Translations under genes and position numbers: made by a program
NCBI RefSeq assembly: GCF_000970205.1
Contig: NZ_CP009512.1
Coordinates: 186,001-250,000 of the forward strand
Reading direction: 5' to 3'
DNA: 64,000 nucleotides
From: Methanosarcina mazei S-6
GTDB lineage: Archaea; Halobacteriota; Methanosarcinia; Methanosarcinales; Methanosarcinaceae
Part shown: piece after piece, positions 1 to 64,000 of the stretch
How positions within the stretch are numbered: position 1 is the first letter of the stretch
How the letters are laid out: every line of letters starts with the position of its first letter
Notes under the pieces: generated by a model
Databases searched by the model: none
Seen by the model: the letters and a program-made list of their open reading frames with translations, nothing else
Told to the model about the DNA's origin: nothing

Positions 1-150
1 GTTTTGCTTGTAATGTTACTTCTCAGAGACATCCTTCCTTTGCTAAAGAACTGGGATGAATCTGTACAAACTTCTTTGAATATGGGGATTCTTCCACTTC
101 TGTTTTCTTTCGGTGCAGTAGTCCTTTATAAACTCGTAGCTCTCTTCTAA
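1..150 (+). CDS. C-terminal end of a small membrane protein (cut by window edge)
   Basis: An open frame runs from the first base to a TAA stop, giving 49 residues rich in Leu/Val/Ile with two hydrophobic stretches separated by a short charged segment (KNWDE). The start lies outside the window. The pattern (charged turn, about 10 residues, then MGILPLL plus a final hydrophobic helix) resembles the C-terminus of the small membrane protein at 33978-34268 (IGIFPLL plus final helix). I infer that the two are distant paralogues. No function can be assigned. A stem-loop follows 12 bases after the stop. Confidence 0.55.
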   Translation, partial: VLLVMLLLRDILPLLKNWDESVQTSLNMGILPLLFSFGAVVLYKLVALF

Positions 151-162
151 TTTATGGGGAGA

Positions 163-178
163 GCTTAATATTTTAAGC
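163..178 (+). terminator. Stem-loop after the first gene
   Basis: Perfect 6-bp stem GCTTAA/TTAAGC with a 4-base loop, just after the stop of the preceding gene. It may end or protect the transcript 3' end. The rest of the gap to 462 is T-rich and I see nothing else in it. Confidence 0.35.
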
Positions 179-462
179 CTGTAAGCTGGAGACAAAACAC
201 TGTAGAGATAAACCATTTTTTATTTTAAAAGTTCTGAGGAAAATTAGTTTTTTCAGGCTGTCAAAAATAAGTTTTCCTGCCTTTTTTTCTGCTCCTTCTT
301 TTCTGCCTGTTCATTCTTTATGTCCTGCTCTTTTTTGCTTTTTATTTACATTCTCTTACCTGCTTCAAGCATCTGATTTTTCTTTCTGTCGGCAAAATTT
401 TATGGCAGAATGCGTGGCATGGTTGAAATTACAGATCGGAGTGTGCATTTTAAAAAATAAAT

Positions 463-1320
463 TTAAAATAGATGGGGAATAACCCCAAAGAGGAAGACAT
501 TTATGAAGCCGTGTACCATTGTGACAAGAGGGAGGCTTCGGGTTTTGTAGAACATGTATCCTATAATAAAACCTACCAGGAAAGCGTAGAAAATTTCAAC
601 CATGCTTCCATATCCCGAATGCATCAGCCCGAAGAGGACGCTTGTCACAAGTAAGCCACCCCTGCTTCCAAGGAACATTTCAAGCCTGTTTTGCAAGATG
701 GATCTGAAAATGATCTCTTCAACAAGACCTACTAAAAAGACCATAACAAGGGTGAGTATCAACAGGCTGATTATTGAGAGATCAGGAACCAGGTAATTTG
801 TCTCTATTATAAAATATTCTCCTATTCCGAGAAGGAGACCGATAATTATTGAAAGTGGAATATAGGTGCCTATTTTTTTGAAGGTTACCCCAAGTTGTTC
901 CTGGTTAAATCCCTGATTGGTGAGCGCAACAGTAACTGGAATTGTGAGGAGCCCATAGATAAAGACAAATGAGTAAAGGGTTATCTCATAAAAAGCTGGC
1001 ATTGAGAGATTTACCAGCCGCAGGATTGGCAGCAGGATAAAAGCCTGATAAGTCTTCTGGATCTCTACATTTTTTATATATAGCATGGAAAAACAAAGCC
1101 CAATAAGAAGGACTGCATGGACTTCCATCGCAGGTATGATTTTTCCGGAATATATCAGAAACTCTGCAATTGCGACTAATAATACCGGAATAATAATGTA
1201 GAGCCCTTTGTTTTTTATTTCGGGCTCGGATGCTGACATGTGCGCGTAAGTTCCCCGGTATTCAGGCCTTTGTGCTTCTCTATCAGGTGTTTTTAACTCC
1301 AGATTCTCATAAGTTTCCAT
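463..1320 (-). CDS. CPBP-family intramembrane metalloprotease (CAAX protease-like)
   Basis: This 285-residue polytopic protein carries the full CPBP/Abi (Rce1-like) motif set: EExxxR at 201-206 (EEIIFR), a His in FGLMHSG (H234) and HxxxN at 270-274 (HGFIN). These are the membrane-embedded catalytic or metal-binding residues of the family, which cleaves or processes membrane-associated proteins. About 40 hydrophilic residues precede the first membrane segment. The start is supported by GGGGAGG seven bases upstream. It lies directly downstream of the DUF1616 gene; the stop of that gene sits between this Shine-Dalgarno and ATG, so the two are very probably co-transcribed and translationally coupled. 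Substrate unknown. Confidence 0.88.
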   Translation of the reverse strand: METYENLELKTPDREAQRPEYRGTYAHMSASEPEIKNKGLYIIIPVLLVAIAEFLIYSGKIIPAMEVHAVLLIGLCFSMLYIKNVEIQKTYQAFILLPILRLVNLSMPAFYEITLYSFVFIYGLLTIPVTVALTNQGFNQEQLGVTFKKIGTYIPLSIIIGLLLGIGEYFIIETNYLVPDLSIISLLILTLVMVFLVGLVEEIIFRSILQNRLEMFLGSRGGLLVTSVLFGLMHSGYGSMVEIFYAFLVGFIIGYMFYKTRSLPLVTMVHGFINVFLFGVIPHLF

Positions 1321-1322
1321 TT

Positions 1323-2207
1323 TTATGCCTCCCCGATAACATCTATCCAGAGGCGCAGGTCCTCATAAGGTATCTCTTTTTCGGTTTCATTGAAAAGCAG
1401 AAACTGGAGCTCCAGATCTTTTCCTCTTATAGAGGGGGTTATCTCAAGAGGTTCTTCCAGGGTCTTATTGTCTTCAAGCTGTATGTGTTTCAGGTTTTCA
1501 GGCAGAGCCAGTGATTTATTTTCAAGCCTGACATCCAGTGTATAATTTACTGTCCTGTGTTCGTGGTTTGCAATCCCTATAATGACAGTTTCGCTTTTTC
1601 CCTGCACATATTCCATAGTATAATTATCGGCTTTTCCCTCAGGCCCAAGAATATAAAATTCTGTGAATGGGTCATGCTGGTGGGGAAATATGCTTATATA
1701 TGCCGTAGCCCCTGCAAGTGTCAGGAGGGAAATTGCCAGAAAAGCCCTCAGGGTCTTTTCCGTTGAAGATTCCGGTTTTCCCAGGACTTCAACTATGGAA
1801 CTGGCAGATTTTTTGAAAGAAACTTCAAAGGCTTTGTCTTCTGGAAGCTGCTTCCTGCGAATATACGCTCCTGCACATGCCAGGATAATAAATACAGAAA
1901 GGCTTGCGAGAAGAGGCATCTCTCTTATCCCGAATGATGTATTATCAAGTGCAAGTCCTGTAAGAGGTACTATTGCAACACTCATCCCTATGGAAAGTGC
2001 TGCCCTTTCAACTCCTTCAAGTCCGTTTTTTGCCGGAAATAGTAAGGCTACAAGGGCATACCCCGGCAGAAATAACACCAGTAGCAGTCCAAGGACGATG
2101 CGAATAAAACTCTCGTTAAGTACAGGAATGAGTACGATAATATCTGTAAGAATTACAAGACCTGCCACGAGCAGCAGATCAGATGGAAACTTCTGGTTTC
2201 CGGCCAT
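1323..2207 (-). CDS. DUF1616 membrane protein
   Basis: The N-terminal half has several membrane helices with the DUF1616 signature region (VLFLPGYALVALLFP, then ERAALSIGMSVAIVPLTGL, residues about 40-85). The C-terminal half, after one more helix, is an extracytoplasmic beta-rich domain with N-glycosylation-type sequons (NYT, NKS, NKT). DUF1616 proteins are common near archaeal surface-polysaccharide genes but have no proven biochemistry. I prefer the ATG at 2207, because AGGAG lies five bases upstream, over an ATG four codons earlier that overlaps that site. First gene of a two-gene operon with the CPBP protease. Confidence 0.82.
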   Translation of the reverse strand: MAGNQKFPSDLLLVAGLVILTDIIVLIPVLNESFIRIVLGLLLVLFLPGYALVALLFPAKNGLEGVERAALSIGMSVAIVPLTGLALDNTSFGIREMPLLASLSVFIILACAGAYIRRKQLPEDKAFEVSFKKSASSIVEVLGKPESSTEKTLRAFLAISLLTLAGATAYISIFPHQHDPFTEFYILGPEGKADNYTMEYVQGKSETVIIGIANHEHRTVNYTLDVRLENKSLALPENLKHIQLEDNKTLEEPLEITPSIRGKDLELQFLLFNETEKEIPYEDLRLWIDVIGEA

Positions 2208-2770
2208 ATGACTCCTCATAAAACGGTTTTAATGTTTTTCTGGGTTCCCAGTTATTTTTTCGTGTATTCAGGCTAACTCTACTGATCTGATTGTCAATCT
2301 TCATGTTTTTTAGACGAACTTATTTGATGCTTTCTCAGCTCGTCTGCCCTTCTCTTCTATTATGAAGAATTGAGGTCCAGAATGATATAATTTACCCAGA
2401 TGTTTCAATCCAGTAGCGATTTTTTTGATGTATTAAATTATGTTTCCGAATAAGCTATATTATTTCAATTATGATTTTAATTTGAGTAGATCAAATTATC
2501 TTTTTGTATAAAATATCTTTCCCTTTTCCTGTCTGCTATTATAAAAATATGTTTTTTCTTTACAGCCTATTCTGGGATTTTTATATCTCAGATAAAGTTT
2601 AATGATTCTTTTGAAATGATTTTCCTGATTATGTTCATTTTTTTTAATTATGTATACTTTATCACAAAAAACGCTGTTAACAATGTATCTGTATAATTTT
2701 TTATATCTATTTTCTCCTGATCAAGATTCCTTTAGGAGGTTTTTAAAGGCTTTTCTGGCTAATAAATCTC
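2208..2770. other. Non-coding gap, AT-rich
   Basis: Divergent region between the DUF1616 gene and the duplicated glycosyltransferase unit. Runs of A/T with several TATA-like stretches. No open frame or structured element that I can support. Confidence 0.5.
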
Positions 2771-2835
2771 TTAATCCGATTTTATTTCTTTTTCGTCATC
2801 GGCTAGACTGCTGAACTATTTTTTGTGCCTAAATG

Positions 2836-2844
2836 CTTATATAG
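2836..2844 (+). promoter_or_regulatory. TATA box of the duplicated GT2 unit (copy A)
   Basis: CTTATATAG in an otherwise mixed context, conserved at the same place in copy B. With usual archaeal spacing, transcription would start near 2865, leaving an unusually long leader of about 240 bases before the ATG. Confidence 0.5.
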
Positions 2845-3110
2845 CTCATATATTAAAACAAATACACGTCTTAATAGGAACTATGACCTGGCTGTAAAAC
2901 ATCTTTGCTTTCGCTAAACGGAGCATAAAAATCCCCCAATGATGTTTCTACACCCTTAATTGTAGTTAATCCTTAGAAACCCTATAAAATTTGTGGAGCG
3001 ACGACCCTGAAAAATTTATTTACTGTATTTGGAATTCTGGTCACTTTCTCTGCAGAACAGCGGTTTATACAGACATTTGTATCTTTTGATGAAGAGGTAG
3101 TTGATTATAC

Positions 3111-4007
3111 ATGACCATTACTATTGCAGCCATGCCTGCGTATAATGAATCCCATTCTATTGCCGATGTTATTCAGGGCTGTAAAAAATACGTGGACCGG
3201 GTTGTGGTTGTGGATGATGGAAGTACTGACAACACTGTTGATATCGCTGAGTCCCTTGGCGCTTATGTCGTCCGCCACGAAGTTAACCAGGGTTATGGTG
3301 CAGCCCTCCGCCACTGTTTTGAAGCTGCCCGCAATCTTGGTGCCAGCTCCATGGTTATCATCGATTCCGACGGTCAGCACGATCCTTCTGAAATCCCCAA
3401 ACTTCTTGAGCCTTTAAGAGATGGTTTCGACCTTGTTATTGGCTCACGTTTCGTCAACGGTAACGGAAAAAACGTTCCTATTTACCGTAAATTCGGCATG
3501 AAAGTTCTTGATGTGGCAACTTATATTGCAGGCGGTCTTCATGTTACAGATTCTCAGAGTGGTTTCCGCGCCTATGGCAAAAAAGCTATTGAGAATATCA
3601 ACCTGAATGGGACTGACATGTCTGCAGGTTCTGAGATTCTTATTCAGGCAAGAGACCATAAACTTAAATTTACTGAAGTGGAGATCCACTGCAGGTATGA
3701 CCTTGAAGACTGCTCAAGTGAACATCCGTTCATACACGGTCCCCGTGTCCTGTTCCAGCTTTTAAAAGATATGGAATACAGGCGTCCCCTGTACTACTTT
3801 GCTGTCCCGGGCTTGATCATGACGTCTACAGGTGTCCTTATGGGTCTTAAGTTCCTCCAGGACTACATTCTTGGAGATTATCTGCGTTTTGGACCCACGC
3901 TCCTTATGGTGATGCTGACAATAATAGGCGCTTTCATGATATTTACAGGAATTATACTGCATGCGATTTCGAGAATGATATTTATCAATGAACAGATTCG
4001 AAGATGA
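3111..4007 (+). CDS. GT2 glycosyltransferase, dolichyl-phosphate sugar synthase-like (copy A)
   Basis: 298 residues. The GT-A domain shows PAYNE (9-13), DDGSTD (35-40), the metal-binding DSD (85-87), GSRF (111-114) and DSQSGFRAY (147-155), as in dolichyl-phosphate mannose/glucose synthases and related polyprenyl-phosphate glycosyltransferases. Two hydrophobic C-terminal segments (about 231-250 and 262-288) anchor it in the membrane. Expected reaction: transfer of a sugar from a nucleotide sugar to a polyprenyl phosphate or to a lipid-linked glycan at the cytoplasmic face. The sugar is unknown. It is nearly identical to the gene at 18717-19616; differences cluster in the last 40 percent. GAGGT lies 12 bases before the ATG. 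Confidence 0.92.
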   Translation: MTITIAAMPAYNESHSIADVIQGCKKYVDRVVVVDDGSTDNTVDIAESLGAYVVRHEVNQGYGAALRHCFEAARNLGASSMVIIDSDGQHDPSEIPKLLEPLRDGFDLVIGSRFVNGNGKNVPIYRKFGMKVLDVATYIAGGLHVTDSQSGFRAYGKKAIENINLNGTDMSAGSEILIQARDHKLKFTEVEIHCRYDLEDCSSEHPFIHGPRVLFQLLKDMEYRRPLYYFAVPGLIMTSTGVLMGLKFLQDYILGDYLRFGPTLLMVMLTIIGAFMIFTGIILHAISRMIFINEQIRR

Positions 4008-4033
4008 TAAAGGTTAAAAAGTGATTATTTAAT

Positions 4034-4387
4034 ACTCTCTGTCCTGTGGTAAGATTCCTGAATGAAAATGTCAGAGAAAACCTGTACGTTCATGGGTAGA
4101 AAACTTATTGTCGACTACCCTGAATAATTATTTAATAATATCTTAATGAACACATTTTTATAATAAATACATCTTGATGAAAAAATATGAAAATAAAATC
4201 GTAAGTAAAATGTAATAAATCCGAATATTTTTAAATTATCGAGGCATTTTTTCAAAGCAAAATCTTCTTAATCAATGAACCTATTTGTGAATATTATTTG
4301 ATTTTTAAAAAAATCTACAATTTAACTTAAACCGATTGTCAGTGAATATAATCTGAATTTTATGAAGCTAAGGATAACAGGGATATT
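4034..4387. other. Non-coding gap
   Basis: AT-rich sequence between the GT2 gene and a large membrane protein gene. No open frame or repeat that I can support. Confidence 0.4.
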
Positions 4388-6358
4388 ATGTCTTTATTGA
4401 ATGAAATTGAGGAGTTAAAACCTGCTAATAACAGGTGGATGAAACTTATCTACTCTTTATTTCCATTATGCGTGATTATTGCTGTATTATTTGCATTCTT
4501 ATGGATGTTTGCTATTGGAAAAGTAGCTTTTGTGATTAAAGGGATATTCACTGGAGTCCCTGCAGTCATCTCCTGTATTTTTTTATTATTTATTTATAAA
4601 AGAGATGTAGCATTAAATGATATTCGCGTTTTTCTTTCCATCAGTCAAAATTCCTTAACCTATTTGTTTGGAATTCTCTACCTCAGTTCAGTCACTGTAC
4701 TTTTATTGTTCCCAGGAGCCAGGACCTGGCATTATTTTGCGCTGATTGTGCTGCTTTACATTTCTGTTTTGCTGCAAATATTATCCGAAAACTCCAACCC
4801 CTCTGTTATTCTAGTTGAGATTTTTTTAATTCTGCTGAATCTTACTTATAGTGTTACTTTAAATTACGATCTTTATTTTGGGACTACTGACATTATGCCT
4901 CATATTTTACTCTCTGAAATGACTGCAGCATCAGGACATGTTATTTCAACCTCTTTGACCGATTATGCATTCTTCCCTCTATATCACATAATGGTCGCTT
5001 CAGCTTCCAATTTATTGAACATAGACGTAAAATCAGCTCTCTTTTTAATAGCCGCACCTATTTTTGCAATAACTATCTTTTTTGTTTACTACCTTTCACA
5101 GTATGTATCTAATAATCGCCAGATTTCTCTGCTTTCTTCCTTACTGTTTTCTTCGAGTGCAATTGTGCTTTATTACGGTGCATATATGATTACTCGAACA
5201 ATATCTTTTGTAATGTTTGTTGTATTACTGTATTTGATTTATAGTGTCAATTTCAAAGAGGATAAATTTCCTCTAAAAGTTCTTTCCGTTATTGCCACTA
5301 TTTTTTTAATACTGGTGCACAATGTTTCTTTACCCCAATTTATCTTGTTAATGGCCATTCTTCTTGTTTGTGAATATCTGGTTAATGTTGGCAAACATAT
5401 AAGCAGGCCTTTTTTTGTTTTCTTAAGCGTTGCATTTGTATCCTACTGGTTTTTCGTAGCATATCTGTTTCTTCAGAGGAGTATATCCGTACGTCTACAG
5501 AGCCGGTTCTATGACTCAATGATTTTGACACTTGAGGGAGCAGAAAGTGTTAATGAACATCTGATTAATCTAGTAGGATCCCTGGATAACTCGGTTTTTC
5601 TGTTTTTTGCTTTAATTGGAATTGGTTTTCTTCTGAAAAAATACAGAAACAACTATGCTGCGGTATTTGGACTGTTCGCCCTGATTACTCTCGTATTTTA
5701 TATCCCTAACCCCCTCAATACTATCTGGCAGCTGCAGGTTTTATTCAGGATTGATAGATTCAAGCTTTTTGTCAGTCCCTTTATGGCTTTTGTTATGAGC
5801 TACGGCATTTATGTATTCTGGAATTATCTGTCAAAATCTCCCTCTAAAAAGAGTTATCCTTTAGTTATAATTCTCTTATTATTCTCTACCTTTGTGTTTA
5901 TTTCTTCTGTCTACAGTATCTCGGATTCTGAAAGTCTTGTTGTCGAGTCCGCACATCCATACTTTACAGCTCAGGAACTGAAAGGATTTGAGCATGTTAA
6001 AGACTATATTCCCGCTGGCTCTCATATTTACTCTGACTATTACACGGCACGGTACTTTGAATTCCCTGGGTCAACAGGGGCATCAGAGAATAAGGACCTT
6101 TTGATTTACCGGAGCTATAGAGTCGATAATGTGAGTAATTTCGATCAGTATAAAGGTTACATTGTGATCAGAACTAGCGAATTCCTCCGAGCCGGTTTAT
6201 ATTTTAGCAAAGGAGGAACTAATGCGGAAAGTGCTAATTATTTTTATAAAGGAACTACCGAAAATAAATTGGAAATGGAAAATAATCTGAAAAAAATAAG
6301 TAAAATTTATTCAAGTCCGGTAGAATCTATATTCATTGGTGGCTATGGAGTTAATTAA
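4388..6358 (+). CDS. GT-C-like polytopic membrane protein (putative glycosyltransferase)
   Basis: 656 residues with about 12 hydrophobic segments over the first 500 residues and a hydrophilic C-terminal domain of about 140 residues, the layout of GT-C enzymes that take sugars from lipid carriers on the outer face. A loop holds D168-x3-H172 (DIMPH), and 28 residues later FFPLYH (His200). The second membrane protein, at 41955-43898, has the same pair (DAYAH, then YYPLAH), which argues for a shared family and a catalytic Asp/His role. Alternatives are a polysaccharide polymerase or another glycan-handling protein. The gene stands alone with gaps of several hundred bases on both sides. Confidence 0.7.
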   Translation: MSLLNEIEELKPANNRWMKLIYSLFPLCVIIAVLFAFLWMFAIGKVAFVIKGIFTGVPAVISCIFLLFIYKRDVALNDIRVFLSISQNSLTYLFGILYLSSVTVLLLFPGARTWHYFALIVLLYISVLLQILSENSNPSVILVEIFLILLNLTYSVTLNYDLYFGTTDIMPHILLSEMTAASGHVISTSLTDYAFFPLYHIMVASASNLLNIDVKSALFLIAAPIFAITIFFVYYLSQYVSNNRQISLLSSLLFSSSAIVLYYGAYMITRTISFVMFVVLLYLIYSVNFKEDKFPLKVLSVIATIFLILVHNVSLPQFILLMAILLVCEYLVNVGKHISRPFFVFLSVAFVSYWFFVAYLFLQRSISVRLQSRFYDSMILTLEGAESVNEHLINLVGSLDNSVFLFFALIGIGFLLKKYRNNYAAVFGLFALITLVFYIPNPLNTIWQLQVLFRIDRFKLFVSPFMAFVMSYGIYVFWNYLSKSPSKKSYPLVIILLLFSTFVFISSVYSISDSESLVVESAHPYFTAQELKGFEHVKDYIPAGSHIYSDYYTARYFEFPGSTGASENKDLLIYRSYRVDNVSNFDQYKGYIVIRTSEFLRAGLYFSKGGTNAESANYFYKGTTENKLEMENNLKKISKIYSSPVESIFIGGYGVN

Positions 6359-6435
6359 ACACCTATCAGTTCTCTTGTATGATAAATCTGATAATATCCA
6401 GATACGTTAAAATTTTTTAATATTTACTCCGGGAA

Positions 6436-6459
6436 TATGTGAGCTATTTTTCTCACATA
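6436..6459 (+). terminator. Stem-loop downstream of the GT-C-like gene
   Basis: Perfect 8-bp stem TATGTGAG/CTCACATA with an 8-base T-rich loop, 78 bases after the stop. Probable transcript 3' end structure. Confidence 0.4.
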
Positions 6460-6815
6460 CTTTCATAAGAGTAGAGTACGGCTGTCAAAAATGCGGAGGG
6501 GAAGAACTGCAGTAAATTGAGAATACTGTTAGATAGATAGTGTTTATTAATTATAGTTTGCTATTTATCTGGAAATGGAGGCAATCTTTGGATGGGTGAT
6601 ATTATTTTGTAGCAGGACATTTTTTATGTTCCGGAGTAGATATCTCATCCTTGATTTTCGAAAATTATAATTCTGTCTCATCCTCTAAACACCTTTTTCA
6701 GACCGAAACGATTGGATAAAAAAGGCTACTGGATTATTTCCTTCCCAATTAAGGATTAAGGTCATTCTCAAAAACAATTTTGGGAATTATTTTATTCAAA
6801 ACACGGGGACTAAGA
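6460..6815. other. Upstream region of a beta-helix gene
   Basis: No gene seen. It must hold the promoter of the following secreted protein, but I cannot single out one TATA box with confidence. Confidence 0.35.
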
Positions 6816-8423
6816 ATGAAAAAAAGAAATTGGACGTGTAAATGGCAAAATAGAAAAAATGTCGGAGTTTACATTGTAATTCTCTTTTTTTTAATCTTAA
6901 CTGGAACAGCCTCGATTTCTCTTACTCCAGATATGACAGTTTATGTTGCAGGAGATGGCAGTGGAGACTTCAACTGTGATGGAGAGGCTGACCAGGTAGA
7001 GATAAATCATGCCCTTAAATTTGTAGCAGAAAACCCTGACTATACCACTGTTTATCTCAAAGGCCCCTTCACCTATACTATTGACGAAACTATTTACATC
7101 CACAGCAACACTATTCTGGAGGGAGATTCAGATGCTGTTGTCAAACTGATTGATCGTGCTGGATGGACCAATAAGCCCATGATACCTTTGATTGGTAAGT
7201 ATGGAGATTCAAAAATAACCAATGTAACTATCAGTGGGTTTGAAATTGATGGAAATCATGATGGTAACACTGGACATTCCAAAGGTCAGGGCTACTATAA
7301 TATGATTTATTTTAACAACGCGACAAATATAACAGTTTGCAATATGTATATGCACGACGGCCATGGTGATGGGCTGCGGATTAACTATGGTGAAAATATC
7401 CAGTTTTATAATAATACTATCTATCAACTTGGACATGACGGGCTTTATGCTATTGAATCTTACAATGTAAAAGCCTGGAATAATACAATAACCTGCAGGA
7501 CCAACAGTGGTCTCAGAGTCTGGAATTCAAATCACGTAAAATTCTATGATAATGTTATTGACTCGACTTATGATAGGAGCGCAGGAGGACCTGGAATCCA
7601 GATTCAAAAATCCTCAGCTGTTATGGATGATATAGAAGTTTATAACAATGTTATCCATAACACCTTTGGGCCCGGGTTATGGCTGATAGGTTACGACTCT
7701 TCTTACTCTAAAGAGGAGGCTCGAAACGTCCACATCCATCACAATATATTTTACAGTACTGGAACAAATCCAAGCATAGACTGGGTGGGCGGCATCGTAA
7801 TCAGTGGATTTTATGATACTCTTATTGAAAACAATGTATTTGATGGCGTATACCATGCTGCAGTAGTCCATATGTATCCGGATGGCAAGTCTGCCGACCT
7901 TTCTCCTAAAGGTACAGGATATACAACCATTGTCCGCAATAATATTATAGCGAACACACTTGAACGTAAAAAAAGCTCTCTGGGGACAGGATATGGTGTA
8001 ATTAACTATCTCCCTGAATCACATAGTTTCGTGATCCATAACAATTGTCTTTACAATAATAAAGGTGGAGACTTTATAAATGCAACGTCAACAGGCAGTG
8101 TTTATGAGAATCCGCTTTTTGCAAGCAGGAGGAATCATGATTACCACCTTAAGTCGACAGGCGGCAGATGGAACGGAAAAACATGGGTAAAAGACCGTGT
8201 AATATCTCCATGTATTGATGCAGGTTACTCCTCTTCAGATTATTCACAGGAGCCTGAAGACAATGGAGGCAGGATTAATATAGGAAGGTACGGAAACACT
8301 GAGGAAGCATCAAAATCAGGAATAATGCCCGGATATCAGGCGTGGTGGTATAAGGTATCTCAGGTATCTCCATTAGGTCTGAAAATACTCAGGACATTGA
8401 TCAGGATATTCTTTTTTATTTGA
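6816..8423 (+). CDS. Secreted right-handed beta-helix protein, disaggregatase-related, no C-terminal repeats
   Basis: 535 residues. A Lys/Arg-rich N-terminus is followed by one hydrophobic segment (about 18-35), a signal peptide or signal anchor. The mature part opens with VYVAGDGSGDFNCDG, then a parallel beta-helix with many NN/N-x-I turns, and conserved HGDGLR, GHDGLY and TNSGLRVW motifs. This is the core of the disaggregatase-related (Disaggr_assoc) and pectate-lyase-like families; a polysaccharide-cleaving or binding role outside the cell is inferred. The protein ends with a hydrophobic tail (ILRTLIRIFFFI), shared with the paralogue at 51067-52677, that could anchor it. I chose the ATG at 6816 (GGGGACT upstream) over an in-frame TTG 12 codons earlier. 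Confidence 0.85.
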   Translation: MKKRNWTCKWQNRKNVGVYIVILFFLILTGTASISLTPDMTVYVAGDGSGDFNCDGEADQVEINHALKFVAENPDYTTVYLKGPFTYTIDETIYIHSNTILEGDSDAVVKLIDRAGWTNKPMIPLIGKYGDSKITNVTISGFEIDGNHDGNTGHSKGQGYYNMIYFNNATNITVCNMYMHDGHGDGLRINYGENIQFYNNTIYQLGHDGLYAIESYNVKAWNNTITCRTNSGLRVWNSNHVKFYDNVIDSTYDRSAGGPGIQIQKSSAVMDDIEVYNNVIHNTFGPGLWLIGYDSSYSKEEARNVHIHHNIFYSTGTNPSIDWVGGIVISGFYDTLIENNVFDGVYHAAVVHMYPDGKSADLSPKGTGYTTIVRNNIIANTLERKKSSLGTGYGVINYLPESHSFVIHNNCLYNNKGGDFINATSTGSVYENPLFASRRNHDYHLKSTGGRWNGKTWVKDRVISPCIDAGYSSSDYSQEPEDNGGRINIGRYGNTEEASKSGIMPGYQAWWYKVSQVSPLGLKILRTLIRIFFFI

Positions 8424-8431
8424 TATAAGTA

Positions 8432-8502
8432 AAGGAGGTCTTTCCGAAAACCAGGTGCCTGGAGATCAAATCCGCTTCAGTCCAGATCTCGGGGACCTCC
8501 TT
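8432..8502. terminator. Structured element between convergent genes
   Basis: Outer 9-bp stem AAGGAGGTC/GACCTCCTT encloses GAGATC/GATCTC and a small CAGG/CCTG hairpin. It lies between the stops of two convergent beta-helix genes, so it may end transcripts from both sides. Confidence 0.45.
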
Positions 8503-11500
8503 AAAGGACATCCAGAACTCAACTGCTAAAAGCTTCAATTGATATACTCCAGCTGAAGTTTTGGCACCTGTGTTTCGTTTCCACAGTTGTTACTGTAGAA
8601 TGCAACATAATTGTTATTTTCATTCCTGGCTTTTATGAGAAATCCTGTATTCTCGTATTTTCCGCTGGCATATTCGTTTACAAGTTCTGTGACATCAATC
8701 TCATGATATTTATTGTCTGGAAGTTCGCTTCCTTTAAGGGTAATTGAAGCATAAGGAGTGTCTCCCTGAGAGACCCCATTTTTATCATACCAGTCTCCTC
8801 CTGCATATTTCCATGCAACGTTTTTGTCTCTATTATTCCAGCTTACATAACTTGAGTTCCAGGAAGAAGCAGGTCTGTAAACCTCAATCACAGTATCATT
8901 TAGCCTTGAATTTTCTGCTGGATAATACCAGTAAAGGGAAAGATTTGCACTGGTGACTTCAGTTGCATTATTAAACTCATTCAGGTCAAACCACATTATA
9001 TCTCTATATACGGCATTGTTCATTCCCCCAACATCGATAAAAGTTGAGTCCTGATAAACAGCGTCAGGAGAAGCCTCCCTTAGCCTGTTATCTATTGCAC
9101 CGGTAAGAGTTGCGTTAAGAGTGATTTTTTCAATAATTTCAGGAACCACAGGTATATTCTCTGAGGATACCTTCTTTGTTATGTTAAGGCTGGGTTTCTG
9201 TGTTTCTTTTCCGCATTCGTTGCTGTAGAACGCAATATAATTATTATTTTCATTCCTGGCTTTTATGAGGAATCCTGTATTCTCGTATTTCCCACTGGTA
9301 TACTCTTTTACAAGCTCTGTCACGTCCAGCTCATAATACCTGTTATCGGGAAGTTCGCTTCCTTTAAGGGCAATTGAAGCATAAGGAGTGTCTCCCTGAG
9401 TGGCCCCATTTTTATCATGCCAGTCTCCGCCTGCATTCTTCCATGCAACATTTTTGTCCTTTTTATTCCAGTTTACATAACTTGAGTTCCATTCAGAAGC
9501 AGGCCTGTAAACCTCAATTACTGTATCATCCGGTCTTTCATTTCCTGCAGGGTAATACCAGTAAAGGGAAAGAGTAGAATCGGTAACTTCGGTTGTGTCA
9601 TTGAACTCACCCAGGTCAAACCATATTACATCCCTGTATCTTGCATCGTTCATCCCCCCCACATCAATAAAAGCTGAATCCTGATATACTGAATCAGGAG
9701 ACGCTTCACGTAGACGGTTATCTATTGCCTCATTAATCGTTTCGTTAATGATAATAGGTGCCGGAGTTTCTTTAGTTGTTATGTTAAGTTTTGGTTTCTG
9801 TGCTTCTATTCCGCCTTCGTTGCTGTAGAACGCAATATAATTGTTATTTTCAGTCCTTGTTTTTATGAGGAAGCCTGTGTTTTCGTATTTTCCGGTAACG
9901 TATTCCTTTACAAGCTCTGTTACATCCAGCTCATAGTACCTGTTATCGGGAAGAGTACTGCCCCGGATGGTAAACGTGGCATATGGAGTGCTGCCCTGCA
10001 ATACTCCGTTTTTATCGTACCAGTCTCCACCTGCGTTTTTCCATGCAGCATTTTTGTCTTTCTTATTCCAGCTTACATAACTTGAGTTCCAGGAAGATGC
10101 AGGCCTGTAAACCTCCACAATGGTATCATCTGGCCTTGTATTTCCTGCAGGGTAATACCAGTAAAGGGAAAGGGCAGCACCGGTGACTTCCGTACTTACT
10201 TCTGCAGTTTCATCGTATACGCTCAGATCAAACCACATAACATCCCTGTATCTGGCATCGTTCATCCCCCCCACGTCAATAAAAGTTGAATCCTGATACA
10301 CAGTATCAGGAGAAGCCTCACGCAGACGGTTGTCATATACTTCAGGGATTGGTTCGGGACCGACTCCTGAAAGGGATGCGTGGATAGTGTTTCCGTACCT
10401 TCCGATATTGGCCCTGTTCCCGTTATCTTCAGGTTCTTTTGAATAGTCAGAAGATGGGTTTCCGGCATCAATGCATGGAGAGCTCACACTGTCTTTTACC
10501 CATGCTGACCCTGTCCAGCGTCCCGTCTCTGATTTAAGGTGATAGTCACCATTTTTACTGTCTACGAAAAGAGGATCAACATTGATGTCCGTCAGGTGAT
10601 TTACGTTCTTATAATCGCCGGCTGCGCTATTATATACACAGTTGTATTCTACCACCATATTGTGCGATTTGGGGAGGCAGTTCAAAATTCCATATCCGGT
10701 TCCTTGCCCTTCTCTGACATTCCATGTTAATCTGGGAGTTGTATTGGCAATAATATTATTCCTTATAGTTGTCGTGAATCCTGATCCTGAAGGGCCTGCA
10801 TTGTCGTAAGTCATGTACATATTTACAACTGCAGCGTTATGTACTCCCTCAAAGACGTTGTTTTCGATCAATACATTATGGAATCCGCTGCCAAGAACTC
10901 CGCCAACCCACTGAATATTTTTGTTCGTACCTGTGCCATTGAAAATATTGTGGTGGATGTAGCAGCTTGTTAAGGTTTTATCATAGGCTCCTTCGGTTCC
11001 GATAACCCATATTCCCGGTCCGTAAGTATTCGTGATCAGGTTATCATAGATCTCTACATTCATAACATCAGCTGATCTCTGGACCTGAATTCCCGGGCCT
11101 GCATCCGGGTAAGAATCAATAAAGTTATCATGGAATTTTACGTTGTTCGAATTCCAGACTCTAAGTGCACTGTTTATCCGGCAGGTAATCCTGTTATTCC
11201 AGGCCTCCACATTATCGGATTCAATAGCATAAAGCCCATCGTGTCCAAGCAAATAGATTTTATTGTTATAGAACTGGATATTCTCACAGTAGTATGTTCG
11301 CAGTCCGTCGCCATGTCCATCGTGCATGTACATATCATAAACACTTATATTTTTCACTCTACCGAAATAAATACAGTTGTAATATCCTTTTCCCTTTGAC
11401 AATTCGGTGTTACCTTTGTGGTTTGCATTAATTTCAAATCCTCTTACAGTAACATTGCTTATTGAACCCTTACTACCAATTAAGGGGATCATAGTCTCCC

Positions 11501-11850
11501 ATCCTGCATGATTTACCAGTTTGACAACAGCATCTGAATCTCCCTCCAGAATAGTGTTGCTGCCCTGAATGTAAATGGTACTGTTGATGGTATAGGTAAA
11601 GGGACCTCTGAGATGAACGGTTGTATAAGCAGAGTTTTCCGCCACAAATTTAAGGGCCTGATTTATCTGCACTTCATCGCCTTTTCCATCACAGTTAAAG
11701 TCCCCACTCCCGTCTCCCGCAACGTAAACAATAGGAGCCGTCGGAGTCTTACACAAAGCAGTAGGCATACTGATCAGTATAAGACAAACTATTAGAAAAG
11801 AAATTATAAATTTTTGATTCAACTTATCACCTGGATTATCATAATTCAGT
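8462..11850. repeat. Inverted repeat, left arm (disaggregatase-like gene and flanks)
   Basis: The minus strand here matches the plus strand at about 24556-27985: the gene, about 60 bases beyond its stop (the AAGCTTTTAGC...GAGTTCTGGATGTC segment) and the ribosome-binding-site region (CCAGGTGATA) all correspond. Boundaries are approximate because similarity fades gradually. The arms are about 3.4 kb and lie 12.7 kb apart. Confidence 0.8.
8535..11822 (-). CDS. Secreted disaggregatase-like beta-helix protein with three C-terminal repeats
   Basis: 1095 residues. Signal peptide (1-24), then VYVAGDGSGDFNCDG (33-47), then a disaggregatase-related beta-helix to about 485 with HGDGLR (170-175), GHDGLY (193-198) and RINSALRVW. 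Three Disaggr_repeat modules begin with DNRLRE at 497, 701 and 911; each is about 185 residues with WYYPAG, VYRPAS and ELDVTELVKEY. Disaggregatase of M. mazei splits cell aggregates by acting on methanochondroitin, so a role in cutting or binding the matrix is likely, with the repeats as glycan-binding or wall-binding modules (inferred). The start is TTG, set by AGGTGA five bases upstream. Mirrored by the gene at 24583-27906. Confidence 0.9.
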   Translation of the reverse strand: MNQKFIISFLIVCLILISMPTALCKTPTAPIVYVAGDGSGDFNCDGKGDEVQINQALKFVAENSAYTTVHLRGPFTYTINSTIYIQGSNTILEGDSDAVVKLVNHAGWETMIPLIGSKGSISNVTVRGFEINANHKGNTELSKGKGYYNCIYFGRVKNISVYDMYMHDGHGDGLRTYYCENIQFYNNKIYLLGHDGLYAIESDNVEAWNNRITCRINSALRVWNSNNVKFHDNFIDSYPDAGPGIQVQRSADVMNVEIYDNLITNTYGPGIWVIGTEGAYDKTLTSCYIHHNIFNGTGTNKNIQWVGGVLGSGFHNVLIENNVFEGVHNAAVVNMYMTYDNAGPSGSGFTTTIRNNIIANTTPRLTWNVREGQGTGYGILNCLPKSHNMVVEYNCVYNSAAGDYKNVNHLTDINVDPLFVDSKNGDYHLKSETGRWTGSAWVKDSVSSPCIDAGNPSSDYSKEPEDNGNRANIGRYGNTIHASLSGVGPEPIPEVYDNRLREASPDTVYQDSTFIDVGGMNDARYRDVMWFDLSVYDETAEVSTEVTGAALSLYWYYPAGNTRPDDTIVEVYRPASSWNSSYVSWNKKDKNAAWKNAGGDWYDKNGVLQGSTPYATFTIRGSTLPDNRYYELDVTELVKEYVTGKYENTGFLIKTRTENNNYIAFYSNEGGIEAQKPKLNITTKETPAPIIINETINEAIDNRLREASPDSVYQDSAFIDVGGMNDARYRDVIWFDLGEFNDTTEVTDSTLSLYWYYPAGNERPDDTVIEVYRPASEWNSSYVNWNKKDKNVAWKNAGGDWHDKNGATQGDTPYASIALKGSELPDNRYYELDVTELVKEYTSGKYENTGFLIKARNENNNYIAFYSNECGKETQKPSLNITKKVSSENIPVVPEIIEKITLNATLTGAIDNRLREASPDAVYQDSTFIDVGGMNNAVYRDIMWFDLNEFNNATEVTSANLSLYWYYPAENSRLNDTVIEVYRPASSWNSSYVSWNNRDKNVAWKYAGGDWYDKNGVSQGDTPYASITLKGSELPDNKYHEIDVTELVNEYASGKYENTGFLIKARNENNNYVAFYSNNCGNETQVPKLQLEYIN

Positions 11851-12751
11851 TTTTTCCTGTTCTGGGTAATTAGCCCGTCCTGGGGTCATTATCTGAAAAA
11901 TGATAGTGTTCTATTGATAAAAACTCAATTTTTTTATTCAGTTTCTCCCCTGGTTATTGAGTTTTTATAGTTAGTATCCACTCCGTAGCATGAACAAATC
12001 ATAAATACTCTGGTTAAAATCTTCAATCCAGAGAATAATATATTAAAATAAAGAGAGATACCGACAACGGAATATTATTCTTCTTTTTCAGATAATGTCT
12101 CCTTTGTAAGTTAATTCCCCCCTTTTACAAACAATCGAAAAAACTATCCATAGTTTTACCTAATTTAATTTCAATTGTTCTCGTTGTAAATTAGATATTA
12201 TATTATAAAAAAGTATATGCAATGTTTTTAAAATATTTTAACAGTTTGGGGAAAAATACTTTCTTTAGTTATACTACTGGGGATATTAGATGAAAAAGTT
12301 ATAATAGCGGGGTTCTGATTAAAATCATCAAGAAAGATTCATAAATTAGAAAATTGGCGAAGTTACAGGTGTAATAGCAGAAAAGCAATGTTAAATGAAA
12401 AGATCCTAAAAAGGGTAAAACTCAGATCTTTTTAAAAAGTTTCTTATACACAGTTTTATCTGTATGACCTATCTGTTCTTTGTCTTCATGACCTCTCGGT
12501 TGTTTTATCTGTCTAATCTATCTATTAACTCTTGAGAATATGATCATAAGCGAAATATACGTAACTCGATTTGCACTCTTTATTTCTCTATTTTTCGACT
12601 TATTTCATTAATTCCTTAAATAAAAGTTAACTAACAATATTATAGAGGAATTAAAGAGACAAATTCCAAGTTTCGAATCGTCTTAATAATCAAAGACCTG
12701 GTTTATAAGCTGGTTTATTATGCAGACAGAATATTATTTATATCTCGTGAT
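11851..12751. other. Long leader/intergenic region of the left disaggregatase-like gene
   Basis: About 900 bases without a convincing gene. On the minus strand a GGGGGGAATT element (12113-12122) lies 300 bases before the start codon, and the right-arm gene has the same element 311 bases before its start, so this is a candidate shared leader or promoter-proximal signal. The rest is AT-rich. Confidence 0.45.
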
Positions 12752-13933
12752 TTAATGGCTTTTACTAGCTTCATTGCAAACAGACAGTACCTTTTTTGCA
12801 ACACTATTCCAGCTATGATTTTTAACAATATATTTACGGCCCTTTTCTCCCATTAATTTTCTGGAATTTTCATCTCGGAGTAATTTTATTACAGCAGCTG
12901 CAAGTTCTTCCGAATTTTCAGGTGTCACAGCAATTCCTCCTCCAGACAGCTCAATTAAATCTTTTACGCCAGGAATCGCACTTGCTACAAGCGGTTTCCC
13001 GCAGGCAAGATATTCATATGTTTTTAAAGCTGACAAGCCAATTTTCGAATTTCTTTCTTTTATAAATGGGGCAACACAAATATCCGAGGCATTAATGTAT
13101 ACAGGGACTTTTTCGTAAGGTATTCTCCCAGTAAAAATGAAATTATCCAGTAAACCCAGATCATCTGCCAACTTCATCCATTCTTTTTTCATAATGCCGT
13201 CTCCAACGATCAGGAAGCGGGCGTCGGCAAATTCTTTCAAAATTAAAGGGGCTGCCCTTATCAGATATTCAACACCCTGCCAGGGAATTAAATTCCCAAC
13301 AAAGCAAATGTAGTGCAGTGTACTGTCTAAATTTAATTCGTTTTTTACTTTATTTTTATCCATTGGGATAAATAATTCCGTGTTAGCACCATTATTTATT
13401 ACAACAATTTTGGACTCCGGAATGAAATATATCTCCATAAGTCCCTTTTTTACTCCATCGGTTACAGCAATAAGTTTGCTGCATCCTTTTAAGTTTATGC
13501 TCTCTATCAGTTGTGCGATCTTAATTTTCGATTTTGATGAACCCTGAATAATCATCTCATCTATTGTAATCCCATTTACTTCTCCAACTTGTGGAATCCC
13601 CAGAATCGACGATACGATAGTAGAAGAAGCGCCACTCCCGGATAATCTTGCATAAAACAAATCCGGTTTCAATTTGATAGTATAATAAATGAGGTACAAA
13701 AAGAGAGATAATTGATATGTGAATATATTCAGGTAATTAGAAAATAAAAACTGGAAGTGAGTAGAAGGGACTTCTATTATATTCGGGTTTTTGTAGCTTC
13801 TATTTTTCGAACTTCTTGAAAAAAGTAGCACATCGACTCCCAATTTTTTAAGATTATTTAACAACTCAATTGTATGGACGTTGGATCCATTAAATAAGTC
13901 CAGCTGCATTCCATAACTAATAAACAATTTCAT
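12752..13933 (-). CDS. GT4 family glycosyltransferase
   Basis: 393 residues, GT-B fold of the RfaG/GT4 type. The N-terminal domain begins with a short beta strand and SNVHTIELLNNLKKLGVDVLL. The C-terminal nucleotide-sugar domain has FVGNLIPWQGVEYLIRAA, FLIVGDG, FTGRIPYEKVP and KIGLSALKTYEYLACGKP. In this subgroup the first Glu of the classical E-x7-E motif is replaced and the S-x-L-K-x-Y-E form is used. The genes at 22637-23821 and 37925-39139 belong to the same subgroup. Likely a cytoplasmic retaining transferase building the polysaccharide unit. It lies on the inner side of the left disaggregatase-like gene, mirroring the right arm. Confidence 0.92.
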   Translation of the reverse strand: MKLFISYGMQLDLFNGSNVHTIELLNNLKKLGVDVLLFSRSSKNRSYKNPNIIEVPSTHFQFLFSNYLNIFTYQLSLFLYLIYYTIKLKPDLFYARLSGSGASSTIVSSILGIPQVGEVNGITIDEMIIQGSSKSKIKIAQLIESINLKGCSKLIAVTDGVKKGLMEIYFIPESKIVVINNGANTELFIPMDKNKVKNELNLDSTLHYICFVGNLIPWQGVEYLIRAAPLILKEFADARFLIVGDGIMKKEWMKLADDLGLLDNFIFTGRIPYEKVPVYINASDICVAPFIKERNSKIGLSALKTYEYLACGKPLVASAIPGVKDLIELSGGGIAVTPENSEELAAAVIKLLRDENSRKLMGEKGRKYIVKNHSWNSVAKKVLSVCNEASKSH

Positions 13934-14066
13934 ATAATTGTAACTCCCATTAAAGATATAGATGTCTTGTTATTTTCTGTTACTACTTCCCATTTATTGC
14001 ATATTCTCAAAATACAGTCAGTTAGAAAATAGCTTTTGAAGATTTACTGGCGAAAAAAGGATAAAA

Positions 14067-15206
14067 TCATGCATCCCTGGAGGACAGTCGATAATATAAT
14101 TTTTCAAAACCATCTGTAATTGTTTCCCAGTCATAGTTTCTCACAATATGGTCTCTGGCATTGATCCCTATTCTATTTCTGAATTCTTCATTTTCTAACA
14201 GATATATTATTGATTCAGCTAGTTTTTCAGGATTTTTCGGAGGAACCAGTATACCATTTTCACCATCCTCTATTAACTCGTCACACCCTTCAACATCTGT
14301 CGCAACCGAAGGTACCCCGCAGGACATAGCCTCCATTAGACTTGTTGGGAATCCTTCTCTATAGGAAGGCAATACGAAAATAGTTGCATTTTTGTAATAT
14401 TCGATAATCTGTGATCTACTTAAAGAACCGGTGAATATGACATTATCTTCCAGTCCAAGTTTTTTTACCTGTTTTTTTAAATTCTCCAGTATGGTCCCTG
14501 TACCCACTAAAATAAACTTGACATCTGGATATTTTTTGCACACAATGCTTGAACATTCGATTAAGTCGAATAAACCTTTAAACACTTCAAATCTGCCGGT
14601 ATATAAAACGGATTTTAAATTTGATCTATTTTCGGGGGGGGTAAAGAAATCAGTATCTACTCCGTTATGAACTATACTTATCTCCCTTTTAATTGAATGG
14701 TACATTCTAAAATTATTAGCAGATGAATTTGATACAGCTGTTAATATATCACTTTTCTGAACAATTTCCTGTTCCACTTTAAATAAATATTTGCGTAATA
14801 GTTTTACAATAAAGAAATGCAGAGTTTTTACTTCCATAGAATCAAGCTTTTTTGTAGAATTACCGTGTGAAGTGAATATAACAGGCAGCGAACTGTTAAA
14901 TACTGGCTTAACTGGCAGAAAATATCCATGCAAATGGATCAAATCAAAGTCAAATTTTAATGATTTTAACAGTTTAGTAACATATATTTCGTGAATTTTA
15001 AACGGAGATGGAAAAAACGGGATAAATCTTACTCTATAAACAGAAATCCCCTCTATCTTTTCATAATATGTTTTTCTCCAGGTTCCTCTTGTAATGACTG
15101 TGACTTCATGTCCTCTTTCTACAAGTTTTTTTGATAAATTATAGACATAAGTGCTTATACCACCTATATCAGGCGGGAACTCAGAAGTATACATGCAGAT
15201 TTTCAT
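14067..15206 (-). CDS. GT4 family glycosyltransferase
   Basis: 379 residues. Typical GT4 N-terminus (MYTSEFPPDIGGISTYVYNL with a glycine loop), a mid-protein HNGVDTDFF, then YTGRFEVFKGLFDLIE, FILVGTG, FTGSLSRSQIIEYY and a full E-x7-E motif (REGFPTSLMEAMSCGVP). A retaining sugar transferase acting in the cytoplasm; donor and acceptor are not readable from sequence. It follows the GT2 gene at 15301-16236 in the same direction with a gap of about 95 bases, and the GT4 gene at 12752-13933 follows it after about 130 bases, so the three could form one operon. No strong Shine-Dalgarno sequence precedes the chosen ATG. Confidence 0.92.
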   Translation of the reverse strand: MKICMYTSEFPPDIGGISTYVYNLSKKLVERGHEVTVITRGTWRKTYYEKIEGISVYRVRFIPFFPSPFKIHEIYVTKLLKSLKFDFDLIHLHGYFLPVKPVFNSSLPVIFTSHGNSTKKLDSMEVKTLHFFIVKLLRKYLFKVEQEIVQKSDILTAVSNSSANNFRMYHSIKREISIVHNGVDTDFFTPPENRSNLKSVLYTGRFEVFKGLFDLIECSSIVCKKYPDVKFILVGTGTILENLKKQVKKLGLEDNVIFTGSLSRSQIIEYYKNATIFVLPSYREGFPTSLMEAMSCGVPSVATDVEGCDELIEDGENGILVPPKNPEKLAESIIYLLENEEFRNRIGINARDHIVRNYDWETITDGFEKLYYRLSSRDA

Positions 15207-15300
15207 AATTTTTGTCCTATATTATTAAGTGAAAAAAGATCGTTTTAATTCCATAAAATAACATATTTTTGTCTCGGAAAGTGTTTTTCTCAAAATGTGA

Positions 15301-16236
15301 TTACTGGATATTCACTTTAGATATTACTTGCGTGATCCCTCTATAAAACGAATTATATGGAAATCCGCCTTTTGAGATCCCTTTTATTAATTCCGAACAC
15401 CCTTCTTTATATTTCTTATTAAACAACAGGTCATAAACACCATGGTCACACAGATACCTGCCCTGATTTCTTATTCTCATTTCATGAATCAAAGTATCGA
15501 ACTCGGTAGACTCATAACTATCATGACCAGAGTTTCTTCTTTCAATTGCGAACTCTCTGGCGATATCTGCATATATTCGTTGAAGGGTGTGGTGTTGCAT
15601 AGTTACACTGCTATCGGAAACTCTCCATCTAATTAAAGGTAGTGCGATGTTGGATAATTTATATTTATCACTGAGCCTTAAAATAAGATCATAGTCCTGT
15701 GAGTATCGAAATTTTTCTCTATAGGATCCCACATTATCCAGGGCTTTCTTTCTGACCATTATAGAACTATGAATAAAAGGATTAAGATTGATAAGAAATC
15801 TATTTACAAAGTATGGTTGTGACATTACATTCATAGAGCCAATTTTATTTCCGGAACTATTAATCAGATGTGCTCCTGATCCTACCAGCCCCGCTTCTGG
15901 ATAAGCATGCAAATGATCAAGCTCTTTTTCCAATCTTGAAGGCTCTGCAAAGTCATCCGAGTCCAGCCTTGCAATAAACTCCCCTTTAGAATTGTTTATC
16001 CCAATATTAAGAGAAATTGTTAAACCAAGATTATTTTCATTATCAATTACTTTAATTCTGGGGTCTTTTTCTGAAAATTGATTAACTATCTTCAGCGTAT
16101 TGTCCGAAGAGGCATCATTTATAATTATAAGCTCCCAATTTTCATAGGTTTGATCTAAAATACTCGAAATCGAGTCCGAGATAAATTTTTCAGAATTGTA
16201 TGCAGACATTACAACGCTAATAAGATCTTTTTTCAT
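15301..16236 (-). CDS. GT2 family glycosyltransferase
   Basis: 311 residues. Family GT2 N-terminal GT-A domain with VVMSAYNSEKFI (about 7-18), INDASSDNT (about 38-46) and the metal-binding RLDSDDF, then SIMVRKKALDNVGSYRE and SQDYDLILRLS, usual in transferases that build capsule or O-antigen repeat units. No membrane segment, so it is soluble or peripheral. First gene of a probable three-gene minus-strand operon of glycosyltransferases. Upstream is AT-rich, then the IS66-type insertion, which may have separated this operon from its original upstream neighbours. Confidence 0.92.
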   Translation of the reverse strand: MKKDLISVVMSAYNSEKFISDSISSILDQTYENWELIIINDASSDNTLKIVNQFSEKDPRIKVIDNENNLGLTISLNIGINNSKGEFIARLDSDDFAEPSRLEKELDHLHAYPEAGLVGSGAHLINSSGNKIGSMNVMSQPYFVNRFLINLNPFIHSSIMVRKKALDNVGSYREKFRYSQDYDLILRLSDKYKLSNIALPLIRWRVSDSSVTMQHHTLQRIYADIAREFAIERRNSGHDSYESTEFDTLIHEMRIRNQGRYLCDHGVYDLLFNKKYKEGCSELIKGISKGGFPYNSFYRGITQVISKVNIQ

Positions 16237-16591
16237 TGAGAAAACAACCGTAAACAGTTTTTTAGATGATTTCCGATTACACTCTTTACTATATTATTTT
16301 AGATATTTAAAAATTCTAGTTTAAAATTTTAGCAATGAAATTTCTTAAACTATCAAGAAGATCTAATCATTTGTAAATATATTGGTTTTTTTCTAAATTA
16401 CTCGATAATTTGCCTGAATTTTTAATCATGAGAATTAAATCGAATTTCTAATTCAAATCCTATTTTTATTTTTTTTAAAGTATCCTTTCCTGATCAGGTT
16501 CTATTTTTAAATAACATCTTTTGTCTAACCTATTCAAATAGTTTCTTTATAACATAACTTTCATTTTCCTGTAAGATTTATAAAAAAATTA
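16237..16591. other. Non-coding AT-rich region before the insertion element
   Basis: Upstream region of the GT2 operon. Strongly AT-rich, with no open frame or repeat seen. Its last eight bases (16584-16591, AAAAATTA) are the left target-site duplicate of the insertion. Confidence 0.45.
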
Positions 16592-16604
16592 GTAACTATT
16601 CAGG
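16592..16604 (+). repeat. Left terminal inverted repeat of the IS66 element
   Basis: GTAACTATTCAGG. The transposase TGA stop (16600-16602) lies inside this repeat. Confidence 0.9.
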
Positions 16605-18057
16605 GTATAGTTAACGGCGCTCTCTTGAGCGCCGCTATAATACCCTCCAAAACAGGTAATCCGTTCTTTCTAATTGTAGAGATGTAAGCTCTAATTCTGC
16701 AGAAAGCTTCCGCTCCTTGTATAGTTCTGAAAGTTCCTGATATTTTCTGCTGTAATTTCATCATCCTGATATCTCTTTCTGCTTGATTATTCTCAAACGG
16801 AACTTTCAAATCTGTCAGGAATCTCAGAATATTTTCTTTGTGTTCTATAAACCTATCTAGCAGATTCCTTGCTTTTGTTTTTGGATTTTTTCCACGTTTT
16901 CCTTTCTTTTCAGGATTTAGAGATTGTGGATTTTCTTCAATTCCTTTAATTATGATAGCATCGAACCTTTCTTCCAATGCTTTAATTTGCTCAAAATCCA
17001 GTTCTTTGACTTGATCCTTGCATTCGTCGGTATACTTTTTCATCTCAGTGAGCAATTCATTCATTTCTTTAGCCCACTGCTGTTTATAGTTCTCTTCAAT
17101 TCCAGTAAGTTCTCTCTGTAAATGAGCATTACAGAGAGCATGATCACAGTCATAAACGTTGTAAGGTTTCCATCCGTCGTGAACTGCTACTCCCTTAAAC
17201 TCCGGAAGAATACCCATAGCGTCTATTGCTTCTGCTCCTCTTTTTGAGTGAGGTAAATAACAGGTGTATTTCTCATTAGAAGCTACATGAAGCCAGTGTC
17301 TTTTTCCTTCAATCTTCATACCAGTTTCATCAAAATTGATTACAGGCGAGGCTAATAACTTCTCTCTAATAACGTTTTCAAATTCCTCTAAATTCTGGAA
17401 ACATTCTCTTTCTGCTCTAATTATCGTAGCAGGACAGATTTTTATTCCCATTATGTCCTCAAAAAATTCGGAAATTCTTTCATAGGGGATAAAATGGTGA
17501 TTTTTACAGTAAATAGCTGAAGCTAAAATATTTGGACCATACTGAACTGGATATTTAACTGATTCAGGAAAAACAGCTTTATTTATTTTTCCACAGTAAG
17601 GGCAGGTCTTTATCTGACTTTTGTGTTCTGTAACAATCAGATTTACAGGAGGAATATCAAAGACCTGTCTTTTCTCATAGGCTTCAACTTCAACATTCTC
17701 AAGAGTATGGCCACATTCTTTGCAGCAACTCAAAGAATGTTCTATTACCTACTCAGGATGATCAACCATTTCAAGAGTTGTTCCTGGATGACCATCTTGA
17801 CCTCCAGGTTTTTTGCCACTCTTTTTACGGAGACTCTTGGGGTTAGGTTTCTCCTTGATAAAAAAATCAGTAGAAGGAGGGCGACTGCTGTTACGACTGT
17901 TTTGGTTTAAACGAGATTCTAATACCTTTACACGTTCTTCGAGTTCAGCAATACGAATAGATTGTTCTTCTATGATAGTCTCAAGCCTCTGGATTACAGA
18001 AATTACAGCTTCAGGACCAGCGTCATAAATGATAAGAATCTCTTCACGTGTAAGCAT
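16600..18057 (-). CDS. IS66-type transposase with in-frame TAG (amber) codon
   Basis: Reading from ATG at 18057, residues 1-102 hold an N-terminal coiled coil (IEEQSIRIAELEERVKVLE) and a Ser/Pro/Lys-rich linker. A TAG (17749-17751) follows, and the same frame continues for 382 codons with a zinc finger (C-x2-C...C-x2-C), the DDE_Tnp_IS66 core (NFDETGM, HDGWKPY) and the C-terminal ENNQAERDIRMMK segment with the catalytic Glu. If TAG is read, the product is 485 residues, a normal length for the family. A single-base change of a Gln codon (CAG) would create this TAG. In Methanosarcina UAG can be read as pyrrolysine, so the gene may still be functional. Otherwise it is a nonsense mutant. Confidence 0.88.
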
Positions 18058-18090
18058 AATAACGAAAGGAAATAGGATTCAATTTATATG

Positions 18091-18135
18091 CAATTTTTCC
18101 TCGAAAAGAGGAAAAATTGTAGCCTTTCAAAGGCT
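18091..18135. other. Subterminal hairpins upstream of the transposase
   Basis: A perfect 12-bp stem CAATTTTTCCTC/GAGGAAAAATTG with a 5-base loop (18091-18119), followed by the short palindrome AGCCTTTCAAAGGCT (18121-18135), between the right terminal repeat and the transposase start. Position and strength suggest either transposase binding or a barrier to transcription entering from outside. Confidence 0.6.
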
Positions 18136-18138
18136 CTA

Positions 18139-18151
18139 CCTGAATAGTTAC
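18139..18151 (-). repeat. Right terminal inverted repeat of the IS66 element
   Basis: CCTGAATAGTTAC, the exact reverse complement of the left end. Confidence 0.9.
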
Positions 18152-18441
18152 AAAAATTATTCCTATTTCACTATTGATTTCAGAAATTTTATAGTTCAGC
18201 TGGAGTCTAATATTTTTAGAGCAGTTTTCTGAACAAGTCTGTCCTTTTTTTTTATTTTATACTCTATTACGAAAAATCTTCTGGTTATAAGTTATATATC
18301 TAAAGTTTTTTATTTATTTCATTTTTATGTATAATTTTTTCCGCGCTTATAATAGCTTTTTTATTTAATAGGCGTTTTAATCCGGTTTCATTTCTTTTTC
18401 GTCATCGGCTAAACTGCTGAACTATTTTTTGTGCCTAAACG

Positions 18442-18450
18442 CTTATATAG
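18442..18450 (+). promoter_or_regulatory. TATA box of the duplicated GT2 unit (copy B)
   Basis: CTTATATAG at the position equivalent to copy A. Flanking bases differ (ACGC versus ATGC before it; GTTC versus GCTC after it), while the distal leader is identical. Confidence 0.5.
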
Positions 18451-18716
18451 TTCATATATTAAAACAAATACACGTCTTAATAAGAACTATGATCTGGCTG
18501 CAAAACATCTTTGCTTTCGCTAAAAGAAGCACAAAAATCCTCCAATGATGTTTCTGCACCCTTAATTGTAGTTAATCCTTAGAAACCCTATAAAATTTGT
18601 GGAGCGACGACCCTGAAAAATTTATTTACTGTATTTGGAATTCTGGTCACTTTCTCTGCAGAACAGCGGTTTATACAGACATTTGTATCTTTTGATGAAG
18701 AGGTAGTTGATTATAC

Positions 18717-19616
18717 ATGACCATTACTATTGCAGCCATGCCTGCGTATAATGAATCCCATTCTATTGCCGATGTTATTCAGGGCTGTAAAAAATACGTG
18801 GACCGGGTTGTGGTTGTGGATGATGGAAGTACTGACAACACTGTTGATATCGCTGAGTCCCTTGGCGCTTATGTCGTCCGCCACGAAGTTAACCAGGGTT
18901 ATGGTGCAGCCCTCCGCCACTGTTTTGAAGCTGCCCGCAATCTTGGTGCCAGCTCCATGGTTATCATCGATTCCGACGGTCAGCACGATCCTTCTGAAAT
19001 CCCCAAACTTCTTGAGCCTTTAAGAGATGGTTTCGACCTTGTTATTGGCTCACGTTTCGTCAACGGTAACGGAAAAAACGTTCCTATTTACCGTAAATTC
19101 GGCATGAAAGTTCTTGATGTGGCAACTTATATCGCAGGCGGTCTTCATGTTACAGATTCTCAGAGTGGTTTTCGCGCCTATGGCAAAAAGGCTATTGAGA
19201 ATATTAACCTGAACAGAGCTGACATGTCTGCAGGTTCTGAGATTCTTATTCAGGCAAGAGACCATAAACTTAAATTTACTGAAGTGGAGATCCACTGCAG
19301 GTATGACCTTGAAGACTGCTCAAGTGAACATCCGTTTATACACGGGCCACGTGTTTTGTTTCGGCTTTTGAAAGATATGGAATACAGGCGTCCCCTGTAC
19401 TACTTTGCTGTCCCTGGTATGATTATGGCATCCGCAGGCGTCCTTATGGGTCTTAAGTTTCTCCAGGACTACATTCTTGGAGGATACCTGCGTTTTGGAC
19501 CCACGCTCCTTATGGTGATGCTGACAATAATAGGCGCTTTCATGATATTTACAGGAATCATACTGCATGCAATTTCGAGAATGATGTTTATTAATGAACA
19601 GATTCGAAGACAATAA
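18717..19616 (+). CDS. GT2 glycosyltransferase, dolichyl-phosphate sugar synthase-like (copy B)
   Basis: 299 residues, nearly identical to the protein at 3111-4007; substitutions include NGTD to NRAD near residue 166, FQLL to FRLL, and several in the membrane anchor (GMIMASAG versus GLIMTSTG). Same catalytic motifs: PAYNE, DDGSTD, DSD, GSRF. The gene is followed after 21 bases by another GT2 gene, so it is the first gene of a two-gene operon. The first 416 coding bases and 160 bases of leader are identical to copy A, which points to recent duplication or gene conversion with sharp limits. Confidence 0.92.
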   Translation: MTITIAAMPAYNESHSIADVIQGCKKYVDRVVVVDDGSTDNTVDIAESLGAYVVRHEVNQGYGAALRHCFEAARNLGASSMVIIDSDGQHDPSEIPKLLEPLRDGFDLVIGSRFVNGNGKNVPIYRKFGMKVLDVATYIAGGLHVTDSQSGFRAYGKKAIENINLNRADMSAGSEILIQARDHKLKFTEVEIHCRYDLEDCSSEHPFIHGPRVLFRLLKDMEYRRPLYYFAVPGMIMASAGVLMGLKFLQDYILGGYLRFGPTLLMVMLTIIGAFMIFTGIILHAISRMMFINEQIRRQ

Positions 19617-19637
19617 CGGTTAAAAAGTGGTTATTTT

Positions 19638-20657
19638 ATGGAATGTCCTTTTGTTTCGGTTGTAGTGGGTATTCGCAACGAAGAACGATATATTGAAGAA
19701 TGTATCGAGTCGCTACTTCGTCTGGATTACCCCCAGGATTCTTACGAGATTATTATCGTCGATGGAATGTCCACCGACAGAACCCGGGAACTGGTACAGA
19801 AATACCCGGTCAGGCTTCTTCTTAATGAGAGAAAAAACGTTGCAGCGGCAAGAAACCTTGGAGTGCAGAATTCCATGGGAGATTTTGTTGCATTTACAGA
19901 CGGGGACTGCAAGGCAGACCCTCTATGGTTAAAAACCCTTGTTACTGAAATGAAAAATGCTCCTGAAGATGTGGTATGTGTTGGTGGGCCTAACTTAATA
20001 TTTGATACCGATCCTGTTTTTGGTAGAGTGGTGGGGCATGCCCAGGAAACATTTCTCGGTTCAGGAGGTTCTGCTCAGTCTAAAAATTCCTTAAAGAAAC
20101 ACTATGTTAGCTCTCTCCCTAACTGCAATGCGATGTATAAAAAAAATACAATAATTGAAGCAGGATATTTCGATGAGCGGTTTGTTGTAGGTCAGGATGG
20201 AGACCTTAACTACAGAATAAATAAAAAAGGTTATAAGTTCTTGTATATTCCAGAAGCAATAGTTCTGCATCATAGAAGGGGAACTCTCAAGTCATTTTCA
20301 GTAAGAATGTTCAAGTATGGCATGTGGATGGGGGAACTTTTTAAAAAACATGGGGAGCTTGTTCGGTGGTATGCGATTTTGCCCTCTGTCGCTATTCTCT
20401 TCTCAGTTTTTTCGCTTATCATTTCTCCGGTCTATACCACGCCAATAATAGTCCTGCTCTTAATGGGATTTTTATATCTCATTCTGGTCTTCATTGCCTC
20501 AATTCAGGTAATATTTAAAATGAAATCAAAGTACGGACTTTATGCCCTTGTTGTGATTCCTGTGCAGCACATCACTTATGGTATGGGATTTTTGTACAGT
20601 TTTGCAAACTCTCTCTATAAATCAAAAGGAGTGTCTTCTTCGATAGTTCAAAATTAA
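19638..20657 (+). CDS. GT2 glycosyltransferase with membrane anchor
   Basis: 339 residues. GT-A domain with VVVGIRNEERYIEECIESLL (7-26), IVDGMSTDRT, the metal-binding TDGDC, then VGQDGDLNYRINKKGY and a His-rich IVLHHRRGTLKSF segment, followed by two or three C-terminal membrane helices (about 245-320). This resembles processive or lipid-linked GT2 enzymes of exopolysaccharide assembly that add a sugar to a growing membrane-bound glycan. It sits 21 bases after the duplicated GT2 gene and is almost certainly co-transcribed. Only this copy of the duplicated unit has the downstream partner. Confidence 0.9.
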   Translation: MECPFVSVVVGIRNEERYIEECIESLLRLDYPQDSYEIIIVDGMSTDRTRELVQKYPVRLLLNERKNVAAARNLGVQNSMGDFVAFTDGDCKADPLWLKTLVTEMKNAPEDVVCVGGPNLIFDTDPVFGRVVGHAQETFLGSGGSAQSKNSLKKHYVSSLPNCNAMYKKNTIIEAGYFDERFVVGQDGDLNYRINKKGYKFLYIPEAIVLHHRRGTLKSFSVRMFKYGMWMGELFKKHGELVRWYAILPSVAILFSVFSLIISPVYTTPIIVLLLMGFLYLILVFIASIQVIFKMKSKYGLYALVVIPVQHITYGMGFLYSFANSLYKSKGVSSSIVQN

Positions 20658-20797
20658 GGATCTAGCCCCATTTTAGAGCTGCTTTCTTTACCCAAATTAC
20701 AAATTACTGAAATAACCTGAATTTGGGACAGATTGGAGCAAAAAGTTCTTTTTCGACATAGGCTTCACTGTAAGCTCTGTTGACTTAGAACAAAAAT

Positions 20798-20880
20798 CTG
20801 AACTTTTTATTCAGGTTCAACCCTGAATCTTTTATTCAGATGAATTTTAATCTTTTTATTTCGCTCAATATATATTTGAG
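20798..20880 (+). terminator. Cluster of three small stem-loops
   Basis: CTGAAC-TTTTT-ATTCAG (20798-20814), a near-identical perfect stem CTGAAT-CTTTT-ATTCAG (20823-20839) and CTCAA/TTGAG around TATATAT (20864-20880), about 140-220 bases after the GT2 operon. Possible transcript end region; T-runs lie between the stems. Confidence 0.35.
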
Positions 20881-21032
20881 TGCTTTAAGGTTACGTAGAT
20901 TTTTTAATTTTATGGTAATCCAAACTGCTTGATTTCCCTGGAATGTTTTACATAACATTTATTCTGGAAAACAGGCCAAAAAGAGTTTTGTTATACTGCT
21001 AAAGGGTCAAAAATAGGTTGTTTAATGGGTAT

Positions 21033-21110
21033 AGGTGAATCCGATCATTGACCCTAATGAGTGACCTTGATGAGTGAATTCGATCGGTGGCCTTGATCAG
21101 TAAACTTGAT
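21033..21110. repeat. Degenerate 13-bp tandem repeat, six units
   Basis: Six consecutive 13-base units such as GAGTGACCTTGAT, GAGTGAATTCGAT, CGGTGGCCTTGAT and CAGTAAACTTGAT, ending mostly in GAT. It lies in the 578-base gap between two convergent glycosyltransferase genes, which otherwise holds only stem-loops. Function unknown. Confidence 0.7.
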
Positions 21111-21235
21111 TGACTCGGTGAATACCTGCAGTTCCGGAGCTTTGTCTGAGCTAAAGGGACAGCTCAGATGTTATATTAGTATGTGGAGAGAGCTTTTGGG
21201 CAAATCTGTACTTTGTCTTTAATTTTCCGGTAAAT

Positions 21236-22441
21236 TCATTTTGAGGATCTTGCGAGGAGTTCTGAATATATATCTACAGTTTTCTTTGCATGAGATTCCC
21301 AGGTAAGTCCTCTCTGGATTATGCTTTTGCGGCCGAATTTTCCCATCTTTTCTCTTCTGCTTTCGTTTTCAAGTAATTTGTTTATTTTCTCTGATAGCTG
21401 TACAGGGTTTTTAGAAGGTACCAGATAGCCTGTTTCCCCTTCAACCATCAGTTCCGGGATTCCGCCAACGTCAGTCGCCACTACAGGGACTTCACAGGAA
21501 AGAGCTTCAAGAACAACATTTGGTCTCCCTTCTGAAAGGGAAGGTAAAACCAGCATATCAGCTGCTGAAATCCAGAGGGGAATCTCTTCATGGGTTACTG
21601 GCCCTGTAAATTTGATAAAGCCGGAGATTTTAAGTTCTTCTGCCCTTTTCTCCAGGCTTTTTCTAAGCCCATCATCCCTGCCTACCATGTAGAGGTCTGT
21701 GTTTTTATTCACAAAACTTTTTGCAGCTTCAATAAGATAATCCACACCTTTTATTTTCCTCAGGGCTCCTATAAACAGGACAATCTTTTTTTCCTGAGGC
21801 AGGTTTAAAACATTTCTTGCATATTCTTTTCCTGCCGGTCTGAATATTTCCGTATCCACGCCGTTAGGAACCACATCTACTTTATTTTCGTCTATCCCGA
21901 GGTTTACTATGTGGGTTTTGAGGTCCTCACTGACAGAAAGTATCCTGTCGGCAAAATTCATGGCTTCTATAATCTGTTTTGAAGTATAGGAACCTTCATA
22001 GGCAACTTTTCTTTCTATAGTGCCAAGGGCGCTGATTACAAGAGGAACTTCCCATTTCTTTGCGAGTTTCATCATTCCGTACCCATCAGGGTATGAGAAG
22101 TGTGCATGAATCAGCTCCGGTTTCAGATTTATGTTTTTCATGGCATATCCGGAAACAAAATAAGAATATGACATGCCGGTTAAAGGATAGAAGTACTTTT
22201 TAGGGACTGCGTAGAAGTAGCGCGGATAGTGAAGGTCATATTTTTCCGTGTGCTCAATCCCGGGTAATTTAGAAAAATTATGGTACGGAAATGCAGAAAA
22301 AGGAAGTACAAAAGCTTTTGGAGAAATAACTGTCAATTCTACTCCCTGATTTGCGATAGAGTCTATACTTTGCTTTATAAATGTTCCAAGCTGTGGATAA
22401 TACCTGTTAGGGAACTCCTGACATACTTCCAGTACTCTCAT
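21236..22441 (-). CDS. GT4 family glycosyltransferase
   Basis: 401 residues. N-terminal domain typical of GT4 (VCQEFPNRYYPQLGTFIKQ), HAHFSYPDGYGM, then VPNGVDTEIFRP, LFIGALRKIKGVDYLIEAA, DLYMVGRD, FTGPVTHEEIPLWISAADM and a full E-x7-E motif (SEGRPNVVLEALSCEVP), DVGGIPELMVEGETGYLV. This is the archetypal colanic-acid/teichuronic-acid-type GT4 layout; sugar not predictable. It is transcribed divergently from the GT4 gene at 22637-23821, with a shared promoter region of 195 bases, and convergently with the GT2 pair. Confidence 0.93.
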   Translation of the reverse strand: MRVLEVCQEFPNRYYPQLGTFIKQSIDSIANQGVELTVISPKAFVLPFSAFPYHNFSKLPGIEHTEKYDLHYPRYFYAVPKKYFYPLTGMSYSYFVSGYAMKNINLKPELIHAHFSYPDGYGMMKLAKKWEVPLVISALGTIERKVAYEGSYTSKQIIEAMNFADRILSVSEDLKTHIVNLGIDENKVDVVPNGVDTEIFRPAGKEYARNVLNLPQEKKIVLFIGALRKIKGVDYLIEAAKSFVNKNTDLYMVGRDDGLRKSLEKRAEELKISGFIKFTGPVTHEEIPLWISAADMLVLPSLSEGRPNVVLEALSCEVPVVATDVGGIPELMVEGETGYLVPSKNPVQLSEKINKLLENESRREKMGKFGRKSIIQRGLTWESHAKKTVDIYSELLARSSK

Positions 22442-22636
22442 AATTCTTTTCCTTTTTTCTATTTGGATGCCTCAAAAACACACAAAGGAGAGAATTTCTC
22501 CTATAAATATCTCTCTGTGGAACGCATATCTTTTCTTTTTTTAATCATGAATAAGCTCTTCCAATCTCTAAAAATTAATACCTGGAGTCGTGGGATAAGC
22601 TAATTAACTACTTTTGCTATTGAGGTAACGGCAACT

Positions 22637-23821
22637 ATGTTTAAAAAAGTAAATAACATTTTTCTGGTTTATTACAGCTCTTTTACCACAAAATCAGGCT
22701 CTAATATACACATACTCGAGCTCTTAAATAATTTGAAGAAATATACGGATGTAGTTTTGTTTGCGCCAGGTCAAAAAGGCATAGAGCGCGTTTTTTCCGG
22801 AGTAAAGTATGTGCCTGTGATAAATAACAAGTACCTTGTACAGCCTTCTTACGAGATCATGCTGTCTGTTTATCTTCTGTACGCATGTTTAAAAAACAGA
22901 CCTGAAGTGCTTTATCTCCGTCAGAACTCTTTCCCGTTCTTACCTATTGCTTTATGTAGGATTTTTAAGATCCCCTCCATAGTGGAAGTTAACGGGCTGG
23001 TTATGGACGAGCTCAGTGTGAGTCCGGATTCTAAATCTTTTGCATACAGGGTTTTTTCCTATCTGGCGCTCCGTTCTGAAAAATTTAATTACACGTACTG
23101 TGACCGGATAGTTTCCGTAACTGACAAGCTAAAGGATGAACTTGTCAGGTTATATTCAGTTCCTGCAGAGAAAGTTATTGTGATCAATAACGGAGCAAAT
23201 ACTGATATTTTCAAACCTATGGACCAGAAGCAGGTAAGGGATAGGCTCAAACTTGATAATTCAAAAAAGTATGTGTGTTTTGTGGGGCACCTTGCAGCCT
23301 GGCAGGGAGTTGAGTTTCTCATTTATGCAGCTCCGTATATTCTGGAAAAATCTCCTGATGTTCGTTTCCTTGTTGTCGGAGACGGAGTTATGAAGGACAA
23401 ATTGATAGAAATTGCCTCAGAGACAGGGGTTCTGGACAAATTTACTTTTACCGGAAGGGTTCCCTATGAAAGTGTCCCTGAATATATCAACGCTGCTGAT
23501 GTTTGTGTTGCTCCTTTTATTAAGGATAGAAATTCTAAAATAGGACTCTCTGCCTTAAAAACATATGAATATCTCGCATGTGGAAAGCCTATTGTAGCAA
23601 GTAATATAGCGGGTGTTAAAGATCTTCTTGATCTTTCAGGAGGCGGAATTTCAGTAACTCCGGAGAACCCGGGAGATCTTGCCAATGCAGTGGTAGAGCT
23701 TATTTCCGATCAAAATATAAGGAACACAATGGGAGAGCGGGGTCGTAAATATGTTATTGAGAATCATAGCTGGGACGGAGTTGCAAGAGAGATCCTTGAT
23801 ATCTGTTATGAAATCATTTGA
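22637..23821 (+). CDS. GT4 family glycosyltransferase, paralogue of the 12752 and 37925 genes
   Basis: 394 residues. SNIHILELLNNLKKYTDVVLFAPG near the N-terminus, IVEVNGLVMDE, VINNGANTDIFKPM, FVGHLAAWQGVEFLIYAA, FLVVGDGVMKDKL, FTGRVPYESVPEYINAADVCVAPF and KIGLSALKTYEYLACGKP. Closely related throughout to the protein at 12752-13933, and both lie on the inner side of mirrored disaggregatase-like genes, so the GT4/disaggregatase pair seems to have been duplicated in inverted orientation. Probably adds one residue of the repeating unit. A 10-bp stem-loop follows about 170 bases after the stop. Confidence 0.93.
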   Translation: MFKKVNNIFLVYYSSFTTKSGSNIHILELLNNLKKYTDVVLFAPGQKGIERVFSGVKYVPVINNKYLVQPSYEIMLSVYLLYACLKNRPEVLYLRQNSFPFLPIALCRIFKIPSIVEVNGLVMDELSVSPDSKSFAYRVFSYLALRSEKFNYTYCDRIVSVTDKLKDELVRLYSVPAEKVIVINNGANTDIFKPMDQKQVRDRLKLDNSKKYVCFVGHLAAWQGVEFLIYAAPYILEKSPDVRFLVVGDGVMKDKLIEIASETGVLDKFTFTGRVPYESVPEYINAADVCVAPFIKDRNSKIGLSALKTYEYLACGKPIVASNIAGVKDLLDLSGGGISVTPENPGDLANAVVELISDQNIRNTMGERGRKYVIENHSWDGVAREILDICYEII

Positions 23822-23990
23822 TTTTTCTTTTTTACTCCCTGGCGCTTCCATGATATCAATATCTGACCTTTGCTGTACTCATTGTATTAATTATTCGATA
23901 TTTTAACAACATATTACGATTAAATCATTGATTCAGGATTTAATCCAATCCAGCAAGCACAAGACGGTAGTTTAAGATACTTACGCTATA

Positions 23991-24023
23991 TTTCTTTCAG
24001 GGGGCTTACTTCACTGAAAGAAA
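23991..24023 (+). terminator. 10-bp stem-loop after the GT4 gene
   Basis: Perfect stem TTTCTTTCAG/CTGAAAGAAA with a 13-base loop. Likely transcript-end or leader structure between the GT4 gene and the disaggregatase-like gene. Confidence 0.45.
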
Positions 24024-24555
24024 AAAATTTTCTCGGCTTCCTCTATTTTTTAGCATTCTTAATAATCTTTAATACTTTTTAATAATCAGTCTCTTTCTAT
24101 CAAACAATCTTCGAATATAAATTCATACTGTTGGTTATTCAGTTCTTAAGTTTGTAAAAAAATTTAGGAATACTGTACAAATACTTTTATAATATGGTGT
24201 TCTAATCTACAATGCTGACTATAGAAATTTAATTATAAATTTAATAATTATTTTATTTGTAATGTTGGCATGGGGGGAATTTGTGTATATTGGAGGCAAA
24301 TTAGTTTAACATTAATGATATCTTTTCTGAATTCGGCGTCTATCTGCAGAATTTAATAACCCCTTCTTCAGGTCTTCCTCAGGGGGAGTTTTACTGTACG
24401 AATACCTGAAGAGTGCTGACTGGTTAAAAAATATTGCTAAATTTGCTGTATTCAGAATAAATATATTAATTAACTTATCTGCCTTCAATATATAAATTTT
24501 TAAAGAGTTTGGCAACTCGGACTAAATCTCTACCTGATATACATACCAAAATAAT
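24024..24555. other. Leader/intergenic region of the right disaggregatase-like gene
   Basis: No gene seen. GGGGGGAATT (24272-24281) stands 311 bases before the start codon, matching the element 300 bases before the left-arm gene. Otherwise AT-rich. Confidence 0.45.
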
Positions 24556-27500
24556 AGATTATGATCATTCCAGGTGATAGCAATGCTAAAAAGAGAATTA
24601 GGAGTCCTCTTCCTGGTAGGATGCCTTATAATTACAAGTGCTCCTGTGGCTTCATGCCGGAGCCCTGCACCTATAATTTATGTTGCAGGAGATGGGAGTG
24701 GGGACTTTAACTGTGACGGAAAAGATGACCATGTGCAGATAAATCAGGCCCTTAAATTCGTGGCAGATAATTCTGCTTATACAACTGTTCACCTCAAGGG
24801 ACCTTTTACTTATGTTATTGACGATACTCTTCTGATAGGAAGCAATACTATTCTTGAAGGAGACTCAAATGCTGTGATTAAGTTGACCAATAATGCAGGA
24901 TGGGAGACTATGAAACCCCTTATCCAGCAGATGAGCAGCTCAGGAAATAATAATATTACAATAAGAGGCTTCGAGGTCAATGTAAATCATGATGGTAACA
25001 GTGAACTGGCTAAAGGCAAAGGTTATTACAATGTGATTTATTTCCTCTACACCAGCAATGTAACTGTCCATGATATGTATATGCATGATGGACATGGTGA
25101 CGGGCTCAGAATAAAGTATAGTAGCAATATTAAGTTCTATAATAATACGATAGATAAGCTCGGTCACGACGGTCTTTTTGCAATTGAGTGCTCCAATGTC
25201 GAAGCCTGGAACAACAGAATAACCTGCAGAACCAACAGTGCTCTGAGGGTATGGAACACAAATAACGTAAAGTTCCATGACAATTTCATTGATTCTTTTT
25301 ATCACTGGAGTGCAGGCGGTCCGGGAATCCAGGTTGAAAGGTCCTCGGGTGACATGAATAATATCAAAATCTATGATAATGTAATTACAAACACATATGG
25401 ACCAGGCATCTGGCTTATTGGAACTGCCGGTGCATATGATAAAAGTTTATCAAGTGTGCACATCTACCACAATATTTTCTATGATTCCGGAACCAATCCG
25501 AGCATAGAATGGGTTGGTGGGGTCCTTGGCAGTGGGTTCCATAATGTCCTGGTCGAGAACAATGTCTTTGACGGAGTCCATAATGCAGCAGTTGTAAACA
25601 TGTATTCGACTGATACCAATGCCGGACCTTCTGGAACAGGGTTTACGACCACTGTTCGTAATAATATAATTGTAAACACTGTACCTCGTACGAAAAATTC
25701 TGCAGGAACCGGCTATGGTGTCATTAATCACCTTCCCAGTTCCCATACTATTGTCCTGGAAAATAACTGCCTGTACAACAACGCTGCAGGGAACTACAAA
25801 AATGTCAAATCTACAACAGATATTTATGCAGATCCCCTTTTTGCAGGTCAGAGTTTGCATGATTACCACCTCAAATCAGTAGCAGGCCACTGGTTCGGGA
25901 CAAAATGGGTAAAGGACAGTGTGAGTTCTCCGTGCATTGACGCCGGAAACCCATCTTCTGACTATTCAAAAGAACCTGAAGATAATGGGAACAGAATCAA
26001 TATCGGGAGATACGGTAATACTATCTATGCTTCTCTTTCCGGTACAGCTCCTGAAGTAATTCCTGAGGATCCTGTACCTCAGGACCCGGTAGTTTTCAAA
26101 GTCTCTGACAACCGTCTGCGTGAGTCTTCCCCTGATGCTGTGTATCGGGACTCAACTTTTATTGATGTGGGGGGAATGAACAATGCCAGATACAGAGATG
26201 TAATGTGGTTTGATCTGAGTGAGTACACTAATCCCTCAGAAATTGATAATGCAACTCTTTCCCTTTACTGGTATTACCCTGCAGGAAGTACAAGGCCAGA
26301 TGACACCATTGTGGAGGTTTACAGGCCTGCTTCTTCCTGGAACACAAGTTATGTGAGCTGGAATAAAAGAGACAAAAATGTTGCATGGAAGAATGCAGGT
26401 GGAGACTGGTACGATAAAAAAGGAGTATTGCAGGGCAGCACTCCATATGCCACGATAACTTTTAAGGGCAGTACTCTTCCCGATAACAGGTATTATGAGC
26501 TGGATGTAACAGAGCTTGTAAAGGAATACGTTAGCGGAAAATACGAGAATACAGGGTTCCTCATAAAAGCAAGGACTGAAAATAACAATTATATTGCGTT
26601 CTACAGCAACGAGTGCGGAAAAGACAGTCTGGTCCCGAAACTCAATGTAGCAGAGAAAGCACTTCCAGTGCCTGTTACCATTGATAAAACTATTACCAGG
26701 GCAATAGACAACCGTCTACGCGAAGGTTCTCCTGATACTGTGTATCAGGACTCATCTTTTATTGATGTTGGAGGGATGAATGATGCCAGATACAGGGATG
26801 TTATGTGGTTTGACCTGAGCGTATACGATGAAACTGCAGAAGTAAGTACGGAAGTCACCGGTGCAACCCTTTCCCTTTACTGGTATTACCCTGCAGGAAA
26901 TACAAGGCCAGATGACACCATTGTGGAGGTTTACAGGCCTGCTTCTTCCTGGAACACAAGTTATGTGAGCTGGAATAAAAGAGACAAAAATGTTGCATGG
27001 AAGAATGCAGGTGGAGACTGGTACGATAAAAACGGCGTACTGCAGGGCAGCACTCCATATGCCACGTTTACCATCAGAGGCAGTGCTTTTCCCGATAACA
27101 GGTACTATGAGCTGGATGTAACAGAGCTTGTAAAAGAGTATACCAGTGGGAAATACGAAAACACAGGGTTCCTTATAAAAGCAAGGAATGAAAATAACAA
27201 TTATATTGCGTTTTACAGCAACGAATGCGGAAAAGAAACACAGAAACCCAGCCTTAACATAACAAAGAAGGTATCCTCAGAGAATATACCTGTGGTTCCT
27301 GAAATTATTGAAAAAATCACTCTTAACGCAACTCTTACCGGTGCAATAGATAACAGGCTAAGGGAGGCTTCTCCTGACGCTGTTTATCAGGACTCAACCT
27401 TTATTGACTTGGGCGGAATAAATGATGCCGGATATAGAGATATGATGGGGTTTGACCTGAGTGAGTTCAATAACACAACTGAAGTCACCAGTGCAAATCT

Positions 27501-27985
27501 TTTCCTTTACTGGTATTACCCTGCAGGAAATACAAGGCCAGATGACACCATTGTGGAGGTTTACAGGCCTGCTTCTTCCTGGAACACAAGTTATGTGAGC
27601 TGGAATAAAAAAGACAAAAATGTTGCATGGAAAAATCCAGGAGGGGACTGGTACGATAAAAATGGGGTATCTCAGGGAGACACTCCTTATGCTTCAATTA
27701 CCCTTAAAGGAAGCGAACTTCCAGACAATAAATATTATGAGCTGGATGTCACAGAACTTGTAAAGGAATATGTTAGCGGAAAATACGAAAATACAGGAGT
27801 TCTCATAAAAGCAAGGACTGAAAATAACAATTATATTGCGTTCTACAGCATCGAATGCGGAATAGAAACACAGAAACCAAAACTTCAGCTAGAGTATCTC
27901 ATTTGAAGCTTTTAGCAATTGAGTTCTGGATGTCTTTTAAGGAGTGCTCCGAGATACGGACAGAAGGATTATTTAATTTCTCCTG
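24556..27985. repeat. Inverted repeat, right arm
   Basis: Counterpart of 8462-11850 in opposite orientation. Some segments are nearly identical at DNA level, for example the second-module tail and linker (about 27220-27400 against about 9050-9230). Others, such as parts of the beta-helix, are clearly diverged. Confidence 0.8.
24583..27906 (+). CDS. Secreted disaggregatase-like beta-helix protein with three C-terminal repeats
   Basis: 1107 residues. Signal peptide (1 to about 24) ending in VASC, which fits a lipobox loosely, so lipid anchoring is possible. Then IIYVAGDGSGDFNCDG, a disaggregatase-related beta-helix with HGDGLR, GHDGLF and TNSALRVW, a Pro-rich hinge (about 485-505), and Disaggr_repeat modules starting with DNRLRE at 509, 709 and 923. 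Same architecture as the left-arm protein. I chose the ATG at 24583, where AGGTGAT lies just upstream, over an in-frame GTG three codons earlier that overlaps this site. The three modules share long nearly identical DNA stretches, a sign of internal homogenisation. Expected outside the cell, acting on or bound to the matrix polysaccharide. Confidence 0.9.
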   Translation: MLKRELGVLFLVGCLIITSAPVASCRSPAPIIYVAGDGSGDFNCDGKDDHVQINQALKFVADNSAYTTVHLKGPFTYVIDDTLLIGSNTILEGDSNAVIKLTNNAGWETMKPLIQQMSSSGNNNITIRGFEVNVNHDGNSELAKGKGYYNVIYFLYTSNVTVHDMYMHDGHGDGLRIKYSSNIKFYNNTIDKLGHDGLFAIECSNVEAWNNRITCRTNSALRVWNTNNVKFHDNFIDSFYHWSAGGPGIQVERSSGDMNNIKIYDNVITNTYGPGIWLIGTAGAYDKSLSSVHIYHNIFYDSGTNPSIEWVGGVLGSGFHNVLVENNVFDGVHNAAVVNMYSTDTNAGPSGTGFTTTVRNNIIVNTVPRTKNSAGTGYGVINHLPSSHTIVLENNCLYNNAAGNYKNVKSTTDIYADPLFAGQSLHDYHLKSVAGHWFGTKWVKDSVSSPCIDAGNPSSDYSKEPEDNGNRINIGRYGNTIYASLSGTAPEVIPEDPVPQDPVVFKVSDNRLRESSPDAVYRDSTFIDVGGMNNARYRDVMWFDLSEYTNPSEIDNATLSLYWYYPAGSTRPDDTIVEVYRPASSWNTSYVSWNKRDKNVAWKNAGGDWYDKKGVLQGSTPYATITFKGSTLPDNRYYELDVTELVKEYVSGKYENTGFLIKARTENNNYIAFYSNECGKDSLVPKLNVAEKALPVPVTIDKTITRAIDNRLREGSPDTVYQDSSFIDVGGMNDARYRDVMWFDLSVYDETAEVSTEVTGATLSLYWYYPAGNTRPDDTIVEVYRPASSWNTSYVSWNKRDKNVAWKNAGGDWYDKNGVLQGSTPYATFTIRGSAFPDNRYYELDVTELVKEYTSGKYENTGFLIKARNENNNYIAFYSNECGKETQKPSLNITKKVSSENIPVVPEIIEKITLNATLTGAIDNRLREASPDAVYQDSTFIDLGGINDAGYRDMMGFDLSEFNNTTEVTSANLFLYWYYPAGNTRPDDTIVEVYRPASSWNTSYVSWNKKDKNVAWKNPGGDWYDKNGVSQGDTPYASITLKGSELPDNKYYELDVTELVKEYVSGKYENTGVLIKARTENNNYIAFYSIECGIETQKPKLQLEYLI

Positions 27986-28304
27986 CATCCGTTTTTCGGA
28001 AAAACCGATTTAATTTTTATGCTTTTTGTTTTAATTTTTTATGTTATTTTCTTAAATTTCATTTTATCTGCTATGTCTGCCAGAAATTTCTTTTTAACAG
28101 GCCGTTTTCCAAGCAGTTACTATTATAAAAATTTATTTAGACACAAAAGCTTTTATCCTTTGCGGAAATTCCTTATTGGGGTGAGAAGGAGCCCAGCTTC
28201 TTCATAAAAGAATGTTATTTAAGTAGACTAAAAATTAACGGTGAGAATAAATCCAGAGCTCTCGTTCTTGAATCCAGTATTGTTTCTTCATTAAAGGTGT
28301 TTTC

Positions 28305-28394
28305 ATGAATTACAATTATTATGCCTCTAATATACGAATAAAGTTAACACTGAGAAAAAATCTAATAATTTTTGATATTCCTCTCTCCAAGTAA
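28305..28394 (+). CDS. Possible 29-residue leader peptide, unit 1
   Basis: ATG preceded by AAAGGTG; encodes MNYNYYASNIRIKLTLRKN and ten more residues, then TAA. It shares MNYNY and RIKLTLR with the next small frame. It could be translated, or may only be a by-product of the tandem repeat. Confidence 0.25.
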   Translation: MNYNYYASNIRIKLTLRKNLIIFDIPLSK

Positions 28395-28404
28395 GGGTAT
28401 TTCT

Positions 28405-28506
28405 ATGAATTACAACTATTGCGCCTTCAGTCTGCGGATTAAGTTAACACTGAGAAGTACTCTCGAATTTTCGGCCCCTTTTCTTACAGTCAAAAGGTGT
28501 TTTTGA
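28405..28506 (+). CDS. Possible 33-residue leader peptide, unit 2
   Basis: Second copy, MNYNYCAFSLRIKLTLRST and 14 more residues, then TGA. Ends 45 bases before the flippase start, so a translational leader role is conceivable. No family recognised. Confidence 0.25.
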   Translation: MNYNYCAFSLRIKLTLRSTLEFSAPFLTVKRCF

Positions 28507-28551
28507 TGCCATTTACAGCGGAAAAGAGGCAGTTCCTTTTAAGGTGATGTG

Positions 28552-30027
28552 ATGTCATATCAAAAATTTGCAAGGGATGTAGGCTTTATCGGTACAGTTC
28601 AGATACTTACGAGTCTGAGCAGCTTTTTTTTACTCCCTATTATCACAAAAACCCTTGGAGCGTATGATTACGGACTCTGGGCGCAGATAAATATTACAGT
28701 ATCTTTAATTTCTTCCCTTGCACTTATGGGACTTTCCATGAGTTTCGTCAGATTTTTATCTTCCGAAACTGATAAGAAGAAAATAAGAGAAGCAGTATAC
28801 TCAATTCTTTTTTTTGTCACAGTATCGGGCTTTCTGGCTTCATTTGTGTTATATACTTTTGCAGAACCACTTGCAACTTTTGGCTTTAAGGATCCTGCAG
28901 CAACCTATTTTGTCCAGGCAGGCTCCCTGTTAATCCTTGTGAATGTAATAGAGTCCATATCTCTTTTTTATTTCAGGATTTTCAGGCAGATTGAAAAATA
29001 TTCTTATTTTACATTTTTTGAAACTTTTGGTAAACTGCTATTTATATTGATTTTCCTTAAAATGGGATACGGACTTCTTGGAGTAATTACCGCTACTTTA
29101 ATTGTACAGGGACTGATATTTTTAATTACCTTTATCATTATAATTTCGCAGATAGGATTTGTCATACCGCGGTTTACTTATATAAAAGAATATCTGGAGT
29201 TTTCTCTCCCCTTAACCCCAAATGCGCTTATCAGGTGGGTTACGGAATCGAGTGACAGGTATATGGTCACTTATTTCCTTGGTCTTGGCAGCGTAGGTAT
29301 ATATTCTGCGGCATGTTCAATTGGAAACCTTATTCAGCTCTTTGTAAACCCGTTACAGCTTATTCTCTTCCCTGAGCTTTCAAAGCTATTTGATCAGAAT
29401 AGAATGGATGAAGTAAGAATTTACATGTCCCATTCTCTGAGGTATTTCCTTATCATCTCTATCCCGGCAGTCTTCGGACTTTCAGCTCTTGCAAAACCTT
29501 TGCTTGCGGTTCTTACCACTCCGGATTTTATTTCTGGCTGGTTTGTCATCCCTATTATCGCTTTTGCCGGGCTTATGGCAGGAATATTCCAGATTTTTAT
29601 AAATACGATGTACCTTATTAAAGAAACGAGACCTGCTACATATATCAATATCATCGCCGCAGTTTCGAACGTATTAATAAATCTTATTCTTATTCCCATA
29701 CCTTCAATAGGAATTCTGGGTGCAGCTTTTTCCACCCTCGTATCATATTTTTTGATGGCTGCATTTTGCGTTCACATTTCTCTGAAACACTTCAAGCTCG
29801 ATTTTTATTATATGGATATTGCAAAAAGTATCCTCTCGTCCATTGCAATGTACCTTTTTGTTTCGAGCTTTTCCATTTCAGGCATTCTTGAGCTATTTGA
29901 AGCGGCAGGAGCAGGTACGCTAATCTATCTGATTGTAATGTTTATGGTTGGCGGATTTACTGACCATGAAATGTACTTAATAAAAAGATATTTATTCAGG
30001 TCAGAGGTGAGCCCTGACACCAAGTAA
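28552..30027 (+). CDS. Wzx-type polysaccharide flippase
   Basis: 491 residues with 12-14 membrane helices. The N-terminus is typical of the RfbX/Wzx (polysaccharide biosynthesis) family of the MOP superfamily: GFIGTVQILTSLSSFFLLPIITKTLGAYDYGLW. Later features are LTPNALIRWVTESSDRYMV and LGSVGIYSAACSIGNL, a region usual in these transporters. It should flip lipid-linked oligosaccharide units made by the neighbouring glycosyltransferases across the membrane. ATG at 28552 follows AAGGTGATGTG; an overlapping GTG one codon upstream is less likely. It is the last gene of the 2.8-30 kb block and is preceded by the 100-bp tandem repeats. Confidence 0.92.
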   Translation: MSYQKFARDVGFIGTVQILTSLSSFFLLPIITKTLGAYDYGLWAQINITVSLISSLALMGLSMSFVRFLSSETDKKKIREAVYSILFFVTVSGFLASFVLYTFAEPLATFGFKDPAATYFVQAGSLLILVNVIESISLFYFRIFRQIEKYSYFTFFETFGKLLFILIFLKMGYGLLGVITATLIVQGLIFLITFIIIISQIGFVIPRFTYIKEYLEFSLPLTPNALIRWVTESSDRYMVTYFLGLGSVGIYSAACSIGNLIQLFVNPLQLILFPELSKLFDQNRMDEVRIYMSHSLRYFLIISIPAVFGLSALAKPLLAVLTTPDFISGWFVIPIIAFAGLMAGIFQIFINTMYLIKETRPATYINIIAAVSNVLINLILIPIPSIGILGAAFSTLVSYFLMAAFCVHISLKHFKLDFYYMDIAKSILSSIAMYLFVSSFSISGILELFEAAGAGTLIYLIVMFMVGGFTDHEMYLIKRYLFRSEVSPDTK

Positions 30028-30297
30028 ACATTCCCAATTTACCGTATTTTGGTTTTTTTAAATGGGAAACCACAGTACCAGACGCTAACGCTAACAGATT
30101 CTTTTCATCTCCGAGAATTACTATAGAATCATTTATCATGATCTCTATAAACGGAAAAAATATTAAAAAGATTAAAATATTAAAATTTTAAAAAGATATC
30201 AATCTTAAAATATTGATCTGATCCTTTGATGTAATATAATACTGCTTCAGGGAGTAAACAGATCTTCTTCTTCTTGCAATATCTCAGCTTTTATTAA

Positions 30298-31248
30298 TCA
30301 CCTTTTATCAATCACTGCTCTGGCAGTCTCTCTTACACTCCTTTCAGAAGTATATTCAGGCTTCCATCCTATGGCTTTTAACTTTTCAATCCCAAGCCTC
30401 ATTCTTGGAACATCTCCTTTCCAGCCTCTGCTTCCTCCGGTATATGTAAATTCCACATCCGAAAGCCCCATCTCTTCAACAACGATTTTCCCTATCTCTG
30501 TAGCGCTGATTGTATCCTCAGAGCCGATATTGAAGATATTTACTTCTTTTTTATTTTTTTCTATTGCAAAAAGGATCGCATTAACACATTCTGAGACATG
30601 TAGATAGGATTTTTCCTGTTTTCCGTCTCCCAGTATCTCAAGTTTGCGAGGATTTTCTTTAAGCTTTTTTATAAAATCAACAGTAATCCCGTGAGTGCTA
30701 CGAGGCCCTACAATATTTGCAAAACGGAAAATCCACGCCTGCATATCGAAGGTATGGGAGTACGAGGTAATGAGGGCTTCACAGGCGAGCTTTGAAGCTC
30801 CATAAAGGGATATGGGGATAAGGGGGCCGTAGTTTTCCGGAGTAGGCATAATACTGGCTTCACCATAGACCGTGGACGTAGAAGTAAATGCAATCTTTTT
30901 TGCACTGCCTTTTCTCATAGCCTCCAGGAGATTATAGGTTGCCAGGATATTCTGGTCCAGATGGACTTTCGTGTCCGAAGCGCCAAGTTTTACATCAGGA
31001 TTTGCAGCCACATGGTATACCATATCAGTATCCTTGCAGGCTTTTTCGATAGCTTCTGGATCAAGAAGGTCTCCTTTTATAAAGGAAAAATCCGGATTTT
31101 CAAGGTGGTTCTCTATAAAATCCATTTTTCCGGAACTGAGATTGTCGAAAACAATGACTTCACTTTCTTTTTCTAAAAGGCGGTCTACCAGATTGCTTCC
31201 TATAAAACCGGCTCCTCCGGTTACAAGTACTCTTTTCTTCGCAGGCAT
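30298..31248 (-). CDS. NAD-dependent sugar-nucleotide epimerase/dehydratase (UDP-glucose 4-epimerase-like)
   Basis: 316 residues, extended short-chain dehydrogenase. Rossmann motif TGGAGFIGSNL (10-20), STSTVYGE around 122-130, catalytic YGASK (149-153), FRFANIVGPRSTHG, and GDGKQEKSYLHV for substrate binding. Archaeal proteins of this type interconvert UDP-sugars, for example UDP-Glc/UDP-Gal or UDP-GlcNAc/UDP-GalNAc; the sequence does not decide which. Its neighbours galU and ugd suggest supply of nucleotide sugars for the locus, and a GalNAc epimerase would fit methanochondroitin. GAGG precedes the ATG by six bases. Divergent from galU. Confidence 0.9.
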   Translation of the reverse strand: MPAKKRVLVTGGAGFIGSNLVDRLLEKESEVIVFDNLSSGKMDFIENHLENPDFSFIKGDLLDPEAIEKACKDTDMVYHVAANPDVKLGASDTKVHLDQNILATYNLLEAMRKGSAKKIAFTSTSTVYGEASIMPTPENYGPLIPISLYGASKLACEALITSYSHTFDMQAWIFRFANIVGPRSTHGITVDFIKKLKENPRKLEILGDGKQEKSYLHVSECVNAILFAIEKNKKEVNIFNIGSEDTISATEIGKIVVEEMGLSDVEFTYTGGSRGWKGDVPRMRLGIEKLKAIGWKPEYTSERSVRETARAVIDKR

Positions 31249-31436
31249 ATGATCCTCAGATAATCTTCTTCTTTTTATTAATACTTTGCACTATTTTTTG
31301 CAAAAGCTGTAATTCTTTTTTCATACAATATGGGACTTTGCATAGAAATAGGGGAAAAATTAAAGTTATGGGTGAAAAGTACTTTAACTCAGAAGAATAC
31401 AACCTTACAGAATTTCTTTTCATTGGAGAATTAACC

Positions 31437-32339
31437 TTGACTATCAAAAAAGCACTTATCCCGGCAGCCGGTCTTGGGACTCGCTTTCTGCCGGCAACAA
31501 AGTCAATGCCAAAAGAAATGCTTCCTATAATTGACACACCTGTAATTCAGTATGTAGTGGAGGAAGCTATTGCCTCAGGCATAGAAGATATTATTATTAT
31601 TACAGGCAGGGGCAAGAGAGCAATTGAGGACTACTTCGATGATTCTCCGGAACTTGAGATGCATCTTGCTAAAAAACACCAGACAGATATGCTGAAACTG
31701 GTCCGGGACATCTCTTCTCTTGTAGATATCCACTACATCCGCCAGAAAGAGCCCAATGGGCTTGGAGATGCGGTATTAAGGGCAGAAAACCATATCGGAG
31801 ACGAGCCTTTTGCGGTGCTTCTCGGAGACGATATTATCGTTAACGACAAACCCTGCACTGCCCAGCTTATTGAGAACTTTGAGAAATACGGGAGGTCAAC
31901 AATCGCAGTTGAAGAGGTCCCTTACGAAAAACTGAGCAGTTATGGAATTATAAAAGGCAAGCCCCTCGATGATTCCCTTTATGTTCTTGAAGACATTGTA
32001 GAAAAACCAGCACCTGAAGATGCTCCTTCCAATATAGGAGCAATAGGGCGCTATGTATTCACGCCTGAGATTTTTGACTGCATAAAGCATGCCGGTACTG
32101 GCGTTGGAAGTGAAATACAGCTCACAGACGGTATCAGGCTCCTTAACAAATCCCAGATGATCTATGCCTGCAGATTTAAGGGAAAAAGGTTCGATACAGG
32201 AGACCGGCTCGGGTACGTAAAATCCATAGTCGATTTTGCTCTCCAGAACGAAAACCTCAGGGACGATGTGCTTGAATACCTTCGGGAAATTCTCGCAGTT
32301 AATAAGATTTCTCCAGAAATAGATAAGTTAAAACAATAA
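31437..32339 (+). CDS. galU: UTP-glucose-1-phosphate uridylyltransferase
   Basis: 300 residues from a TTG start. Nucleotidyltransferase signature right at the N-terminus (KKALIPAAGLGTRFLPATKS, then MPKEMLPIIDTPVIQYVVEEA), LLGDDII for metal binding, and VEKPAPEDAPSNIGAIGRYV, as in bacterial and archaeal GalU. It makes UDP-glucose from UTP and glucose-1-phosphate, the substrate of the Ugd encoded next door. The frame is open upstream to an ATG at 31338, but GGAG eight bases before the TTG and the family's usual N-terminus favour the TTG. Divergent from the epimerase and convergent with ugd. Confidence 0.93.
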   Translation: MTIKKALIPAAGLGTRFLPATKSMPKEMLPIIDTPVIQYVVEEAIASGIEDIIIITGRGKRAIEDYFDDSPELEMHLAKKHQTDMLKLVRDISSLVDIHYIRQKEPNGLGDAVLRAENHIGDEPFAVLLGDDIIVNDKPCTAQLIENFEKYGRSTIAVEEVPYEKLSSYGIIKGKPLDDSLYVLEDIVEKPAPEDAPSNIGAIGRYVFTPEIFDCIKHAGTGVGSEIQLTDGIRLLNKSQMIYACRFKGKRFDTGDRLGYVKSIVDFALQNENLRDDVLEYLREILAVNKISPEIDKLKQ

Positions 32340-32457
32340 TGCCGGAGAGACCTGAAAAATCAGGATATAATAAGCATCAGACAAAGGATACTTAAAAATA
32401 AATAAAAACAATAAATCTATGATATTGGTATATGGAAAGGGTTGACCCTGCTGGTTT

Positions 32458-33741
32458 TCACCAGCAGAGCCCCTCATAATCAATATTTTTAGCTTTGATT
32501 ATCCGCCTTCCATCAATAATTATTTTTTCTTTCATGTTCTGGAATTCGGAGTCAAGGTTTCTGAACTCATCCCACTCTGTCATCACAAGACAGGCGTCTG
32601 CATCTTTAAGCGCATCTGAGGCATTGTCACAGTATTCGATTGAAGGGAAAATACGTTTCATGTTTTCAGCTGCCATCGGGTCATAAGCTGAAACTTTTGC
32701 CCCAAGTCTAAGAAGTTCGGCAATTACAGGAATTGACCTGGATTCTCTTATATCGTCAGTTTCATTCTTGAAGGCAAGTCCGAGAACAGCAATCTTTTTG
32801 TCCGCAGGGTTTCCTATTTTTCTTTGCAGGATTTCGGTCATAAGAAGAGGCTGTTTCTCATTTACAGCTATTACGGACTCAAGTAGTACTGGAGAGTATC
32901 CTATTGTTTTTGCTTTTCCTATAAGAGCTTTGACGTCCTTTGGGAAGCAGGACCCTCCGAAACCTGCCCCTGAGTTCAGGAATTTCGGGGAAATTCTGAA
33001 GTCTTTACCAACTGCTTCCATGACCTCATATGTATCTATCCCCATTTTTTTGCAAATATTTCCTATTTCATTGGCAAAAGAAATCTTGGTTGCAAGAAGG
33101 GAGTTGTTTGCATATTTTATCATTTCTGCAGTTGCAGGGCCTGTGCGCGTGACCTCACATTCAAATGTGCGATAAAGCTCGGAAACAAGATTTCCTGATC
33201 TTTTGTCAATTGCACCGACCACTATTTTATCCGGGTTCATAAAATCCTGGACTGCCTTTCCTTCCCTCAGGAACTCCGGATTCATTGCCACACCAAAGTC
33301 TTTTCCGGCTTTCTTTCCTGATGTTTCCTCAAGAATGGGGAGGACGAATTTTTCTGTAGTTTCAGGAACTACTGTACTTTTTACCACCACTACATGATAA
33401 GCATCTTTTTTTGCAAGGGCTTTACCTATACTTGCTGCTGCTGCCCTGACAATTGAAAGGTCTATAGTCCCGTCATCTGCAGAAGGTGTCCCTACACAGA
33501 TAAAGGAGATCTCTGTCTCTTTGACCGCAAGTTCATAATCAGTAATTGCTATGAGCTTTTTTCCTGCATATTTTTGCAAAAGCTCTCCAAGTCCTTCTTC
33601 ATAAATGGGAGGGATGCCTGCGTTTATCTGCTCCGTTTTTTTCCTGTCAATATCTACGCAGATAACTTCGTGCCCGACTTCTGCAAAGCAAGCAGCGGTG
33701 ACCGAACCCACATACCCTGAACCTATAACAGAAACTTTCAT
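32458..33741 (-). CDS. ugd: UDP-glucose 6-dehydrogenase (UDP-glucose/GDP-mannose dehydrogenase family)
   Basis: 427 residues. N-terminal NAD-binding GSGYVGSVTAACF (7-19) with ICVGTPS, central K209 in EMIKYANNSLLATK, and the catalytic cysteine C265 in GAGFGGSCFPKD. The C-terminal UDP-binding domain has LGLAFKNETDDIRESRS. It oxidises UDP-glucose to UDP-glucuronate in two NAD-dependent steps. Next to galU it gives a complete route from glucose-1-phosphate to UDP-GlcA, the uronic-acid donor expected for a methanochondroitin-like polymer. GDP-mannose or UDP-HexNAc dehydrogenase activity is not excluded, but UDP-glucose is favoured by length and context. GAGGTCA precedes the ATG. Confidence 0.9.
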   Translation of the reverse strand: MKVSVIGSGYVGSVTAACFAEVGHEVICVDIDRKKTEQINAGIPPIYEEGLGELLQKYAGKKLIAITDYELAVKETEISFICVGTPSADDGTIDLSIVRAAAASIGKALAKKDAYHVVVVKSTVVPETTEKFVLPILEETSGKKAGKDFGVAMNPEFLREGKAVQDFMNPDKIVVGAIDKRSGNLVSELYRTFECEVTRTGPATAEMIKYANNSLLATKISFANEIGNICKKMGIDTYEVMEAVGKDFRISPKFLNSGAGFGGSCFPKDVKALIGKAKTIGYSPVLLESVIAVNEKQPLLMTEILQRKIGNPADKKIAVLGLAFKNETDDIRESRSIPVIAELLRLGAKVSAYDPMAAENMKRIFPSIEYCDNASDALKDADACLVMTEWDEFRNLDSEFQNMKEKIIIDGRRIIKAKNIDYEGLCW

Positions 33742-33890
33742 AATCTTGACCTCTTTTTCGGGAATTGACAGGTAATCGATCCCAATTCTTATTTATTTTT
33801 TGATAGCCTGTCTCTTTCATATTTCTAAATCTGGAAGGTTCTCGATTTCAGGCTTTAATATATTTATCCTTTTCGTGTCTGTTCAAATAT

Positions 33891-33899
33891 TTATATAGT
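33891..33899 (+). promoter_or_regulatory. TATA box before a small membrane protein gene
   Basis: TTATATAGT, about 80 bases before the GTG start, predicting a leader of roughly 55 bases. Confidence 0.45.
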
Positions 33900-33977
33900 T
33901 TGACAGTTTATAGGTTTCTATAGTTAGAATTTAGTATATGTTTTAACAATACCTTTACCAATTATGGGGGATTTGCA

Positions 33978-34268
33978 GTGCTTTCAATGCTGGCTCTGGG
34001 TTCAGAAAAACTGATGATGGGGAATAATTTTCCCGGTTCAGGCGTCTGTTTTGTTTATACGGACTTTGGAATACCTGAATATTACAGGATAATAGTCCTG
34101 GGACTGATAGCCCTTGTGGGAATAAAAGAAATGCTTCTGACTTCCAGAAAAGAAGATCATTTTTCTATAGACTCTATTGATATTGGAATATTCCCGCTAC
34201 TAATTTGCTTTGTCGCTAACTTTCTTTTTGCAGGCCTGGAAATTATTTTTACAGGGTTATCTCCCTGA
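33978..34268 (+). CDS. Small membrane protein, unknown function
   Basis: 96 residues with two clear hydrophobic segments (about 38-54 and 72-92) joined by a charged loop (TSRKEDHF). The GTG start is supported by GGGGGAT seven bases upstream and a TATA box at a suitable distance. The second half resembles the truncated membrane protein at 1-150. Not a family I recognise. It stands between ugd and a DUF354 gene with its own promoter, so a link to the polysaccharide genes is only positional. Confidence 0.6.
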   Translation: MLSMLALGSEKLMMGNNFPGSGVCFVYTDFGIPEYYRIIVLGLIALVGIKEMLLTSRKEDHFSIDSIDIGIFPLLICFVANFLFAGLEIIFTGLSP

Positions 34269-34845
34269 CCCCTCTCATTTTTTACATCACTCCTATTTTT
34301 CTTTCATTATCCCGGAAGAATTCCATATTAAAATCTCAGAATGCCGTGAGAGGTTATTCTTCTTCATTTATGAAGTTAAAACCAGAACTTATGATGGTCT
34401 CAGTTTTTTAAACATTTTAGTTCAGAACCTTACTTCCAAAAACTATTTATTCACGGACTATTCATCTTCTAAGCATAATAGTGTTTGTTAGTGATCCTGT
34501 CATAATCAAAAAATTAAGTTTAAGGAGGCACTGCAATAGGGTGGGGCTATAGCCGGGGGGCTGTTGCCGACATCCTGTTGTCAGCAGCAGGGAGATTAAA
34601 AGACAACAGTCTGATAGTAAGGTTCGGAAAAAAGGGACTTAAGAAGAACCAGGGTACAACCTACTGCTTCTTTATATCTGAGGCAGAAAGACTCACTGGT
34701 TTCTTGAAATGCATCGCCTTATCTGCTAACGGATCTGGCATTAAATCCTTCTTACCTTCCTTCCACCGCTGCCTTCCTCCAGGAAATGCTGCTCTTTTCC
34801 CTGCGTCAATATTTATAAGCGGGAATCAGTTAGGGAGTGAAAACC
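34269..34845. other. Intergenic region with a GC-rich coding-like stretch
   Basis: Mostly AT-rich, but 34524-34680 is much richer in G/C and has an open frame reading GWGYSRGAVADILLSAAGRL and onward with protein-like composition, preceded by GGAGG but with no standard start codon at the right place. It may be a gene remnant. The sequence from 34690 on is T/C-rich leader of the next gene. Confidence 0.35.
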
Positions 34846-35931
34846 TTGAGGGTCATTGTTGATATCGGGCATCCGGCCCATGTTCACTTTTTCAAAAATG
34901 CTATATGGAACCTTGAAAAAAAGGGACATCAAGTTCTGGTTGTCTCAAGAGATAAGGATGTTGTAATTGAATTATTAAATGCTTATAATATCCCGCATAC
35001 AGTTCTGAGCAAGGTCAAGAAGGGTAAAATCTACCTCCTTGAAGAATTGTTCATAAGAGAATCCAAACTTTATAAAATCGCTCGCAAATTTAATCCAGAT
35101 CTCTTTATTGGTATTCTTTCTCCCGAAGCTGCTCATGTGGCCTGGGCACTGGGAAAGAAATCTATAATCTTTAATGACACTGAACATGCAGAATTAGCTC
35201 AAAAAATGACTTATCCTTTCTGTGATATCATCTGCACGCCTGCGTCCTTTAAAAAAGACGTGGGACCAAAACAAATCAGATACAGAGGCTATCATGAAAT
35301 GGCGTATCTTCACCCTGCTTATTTTTCTCCAAATCCTGAGGTTTTGAAAGAACTCGGTGTGGAGGCAGGTGAAACATTCGTGATTTTACGCTTTATCTCA
35401 TGGGGCGCACATCATGATGTAGGGCAGCATGGAATCAATAATAAACTAGCACTTATCCAGGAACTGGAAAAATTCGGGAAGGTCTTCATTTCCTCGGAAG
35501 GGCAAATGGCAGAAGAGTTTGACAAATATAAAATTAAGGTCCCCTCTGAAAAAATTCACAGTCTTCTTTATTATGCTACCCTGTGTGTAGGTGAAGGTGC
35601 AACTATGGCTGTTGAAAGTGCAATCCTTGGTACACCGTCTATTTATGTTTCATCTCTTGCAGGAAGCATGGGAAACTTCTCGGAACTTGAAGAGAACTAC
35701 GGTCTTCTGTTCAATTATAGCAATTCGGAAGCAGCCCTGAAAAAGGCGGTGGAGCTCCTTAAGGACCCCGAACTTAAGAAAACCTGGGGTCTTAAGAGAG
35801 ACGCCCTTCTAAGGGACAAAGTTGATGTAACCGAATTCATGGTAAAACTCATAGAAGGGATTCCTGGGGAAAAGCGAGGGGAAAAGAAGGGATTTTCCGT
35901 ATCTAAGGTCTCGGATGAGAGCCATGTATGA
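34846..35931 (+). CDS. DUF354 family protein (GT-B-like)
   Basis: 361 residues. The N-terminus MRVIVDIGHPAHVHFFKNAI is the hallmark of DUF354, proteins with a GT-B-like fold related to UDP-GlcNAc 2-epimerase or MurG-like enzymes and common in archaeal surface-glycan clusters. FVILRFISWGAHHD and a C-terminal GEGATMAVESAILGTPSI, in the place of a nucleotide-sugar-binding loop, are also typical. Biochemical activity is unproven for the family. The start is TTG with GGGAG eight bases before it; a GTG three codons upstream overlaps that site. It overlaps the following deacetylase gene by 17 bases, so the genes from here to 37880 form one operon. Confidence 0.85.
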   Translation: MRVIVDIGHPAHVHFFKNAIWNLEKKGHQVLVVSRDKDVVIELLNAYNIPHTVLSKVKKGKIYLLEELFIRESKLYKIARKFNPDLFIGILSPEAAHVAWALGKKSIIFNDTEHAELAQKMTYPFCDIICTPASFKKDVGPKQIRYRGYHEMAYLHPAYFSPNPEVLKELGVEAGETFVILRFISWGAHHDVGQHGINNKLALIQELEKFGKVFISSEGQMAEEFDKYKIKVPSEKIHSLLYYATLCVGEGATMAVESAILGTPSIYVSSLAGSMGNFSELEENYGLLFNYSNSEAALKKAVELLKDPELKKTWGLKRDALLRDKVDVTEFMVKLIEGIPGEKRGEKKGFSVSKVSDESHV

Positions 35932-36964
35932 TTTATTAAAGCAAAAAGCAGATGTCTGGGACCTTTTTACCCGGAAAAAAGAATATCAGCCCAGCAAGCT
36001 TGATGAACATGGGCGTTTCTTTTTCACCGAAGAAGATCTGAAAAACGCCTCAAGTCCTGAAGTTTCCAGATATCTGGTGGAAAATGGGCTGAAAGTCGAA
36101 TTCCCGGAAAATAAAACCTTTGCTGTGTGTTTAACTCATGATATGGATGATATTTATCCTCCTTTCTCTCACAGTTTGCTGTCTTCGGTTAGCTGCCTGA
36201 AGAGTCTGGATTTCCGGGGCTTAACAGCTCCGTTTCTCTGGAGATTTAAAGGGCCTGAATACTCGCCTTACCTTAACTTCTCCGATATCATGGACCTTGA
36301 GGAAGGGTTCGGGGCAAAGTCCTCTTTTTATTTCTTAGCCAGCAGGGAAGACCCGGTCAGATTCAGATATGATATCGAAGATCTGGAAAACCTTCTGGGA
36401 GATATTTCTGATAGAGGATGGGAAGCCGGACTTCATGGTGGATATTATTCATATGACAATCTCGAAGCTCTGAATAATGAAAAGAAAAGCCTTGAAAAAG
36501 TCCTGGGAAAAAAAGTCCTGGGGTTTCGTAACCATTATCTCAGATTTAAAACTCCGGAAACCTGGGAACTGCTGGCAGATGCAGGTTTCGGCTATGACTC
36601 AACTTTTGGCTATAGCGAATTAGCAGGTTTCAGAAACGGCATGTGCCACCCTTTCAAACCATATAATCTGAATAAGGAACGGGAGATTAATATCCTGGAG
36701 ATTCCGCTTACTGTAATGGATGTTGCTCTTTTCAAAGCCTCAAGTTCCTTTGAGGAAGCCTGGAGATGCACAAAGGATCTTATAGATACTGCAGCAGGGC
36801 TCAATGGGGTCATTACCCTTCTGTGGCATAACTTCGTTTTTGGGTGCAGTTTCAGAAAAGACTGGATAAAGCTTTACGAAAAAGCACTGCAATACTGTTC
36901 CGAAAAAGGAGCATGGATCACAAGCGGAGAAGAGATCTACAGGTGGTGGGAAAATGGAGCCTGA
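35915..36964 (+). CDS. Polysaccharide deacetylase-like protein (NodB-homology relative)
   Basis: 349 residues. A central NodB-like (CE4-related) barrel with CLTHDMDDIYPP (metal and catalytic Asp region, about 72-83), SSFYFLAS, GWEAGLHGGYYSYDN in place of the second metal-binding motif, LGFRNHYLRF and a final LLWHNFVF. The H-x3-H form of the second motif is not conserved, as in other atypical members of this group, so activity should not be taken for granted. Family role: removal of N-acetyl groups from amino sugars. It overlaps the DUF354 gene upstream and the GT2 gene downstream (11 bases). An ATG three codons later is an alternative start. Confidence 0.8.
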   Translation: MRAMYDLLKQKADVWDLFTRKKEYQPSKLDEHGRFFFTEEDLKNASSPEVSRYLVENGLKVEFPENKTFAVCLTHDMDDIYPPFSHSLLSSVSCLKSLDFRGLTAPFLWRFKGPEYSPYLNFSDIMDLEEGFGAKSSFYFLASREDPVRFRYDIEDLENLLGDISDRGWEAGLHGGYYSYDNLEALNNEKKSLEKVLGKKVLGFRNHYLRFKTPETWELLADAGFGYDSTFGYSELAGFRNGMCHPFKPYNLNKEREINILEIPLTVMDVALFKASSSFEEAWRCTKDLIDTAAGLNGVITLLWHNFVFGCSFRKDWIKLYEKALQYCSEKGAWITSGEEIYRWWENGA

Positions 36965-37880
36965 TTCTAAAGGAAGATATCTTCTGATCACACCTGCAAG
37001 AAATGAAGAAAAAAACCTGCCTGAAGTTTCCAGGTCTGTTGCCGGGCAGAAAATCACGCCTGTACTCTGGATCATAGTGGACGACGGAAGTACGGACGGA
37101 ACTCCTCATATTCTCGAAGACCTGAAAACAAAATATTCCTGGATTCGGAGTATAAGGCTTCCTCCAAGGCCCAGGGATATAACTTTTCACTACAGCTACG
37201 TCTGCAAACAGGGATTTGATTATACGCTGGAATACTGCAGAGAAAACGGCATTGAGTATGACTATATAGGTCTTCTTGACGCCGATACCATACTGGAAGA
37301 AAACTATTTTGGAAAATTAATAGACGAATTTGAAAAGGACTCCTCTCTCGGGATTGCAAGCGGTGGGGTTTATTATGATACGGGCGACAAGCTTTCACGG
37401 GAAGTTTCAGATAAAAACCTGCCCCGTGGCACTGGCAGGCTCTGGAGAAAAGCCTGTTTCCTCGAAACTGGGGGCTATCAGGTAGAGCCTTCCCCTGACT
37501 CCATCTCCAATACTAAAGCAATTCTCAGGGGCTGGCAGCTGAAGCAGTATGCAGATGTCGTTGAGGTCCAGACAAGGAAAACGAGTGCAGGAGAAGGTCT
37601 CTGGAATGGATATGTTAAAAATGGCTGGATGGCTCATTACGTAGATAAAAGCCTTCCCATGGTTCTATTCAATACGCTTTATTATTGCCTGAAATCTCCT
37701 TATTACACTGGTACTGCGTATTTTTACGGTTACCTGAATTCGGTTATTAAAAAAGATGTGAAAATCCAGGATATGGAGATAAGAAATTATTACAGAAGCC
37801 AGGGCCTGGGATTTTTGTTTTCCAGAGTTTCGGGAGTTTTAAACAACAATTCTACAGAGCCCGAGCAGGGAGAGCAATGA
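36954..37880 (+). CDS. GT2 family glycosyltransferase
   Basis: 308 residues. GT-A domain with LLITPARNEEKNLPEV (about 9-24), IVDDGSTDGT, metal-binding LLDADT and GTGRLWRKACFLETGGY, the acceptor-side region of this GT2 subgroup. No long membrane anchor, although residues about 225-260 are rich in aromatic residues. The gene starts inside the end of the deacetylase gene, with GGTGGGA just before the ATG, so translation is coupled. It may add a sugar to the lipid-linked unit processed by the deacetylase; donor unknown. Confidence 0.9.
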   Translation: MEPDSKGRYLLITPARNEEKNLPEVSRSVAGQKITPVLWIIVDDGSTDGTPHILEDLKTKYSWIRSIRLPPRPRDITFHYSYVCKQGFDYTLEYCRENGIEYDYIGLLDADTILEENYFGKLIDEFEKDSSLGIASGGVYYDTGDKLSREVSDKNLPRGTGRLWRKACFLETGGYQVEPSPDSISNTKAILRGWQLKQYADVVEVQTRKTSAGEGLWNGYVKNGWMAHYVDKSLPMVLFNTLYYCLKSPYYTGTAYFYGYLNSVIKKDVKIQDMEIRNYYRSQGLGFLFSRVSGVLNNNSTEPEQGEQ

Positions 37881-37924
37881 TCACTTTAAAATATTTTAAT
37901 AGAGTATTTTGTTAAGGTGATTGT

Positions 37925-39139
37925 ATGAAAATGCTCTTTCTGGACATCTTGTGGCCTCTTTACCTGGCTGACGGGTCGCTTATTCACAGGCATGAACTTG
38001 TAAGCAACCTGGCAGAGCTGGAGAATGAAGTTCATATCTTCACCACGGATAGTTCTACTCTTTCACATCTTGATAATATCCGCTGTCATTACGTAAGGCC
38101 CGGAAGCCTGCTCGCTCTTACTATTAATTATTTCAGGAACTCTGCGGGCCTGGTCAGTTCCGAAACTTTTGACGTACTCTATACCAGAAACCCCAATTTC
38201 GGCTTTCTTGCCGGGATCTTCTGCAGGAGCAGGTGTAAAGCCCTGGTTTATGAATTGAATGGAATTCCAGAGGACGAGACAAGTCTTATAAAATCAAGAC
38301 ATGGTGAAGCACAATCTTTGCAGGGCAATAGAAAAGGCAGTTTTTCCGGGTATTTTTCTTCTGCCAAATCAAGGTTAAAGGTTCTGGTTCTGAAAAAAGC
38401 CCTTGGGTTTTCGGATAAGATTATAGCTGTGACTCCTGGAATAAAAGAGAATCTTGAGAGTGTTTACGGGATTCCCGGTGAGAAAATAACCGTGGTGCCC
38501 AACGGAGCAAATACTACTATGTTTAAACCTCTTGAGCCGGGCTCATGCAGAAAAGAACTCGGGCTTGACCCGGGATCTCCTTATGTCTGCTTCGTGGGAA
38601 ACCTCGCCCCCTGGCAGGGAGTTGAGTATCTTGTACAGGCAGCTCCTTCAATACTCTCCAGATACCCTGACTGCCGTTTTCTTATTGTCGGTGACGGAGT
38701 TATGAAGAATGAACTTTTAAACCTCTCAAGAGATCTTGGGGTTGATGGCAGATTTATTTTTACAGGCGTGGTCCCTTATGACCGCGTACCGGTCTATATC
38801 AATGCAAGCGATGTCTGCGCCGCCCCCTTTATCCTGGCAAGAAATGCAAAAATAGGGCTTTCTCCTCTGAAATTGTATGAGTATATGGCATGTGGAAAGC
38901 CGGTTGTTGCAAGTGCGATCAGCGGGGTCGCCGATGCTCTCAAGGCTTCAGAAGGCGGTTTCTCAGTCCCTCCGGAAAATCACGAAGCTCTCGCGAAGGC
39001 TATTTTGAAGCTTCTTGAAAACCGGGAATTGAGAGAGAAAATGGGCTCAAAAGGTTTAAGTTATGTTACTGAAAATTACAGCTGGTACAGCGTTGCTAAA
39101 AAGGTAGACAGAGTCTGCAAATCCGGACTCAAGGATTGA
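37925..39139 (+). CDS. GT4 family glycosyltransferase, third member of the KIGLS subgroup
   Basis: 404 residues. Same subgroup as the genes at 12752 and 22637: SLIHRHELVSNLAELENEV, YELNGIPEDE, VVPNGANTTMFKPL, FVGNLAPWQGVEYLVQAA, FLIVGDGVMKNEL, FTGVVPYDRVPVYINASDVCAAPF and KIGLSPLKLYEYMACGKP. It differs by an insertion of about 20 residues after YELNGIPEDE, rich in Ser/Lys/Gly. AGGTGA lies five bases upstream of the ATG. It follows the GT2 gene after 44 bases and may belong to the same transcript. Confidence 0.92.
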   Translation: MKMLFLDILWPLYLADGSLIHRHELVSNLAELENEVHIFTTDSSTLSHLDNIRCHYVRPGSLLALTINYFRNSAGLVSSETFDVLYTRNPNFGFLAGIFCRSRCKALVYELNGIPEDETSLIKSRHGEAQSLQGNRKGSFSGYFSSAKSRLKVLVLKKALGFSDKIIAVTPGIKENLESVYGIPGEKITVVPNGANTTMFKPLEPGSCRKELGLDPGSPYVCFVGNLAPWQGVEYLVQAAPSILSRYPDCRFLIVGDGVMKNELLNLSRDLGVDGRFIFTGVVPYDRVPVYINASDVCAAPFILARNAKIGLSPLKLYEYMACGKPVVASAISGVADALKASEGGFSVPPENHEALAKAILKLLENRELREKMGSKGLSYVTENYSWYSVAKKVDRVCKSGLKD

Positions 39140-39214
39140 TACACGAAATTCATCTTTCTACTAATTTCATAACTTATTGAAGATATAACTATTATCTCTT
39201 AAACGGGGCTTAAA

Positions 39215-40222
39215 ATGGACGAAATTGAAGTCAGAGAATTAGTACCGTCTGAATACAAAGAATGGGATTTGCTTGTTGAAAAAGCTCAACCCGGTACGCT
39301 CTTTCATACCAGTGACTGGCTGGGAATTTGCAGAGATGTCCTTTCCAGAGACTTAAGGATTTATGGCTGCTTCAGGAATGGTGAACTTGTAGGGGGATGT
39401 CCCATTTTCATTAAAAATATTAAAGGAATGGTGAAAATAGCATCTTCCACCTGTAATATGACTGATTATTGCGGTCCCCTCATAAAAGAAGGGGGGAGTT
39501 CTAAAGTCAGCAAACGTATGCAGGACACGCACGAGATTTTAGGAGCTCTCAGGGAATTCCTCTGCAAGCAGGGGTTTGACAGCATTACTCTAACACTTGC
39601 CCCGGGGCTTGAGGATGTAAGACCTTTTACCTGGAAAGGATGGGAATCGAGTGTGTATTATACTCACCACCTGGACCTTAAAGAAAATGTAGACAGCAAT
39701 CTCTCCAGGAAAATCCGGAGAGAACTTAAGAGCGCTGAGGAAGCAGGCCTTAAAACAAGAATCTCAAATGACCCTGAAACTTATTATCACCTTCTTTCTC
39801 TTGTATATGATAAACAGAATCTGAAGCTCCCTGTACCAAAGGAATTCTTTGAAAGAGTGTTTAAATTGGTAGCGGAAAAAGATGCTGGCTATATGTTTGT
39901 CTCGGAGACTCCTGAAGGTGAAGCAGTTGCATCTCATCTGAACCTGTATGGTAAGAAGTGCACTGTCACCTGGTCTTCAGCCCTTAACCCCGATTTTGGC
40001 AGAATGGGTCCAAATGCGCTTTTATATTATAATGAGTTTCTCGACCTTAAATCCAGAAATTTTGAATATATGAACGTAATGGCAGCAAACATTCCAAGAT
40101 TTACGGACTTTATTATGGGATTTTCTCCAAAGATTGTTCCTTATTATAGAGTAACCCTCCGCAGCAAAAAGTATTCTCTCATGAGGATATTATATCAGGC
40201 TACGCATGAAGAAAATGAATGA
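39215..40222 (+). CDS. FemAB-like/GNAT acyltransferase
   Basis: 335 residues. The N-terminal half has FHTSDWLGICRDVLSRDLRI and GELVGGCPIFI; the C-terminal half has KIRRELKSAEEAGLKTRI, GYMFVSETPEGEAVASHLNLY and MGPNALLYYNEFLDLKSRNFEYMNV. This double GNAT layout fits the FemAB-like acetyltransferase family seen in many exopolysaccharide loci, whose members acylate amino sugars or transfer aminoacyl groups. Substrate unknown; acylation of a polysaccharide amino sugar, the opposite of the neighbouring deacetylase, is plausible. Last plus-strand gene of the 34.8-40.2 kb block, 75 bases after the GT4 gene. Confidence 0.8.
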   Translation: MDEIEVRELVPSEYKEWDLLVEKAQPGTLFHTSDWLGICRDVLSRDLRIYGCFRNGELVGGCPIFIKNIKGMVKIASSTCNMTDYCGPLIKEGGSSKVSKRMQDTHEILGALREFLCKQGFDSITLTLAPGLEDVRPFTWKGWESSVYYTHHLDLKENVDSNLSRKIRRELKSAEEAGLKTRISNDPETYYHLLSLVYDKQNLKLPVPKEFFERVFKLVAEKDAGYMFVSETPEGEAVASHLNLYGKKCTVTWSSALNPDFGRMGPNALLYYNEFLDLKSRNFEYMNVMAANIPRFTDFIMGFSPKIVPYYRVTLRSKKYSLMRILYQATHEENE

Positions 40223-40379
40223 TTGGGGAATAGAAGGAATTCTTTTCCTGGAAATCAGGTAAACTGAAAAACTGATATCAGGGTCTTTCCCCTGATCTGA
40301 TTTATTAAAAATTTGTAGAAGCCCTTTAAATGATAGCTTCTACCTGAGCTTATTTTTTCAGAAAAATACAATTCTCATC

Positions 40380-41837
40380 TTAGCTTCTATTTTTTACTTT
40401 TATAAGAAAAGATGAGAACATTTTTTTGAACATAGGGTCTTCGTGAAGGGTTATCGCATAATACATGACCGTTGTGATAACAGCTGTAATTATTATTACA
40501 TAAAAGCTCGAAGAAATCAGTTCTACCAGAATTAGAGGGATAGAAACTGCAAAGCCTATTATTGCATATTTTATAAGCACTTCTAAACTCTCTTTCTTAC
40601 TAATTCCTGCAAGCCCCAGGAGGTATGCATTGTTCCATAGCCAGAACACAATTCCCGTAAAACTATACAGGGCAAGAGCAAACTCAGGGCTCCCATACCT
40701 TCCTCCGATAACCAGCGCCACCACTCTTGAGACAAGGAGAGACATGCTGAAAATGAGCCAGACTTTCTGTTTTTCAAATACGTTATAGAGGGTTGTAATA
40801 GGCGAAGACAGAAAGACAAGAAATATCCAGGGTACAAGGATTCTCACATATGTCCCTGAAATGCCCCACTCTTCTCCGAAAGCAAAAGTGAATATCTGCT
40901 CTCCAAGAATAACCAGGAGTATCATGGGGAAGAGACCTATTGAAATCAGTTTGTTATATACTTCGCCAACTATGACTTTCATATCTCCTTCTCCATTCCC
41001 GTTTTTAACCTCGCTCACTTTCTGGAAAAAAACCTGCCCTATAGCGCCGCCGACAATTCCCATTGGCAGGTTTACAACCTGATTTGCCAGTGAGAAATGC
41101 CCTACTACCGCAGTGCTGTAAAAGTATGCGAGCAGAAAGGCAGGGACCTGTGGGGATATGGTGTTCGCGATAGATGACCAGAAGCTGAATAATGGGAATT
41201 TCTTATACTGGATGGCTACCTCTTTCATTCTTTTTACTGATACCTTTTTGAAAATCTGAATGTCTTTTTTAACACCTTTCAGCATGACAATGTCTGCAAA
41301 TGCATATCCTGCAATGTATCCTCCTATCAGGCCGAATGGAGTGACACTCATTTTTGCAAGTCCTATTTGAGATATTTTTGAGGTCAGGGTGTTTGAAACT
41401 CTGGACCCTGCAATAACCCCAAACCGGGTTTTTCTTGAAAGCCAGTAGTTTTGTACAAAAAACATCCCATTGAGGAATATTATCACTGGCAGGAGAGGAA
41501 GATATTTCGAAATCCCAGGAGTATTAAAAATATTGATGTCTTCCGGGATAAATAAGACCACAACGCCTGTAAGTATGGATATGAGAGTCACCAGTACGAC
41601 GCACACAGAGGTAATATTTGCAGCGTCTTCCTCTGTTTTGGGCAACATTATAGCCAGCTGATATGAAAAAGTAGAAACTATTACAAGTATGCCTGATATT
41701 GATATGAAGAGCTGAAAAATTCCAAAATCATCCGGGTTATAAATTCTTGTGATTATAGGTATGAGAAGTATGCCCAGGATCTGTGCAGTAACACTACCTG
41801 ATACCAGTTTCAGTACGTTAGTAATAAAGTTTGACAT
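40380..41837 (-). CDS. Second polysaccharide flippase (Wzx-like)
   Basis: 485 residues with about 12 membrane segments. The N-terminus VSGSVTAQILGILLIPIITRIYNPDDFGIFQLF is typical of the oligosaccharide flippase branch of the MOP superfamily, and LANQVVNLPMGIVGGAIGQVFFQKVSE lies in the middle. It is only distantly related to the flippase at 28552-30027, so the region has two export systems, or one for the matrix polymer and one for another glycan. It follows the GT-C-like gene at 41955-43898 on the same strand (117-base gap); a TATA-like stretch (TATATAA) just upstream suggests that it may also have its own promoter. Confidence 0.9.
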   Translation of the reverse strand: MSNFITNVLKLVSGSVTAQILGILLIPIITRIYNPDDFGIFQLFISISGILVIVSTFSYQLAIMLPKTEEDAANITSVCVVLVTLISILTGVVVLFIPEDINIFNTPGISKYLPLLPVIIFLNGMFFVQNYWLSRKTRFGVIAGSRVSNTLTSKISQIGLAKMSVTPFGLIGGYIAGYAFADIVMLKGVKKDIQIFKKVSVKRMKEVAIQYKKFPLFSFWSSIANTISPQVPAFLLAYFYSTAVVGHFSLANQVVNLPMGIVGGAIGQVFFQKVSEVKNGNGEGDMKVIVGEVYNKLISIGLFPMILLVILGEQIFTFAFGEEWGISGTYVRILVPWIFLVFLSSPITTLYNVFEKQKVWLIFSMSLLVSRVVALVIGGRYGSPEFALALYSFTGIVFWLWNNAYLLGLAGISKKESLEVLIKYAIIGFAVSIPLILVELISSSFYVIIITAVITTVMYYAITLHEDPMFKKMFSSFLIKVKNRS

Positions 41838-41954
41838 GGGGTTTCAACCTTTTTTATATATTAAACCAGTTCCGGTCATGGATAAGAGCTTTCACTCAGG
41901 CGATTTATATAATAGTTTCCAATGAATTCTTATCTAGTGTCCAATAAATTCTTA

Positions 41955-43898
41955 TTAGTTTGCTTCTTTGCTCTTTTTAAGGTAAGCCAGTACTTCTGCG
42001 TTGTCATATACAAGTTCATATTTCGGAGCATCGAAACTGTTAAAGAACTCTGCAGGTAATGGCCTGATTATATTTACTCCGTATCTTTCCGGATCATTTA
42101 TGGATACTGGTTCACCAAGGGACGATCTTCTAAGCAGTATCATATGGTCGCCACTTATTTCTTTTGACTCTATCTGCTCAGTATCGAAATATGTTGCGTT
42201 ATTTACATCGTATCCAGGGTCCCTGTAAAAAAGGCAGCTATCATAGGGAGAGTCCATCAAGATGCCTCCAGAATACATTCCAGTTAGAGTTTTTACAGCC
42301 TGGATTTCAATATTCTTGAACTGGTTTCTTACAGTTGTATCTTTTCCTACAAGAGGGTTGTCTTTATTTATTCCCGGTGTTGTTATCATTACAAATGAAA
42401 ATAACAGCATTATGGCAAATACCGCAGAAACTTTTGCTTTTCTGGAGCTGAACAGGCTCACAAGTTTTAGCATATATGATGCAGACACAAGTACCAGAAA
42501 TACTGCTATCAATGGGAACCACCTGCTTGTAAGGAAATTTCTCATGCCAAGCAAAGGAATCCCATAGGCTAAACCATATAAAATTGCAACAACAAGGGCA
42601 ATTGAAAATTTATTTATTTTTTCGGCGTCCCTGCGGGAAAACCAGGTTAGAACTCCTCCTATTGCAAAGAAAGGCAGGGCAAGGTAGCTTATATGAAGTA
42701 TCAGTACTTCCATTGAGCTCTGGCTGGTCGCGCTTCCTACGATAAGCTCATCACTTGAGTAGCTGGACCCTGACTGGAGCACTTCTACAAGAGGTTTGAA
42801 GATCATTTCAAAAAAAGAAGTATCCCGGGTGACATATGTAAACATCCAGTAGGTCTGCAGACTGATTACAAAAAAAAGTATGTAATTGAAGCTGCCTGAT
42901 GCGGTGGGCAAACTGCCATAAAGAAGGTTATGCAGATATTTTCCCGCCAGAATCGAGATCATAGCCAGAAAAACAACAAATGTGGTCAGCTGGTGGGTCA
43001 GCACCATCAGGATTGTAGCCAGAAGAAGAAGACCTGCCTGAACCAGACCAGGCTTTTCGCTGAAGACCGCGTAGAGAATGATTATAAAGTAGCATAGGAC
43101 CAGGGAACCCGGTGTTATGTTGGTAATTCCGGTGACAATATTGTGGTTATTAAGGTTTATCAACAAAGCAGCAAGTAACCCCATCTGGGGGCCTTCAAGT
43201 TTTTTTCCTATAAGGTAAATCCCCGCCGTGATAAAGATATTAGCAAAACCTATGGAATAAAAGAATCCATCTTTGACGTCCAGCCCGCCCATCAGCTGGG
43301 TCATGGAAACAAAAATATGGGCAAGTGGGTAATAAAAATATTTACTGCTGATTTCAATTGGAGGAACGGTTCCTGTCTCTGTAATCAATTTTGCTATTCC
43401 GGCATGTGCATAAGCATCATAACCCATAAGGCTTGGAAAATTATAATAAATTCCGGACCTTATGAGAATTGAAAGGAGGAATATTTGCAGCAGGATGGGA
43501 GCTACTCGGTCTCCTTTCTTTACATAGAGAATTTCCGAGGCTATGATCCCTGCAAGTACGCATAAAAGTATAAAGTAAGATAACGGCCTGTAATAAAGGT
43601 GCATGCTATAAATCAAAATGCTTATCAGAAATACGAAGTAAAAGGATAGATTAAGTGCGCTCTTTAATTCATCTTTTCCCGGGGAAATAGGGGCTTCGTT
43701 TTTAAATTTTTTTCTGAAAACGTAATAGATTAAGCAGGCAAAAAGAACAGCAAGTCCAATGTCTTGCTGGTTTAAATTGATAAGGTAATATAATGAAACA
43801 ATGAACAGGCCCAGGCTAAATCCCATGAAGCTGAGAATCATGTCAAGATTCCCGGTAAATGTCTCTTTACACTTTTTTACAATTTCCATATTACCCAC
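41955..43898 (-). CDS. GT-C-like polytopic membrane protein (putative glycosyltransferase)
   Basis: 647 residues. About 14 hydrophobic segments in the first 500 residues and a hydrophilic C-terminal part of about 130 residues. A loop carries GYDAYAH (Asp161, His165), and YYPLAH ends at His194. The plus-strand protein at 4388-6358 has an equivalent DIMPH and FFPLYH with the same spacing. Such Asp/His loops are typical of GT-C transferases that use polyprenyl-linked sugars outside the membrane. Polymerisation or attachment of the glycan are plausible jobs. A second in-frame ATG three codons later, after GGGTAAT, could be the true start. Confidence 0.72.
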   Translation of the reverse strand: MGNMEIVKKCKETFTGNLDMILSFMGFSLGLFIVSLYYLINLNQQDIGLAVLFACLIYYVFRKKFKNEAPISPGKDELKSALNLSFYFVFLISILIYSMHLYYRPLSYFILLCVLAGIIASEILYVKKGDRVAPILLQIFLLSILIRSGIYYNFPSLMGYDAYAHAGIAKLITETGTVPPIEISSKYFYYPLAHIFVSMTQLMGGLDVKDGFFYSIGFANIFITAGIYLIGKKLEGPQMGLLAALLINLNNHNIVTGITNITPGSLVLCYFIIILYAVFSEKPGLVQAGLLLLATILMVLTHQLTTFVVFLAMISILAGKYLHNLLYGSLPTASGSFNYILFFVISLQTYWMFTYVTRDTSFFEMIFKPLVEVLQSGSSYSSDELIVGSATSQSSMEVLILHISYLALPFFAIGGVLTWFSRRDAEKINKFSIALVVAILYGLAYGIPLLGMRNFLTSRWFPLIAVFLVLVSASYMLKLVSLFSSRKAKVSAVFAIMLLFSFVMITTPGINKDNPLVGKDTTVRNQFKNIEIQAVKTLTGMYSGGILMDSPYDSCLFYRDPGYDVNNATYFDTEQIESKEISGDHMILLRRSSLGEPVSINDPERYGVNIIRPLPAEFFNSFDAPKYELVYDNAEVLAYLKKSKEAN

Positions 43899-43920
43899 TA
43901 CATACTAAACTTTCTTTGAG

Positions 43921-43930
43921 GTTATATAGT
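43921..43930 (-). promoter_or_regulatory. TATA box of the GT-C-like/flippase transcript
   Basis: ACTATATAAC on the minus strand, ending about 22 bases before the start codon, so the mRNA leader would be very short. Confidence 0.45.
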
Positions 43931-44562
43931 TTCCCGATGAAGAATTTTTGTAACCCGACGTCCCCTGTTCATCAGGTTGCACATCCTTTTTTTCTTTCTT
44001 TTTAAGGATTGATATCTATCACTTCTCTTTGTTTAGACTAATTATGTTTCTTTTAATTGATGACTCTTTTACTTTTTTAGATTTAATAATTATCTCTGAC
44101 TTTTGTATTTTACTTTCCATCAGCCACAGACCTGAATGTTTGAATCCATCTATGAGCCTTTTCTGAGCTACAACGTGAATTTTTTTGTAATTTCTTGGCG
44201 TTTATTCTGTGAATAAGTACCATTTCAGCAGCTGTCAAAAATCTCTTTGCAGAGTCCAGTTGTGAAAATCAATCTTTTCCTGAGAACCAGCGCGTACTTG
44301 AAGTCCAGAAAACTGAATGTTAAAAGAAGGGGCATCCTTCATGGTTAGAGTAAATTCAAGAAGTCCCATAACGGGCTCCATTTTTTATTTATTCTTGAAA
44401 GCAGAAGCATCGTGGCTCCCTAAAGCTGACTTTTTAGAACCTATAAGTTCTTTCCGTAGTGTTTACTTTGCGTAGTGTTTACTTTGCGTAATATTTTTCT
44501 ATCCGTAAATAAAGGCAGGTTAACGGGCAAATGTATGGAGGTTGCTTCATCTGGCTGCAGTT
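43931..44562. other. Non-coding gap
   Basis: Contains a two-fold 16-base repeat TAGTGTTTACTTTGCG near 44456-44490. Otherwise AT-rich, with no supported gene. Confidence 0.4.
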
Positions 44563-45513
44563 TCAGATCTCTATCATTTTTTCTTCCCTGTATGATTGAA
44601 TTGCAGCTAAAGCCACTTCAAGAGCATGTTTTCCTTCTTCCCCTGAAGGACTCGGACAGGTTCCGTCTCTGGAACAGCAGATAAAATGGGAAAGCTCTTT
44701 TTGCAGAGGCTCAGCTTTTTCTATCCTGGCTGTCTGTACCCAGCCATTGTCATGAAACTCAACACTCTGGTCGAGATAATCAAGATATGTAACTCCTTTA
44801 ACGCCAACGGCTGTAAGCTTCCTAATTTTATGCGGAGTAAGCCAGTTAGTTTCTACAAGTCCTGAGTACGAATGGTTAAGGCGCAGATGAATAGTTGCAT
44901 GATCCTCAAAAGAGTGGATATCCGAGCCAGCTATGGCATAAACCTGGTTTATCTTCATCCCGTAAATAAAAGAGATTATATCTATATCATGGACTCCTAT
45001 ATCCAGAATTACACCAACATCTCTTATCCTTGGGTTATAGGGACCGACTCTTCTTGTCGAAACTGAGACTATTTTCCCCAGGACTCCTGAGTCAACTACC
45101 TCTTTTAATTTCAGGACTGCAGGGTTAAATCTTTCTATATGGCCTACCATCAGATGCCTGTCCATCTCTTCAGCGGATTCGATCATTGCAGTTGCATTTT
45201 CCACGCTGTCTGCAATAGGCTTTTCTACAAGCACATCAACTCCCGCTTCGAGGGCGTCAAGCACTATAGGACAGTGAAGGGTAGTAGGAGCTGCAATACT
45301 TATCGCGTCAAGATTTGTTTTCCCGAACATCTTTTTGTGATCAGAAAAAGGCAATGTGTCATATCTTGCCGCAAGCTCTTTTACCCTTGAAGAATTGGGA
45401 TCGGATATACCTATCAGTCTTACATCTTCCATTTCGCTATATATTCTGACATGGTTTTCTCCCATATAGCCGGTTCCAACCACTCCTACACGTATCAATT
45501 CTTTTTCCCCCAC
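44563..45513 (-). CDS. Gfo/Idh/MocA family sugar oxidoreductase
   Basis: 316 residues. N-terminal Rossmann motif VGVVGTGYMGENHVRIY, substrate-domain signature EKPIADSVENA, GHIERFNPAV and the catalytic-region Asp/His pair in DIGVHDIDIISF. Family members oxidise or reduce sugar rings, often NDP-sugars; archaeal relatives include UDP-GlcNAc 3-dehydrogenases used for surface glycans. Substrate here not known. The annotated GTG start is uncertain: GGGGGAA stands eight bases before a TTG five codons downstream (45498), which would give a standard MIRVGVVGTGYMG start. Monocistronic, with long gaps on both sides. Confidence 0.87.
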   Translation of the reverse strand: MGEKELIRVGVVGTGYMGENHVRIYSEMEDVRLIGISDPNSSRVKELAARYDTLPFSDHKKMFGKTNLDAISIAAPTTLHCPIVLDALEAGVDVLVEKPIADSVENATAMIESAEEMDRHLMVGHIERFNPAVLKLKEVVDSGVLGKIVSVSTRRVGPYNPRIRDVGVILDIGVHDIDIISFIYGMKINQVYAIAGSDIHSFEDHATIHLRLNHSYSGLVETNWLTPHKIRKLTAVGVKGVTYLDYLDQSVEFHDNGWVQTARIEKAEPLQKELSHFICCSRDGTCPSPSGEEGKHALEVALAAIQSYREEKMIEI

Positions 45514-46746
45514 AATAAATATCCATCATGTGCTTTTTCTTCCTTTTCTGAAAAGCACACTATTTTAACACAAATAATATGTTATCAGTAAATTAAAAAT
45601 TCATCCTTTAAATACAGGTTTTAGTTCTTACTTCTTTTTTAAATTGGTTATGGCTCAGTTTTCCATTATACTCCCTTTATATGGAAAACCTTTCGGAATA
45701 CCTGTAAGTTAAAAGTTGTAGCCCTTTATTCCCATCTGGCAACCCTGAGTTTTACAGGTAAACCTTCCCTCTAAATGAATAAATATTCTTCGAATATAAG
45801 TTTTAGTCTTGCACTAATATTTTATGTCAGTGTACGATGATTATTTTAATATCTCTGACTTCTATGTTTTAATTTTTAACTCCTGTTAACACTTTCAATA
45901 TTTTTCCTGGACATCTCTCAACAAGGCAACTTCAAGAACAGTTTTGTGCCTTCTGAAACAGGATTTACATATTAAATTTTTATATCTCCCCTTTTTCTCG
46001 CAGCTTTCTCTTTTCACTATACTCGGAAGGCTAAATAAGCTTCCTGTAGACATATTATTTTCCTTAACAGCTACTGAATGAGAAGCAGGATCTTTCTACA
46101 GTGATTATTTTGTATTATTTTTTATTCGGGGACTACATTATTCTTTAAATGAATAATACTATTCCTTCTACATACTATTTTATCTGCCCGATGCCGCAGG
46201 TTGATTTAGTCCCAGCATATATTCATCCCGGAGAGTAACTTTATGGCAGGTAACTGAGTCAGGGCAGGTATCACGTGTGCTCCGGGATTCAATATTTTTT
46301 ATATAGTATTTCCCTCGGGTAGCGGAGCCGTTAAAGCATTCTGATCTGGAAAACATTTGTTTATTTTTGAATCATATAATTTTTTTACTTTTTTCTTTGA
46401 TACATAAATTTACAGTGAATAAACTGGCTTTTCTCACGAATCTCCCTTTCAAATGCATTATTTTCCAAACATGGGGAGAATATGCCTTAATTTCTAATAT
46501 CTCCTGTGCCTAAAAACCGCGATAGTGAAAATATATAATTTACACTTATATATAATCAGGTCTCTATTTAATGCAGGGATATTGTGGTAAGTTATTAATA
46601 TTTTCATAGATTATTTTCAGTCAGATGTTAACTTTATATATATTTTATTCCAAATATCTTTCAAATGATAGCCTTTAATATTTTTGCATTTATACACATA
46701 CTGGGGGTTATAGTATAATGCATACTCATAAGGGGGTGGAGAGGGT
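45514..46746. other. Long non-coding gap (1.2 kb)
   Basis: Divergent promoter region between the oxidoreductase and the two-domain GT2. AT-rich, with many T-runs and no open frame of credible composition. GGGGGTGGAGAGGG directly before the downstream start is an unusually long purine-rich ribosome-binding region. Confidence 0.45.
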
Positions 46747-48342
46747 TTGTATTCAGCCCTTACACTTTGTTTCAATTCTTTAATTTCCGATCCTGTTAGT
46801 ATAGTTTCATCGCCATCTCAACTTTCCGATAGGCCTCTAAGACATGAGTTTACGGTCCTGATTCCAGCCCAAAATGAGGAGGCTTCCATCGGTAGCAAGG
46901 TTCTGCTTGCGGCGAGTTATGCAGATCGTGTACTTGTGCTTGACAAAGGGTCTACTGACAGAACCATGGAAGTGGCAGCTCTGGGTGGGGCAAGAGTTAT
47001 TCCTCTTGCAGGAGGGGAGGAAGCTTTGCTTAAAGTCCTCTACAGGGCGTCACTTGATTCTGAGCTTGTGGTTCTCATCTATCCGGAGTGCATGCAGGAT
47101 ATAGATTTGCTTTCCCATGTCCTTGAGCCTTTAAGGCAGGGGTTTGACCTGTCAGTAGGTTCCTGGCCCTGCCGTGTTTCCTGTGAACAGGAAGCTGTGA
47201 TGCTTCTTAACGGGAAAAGCACCTTTAAAGAAAAAATAGGCTTTCTTGCCGTAACCTCAAGGTCACTTCAGAATATAAGTTCAGGCAAAGAGCACATGTC
47301 TTTAAAGTCCCTGCTTTCTGCGGCAAAGACTGAAAAACTTAAGGTTAACTATCTGAGCTTTGATGTCGATCCAGCATTTCGGAAGCTTGAGAGTACCCGC
47401 ATAGGAGTTGTTGTTCCTGCATACAACGAAGAACTGCTTATCGGTGAGACTCTCAGCGGAATTCCAGAGTATGTGGACCGTATATATGTGATTGATGATG
47501 GAAGCACTGACCGGACAGGAGAAATAGTCAAAAAGTTCGGAGACTCGAGAATAGTTTATCTGCGTCACGAGGTAAATAGGGGCGTCGGGGCAGGGATAAT
47601 TAGCGGGTATAAACTCGCTCTGAAAGATGAAATGGATATTGTAGCAGTTATGGCTGGGGATAACCAGATGGATCCTGCCCATCTTCCGAGATTGATCTTT
47701 CCGATTATCGAAGGACTTGCCGACTATACAAAGGGCAACAGGCTTCTTTCAGACAATTTTATGACCGGGATGAGCAGGTTGAGGTCTTTTGGAAACCTTC
47801 TTCTGAGCTTCCTGACCAAAATAGGAAGTGGATACTGGCACATAATGGACCCACAAAATGGGTACACAGCCATTTCCAGGCAGGCTCTTGAAGTTATCGA
47901 TCTGGATGCAGTCTATCCTTATTACGGGTACTGTAACGACCTGCTGATCAAGCTTAATGCCTTTGGAATGAGGGTAATGGATGTGGTCATTCCTGCCCGT
48001 TATGGAAGAGAGAAGTCATCTATAAAATATAGCAAATATGTCCGTAAGGTCTCACCCATGCTTTTCAGGGGTTTCCTCTGGAGGCTCAGGGTCAAATACA
48101 CTGTCCTGGATTTCCATCCCCTTGTGCTATTTTACTTCCTCGGGATGCTCGCATTACCTCTGAGTGTCCTCCTGGCTTTCTGGGGAATTTTCCAGCTATT
48201 GCTTCAAAACACTCTTCCGTCATATTACCCACTGCTTGGCTTCCTCGTACTGGGTACAGGGCTCCAGATGCTCCTTTTCGGAATGCTCTTTGACATGCAG
48301 GTAGAGAAGAAAAGAAATGAAAGAGTAGGACTTGCTCGTTAA
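46747..48342 (+). CDS. Two-domain GT2 protein: degenerate GT2 domain fused to an active-looking one
   Basis: 531 residues from a TTG start. Domain 1 (about 33-200) keeps FTVLIPAQNEEASIG and DKGSTDRT, but the metal-binding D-x-D site is replaced by IYPECM, so it is probably inactive. Domain 2 (about 218-460) is a complete dolichyl-phosphate sugar synthase-like GT2: VVPAYNEE, DDGSTDRT, RHEVNRGVGAG, MAGDNQMDP, KGNRLL and MDPQNGYTAIS. Two hydrophobic segments close the C-terminus. Domain 2 resembles the duplicated GT2 genes at 3111 and 18717. The silent domain may regulate or scaffold. The purine-rich site before the TTG supports this start; no ATG is nearby. Confidence 0.87.
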   Translation: MYSALTLCFNSLISDPVSIVSSPSQLSDRPLRHEFTVLIPAQNEEASIGSKVLLAASYADRVLVLDKGSTDRTMEVAALGGARVIPLAGGEEALLKVLYRASLDSELVVLIYPECMQDIDLLSHVLEPLRQGFDLSVGSWPCRVSCEQEAVMLLNGKSTFKEKIGFLAVTSRSLQNISSGKEHMSLKSLLSAAKTEKLKVNYLSFDVDPAFRKLESTRIGVVVPAYNEELLIGETLSGIPEYVDRIYVIDDGSTDRTGEIVKKFGDSRIVYLRHEVNRGVGAGIISGYKLALKDEMDIVAVMAGDNQMDPAHLPRLIFPIIEGLADYTKGNRLLSDNFMTGMSRLRSFGNLLLSFLTKIGSGYWHIMDPQNGYTAISRQALEVIDLDAVYPYYGYCNDLLIKLNAFGMRVMDVVIPARYGREKSSIKYSKYVRKVSPMLFRGFLWRLRVKYTVLDFHPLVLFYFLGMLALPLSVLLAFWGIFQLLLQNTLPSYYPLLGFLVLGTGLQMLLFGMLFDMQVEKKRNERVGLAR

Positions 48343-48606
48343 GGTCTGGAATTTATCTCCCAGATCTTTTTCTATTTATTTTAATCATCATTAAGAGCCT
48401 GAATATCTATTGATTTTTCTACATATCTTTGTCCGCTTGTTAATATCTGGAGTAAAAAACCATTTGGATCAGGTATCTGTTTTGGATATATAACCTGCAT
48501 TCGGGGACTCAATCTGATATGACTTTATTTTCAGATATGATGCATTTCTAAATGCTTCCTGTCTCATATCCATATCTTATAATTTTCGCCACATTTCCCT
48601 GTTATA

Positions 48607-50703
48607 TTATTCATTTTTATATTCTATTGAAAGTCTTGGCATCTGATTTTTGTTTTGCCATTCCGAACTGTAGAATGCAATATAGTCACTGTCTTCCGCT
48701 CTGGATTTTATAAGAAAACCGGTATTTTCATATTTCCCGCTAATGTATTCCCTTACAAGCTCTGTTACGTCCAGCTCATAATACCTGTTATCAGGAAGAC
48801 TACTGCTCTTAAAAGTTATTGTGGAATAAGGAGTGCTGCCCTGAGATACTCCATTTTTATCGTACCAGTCCCCTCCTGGATTTTTCCATGGAGTGTTTAT
48901 TTCTCTCGCGCCCCATGAAATATGTTCTTCACACCATTTTTCAGGCCTGTATACTTCGAGAATAGTATCTTCCTTTCGGGATTCTTCGGGGTAATACCAG
49001 AATAGAGAAAGAGTTGCTTTTTCAATTTTATTTGTTTTATTCAGTTGTCCCAGCTCAAAAAGTATAACTCCTCTGTACTTCCCGCCATCCGGGCTTTCTC
49101 CAACGTCGATATATTCAGTGTCCCTCAACGTCGAGTCAGGATTTTCTTCCTTCAGTCTATTGTCTGAGATTACCAGGGGTAAGACAATTTCAAGTTCCTC
49201 ATTGTCAGATTCTCCCGAAATAAAACTTAAAAAAATCTTTTTTATAGATCTTATAATCTCTGAAATCGTTCTTTTTATCTCATATATAAGACCTTTTTTC
49301 TGTCCTATATCAATGCCGTCATCTATTTCATACGATATATTCTGTGGGCCGGACTTTATCGCCTCCGCACAGGGCAAATCCTGTATCTCTGAAGGGTCGT
49401 CTTTATTCAGCTGCTCTATCAGTTCGGGGGTGGCTTCTCTGTCCGATGTAGATTCAGCATGCATATAGTTCCCACCGGCATTGTTCAGGAGACAGTTATT
49501 TTGTAGGATAAATGAATGACTGTCTTCTAACTGATTATAAAATGCATAACCTTCTCCGGCTGTAGGACTTGACCGGGTATTAATTATTATATTATTTCTA
49601 GCAGTGGTCGTATAATCTGATCCCGGAGATGAAAACTCTTCATCTACCTGTTTATGGGCAATTGCCGCTCCGTAGCACCCATCGAATACATTGTCTTCTA
49701 TAAGGGTATTATAAAATCCGTTGAGGACCACGCCCCCTGCCCAGGCAGCGCCAGGATTAATTCCGGTTTTGTAAAATCTGTTATTGTGTATGTATACATC
49801 TTTTGCGGAATCTTTTGAATATGCAGGCCCGTAACCAGTAATCCAGATCCCTGCTGCATTTGTCTCGTACAGCAGGTTATTATAAATCTCAATATCATCC
49901 ATTACCGTTGAAGAACCCGTTTTCTGGATCTCAATTCCGGCTCCCCCTTCTCCCTCGGAATTAATGATATTATTATAGAATTTCACATGATTTCCATTAT
50001 ATACCCTGAGCCCGCTATTTGTTCTGCATGTTATTTTATTGTTCCATGCCCCTATGTCTGAACTGTAGATGATATAAAGAGCATCATGCCCGACTTTATA
50101 TACTGTGTTATTATAAAACTGGATATCAGAGCCTTTTACAACTTTCAACCCATCTCCATGGCTGTCGTGCATGTACATATCATAAACTCTGATATTTTTG
50201 CAGTTCAGGAAGTGAACCAGGTTATGATATCCTTTTCCCCTGCTTTTTTCTCTATTCCCATCATGGTTCCCGTCAATTTCAAAACCTTTTACAGTAATAT
50301 TCTGGCTTTCCGAGCTGTCTCTCTGGGTGATAAGGGGCTTCTCCAATGGCCAGTCTGCTTTATCCTTAAGTTTTATCACGGCTGTAGGGTCCCCTTCCAG
50401 GATAGTATTGCTCCCCACAAAAATGCTGTCTGAGATCAAGTATGTGTTTGGACCTTTCAAATGAACTGTTGTAAACTCAGGGTTTTCTGCTACATATGCG
50501 AGGGCTTCATTAATCTCTATATGGTCATCGGTGCCATCACAGTTGAAATCCCCACTCCCGTCAGTACTTACGTAAACCGTCATTTCGGTTTGGGAAGTTG
50601 AAAGGGTAATAGTTACACCTGCGACCAGAATAATAAGAATTAAAATCAGGATTCCTTTATTCTTTTTTTCTCCCTGTCTATGTATCCAGTTATTTTCGTT
50701 CAT
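48607..50703 (-). CDS. Secreted beta-helix protein with one disaggregatase-type repeat
   Basis: 698 residues. N-terminal hydrophobic segment (about 18-36), MTVYVSTDGSGDFNCDG, a disaggregatase-related beta-helix with HGDGLK, GHDALY and TNSGLRVY, then an unusual linker of about 70 residues with IKRTISEIIRSIKKIFLSFI (possibly amphipathic or membrane-associating), and a single C-terminal Disaggr_repeat opening with DNRLKEENPDS. The repeat is more diverged than those of the three-repeat proteins. ATG at 50703 follows GGGGATA; a TTG four codons upstream overlaps that site. Likely extracellular, acting on or bound to the matrix glycan. Confidence 0.87.
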   Translation of the reverse strand: MNENNWIHRQGEKKNKGILILILIILVAGVTITLSTSQTEMTVYVSTDGSGDFNCDGTDDHIEINEALAYVAENPEFTTVHLKGPNTYLISDSIFVGSNTILEGDPTAVIKLKDKADWPLEKPLITQRDSSESQNITVKGFEIDGNHDGNREKSRGKGYHNLVHFLNCKNIRVYDMYMHDSHGDGLKVVKGSDIQFYNNTVYKVGHDALYIIYSSDIGAWNNKITCRTNSGLRVYNGNHVKFYNNIINSEGEGGAGIEIQKTGSSTVMDDIEIYNNLLYETNAAGIWITGYGPAYSKDSAKDVYIHNNRFYKTGINPGAAWAGGVVLNGFYNTLIEDNVFDGCYGAAIAHKQVDEEFSSPGSDYTTTARNNIIINTRSSPTAGEGYAFYNQLEDSHSFILQNNCLLNNAGGNYMHAESTSDREATPELIEQLNKDDPSEIQDLPCAEAIKSGPQNISYEIDDGIDIGQKKGLIYEIKRTISEIIRSIKKIFLSFISGESDNEELEIVLPLVISDNRLKEENPDSTLRDTEYIDVGESPDGGKYRGVILFELGQLNKTNKIEKATLSLFWYYPEESRKEDTILEVYRPEKWCEEHISWGAREINTPWKNPGGDWYDKNGVSQGSTPYSTITFKSSSLPDNRYYELDVTELVREYISGKYENTGFLIKSRAEDSDYIAFYSSEWQNKNQMPRLSIEYKNE

Positions 50704-51066
50704 CTGTATCCCCAATACACTTAACTATAACTCTCTAAGCTTAAAAAAAGTTATCTGTGGAAATCTAAAATAAATTTAAAAGAAATAATGGAACCCTTTA
50801 TATTCTCTAAGGCTTAAGGAGCTTGATTTCTGAATATATTGTCTATCTCCTCTGCAACACTATTAATACATACCTCCCAATAATTTGTAAATATTTAATG
50901 TGTTGTCCGAATCATGGGTTGTAAAAGTTGAAAATAAGTTAATTGCTTTTAAAAGTAGTCAGATAGATTTAATCCTAATATAAAAACAAATCCCTGAAAA
51001 TTTAAGCCAGAATATTTATTTCAGGGATGGAATTAAATTTTAACTCAAAAGATACCTGAAAATAAA
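50704..51066. other. Intergenic region between two beta-helix genes
   Basis: AT-rich spacer between two genes on the same strand. It should carry the promoter of the 48607-50703 gene; no unambiguous TATA box or terminator chosen. Confidence 0.35.
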
Positions 51067-52677
51067 TTATATCTGGATTTTAAAGCAGAATAAAAGGAAT
51101 ATCCTCAGGAGTGTCCTTAGTATCCTCCATTCTGGTGAAAGTATCTCATTCCACCATGCAACATATCCGGGCATCACCCCTGACTTTGATGCTTCTTCGG
51201 TGTTTCCATATCTCCCTATATTGATCCTGCCCCCATTGTCATCAGGCTCATTGGAGCAATCAGAGGACGGATATCCAGCGTCAATGCAGGGTGATGTCTG
51301 GAAATCTTTTACCCATGTTTTTCCATTCCATCTGCCGCCTATTGATCTTAGATGGTAATCATTTTCCTTCTGATTTGCAAATCGGGGGTTCTCATATATA
51401 TCACCTGTCGAATTTGCATTTTTATAGTTTCCTGCCGTATTATTGTAAAAGCAGTTATTTTCCAGTATAAAGCTGTGGGTTTCAGGCAGATAATTAATTA
51501 CACCATACCCTGTACCTTCCGGGTCGTTCTTACGTTCAAGTGTGTCCACTATGATATTATTGCGCACAATGGTTGTATATCCAGTATCTTTTGGTGAGAG
51601 ATCCGTAGAATATCCCGTAGGGTGCATCAGGGCAATGGCAGTATGATATGTCCCGTCAAACACGTTATTCTCTATCAGGGTATTGTAAAACCCGCTGGTT
51701 ACAATACCTCCTACCCAGTCAATGTTCGGGTTCGTGCCTGTACTATAAAATATATTATGGTGAATTTGGACATTCTGAGCTTCTTCTGTTGAATATGAAT
51801 TGTCGTAACCTACCAGCCAGATTCCGGGCCCATAAGTGTTGTAGATAGTATTATTATAGACTTCTATATCGTCCATAACGGCTGAAGATTTTTGAATTTG
51901 AATCCCGGGTCCTCCTGCACTCCAGTGATAGAAGGAATCAATAACATTATCATGGAATTTTACATGATTTGAATCCCATACTCTAAGCCCGCTGTTGGTC
52001 CTGCAGGTTATTGTATTATTCCAGGCTTTCAGATATTGAGACTGGATCCCATAGAGACCTTCATGCCCGAGCTTATATACCTTATTATTGTAGAACTGGA
52101 TATTGGAACTATTTTCAACTTTCAATCCATCTCCATGACCGTCGTGCATATACATGTCATGAACCTGAATATTTGTTGTGTTATTGAGATAGATCAGGTT
52201 ATAATATCCTTCACCTTTATTTTTTTCCTCATTCCCATCATGATTCCCGTCAATTTCGAAACCTCTTATGGTAATATTCTGTTCCGAAAAATCTCTCTGG
52301 GTAATGAGAGGCTTCAAGGACGGCCAATCTGCTCTGTCTTTGAGTTTTATTACAGCTGTAGAATCCCCCTGAAAGGTTACATTGCTTCCTATCAAAATGC
52401 TGTCCGAGATAACGTATGTGTTTGGACCTTTCAAGTGGACTGTTGTAAACTCAGGGTTTTCTGCTACGTATGCGAGGGCTTCATTGATCTCTATCTGGTC
52501 GTCAGTTCCGTTACAGTTATAGTCACCTCTCCCATCTCCAGCCACGTAAACAGTTTCTTCCGGTAGCGTTATGGAAAGGGCTGTTGTAGTCGTCACAACC
52601 AGAAGTATAAAGACTGTAATGCAAACTCCCATTTTTTTCCTGTTTTTCCATATATTTGCCAGATCTTTCCCACTCAT
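51067..52677 (-). CDS. Secreted beta-helix protein, no C-terminal repeats, close to the 6816 protein
   Basis: 536 residues. Hydrophobic segment (about 16-34) after a Lys/Arg-rich start, VYVAGDGRGDYNCNG, a disaggregatase-related beta-helix with HGDGLK, GHEGLY (His-Glu in place of His-Asp) and TNSGLRVW, and a hydrophobic tail ILRTLLRIFLLFCF like that of the 6816-8423 protein. The two proteins match over their whole length, including SGVMPGY before the tail, so they form a repeat-free subfamily that is perhaps membrane-anchored at both ends. AGGGATGAAAA precedes the ATG. Confidence 0.87.
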   Translation of the reverse strand: MSGKDLANIWKNRKKMGVCITVFILLVVTTTTALSITLPEETVYVAGDGRGDYNCNGTDDQIEINEALAYVAENPEFTTVHLKGPNTYVISDSILIGSNVTFQGDSTAVIKLKDRADWPSLKPLITQRDFSEQNITIRGFEIDGNHDGNEEKNKGEGYYNLIYLNNTTNIQVHDMYMHDGHGDGLKVENSSNIQFYNNKVYKLGHEGLYGIQSQYLKAWNNTITCRTNSGLRVWDSNHVKFHDNVIDSFYHWSAGGPGIQIQKSSAVMDDIEVYNNTIYNTYGPGIWLVGYDNSYSTEEAQNVQIHHNIFYSTGTNPNIDWVGGIVTSGFYNTLIENNVFDGTYHTAIALMHPTGYSTDLSPKDTGYTTIVRNNIIVDTLERKNDPEGTGYGVINYLPETHSFILENNCFYNNTAGNYKNANSTGDIYENPRFANQKENDYHLRSIGGRWNGKTWVKDFQTSPCIDAGYPSSDCSNEPDDNGGRINIGRYGNTEEASKSGVMPGYVAWWNEILSPEWRILRTLLRIFLLFCFKIQI

Positions 52678-53249
52678 TTTTCATCCCTGTGTCCTGAGAT
52701 ATAACCCTCCAATCTCGAAAAAAGTTTATTAATGCAAGAACAGAACTGTTATGGAGGTCTTCAAGAAGCGTGAAGTTGTCAATGATCTCAGAGGCTTAAT
52801 CTTTATAACAATCCAAAGTGATTAATTCCACATTTCTGTTTTTTTCTTAAATATATGCAGGCTATTAAATAATGATAATAATCATTGATTGCCGCAGTAT
52901 ACAAATAGCTTGTGTGAGTAAAATTGTTCTGTTTGTTCCGGAACAATATAGTGTGGACAGCCGCACGGTTCCGAATCTTTTTGTCGACAGAATTCTATCT
53001 GGAAATAATTTTATTTATGGCTGCAGGTTCAGGATTGAAACAGTAATATACGGGCACTTTTGAAAATATTCACTGTTAAACTATTTCTCCATTCTAAAAT
53101 AAGCTAATATACTCAAAATGGTCCTGTATTTGTTCTGGAGTTTTCTATAAAAAGCAGAGAGGAGAAACTGAAATATCCGGTAAGGAGATTTTTATAATCT
53201 CACAAACACCGGATTTTTCAAGTTGTCTCTTTCAATTAAGGGTGCCAGA
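52678..53249. other. Intergenic region with palindrome and hairpin
   Basis: Contains the perfect 14-base palindrome TTGTTCCGGAACAA (52933-52946), 256 bases upstream of the 51067-52677 gene, and a hairpin (53175-53214) just after the next gene. No credible coding frame. Confidence 0.5.
53175..53214 (-). terminator. Stem-loop after the 53250-55130 gene
   Basis: ATCCGGT/ACCGGAT (7 bp) enclosing GAGAT/ATCTC, about 35 bases after the stop codon. Plausible terminator or 3' end structure. Confidence 0.45.
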
Positions 53250-55130
53250 TTATATTTTTTCTTCTATGGCCAGCATTGGGCGCTGGTTTTCATCATCAAT
53301 TTCACTGCTGTAGAATGCTACATAGTCTGCATTCTCAGCACGAGTTTTTATAAGGAACCCTGTGTTTTCGTATTCGCCGCTGACATACTCTTTTACGAGG
53401 TCTGTTACGTTCAGCTCGTAGTACCTGTTATCCGGTATATCACTGCCCTTAATAGTTATTGTGGCATATGGCGCATCTCCCTGAGAGACGTTATTCATGT
53501 CAAACCAGTCTCCTCCGGGCTGTGTCCAGAGCACCCCATTGTCCCTGGTGTTCCAGGTTACATTTTCAGGGTTCCAGGCTGCAGCTGGTCTGTATACTTC
53601 TACGATTGTGTCCTCTGGCCTTTCAATTCCATCGGGATAGTACCAGTAGAGAGACAGAGTGGCGTTGCTAATATTTTCTGCATCGTTGTATTCGCTAAGA
53701 TTAAATAAAAGCAGGTCTCTGTACTTTCCTATTCCAGGTCTGCCTCCGATGTCGAGATATTCTTTGTCCTGATAAACCGTATCAGGTGTGGATTCCTTGA
53801 GGCGATTGTCTATAATGTCTGATGAATTCTCTTCTGTCAATGATGTCTTATCAGTTTCAACCACCTGTTCAGGATCAGCCTCTGTTACAGGAGGCTCATT
53901 AACTCCTGTCTGGGTGCCTGTCTCAGATATATTCTCTTCTGTCAGTGATTCGTTATCAGTTCCAGTAACCTGTTCTGGAGCAGCTTTCGTTATTGCAGTT
54001 TCATTCTCTGCTGTCTGGTTATTAGCTGTTGCAACTTCAGTTTCTTTTGTTTCCGTAGCAAGTTCGGTTTCTTCTGTCTCTGTTACAGCAGTTTCATTAG
54101 CAGTCGTCTTGGAATCTTCCTCGGATGTCGGGCTTACAGTTTCTGTACTCTGTGAGCTCGATGCACTTCCAAGAGATCCATAGCCGTATCCTTTGGCTAC
54201 CCAGTTCTCAACGCTGCGGTCAGATGGTCCTAATATGTTTGAACCTGAGCCCACCTGGATGTAAGGTGACACGTTCCACATTACATTATCACGAACGCTA
54301 ATCGACCCGCTTGCGTGCCAGTTACCAATGCCTGCGCTGCTGCTTGATCCTTTGTAATCATGCATAATGTTGTGATGGACATCCACATTTGTCAGTTTGT
54401 TTTCCAGCTCAACACAGCACCATCCGGACCCGGCGCTACCTGTGAAGGTGTTGTGATCTACCTCTATATTTGCACAGTTGTCTACCCTGACACCTGTGTT
54501 GGTCTGAACCTCAACATAACAGTTGTACATTCTGGAATCTTTAGTGCCGGATAAAAATGACACTCCATCGTGTCCTGAAGACTGCATCCTGCAGTTATAT
54601 ACTTCTATTCCAGAACTCTTACTGATTCTGACACCGTCACCATATAGATAACGAGTCAGTAAGATATCATGTACCTTAGCATTGGTTACAGACGTCAATT
54701 TTATGCAGTTCCGGTAGTCTCCGTGCCCTCCATCTTTAGGTCCTGTTGCTGTACTCTGGAACTGAAGATGAGATACTTCTACGTTAGAAACACCTGATCC
54801 GTATATGTAGGCAGGTGATCCATCTGAGTTACAGACTGAGCCGGTAGCAAAGATTATTGTATTGTCGCCCGCACCTTTCAGTACTACATTGGATTTCAAA
54901 ATTATAGGTGCACTTATCTTATAAGTGCCAGCACCGAGAATAACCACTCCCGGGTTGCTTGATGTTGCTCCTGCTGCTACGGAGTTTATTGCGTTATTAA
55001 TTGCAGTCTGGGCATCTGAGCCAGATGCAGGATTTACAGTTACTGTATTCTGTGCGCCTAACGCAGCGGGTACGGCTGTTAAAATAAGGCACGTTATTAG
55101 GAATAGGGTTCCTATCTGTCTTTTTAGCAT
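53250..55130 (-). CDS. Secreted pectate-lyase-like beta-helix protein with Thr/Glu-rich linker and one disaggregatase-type repeat
   Basis: 626 residues. Classic signal peptide MLKRQIGTLFLITCLILTAVP with ALGA before the cut, then a beta-helix starting TVNPASGSDAQTAINNAI, of a different subtype from its neighbours but with the same YGDGVR, GHDGVS and TNTGVRV sites. A Thr/Glu/Ser-rich linker (about 330-440) contains imperfect repeats such as TEETELATETKETEVATA, and one Disaggr_repeat (DNRLKESTPDTVYQD) closes the protein. The linker looks like an O-glycosylated spacer (inferred). ATG at 55130 follows AGGTGATACG; the frame extends upstream but without a site. The 5' end is copied twice more just upstream. 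Confidence 0.88.
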   Translation of the reverse strand: MLKRQIGTLFLITCLILTAVPAALGAQNTVTVNPASGSDAQTAINNAINSVAAGATSSNPGVVILGAGTYKISAPIILKSNVVLKGAGDNTIIFATGSVCNSDGSPAYIYGSGVSNVEVSHLQFQSTATGPKDGGHGDYRNCIKLTSVTNAKVHDILLTRYLYGDGVRISKSSGIEVYNCRMQSSGHDGVSFLSGTKDSRMYNCYVEVQTNTGVRVDNCANIEVDHNTFTGSAGSGWCCVELENKLTNVDVHHNIMHDYKGSSSSAGIGNWHASGSISVRDNVMWNVSPYIQVGSGSNILGPSDRSVENWVAKGYGYGSLGSASSSQSTETVSPTSEEDSKTTANETAVTETEETELATETKETEVATANNQTAENETAITKAAPEQVTGTDNESLTEENISETGTQTGVNEPPVTEADPEQVVETDKTSLTEENSSDIIDNRLKESTPDTVYQDKEYLDIGGRPGIGKYRDLLLFNLSEYNDAENISNATLSLYWYYPDGIERPEDTIVEVYRPAAAWNPENVTWNTRDNGVLWTQPGGDWFDMNNVSQGDAPYATITIKGSDIPDNRYYELNVTDLVKEYVSGEYENTGFLIKTRAENADYVAFYSSEIDDENQRPMLAIEEKI

Positions 55131-55178
55131 CGTATCACCTTTGGGTTGGGATTGGAATTTGAGTGGATTCAAAAAGTT

Positions 55179-55271
55179 TTATTGGGTTTCAGTATATTTC
55201 CCCAAAGCACATACGAACGTTAGACGAGAACATGCTGTCAGGAATAGGGTTTCCTTCTTAATTTCAGGCAT
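55179..55271 (-). pseudogene. Truncated signal-peptide copy 2
   Basis: 30 codons, MPEIKKETLFLTACSRLTFV and ten more residues, then TAA. TLFL, LT and ALG line up with the signal peptide of the downstream gene. AGGTGATACG lies directly before the ATG. Probably a broken duplicate, although still translatable. Confidence 0.5.
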
Positions 55272-55308
55272 CGTATCACCTTTGGGCCGGATTCGAATTT
55301 GGGTAAAC

Positions 55309-55410
55309 TCAAAAAACTATAGAATCGTTTTGTATTTCTCCAGCAGTTGATACGGTTGTTAAAATAAGAAATGCCGTCAGGATTAGGGTATCTAAATTCT
55401 TTTTTAGCAT
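55309..55410 (-). pseudogene. Truncated signal-peptide copy 3
   Basis: 33 codons, MLKKNLDTLILTAFLILTTV and 13 more residues, then TGA. Closer to a functional signal peptide than copy 2. AGGCGATACG precedes the ATG. Confidence 0.5.
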
Positions 55411-55502
55411 CGTATCGCCTCTGGATTGGATTTAAAATTTGAGTAAACTCAAAAATCCAGGATTATCGCATACTTTTCCCAGATATTTCTCAAAATTCCA
55501 TA

Positions 55503-55516
55503 TTACGTACTCGTAA
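55503..55516. promoter_or_regulatory. Palindromic site 1 in the upstream region
   Basis: TTACG-TACT-CGTAA. It sits in an imperfect repeat of about 55 bases that recurs about 98 bases away. Possible operator. Confidence 0.4.
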
Positions 55517-55599
55517 CGTTTTTCCGAACTATCTAATTAGACCTATTCTGTTTTTAACATCTAATTATGTCGGGTCTATACGGTAATTCAAAAATTCTA

Positions 55600-55615
55600 A
55601 TTACGTTTGCGTAAT
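55600..55615. promoter_or_regulatory. Palindromic site 2 in the upstream region
   Basis: ATTACG-TTTG-CGTAAT, 6-bp arms, in the second copy of the same upstream repeat (compare TCTAATTAGACC with TCCAATTGGTCC downstream of each site). Confidence 0.4.
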
Positions 55616-55886
55616 ATTTTTGAATCTATCCAATTGGTCCTCTGCGATTTATGTGGGGCGGACACGTTGCACACAGAGTTTCACTCTCCAATCACATTAT
55701 AGGGATCAGTCACTGGAGGTGGTCGGGCACTGAAGTTCTGGCTTTTCATTTTTTTAAAAGCCTTGATTTCAGGATATCTTCTTAAAGTCAATATTTCCTG
55801 TTCTTTTTTACCTTCACTTTTAGCCCGGTCAACCCATCTACGAAATTTTTGTTTACTTATATAGTTCTGAGTTGACTTTGATGGTT

Positions 55887-56102
55887 ATGCGATCCTATTA
55901 TAAAATATTTTTGTTATTTTTTTTAAATTTTTTATATAGTATTGGAGACATTTTATTAACCCTGTACGCCTCATCATACGGAAAAAAGAGTTTTTTAGAG
56001 AGAAAGTTGCAAAAATACCCCGATTTTACCCGGCAGATTCTAAAAGCAGAACAGTTTATATATTATTTATCTGAGGCTTGCTTAATTTCAGGAGTGTTGT
56101 GA
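55887..56102 (+). CDS. Possible small membrane protein, perhaps leaderless
   Basis: 71 codons from MRSYYKIFLL with one or two hydrophobic segments (IFLLFFLNFLYSIGDILLTL; a weaker one at the end), a basic middle, and TGA. A TATA-like CTTATATAG at 55856-55864 would place transcription start almost at this ATG. There is no ribosome binding site, and the composition could arise by chance in AT-rich DNA. Not recognised. Confidence 0.28.
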   Translation: MRSYYKIFLLFFLNFLYSIGDILLTLYASSYGKKSFLERKLQKYPDFTRQILKAEQFIYYLSEACLISGVL

Positions 56103-56156
56103 GCTCTATTCCGGTTTGCAAAAGTAATATTTGAACAGAAATTATTCATTATTTCT

Positions 56157-56197
56157 TCTTTGTTATTTTTTCTTTGTTATTTTTTCTTTGTTATTTC
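56157..56197. repeat. 14-bp tandem repeat, three units
   Basis: TCTTTGTTATTTTT three times in a row, the last unit cut short. Confidence 0.7.
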
Positions 56198-56477
56198 TTC
56201 TTTTATACTGTACTTCTCTCTATTTCCTAGCTCCAATATTAGTTCTAATATTCTTGCGGATACGAAGGTGCGGATTCATAAATAATATTTAAAGTCCCCC
56301 TTCTTTTTTCCTGCATCTGTCTTATATTTATGGCAAACTTTCCATTTTTCTCTTTAATGGTTGCTTCTCCTATCTACTTACAGTATTATTCTATATGCTG
56401 TATAAATATGAAGTCTATGTTGGTAAAACAGCTTCAATAGCCAGATAATTTATTTTTTATGTATAATATTCTCATTA

Positions 56478-56622
56478 AAAAAGTGGGTATTTTTCCTGAA
56501 GTATCCTTAAAAATGTGAGCCCATAAATAAAATCAGGATTAATACAGTTAAAAAGTGGGTATTTTTCCTGAAGTATCCTTAAAAATGTGAGCCCATAAAT
56601 AAAATCAGGATTAATACAGTTA
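56478..56622. repeat. Perfect 72-bp tandem duplication
   Basis: A 72-base unit starting AAAAAGTGGGTATTTTTCCT and ending AATACAGTT is present twice without a mismatch. The surrounding 1-kb gap (56103-57111) is AT-rich and holds no other gene that I can support. Confidence 0.9.
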
Positions 56623-57111
56623 TATATTTTCTCTTCACTCAAACATAAATTACTTTATTTATTCCTGGATATACTCTCAAAGCCTTCTATGTTTTATAAA
56701 ATATATACCTCGATAAGTTAAGCACAATTTCCGTTTAAATATCACTTATGGATTTTTAAAATTTAAGGGGCCCTGTAGATAGGCTAATAAATTTAAACTT
56801 AATTGCTTTATGTCTTAAAATAAGAAGAATATGTCTATTTATTGAAGTTATCTAATATTTATAGTTATCTCCTCTTTTAAATTTATTTTTTCTGTTTTCA
56901 TTGTTACGGTCTACTTTATTTAATCTAGTCTCACTTTGTCTTCATATTTGCTCTGATATTTCAAAAAATCTTTTATACTCTCTATGTGTTCCTTTAAGTG
57001 GGGAGGCTTTCTAAGCCAGTGGGGAAATGCATAGTTGCCTATTCCCATTCTTATTAAAACTTCCATTTTTGTTTCACGATATATGCATTATAGCTCGTAT
57101 TGAGGGATTTC

Positions 57112-58017
57112 ATGAAAGGTAGTCTTTCAGTTACGGTTGATCTTGAAGATTGGTATCATATTCCTTCCGTCTGCAGCTCACCTTTTTCGGTTTACAGGAA
57201 TGTAGACGAATTCTTTAGGAGCTGGCACGGCAGGTATGATTACTTGAGTGAGCCTACAAAAAGGGTACTGGACATTCTTGACGAATTCAATGTAAATGCT
57301 ACTTTTTTTGTTGTTGCAGACACTATAGAACATTATCCGGGATTGGTAGAGTCAATTGCAGATAGAGGGCACGAGCTTGCCTGTCACGGGCTTAGCCATG
57401 CTTGCAAGATTGATCCTGAGACAAAAAAACAATTAATGAGTGTGGAGGAGTTTGAACAAAGGACTCTGACTGCAAAGAAAATGCTTGAAAAAATCAGTGG
57501 AGAAAAGCTAATAGGTTATAGGGCACCAAATGCCCTTGTAAGCGGTTGGATGATTGATTCCCTTGAAAAGATGGGTTTTAAATATGACTCTTCTGTTTCG
57601 GTAAATTCTTTTTACAATAAAACTGATTCAGCTCTGAGAACAGTTTCATCTTACCCTTATTACCCTGAGGAAACGGAACTTGAAGCAGGGATTGACAGAA
57701 ACTTTCTCGAGTTCCCATGGGCTTACTGTCAGCATGGATTGAAGTTTCCGGCATCAGGCGGCCCGATGCTTCGGTTCCTGGGCTCATCTTTTATACTGGA
57801 CGGGCTTATGCAGAGCCTTAAAAGAGGGCATACCATATTCTATTTCCATCCACTGGATATTTCCTGTGCCAGATTCCCATCTCTTGGAAATAAAAGGCCC
57901 TTTTACTGGTGTATAAAAGGGAGGCTTGTTGAACAGAGAATCCGGCATATCCTGAGTAAATTGGATGATGTTGAAAAGATATCTCTTAGAGATTATCCGG
58001 GAGTATCATGTGTTTAA
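57112..58017 (+). CDS. Polysaccharide deacetylase (exopolysaccharide-locus type)
   Basis: 301 residues. VTVDLEDWYHIP at the N-terminus (the usual VDVEDWYH form), ATFFVVAD, GHELACHGLSH with the H-x3-H metal pair, GYRAPNALVSGWMIDSLEKMGFKYDSS, a FPWAYC substrate-side segment and FYFHPLDI. The motifs match deacetylases of the CE4 family with a DUF3473-like C-terminus, frequent in exopolysaccharide and exosortase loci. It removes acetyl (N-linked) groups from amino sugars of a glycan, here presumably the locus product. ATG at 57112 follows GAGGGATTTC; a TTG four codons earlier is less likely. All expected catalytic residues are present, unlike the 35915 protein. Confidence 0.9.
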   Translation: MKGSLSVTVDLEDWYHIPSVCSSPFSVYRNVDEFFRSWHGRYDYLSEPTKRVLDILDEFNVNATFFVVADTIEHYPGLVESIADRGHELACHGLSHACKIDPETKKQLMSVEEFEQRTLTAKKMLEKISGEKLIGYRAPNALVSGWMIDSLEKMGFKYDSSVSVNSFYNKTDSALRTVSSYPYYPEETELEAGIDRNFLEFPWAYCQHGLKFPASGGPMLRFLGSSFILDGLMQSLKRGHTIFYFHPLDISCARFPSLGNKRPFYWCIKGRLVEQRIRHILSKLDDVEKISLRDYPGVSCV

Positions 58018-58684
58018 ATGATTTCTGATGCTTTTGATGTAAAATTCAGGTTTATGAAATCCCTGGACACAGGATATCTCTGACTCCAGAAATATCCGGG
58101 TTTCTGGATATAGCTGAGTTTTCAGCATAATAAAAATTGATCGCAGGATGATTGCAGGATGAACCCTGGAGCTGGAGTTCATTATAAAACAGGACTTAAG
58201 CTCCTTAAAATTCAATTTTAGATCAATTTCTTTCTGTATAAACTCTATTTCTTTTTTCAGGCTTCAATTTTTTCATTTCTACATTCTGTGGAAAAGGAAC
58301 TTGAAATCCTTTTTTTTTGAGTAATCTATTATTTGTATATCAATATCTTTTAAAAGTTCTGAAAATTACTTAAGTGTCTTTTATCTCTCTATAAGACCTC
58401 TAAAGCCTTTAATTCTCAAGTATTTTTATTTATGCGAACATTAATTAACTTGAGAATACTGTATCAAACTACACACCGGGCACAACAATTAATTATTTAT
58501 TAAGCAATTGCATACACGGAAAAGAAAAAGGAGAAGAATGTTAAGGAAACTCTTAGATAGAAGGAAATTTGAGAACTGAAGTTCCCTTAGATCAAACTGT
58601 CTGTGAAATAGCCTCCACGGGAGTTACACAGGCGCTGGCTTTAAATTTAAGTATGGGAACTGGACTCTGTAACTTTCCGGAAGG
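58018..58684. other. Non-coding gap
   Basis: AT-rich spacer, 667 bases, between the deacetylase and the third GT-C-like gene. Apart from a short GAACT/AGTTC stem near 58574 I see nothing. Confidence 0.4.
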
Positions 58685-60508
58685 ATGGGGGACACATTGT
58701 CTAAACTCAACAACAAAATATTGAACCTGCTAACCTCGATTTCTCTGTTATTACTTGTTTACAGTCTCTTCATTCTCAGAGAAATCCAGCCTGAAGGATA
58801 TATTGTCAATATCTATGAACAGCTTCCCTTCCGTTTTTATATGATTTTGCTTTTCTGTTACTTCTCCGGATGCTTTGTGCTTCTTGCGTACAGAAAGATC
58901 AGTGCGGTTTTCACACTGATGCTTGTTCATATTACCGTAATGATAATCCCTTACATGCTCGGTTACGCTTCAGTAGGCAGAGGAGACGAATTTTTATATC
59001 CGGGACTGGCAATAAGCACTGGAATTTCAGGAGCTTCGTGCCCGTCAACCTATTCAGATCTTTCCCCTACAGGGCCTCTCCTGGTCTCAACTCTGGGCCT
59101 TATTTCAGGCATGAGGGCACAGGTATTATCTCACTTTTTACCGGTAGTCTTTTCTATCGCATTTATTACCGGTATGTTTCTGTTCTATCGTGGTTTTATG
59201 AGCCGGGAAAAACTGGTTTCAGTAACCTTTATTTCTTCGATTATCCCATATTTCGGGCATTTTCAGGTATCAACGGTTTCATATTACCTTATTTTTTGCC
59301 TGGTTCCTCTCTATCTCCTTTTACTCTGGAATGCGATATCCCATAAAAACAGGTTGGCAATGGTTGTCTGTTTACTCTTTATGATACCTTTGCTTCCGCT
59401 AGCTCATCCCTTTATTTTTACTTATCTGCTGTGTTTCGCTTTGCTGCTCACTTTTGCAGGTAAAGCCATGCAGTCAGGTCTCCTCAAAAAAATTATTAGC
59501 TTTAAAAATCTTGCTCGAGACCCTCTCTCCAGCTCTTCAGGAAAAATAGTTCCTCTATTTCTATTCCTGTCGTTTACTTCAGGCAGTCTCCTTATCTATG
59601 CAAGGTACGCATCAGGGGTTTTTGATGTTTTCCTTCCGGATATTGTCTGGCGTTTTGAGACCCTTGTAGCTGCAGGTTTTGCTACAATTCCAAGCATGGA
59701 ACCCGGGGTCTTTAAGTTTATACACCTTTTCAATCTTTACTATGGGAAGTATTACATCCCCTTAATTTTTGTTATTATTAATACAATAATCGTATGGCAG
59801 AACCGTAAACGTTTTTGTCAGCACTTTGTCCGCAGGTATCCTCGCTTTTTACTCCTGTATATAGCCTCTTTCTTCCTGGAACTCTGCTTTCTCCTGAATC
59901 CCTTCATACCCTATCCTCCTGATAGGTTTGCAAACCTGAGTTTCATTATATTTGCCCAGATTCCTTTGCTTGGGTACTCTGTATATATCGTCCTTCTCAG
60001 GAAGGGATATCCAATAGGCCTTGGAGCTGCAATTCTTGTACTGGGATTCGTATGGACTTTAGGGTTTTTCAGCTGTTTCAGTTCCCCATATGCCGGTGGA
60101 TTCTCGGAGGTCATCCCGCAGAATGAGGTGGAAGGAGTGCAGTGGCTGGTAGAAACAAAATCAGAATATCCGTATTTTGTATCTTTCAGCGAAAAAGAAA
60201 ATTATGCATTTTCAGAAAAATCTTCTGACAACATAGCGCAGTTTGATGCCTTTTCCGGAGCTTCCGACAATTCCGGGCCAGCACCTGTGAGCCTCTCTGA
60301 AAATTTAATGCCTCTGGAGAGTACCACTGCAAACGAACCTTTTTACCTTATAGTGACATCGTTTTCGGAGGCTATAGGTCTGGAAATCTCAGGAAAACCC
60401 GAAATGGAATCTTCTTCAGTTGAAAGAGACCCTGAAACTCAAAAAGACAGACCTCTGTACAAGATATACGATTCCCTTGACATAAAAATTTACAAGCATA
60501 CTCCCTGA
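58685..60508 (+). CDS. GT-C-like polytopic membrane protein
   Basis: 607 residues, about 12 hydrophobic segments and a hydrophilic C-terminal domain of about 130 residues. The first outer loop has GRGDEFLYPGLAIS (Asp101-Glu102) and then SDLSPTGPLL, comparable in place with the Asp/His loops of the other two GT-C-like proteins but with different residues. A lipid-sugar-dependent transferase or a polymerase is the best guess. The ATG lies immediately after GGAAGG; a TTG four codons later, after GGGGGA, is an alternative start. Followed by GC-rich tandem hairpins. Confidence 0.65.
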   Translation: MGDTLSKLNNKILNLLTSISLLLLVYSLFILREIQPEGYIVNIYEQLPFRFYMILLFCYFSGCFVLLAYRKISAVFTLMLVHITVMIIPYMLGYASVGRGDEFLYPGLAISTGISGASCPSTYSDLSPTGPLLVSTLGLISGMRAQVLSHFLPVVFSIAFITGMFLFYRGFMSREKLVSVTFISSIIPYFGHFQVSTVSYYLIFCLVPLYLLLLWNAISHKNRLAMVVCLLFMIPLLPLAHPFIFTYLLCFALLLTFAGKAMQSGLLKKIISFKNLARDPLSSSSGKIVPLFLFLSFTSGSLLIYARYASGVFDVFLPDIVWRFETLVAAGFATIPSMEPGVFKFIHLFNLYYGKYYIPLIFVIINTIIVWQNRKRFCQHFVRRYPRFLLLYIASFFLELCFLLNPFIPYPPDRFANLSFIIFAQIPLLGYSVYIVLLRKGYPIGLGAAILVLGFVWTLGFFSCFSSPYAGGFSEVIPQNEVEGVQWLVETKSEYPYFVSFSEKENYAFSEKSSDNIAQFDAFSGASDNSGPAPVSLSENLMPLESTTANEPFYLIVTSFSEAIGLEISGKPEMESSSVERDPETQKDRPLYKIYDSLDIKIYKHTP

Positions 60509-60524
60509 ATTTGCTTTTTTCTCG

Positions 60525-60598
60525 CCCGAATTGCGCCTCGGGAGTACGCGGTCCTTTTCACTCCCCGAATTGCGCCTCGGGAGTACGCGGTCCTTTTC
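60525..60598. repeat. GC-rich 35-bp tandem repeat, each with a hairpin
   Basis: A 35-base unit starting CCCGAATTGCGCCTCGGGAG occurs twice with a 39-base period. CCCGA/TCGGG forms a stem in each unit. It lies 17 bases after the stop of the GT-C-like gene and is far more GC-rich than its surroundings. The gap to 61011 holds only short AAGAGGACT-type repeats. Confidence 0.85.
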
Positions 60599-61011
60599 GG
60601 TCGCTTCGCTTCCTCAAGAGGACTGATTTTATCTGGAGATGAGCTAAAACAAAGAGGACTAATTTGTGAGTTGCAGAATTATCTAAGCTCAAGAGAACTG
60701 ACAGTATTGAATCACAAACTCAACCTGTGTATATAAACTATTGCTGGTTCTTTTATAGGCTTACCTGAGAGAAATTTCCAGATAAAAGAAGCTACAAAAG
60801 GAAGGTAAAACCAGCAAGTCAAAATTATCTGAAGCTCCTGCGAAAAGGTTTATACGGAAAATTAGAGTACTTTTTATTTTCTTTTTATCTTTTTTATTCC
60901 TCTGACTGGACATCAGAAGGTGTGGTGTGAGCACTAATTACATTTAACTGAAAAAGAACCAATTAGATTTAACTGAAAAAGGCGTTTGGGTCAAAAAAAG
61001 TGTTTTTTCGG

Positions 61012-61551
61012 TCAGGAAGCTGTTCTGTGGTTTTCTTTCATTTTTGACCTTATATGGTTGCCTGCAAACAGGAGAATTATTCCTATACCTATTATTTCCG
61101 GAATAAACACACCTGAATAAGCCGGGTCGTATGAGCGATTAAGGATTCCAATTAAGTATTCAATAAAACCTCCGGAAAACGTGTCTCTTGGAAATTCCCA
61201 TCCGAGAAACGGCCAGAGAAAAGCTCTGGGAGAGTTCCACATCTGATCCTCAAGTACATGACAGAATGAAGCGCCTGCAATGATCAGGGGGGCAGTCCAG
61301 CCTTTATGGTAAAAGATGCAGTATGCCCCCAGCCCCAGCAGGATCGCAAAAATAAGGGTATGGGCAAATATTCTCCCGCTTCCTATGGTCTCAGCAAGGA
61401 CTATCCTGCCAAGGGGTTTGTCAATAAAGTCCGGAAGGAGTGCTCCAAAAGCTATCCATTTAAAGTCTACGGGAATATTCTTTTTCGGAAATAGACGGCT
61501 CAGCAAATAGAAGATTCCCAGGGTTATACCTATATGACCGAAAATAAACAT
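61012..61551 (-). CDS. YdjM-like membrane protein (putative metal-dependent hydrolase)
   Basis: 179 residues with four or five hydrophobic segments. MFIFGHIGITLGIFYLL, GALLPDFIDKPLGRI and RIFAHTLIF give the His/Asp pattern of the YdjM/DUF457 family (H6, D56, D59, H84), and FCHVLEDQMW adds a further His/Asp pair. The family is described as membrane-bound metal-dependent hydrolases of unknown substrate. It belongs to the housekeeping end of the window, upstream of nothing on its strand, about 110 bases beyond mfnB. Confidence 0.8.
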   Translation of the reverse strand: MFIFGHIGITLGIFYLLSRLFPKKNIPVDFKWIAFGALLPDFIDKPLGRIVLAETIGSGRIFAHTLIFAILLGLGAYCIFYHKGWTAPLIIAGASFCHVLEDQMWNSPRAFLWPFLGWEFPRDTFSGGFIEYLIGILNRSYDPAYSGVFIPEIIGIGIILLFAGNHIRSKMKENHRTAS

Positions 61552-61659
61552 CAGATTAAAAAAGTATATACCATATAATTATTTTTTGGCTGGCCTGCCT
61601 TAAAGACATGCCAGCACAGTTTTTAAATATTTTTTATTACTGCAGATTCACACTATTTT

Positions 61660-62364
61660 TCAGGCCTGGCACTCAGCCACCAGCTTTTCCACGAGTTCCT
61701 GCCTTATTGAAGTGCTCCGGTCTCCACCGCAGACCATTCCTCTAACACCAATTATATCCGGGCCTATCCTTTCAAGCAAAGGAATGTCCTCGAATTTCAG
61801 AGAGCCTGCAATTGCATTCTCAAGCCCGTAGCTGTGAGCAAGATCTGTAAACTCTTTCAGTTCTTTTTCATCCATGAATTCAAAGGTAGATTTTCCGTCT
61901 TTAACGCCTGTATCCACCATAACCACATCTACTCCGGCTTCTGCGGCAACTGCAGGAAGTAAAAGAGGAGAAATAGAATTTATGCGTTTGTAATCCGAAT
62001 ATCCTGAGGCAACAACCTTTTTTAATGGGTTGTAATCTTTTACAGCCCGTGTAATTTTCGTGAGCAGCTCAAGAGCCTGCGATTCGGTCTGAATATCGTA
62101 AAGTCCTACTTTTATGTAATCTGCTCCTGCGACTGCTGCTCCAAGAGCTGCAAGGGCAGCAGTTCCGGGTTTGTAGTTAAAATCGCCAATTGTCGCGCTT
62201 ATTGGCTGCCTGCCGTTCACAACCGCTTTAACTTCTCTGATTACCCAGGGGAAATTGGCTCCAAGAGAACCTTCTTTAGGGTTTTTGACATCTACAATGT
62301 CCGCGCCACCTATAGAAGCGATAATCGCCTCCTCACTATTAATTGGACTTACAAGCAGTTTCAT
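61660..62364 (-). CDS. mfnB: (5-formylfuran-3-yl)methyl phosphate synthase (4-HFC-P synthase)
   Basis: 234 residues, aldolase-like TIM barrel. It condenses two molecules of glyceraldehyde-3-phosphate to the furan precursor of methanofuran, the C1-carrier coenzyme of methanogenesis. VDVKNPKEGSLGANFPW is the family signature, and the residues known from the Methanocaldococcus enzyme fall at the same positions: Lys27 (Schiff base), Lys85, Asp151 and Lys155. Divergent from the HisA-like gene across 112 bases containing TATA-like sequences. Its presence marks the organism as a methanogen. Confidence 0.95.
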   Translation of the reverse strand: MKLLVSPINSEEAIIASIGGADIVDVKNPKEGSLGANFPWVIREVKAVVNGRQPISATIGDFNYKPGTAALAALGAAVAGADYIKVGLYDIQTESQALELLTKITRAVKDYNPLKKVVASGYSDYKRINSISPLLLPAVAAEAGVDVVMVDTGVKDGKSTFEFMDEKELKEFTDLAHSYGLENAIAGSLKFEDIPLLERIGPDIIGVRGMVCGGDRSTSIRQELVEKLVAECQA

Positions 62365-62476
62365 AGAAAGCCTCTAGCAAACATGGAGTTAAATCTTTTA
62401 CACAGTATATTCTTTAATATATACAATAACGTTTATTTTATATTTTTTTATAGGATGATGCAACTATCAAATAAGT

Positions 62477-63199
62477 ATGTTCCGACTAGTCTTTGTAATG
62501 GACATATTTAACCGTAACGTGGTTCTCGCAAAAGGCGGAATAAGGGAAAATTACCGGCCGGTCTCGGATTCAAGCGCTGTATGCAGGACCTCAGACCCCC
62601 TGGAGATACTTGAAATTTTACGTCCAAAAGAGGTTTACATCGCCGACCTTAATGTTCTTCAGGGAAAAGGTCCTCTTGATATGAATGCGGAAATTATCCG
62701 GGAGGTAAGTTTTAAAGCGGATACCATGCTTGATTCTGGTGTATCTTCTTCAAAAGACGTTGACAGAGCACTTTCTATTGCAGGAACCGCAGTTATAGGC
62801 ACGGAGACCGGCACTCTTGAGGTAATTAAGGATTCAATCTCCAGAAATCCGGGACGTATCAGTGTCAGCATTGATATAAAACATGGGAAGCTTCTGAAGC
62901 AGGATCCCAAGATCCCTGAAGACCCATTTGAAATCGTAAAAATCCTTAACAGGCTTCCACTAAAAGACCTGATTTTTCTCGATCTCGACAGGGTAGGCAC
63001 AGCTTCAGGATTTGACCCTGAGTTCCTGCGCAAACTGGCTGAGAGCTCAGCACATGACGTCCTGCTTGCAGGGGGTGTCAGGGGTATGAAAGATCTTTTT
63101 GCTCTTGACAGTCTTGGCATAAAGGGCGCTCTGGTGGCAACTGCAATACACTCCGGTGAGGTCTCTCCGGAAGTAATGACCCTGGGACTTAAAAAATAA
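62477..63199 (+). CDS. HisA-like TIM-barrel protein of methanogens
   Basis: 240 residues of the HisA/HisF type. FVMDIFNRNVVLAKGG corresponds to strand 1 with the Asp of HisA; YIADLNVLQGKG, SVSIDIKHGKLL, FLDLDRVGTASG and LAGGVRGMKDL follow the barrel, the last as a phosphate-binding glycine loop. Methanogens carry this paralogue besides true HisA. Its reaction is not certain, and divergence from mfnB suggests, but does not prove, a coenzyme-biosynthesis role. No strong Shine-Dalgarno site before the ATG; the start is kept because the first residues form strand 1. Confidence 0.85.
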   Translation: MFRLVFVMDIFNRNVVLAKGGIRENYRPVSDSSAVCRTSDPLEILEILRPKEVYIADLNVLQGKGPLDMNAEIIREVSFKADTMLDSGVSSSKDVDRALSIAGTAVIGTETGTLEVIKDSISRNPGRISVSIDIKHGKLLKQDPKIPEDPFEIVKILNRLPLKDLIFLDLDRVGTASGFDPEFLRKLAESSAHDVLLAGGVRGMKDLFALDSLGIKGALVATAIHSGEVSPEVMTLGLKK

Positions 63200-63270
63200 G
63201 GTGCTGATTCGTAAATATACAGAAGATCTTTAACTCAGCTTTATGCCTCCGGTATATAAGGTATTGAGCA

Positions 63271-63280
63271 TCTTATATAG
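63271..63280 (+). promoter_or_regulatory. TATA box of the small conserved gene
   Basis: TCTTATATAG about 85 bases before the ATG, predicting a leader of about 60 bases. Confidence 0.45.
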
Positions 63281-63363
63281 CCCTACAGGTATAACCCATT
63301 TAATAGATTTATCTGGATTCTCAAATTTTTATCATAAATACAAAGAATTTATGAGGTTACAGT

Positions 63364-63636
63364 ATGGCAAAAAGAAAAGTAACTGAGGAAAGTGTTGAAG
63401 AACAGGTAGATGAGAGCGAAGGAGTAAGCAGTGGAGACGGCTACGTGGAGATCAAGATGGGAGGAGGCTGGTACATGACCATCTCTCTCGCGCATAGCGA
63501 ACGTTTCGAAAAGGAATATGTAGAGTTAGCAAAAGAGCGCGGGGGCATGAAAAAATCTCGATTTAATCTTAACCCCTCTCATGTCCGGATGCTTGGTGAA
63601 GCCCTGATCAAATTTGCGGATGATAACGGGCTTTGA
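63364..63636 (+). CDS. Small conserved protein, unknown function
   Basis: 90 residues. An acidic N-terminus (EESVEEQVDESEG) is followed by VEIKMGGGWYMTISLAHSERFEKEYVEL and a basic SRFNLNPSHVRMLGEALIKF segment with a possible helix. No known domain recognised. GAGGT precedes the ATG by seven bases, and the TATA box fits, so it is very likely a real gene. Coding periodicity (G/C at third positions) is clear. Confidence 0.75.
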   Translation: MAKRKVTEESVEEQVDESEGVSSGDGYVEIKMGGGWYMTISLAHSERFEKEYVELAKERGGMKKSRFNLNPSHVRMLGEALIKFADDNGL

Positions 63637-63727
63637 TCTTGATTTTTCTTCCTCTTTTTTATTTTTACATTTCATTAAATCTACTTTTCCCGTATCTGTT
63701 TCTCATTTCCCGTAATATCTAACTCAA

Positions 63728-63817
63728 TACGTTGAATAAACTCAAAAAAATACGTTGAATAAACTCAAAAAAATGCGTTGAATAAACTCAAGAAATACGT
63801 TGAATAAACTCAAGAAC
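63728..63817. repeat. 23-bp tandem repeat, four units, at the 3' end of thymidylate kinase
   Basis: TACGTTGAATAAACTCAA recurs at 63728, 63751, 63774 (one change) and 63796. Each unit holds TTGA-ATAAAC-TCAA. The last unit is inside the coding region of the kinase and supplies its final residues and TGA stop; the others follow it. Confidence 0.9.
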
Positions 63818-64000
63818 CTTTTTAATTACTTTTTTCTCTACTTCTTCCTGGGGGCGAGAGGCATCTATTACCACGAAACGACCCGGATCTTCTGCGGCAA
63901 GGATAAGAAAATTTTCTCGGACATTTTGTAAAAACTCTATTTTCTCAAATTTGGTCTGTTCTCCTCGTTTTCCACACCTTTCAACTGCGATTTCAGGTTC
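63788..64000 (-). CDS. tmk: Thymidylate kinase, C-terminal part (cut by window edge)
   Basis: 70 residues to a TGA stop. KIEFLQNVRENFLILAAEDPGRFVVIDASRPQEEVEKKVIKKV matches the C-terminus of dTMP kinase (last beta strand VIDA and the helix after it). It phosphorylates dTMP to dTDP for DNA synthesis. The last residues (EFIQRIS) come from a 23-bp tandem repeat. The N-terminal P-loop lies outside the window. Confidence 0.85.
   Translation of the reverse strand, partial: EPEIAVERCGKRGEQTKFEKIEFLQNVRENFLILAAEDPGRFVVIDASRPQEEVEKKVIKKVLEFIQRIS

Follow-up and report, generated by a model that had tools for sequence, protein, structure and literature searches.

The locus raises a simple question: what is the significance of copies of a gene's own beginning that stand upstream of the gene and do not join it? 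In the stretch of the Methanosarcina mazei S-6 genome analysed here (64,000 nt; hereafter the window), three tandem units of ~140 nt on the minus strand carry ATGs at 55410, 55271 and 55130 and share 62–74% identity. A repeat search returned a single three-member family of 113 nt (at 55063, 55204 and 55343; spacing 141 and 139 nt; identity 62% and 74%), and the neighbouring copies scored E=2e-14 and 5e-10 against the 5′ end of the gene when all 4.14 Mb of the genome were searched: the repeat is thus not a product of chance. The sequence AGGYGATACG stands upstream of all three ATGs, with the Shine-Dalgarno-like AGGYGAT three bases before the start. When up to two mismatches were allowed, five matches were found in the window – three of them the array starts – against 0.83 expected, and none of 100 shuffles reached five. 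The frames opened by the three starts comprise 33, 30 and 626 codons (with ends at 55309, 55179 and 53250, respectively): stops terminate the first two, ~37–57 nt ahead of the next start, and the 626-codon gene is opened by 55130 only. The original prediction of a three-fold tandem copy of leader plus signal-peptide start is thus confirmed: there are three frames headed by a ribosome binding site (RBS), one of which is a full gene.

The Shine-Dalgarno of copy 3, the outermost, is mismatched (AGGCGAT vs. AGGTGAT), and the hydrophobic core of copy 2 is partly degenerate in this genome. The hairpin TTTGAGTTTACTCAAA was considered as a feature common to all units and rejected, since it is kept in copy 3 and in many cases disrupted in the other two. 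Predictions of RBS accessibility placed all three array sites largely in paired regions, and a clear switch between them was not found. An antisense ORF (54925–55350, plus strand) that overlaps the 5′ end of the gene and the array was taken to be spurious.

Table 1. Features of the locus, from promoter to gene, in positions of the window.
Feature	Position	Strand	Description
Predicted promoter CAAAAATATTTTATAATA	55896..55913	-	BRE CAAAA + TATA; conservation among aligned species begins here
Predicted 5′ leader	55131..55875	-	~745 nt; folds below shuffles
Conserved leader domain (RNA model R1)	55626..55722	-	CTCCAAT/ATTGGAG and CTCTG/CAGAG helices, CGTGTCCGCCCCAC core
Palindrome/hairpin 1	55600..55615	-	ATTACGCAAACGTAAT; helix conservation
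Helix	55534..55567	-	TAATTAGA/TCTAATTA; compensatory changes
Palindrome/hairpin 2	55502..55517	-	GTTACGAGTACGTAAT; ~98 nt from palindrome 1
Tandem unit 3 (outermost)	55317..55455	-	Hairpin TTTGAGTTTACTCAAA, RBS AGGCGAT, start, signal-peptide codons
Mini-ORF 3	55309..55410	-	33 codons, MLKKNLDTLILTAFLILTTVSTAGEIQNDSIVF then stop; frame changed or lost in 4/18 loci
Tandem unit 2	55176..55316	-	RBS AGGTGAT, start, signal-peptide codons
Mini-ORF 2	55179..55271	-	30 codons, MPEIKKETLFLTACSRLTFVCALGKYTETQ then stop; open in 18/18 loci
Tandem unit 1	55040..55175	-	RBS AGGTGAT and the gene's own 5′ end; codons 1–25 of low synonymous divergence
Secreted 626-aa protein (predicted)	53250..55130	-	Signal peptide, pectate-lyase-like/beta-helix, C-terminal Disaggr_repeat (DNRLRE)

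The array and its gene in Methanosarcina

A 661-nt region of the locus was matched in 29 of 31 Methanosarcina genomes. The aligned triplet set comprises 18 three-unit loci from 17 Methanosarcina genomes (several of these loci being close relatives), with units spaced 135–141 and 140–149 nt apart. In a census of loci, the group that includes the window gene (N-terminus AQNTITVNPTSGSDAQT) has mostly three units per locus, at some loci two and at one locus a single unit. Loci of a paralogous group (VAGDGSGDY) usually have one unit (range 1–3), and extra units are often decayed, as are the mini-units of L086, L096 and L113: at these paralogous loci the copies are thus dispensable. Orthologues devoid of copies, which the original prediction had named as evidence that would speak against it, were not the pattern encountered, 18 own-group loci having three units and most others two. 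A short RBS-bearing ORF upstream of the gene is accordingly conserved in orthologues, as in a regulatory uORF or leader peptide.

A second array in the window genome, of two units, lies upstream of a paralogous beta-helix gene (2,325.6 kb), and the whole-genome search revealed similar 5′ ends in front of different paralogues (90% over 81 nt). Two-unit loci of the own group (L089, L035 and L037) contain chimeric mini-units – the front of copy 3 and the end of copy 2 – as would be expected if arrays collapse from three units to two by recombination between units. At one paralogous locus (L109; oriented units 1039 and 1180, reverse strand, 141 nt apart) the frame of the upstream mini-unit appears to be in frame with the gene; the frame lengths are 337 vs. 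291 codons, and the product of the longer frame would contain two segments that resemble signal peptides.

The protein matches the PF06848 (Disaggr_repeat) profile with 293 bits (gathering cut-off 33.9) and is a member of that family. By domain content it belongs with the disaggregatase-related Methanosarcina surface proteins (Pfam Disaggr_repeat, Disaggr_assoc). Two more genes of the beta-helix/Disaggr_repeat kind lie downstream (51067–52677 and 48607–50715). The C-terminal Disaggr_repeat of the window gene (53250–55130) is absent from L017, a 322-aa orthologue tested in another species. Elsewhere in the window, a gene of 1,110 aa from ~24574 onward (plus strand; L014, 2575–5907) has several DNRLRE-type repeats; it opens with one related start unit and lacks both the palindromes and the promoter-like sequence seen at the leader loci.

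A conserved leader

The Methanosarcina promoter consensus consists of BRE (CAAAA), two bases and a TATA box, with the start ~23 bp further on (quoted in PMC11409679). CAAAAATATTTTATAATA fits this BRE/TATA/start arrangement and predicts a transcription start near 55875: an exact match occurs once in the window genome, and the promoter-like sequence is present at most leader loci and also in another genus. The distance from predicted start to gene is 743–777 nt in 15 loci; judged from the position of the promoter and this constant length, leader and gene would be carried on the same transcript.

The array occupies the 3′ part of the ~745-nt leader, the 5′ part of which looks like a structured RNA. 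Folding of the leader lies 4.07 sd below that of dinucleotide shuffles (z −4.07; 20 shuffles), and several helices are kept between promoter and array: GACC/GGTC, CTCCAAT/ATTGGAG, CTCTG/CAGAG, TAATTAGA/TCTAATTA and two ATTACG/CGTAAT hairpins (as judged in an alignment of 39 sequences and a related set of 43). The TAATTAGA/TCTAATTA helix has 28 double-changed cells, a number reached by none of 500 shuffles, and in the other leader helices changes are mostly one-sided. RNAalifold, applied to alignments A2 and A3, gave little covariation apart from helix H6b: most of the leader helices thus rest on conservation and single-sided changes. A covariance model of R1 detected this domain in 28 of the 31 Methanosarcina genomes; beyond the genus it gave only two weak matches in 155 genomes (186 genomes of the order were searched in all). 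Searched with the Rfam 15 covariance models, positions 50001–58000 of the window gave no match at E≤1.

The ATTACG/CGTAAT pair, ~98 nt apart, is found in the window gene's own group. As paired palindromes (ATTACG-N3-5-CGTAAT at the same distance) it occurs at 55600–55615 and 55502–55517 of the window and in L013, and exact ATTACGN4CGTAAT is confined, in the window genome, to its two leader loci; the palindromes may just as well be DNA sites for a protein as hairpins in the RNA. Beta-helix/Disaggr_repeat genes of a second genus in the family (L083, L084 and L085; three genes in tandem in L083) share the promoter-like sequence with the window gene, have a related start (MLK..GTRKLIS) and are preceded by leaders of ~440 nt devoid of tandem units. 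The 2-kb intergenic region upstream of the window's leader includes a 72-bp tandem duplication (97% identical, 56473–56616); four copies of a 14-nt repeat, TTCTTTGTTATTTT, lie at 56142–56211.

Age and constraint of the copies

In a tree of 54 units, copy-1 units form one group (support 100) and copy-2 units another (99). Between-copy distances are equal within and between genomes (0.23–0.26), which argues that ongoing homogenisation is absent, and gene conversion as the source of conservation was rejected, because units cluster by position and not by genome. A wider tree that includes paralogous units suggests, with poor support, more than one round of duplication. On these comparisons of sequence the array copies are old, and not recent debris. 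Repeated duplication of the 5′ end, as originally proposed, is thus the right account of their origin; the accompanying term 'leftovers' is wrong, the copies being ancient and conserved (18 triplet loci, position-wise clustering).

Divergence between loci for the same copy is 0.088 (copy 1), 0.127 (copy 2) and 0.154 (copy 3); for synonymous sites of the gene the values are 0.123 in codons 1–25 and 0.18–0.45 beyond codon 25. Across the 18 loci the divergence of each copy is roughly half that of synonymous sites in the gene body, which indicates constraint on the copies. By the same measure, constraint extends to synonymous sites at the gene's own start.

Reading frames and peptides

Copy 2 is open for at least 24 codons in all 18 loci, several of them close relatives; simulations that preserve tree and mutation spectrum gave 13.9 loci (P=0.016). 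The changes inferred in copy 2 of these partly related loci include none that introduces a stop, where 3.2 would be expected (P=0.03), and the first 25 codons are free of indels, many of which are found in the spacer directly after. The start codon of copy 2 is ATG in 17 loci and GTG in one, and a start is likewise kept in every copy 3. Because some of the 18 loci are close kin the statistics are weakened, and the P values need caution. One locus has a truncated copy-3 frame; in three related loci this frame is shifted through the core and then restored: probably two events account for all four.

Nonsynonymous changes in copy 2 number 62, with 63.1 expected, and NG86 and parsimony tests yielded no clear signal of peptide selection. 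Given an open frame, retention of hydrophobicity was not significant in copy 2 (P=0.22) or copy 3; in the gene's own signal peptide, under the same condition, it was (P=0.014–0.048). Being readable thus seems to matter for copy 2, its residues having no detectable effect, and these comparisons point to selection on the mini-ORF peptides that is weak at most.

A proposed regulatory leader and its alternatives

We put at about an even chance a regulatory role for the ~745 nt ahead of the gene: a 5′ leader with tandem self-derived uORFs, in which initiation or ribosome transit, together with the RNA sequence, would matter more than the peptide. Transcription would begin from the conserved promoter CAAAAATATTTTATAATA; the 5′ part of the leader would be a folded RNA domain, and the 3′ part holds the two old tandem copies, each comprising the translation-initiation region of the gene and ~25 signal-peptide codons. 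Ribosomes would initiate at copies 3 and 2 and terminate just ahead of the next RBS, thereby altering the folding of the gene's initiation region or competing for it, and this in turn would set the output of the gene. The original prediction of translated leader peptides controlling the gene is plausible on this account – starts and Shine-Dalgarno sequences are conserved, copy 2 is open throughout the triplet set, and the leader itself is conserved – but peptide-level selection is not detectable. Copy 3, with its weaker RBS and its frame altered or lost in four loci, and the variable, often decayed units of paralogous loci also speak against the account.

If the units instead served as a repeated RNA or DNA element, binding an RNA-binding protein or a small RNA, then upstream copies would be decoys or cooperative sites and their frames incidental. 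Nucleotide constraint in all units, including the synonymous sites of gene codons 1–25 (pS 0.123), accords with such an element, as do the absence of peptide-level selection and the persistence of copy 3 in the four loci with a changed or lost frame. However, copy 2 avoids stops and indels beyond what nucleotide constraint predicts, and the trans-acting partner is only putative; we consider this alternative rather unlikely. Also unlikely, to our judgement, is that the copies are neutral relics – old tandem duplications inside a leader that is conserved for other reasons. Unit number varies from one to three, the mini-units at paralogous L086, L096 and L113 are decayed, 4 of the 18 loci show damage to copy 3 and the chimeric two-unit loci indicate collapse of arrays, all of which speaks for relics; but the reduced divergence of the copies relative to synonymous sites in the 18 loci, the retention of starts in every copy 2 and copy 3, and that of the copy-2 frame stand against it.

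The presence of signal-peptide-like mini-ORFs upstream of an exported protein recalls secretion-sensing leader peptides of the SecM/MifM/VemP type, in which the signal peptide of the mini-ORF would engage the translocon and ribosome arrest report export capacity. This we regard as very improbable: a conserved C-terminal arrest motif is absent, the ends vary both in sequence and in length (26–33 codons in intact copy 3, 27–37 in copy 2), hydrophobicity is not selectively kept, and the target is an exported protein of the beta-helix/disaggregatase type, not a translocon or localisation component. That the array is a recombination cassette for swapping secretion signals, a swap also raised in the original prediction, or 5′ ends among paralogues is scarcely credible even though similar 5′ ends occur at different paralogues (90% over 81 nt) and units do recombine, since the positional identity of units is kept across species, a conversion signal is absent, the upstream frames end in stops and supply no signal peptides, and recombination collapses three units to two.

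Known systems and significance

A leader with tandem self-derived uORFs resembles the regulatory uORFs and leader peptides of bacteria and archaea in placing short RBS-bearing frames ahead of a single gene within a long, conserved leader. It differs in that the frames repeat in tandem the start and signal-peptide codons of the gene itself, that selection acts mainly at the nucleotide level and that translation is putative. With the monitoring substrates SecM, MifM and VemP the array shares a signal-peptide-bearing frame ahead of a secretion-related gene; its frames, however, are without arrest motif and only ~30 codons long, are present as two tandem copies, and precede an exported surface protein. 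Long 5′ UTRs are common in Methanosarcina and Methanolobus (PMC5378194, PMC11409679), and the promoter elements at this locus match theirs; the predicted leader nevertheless exceeds the range of 100–500 quoted in PMC11409679 and has tandem initiation regions in addition. In M. mazei, Ribo-seq places 10% of unannotated small ORFs in 5′ UTRs (PMC11456600). In a literature search of incomplete coverage, no archaeal leader was described as containing tandem copies of the start and signal peptide of its own gene; uORFs and long leaders as such are already known. More tentatively, and with rather low probability, the locus may represent a Methanosarcina-specific class of leader, structured RNA followed by self-derived tandem uORFs that meter ribosomes through successive starts, the ribosomes perhaps being targeted to the membrane by nascent signal peptides.

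If the array does work as a leader, then it would exemplify tandem uORFs that arose when the 5′ end of a gene was itself duplicated and that have been retained throughout a genus, and it would offer an archaeal model of translation control through successive initiation sites. The model is directly testable because genetics and reporters exist for M. mazei and M. acetivorans, and Ribo-seq for M. mazei also. Methanosarcina is a major producer of methane, and control of matrix-degrading surface proteins bears on its aggregation and dispersal.
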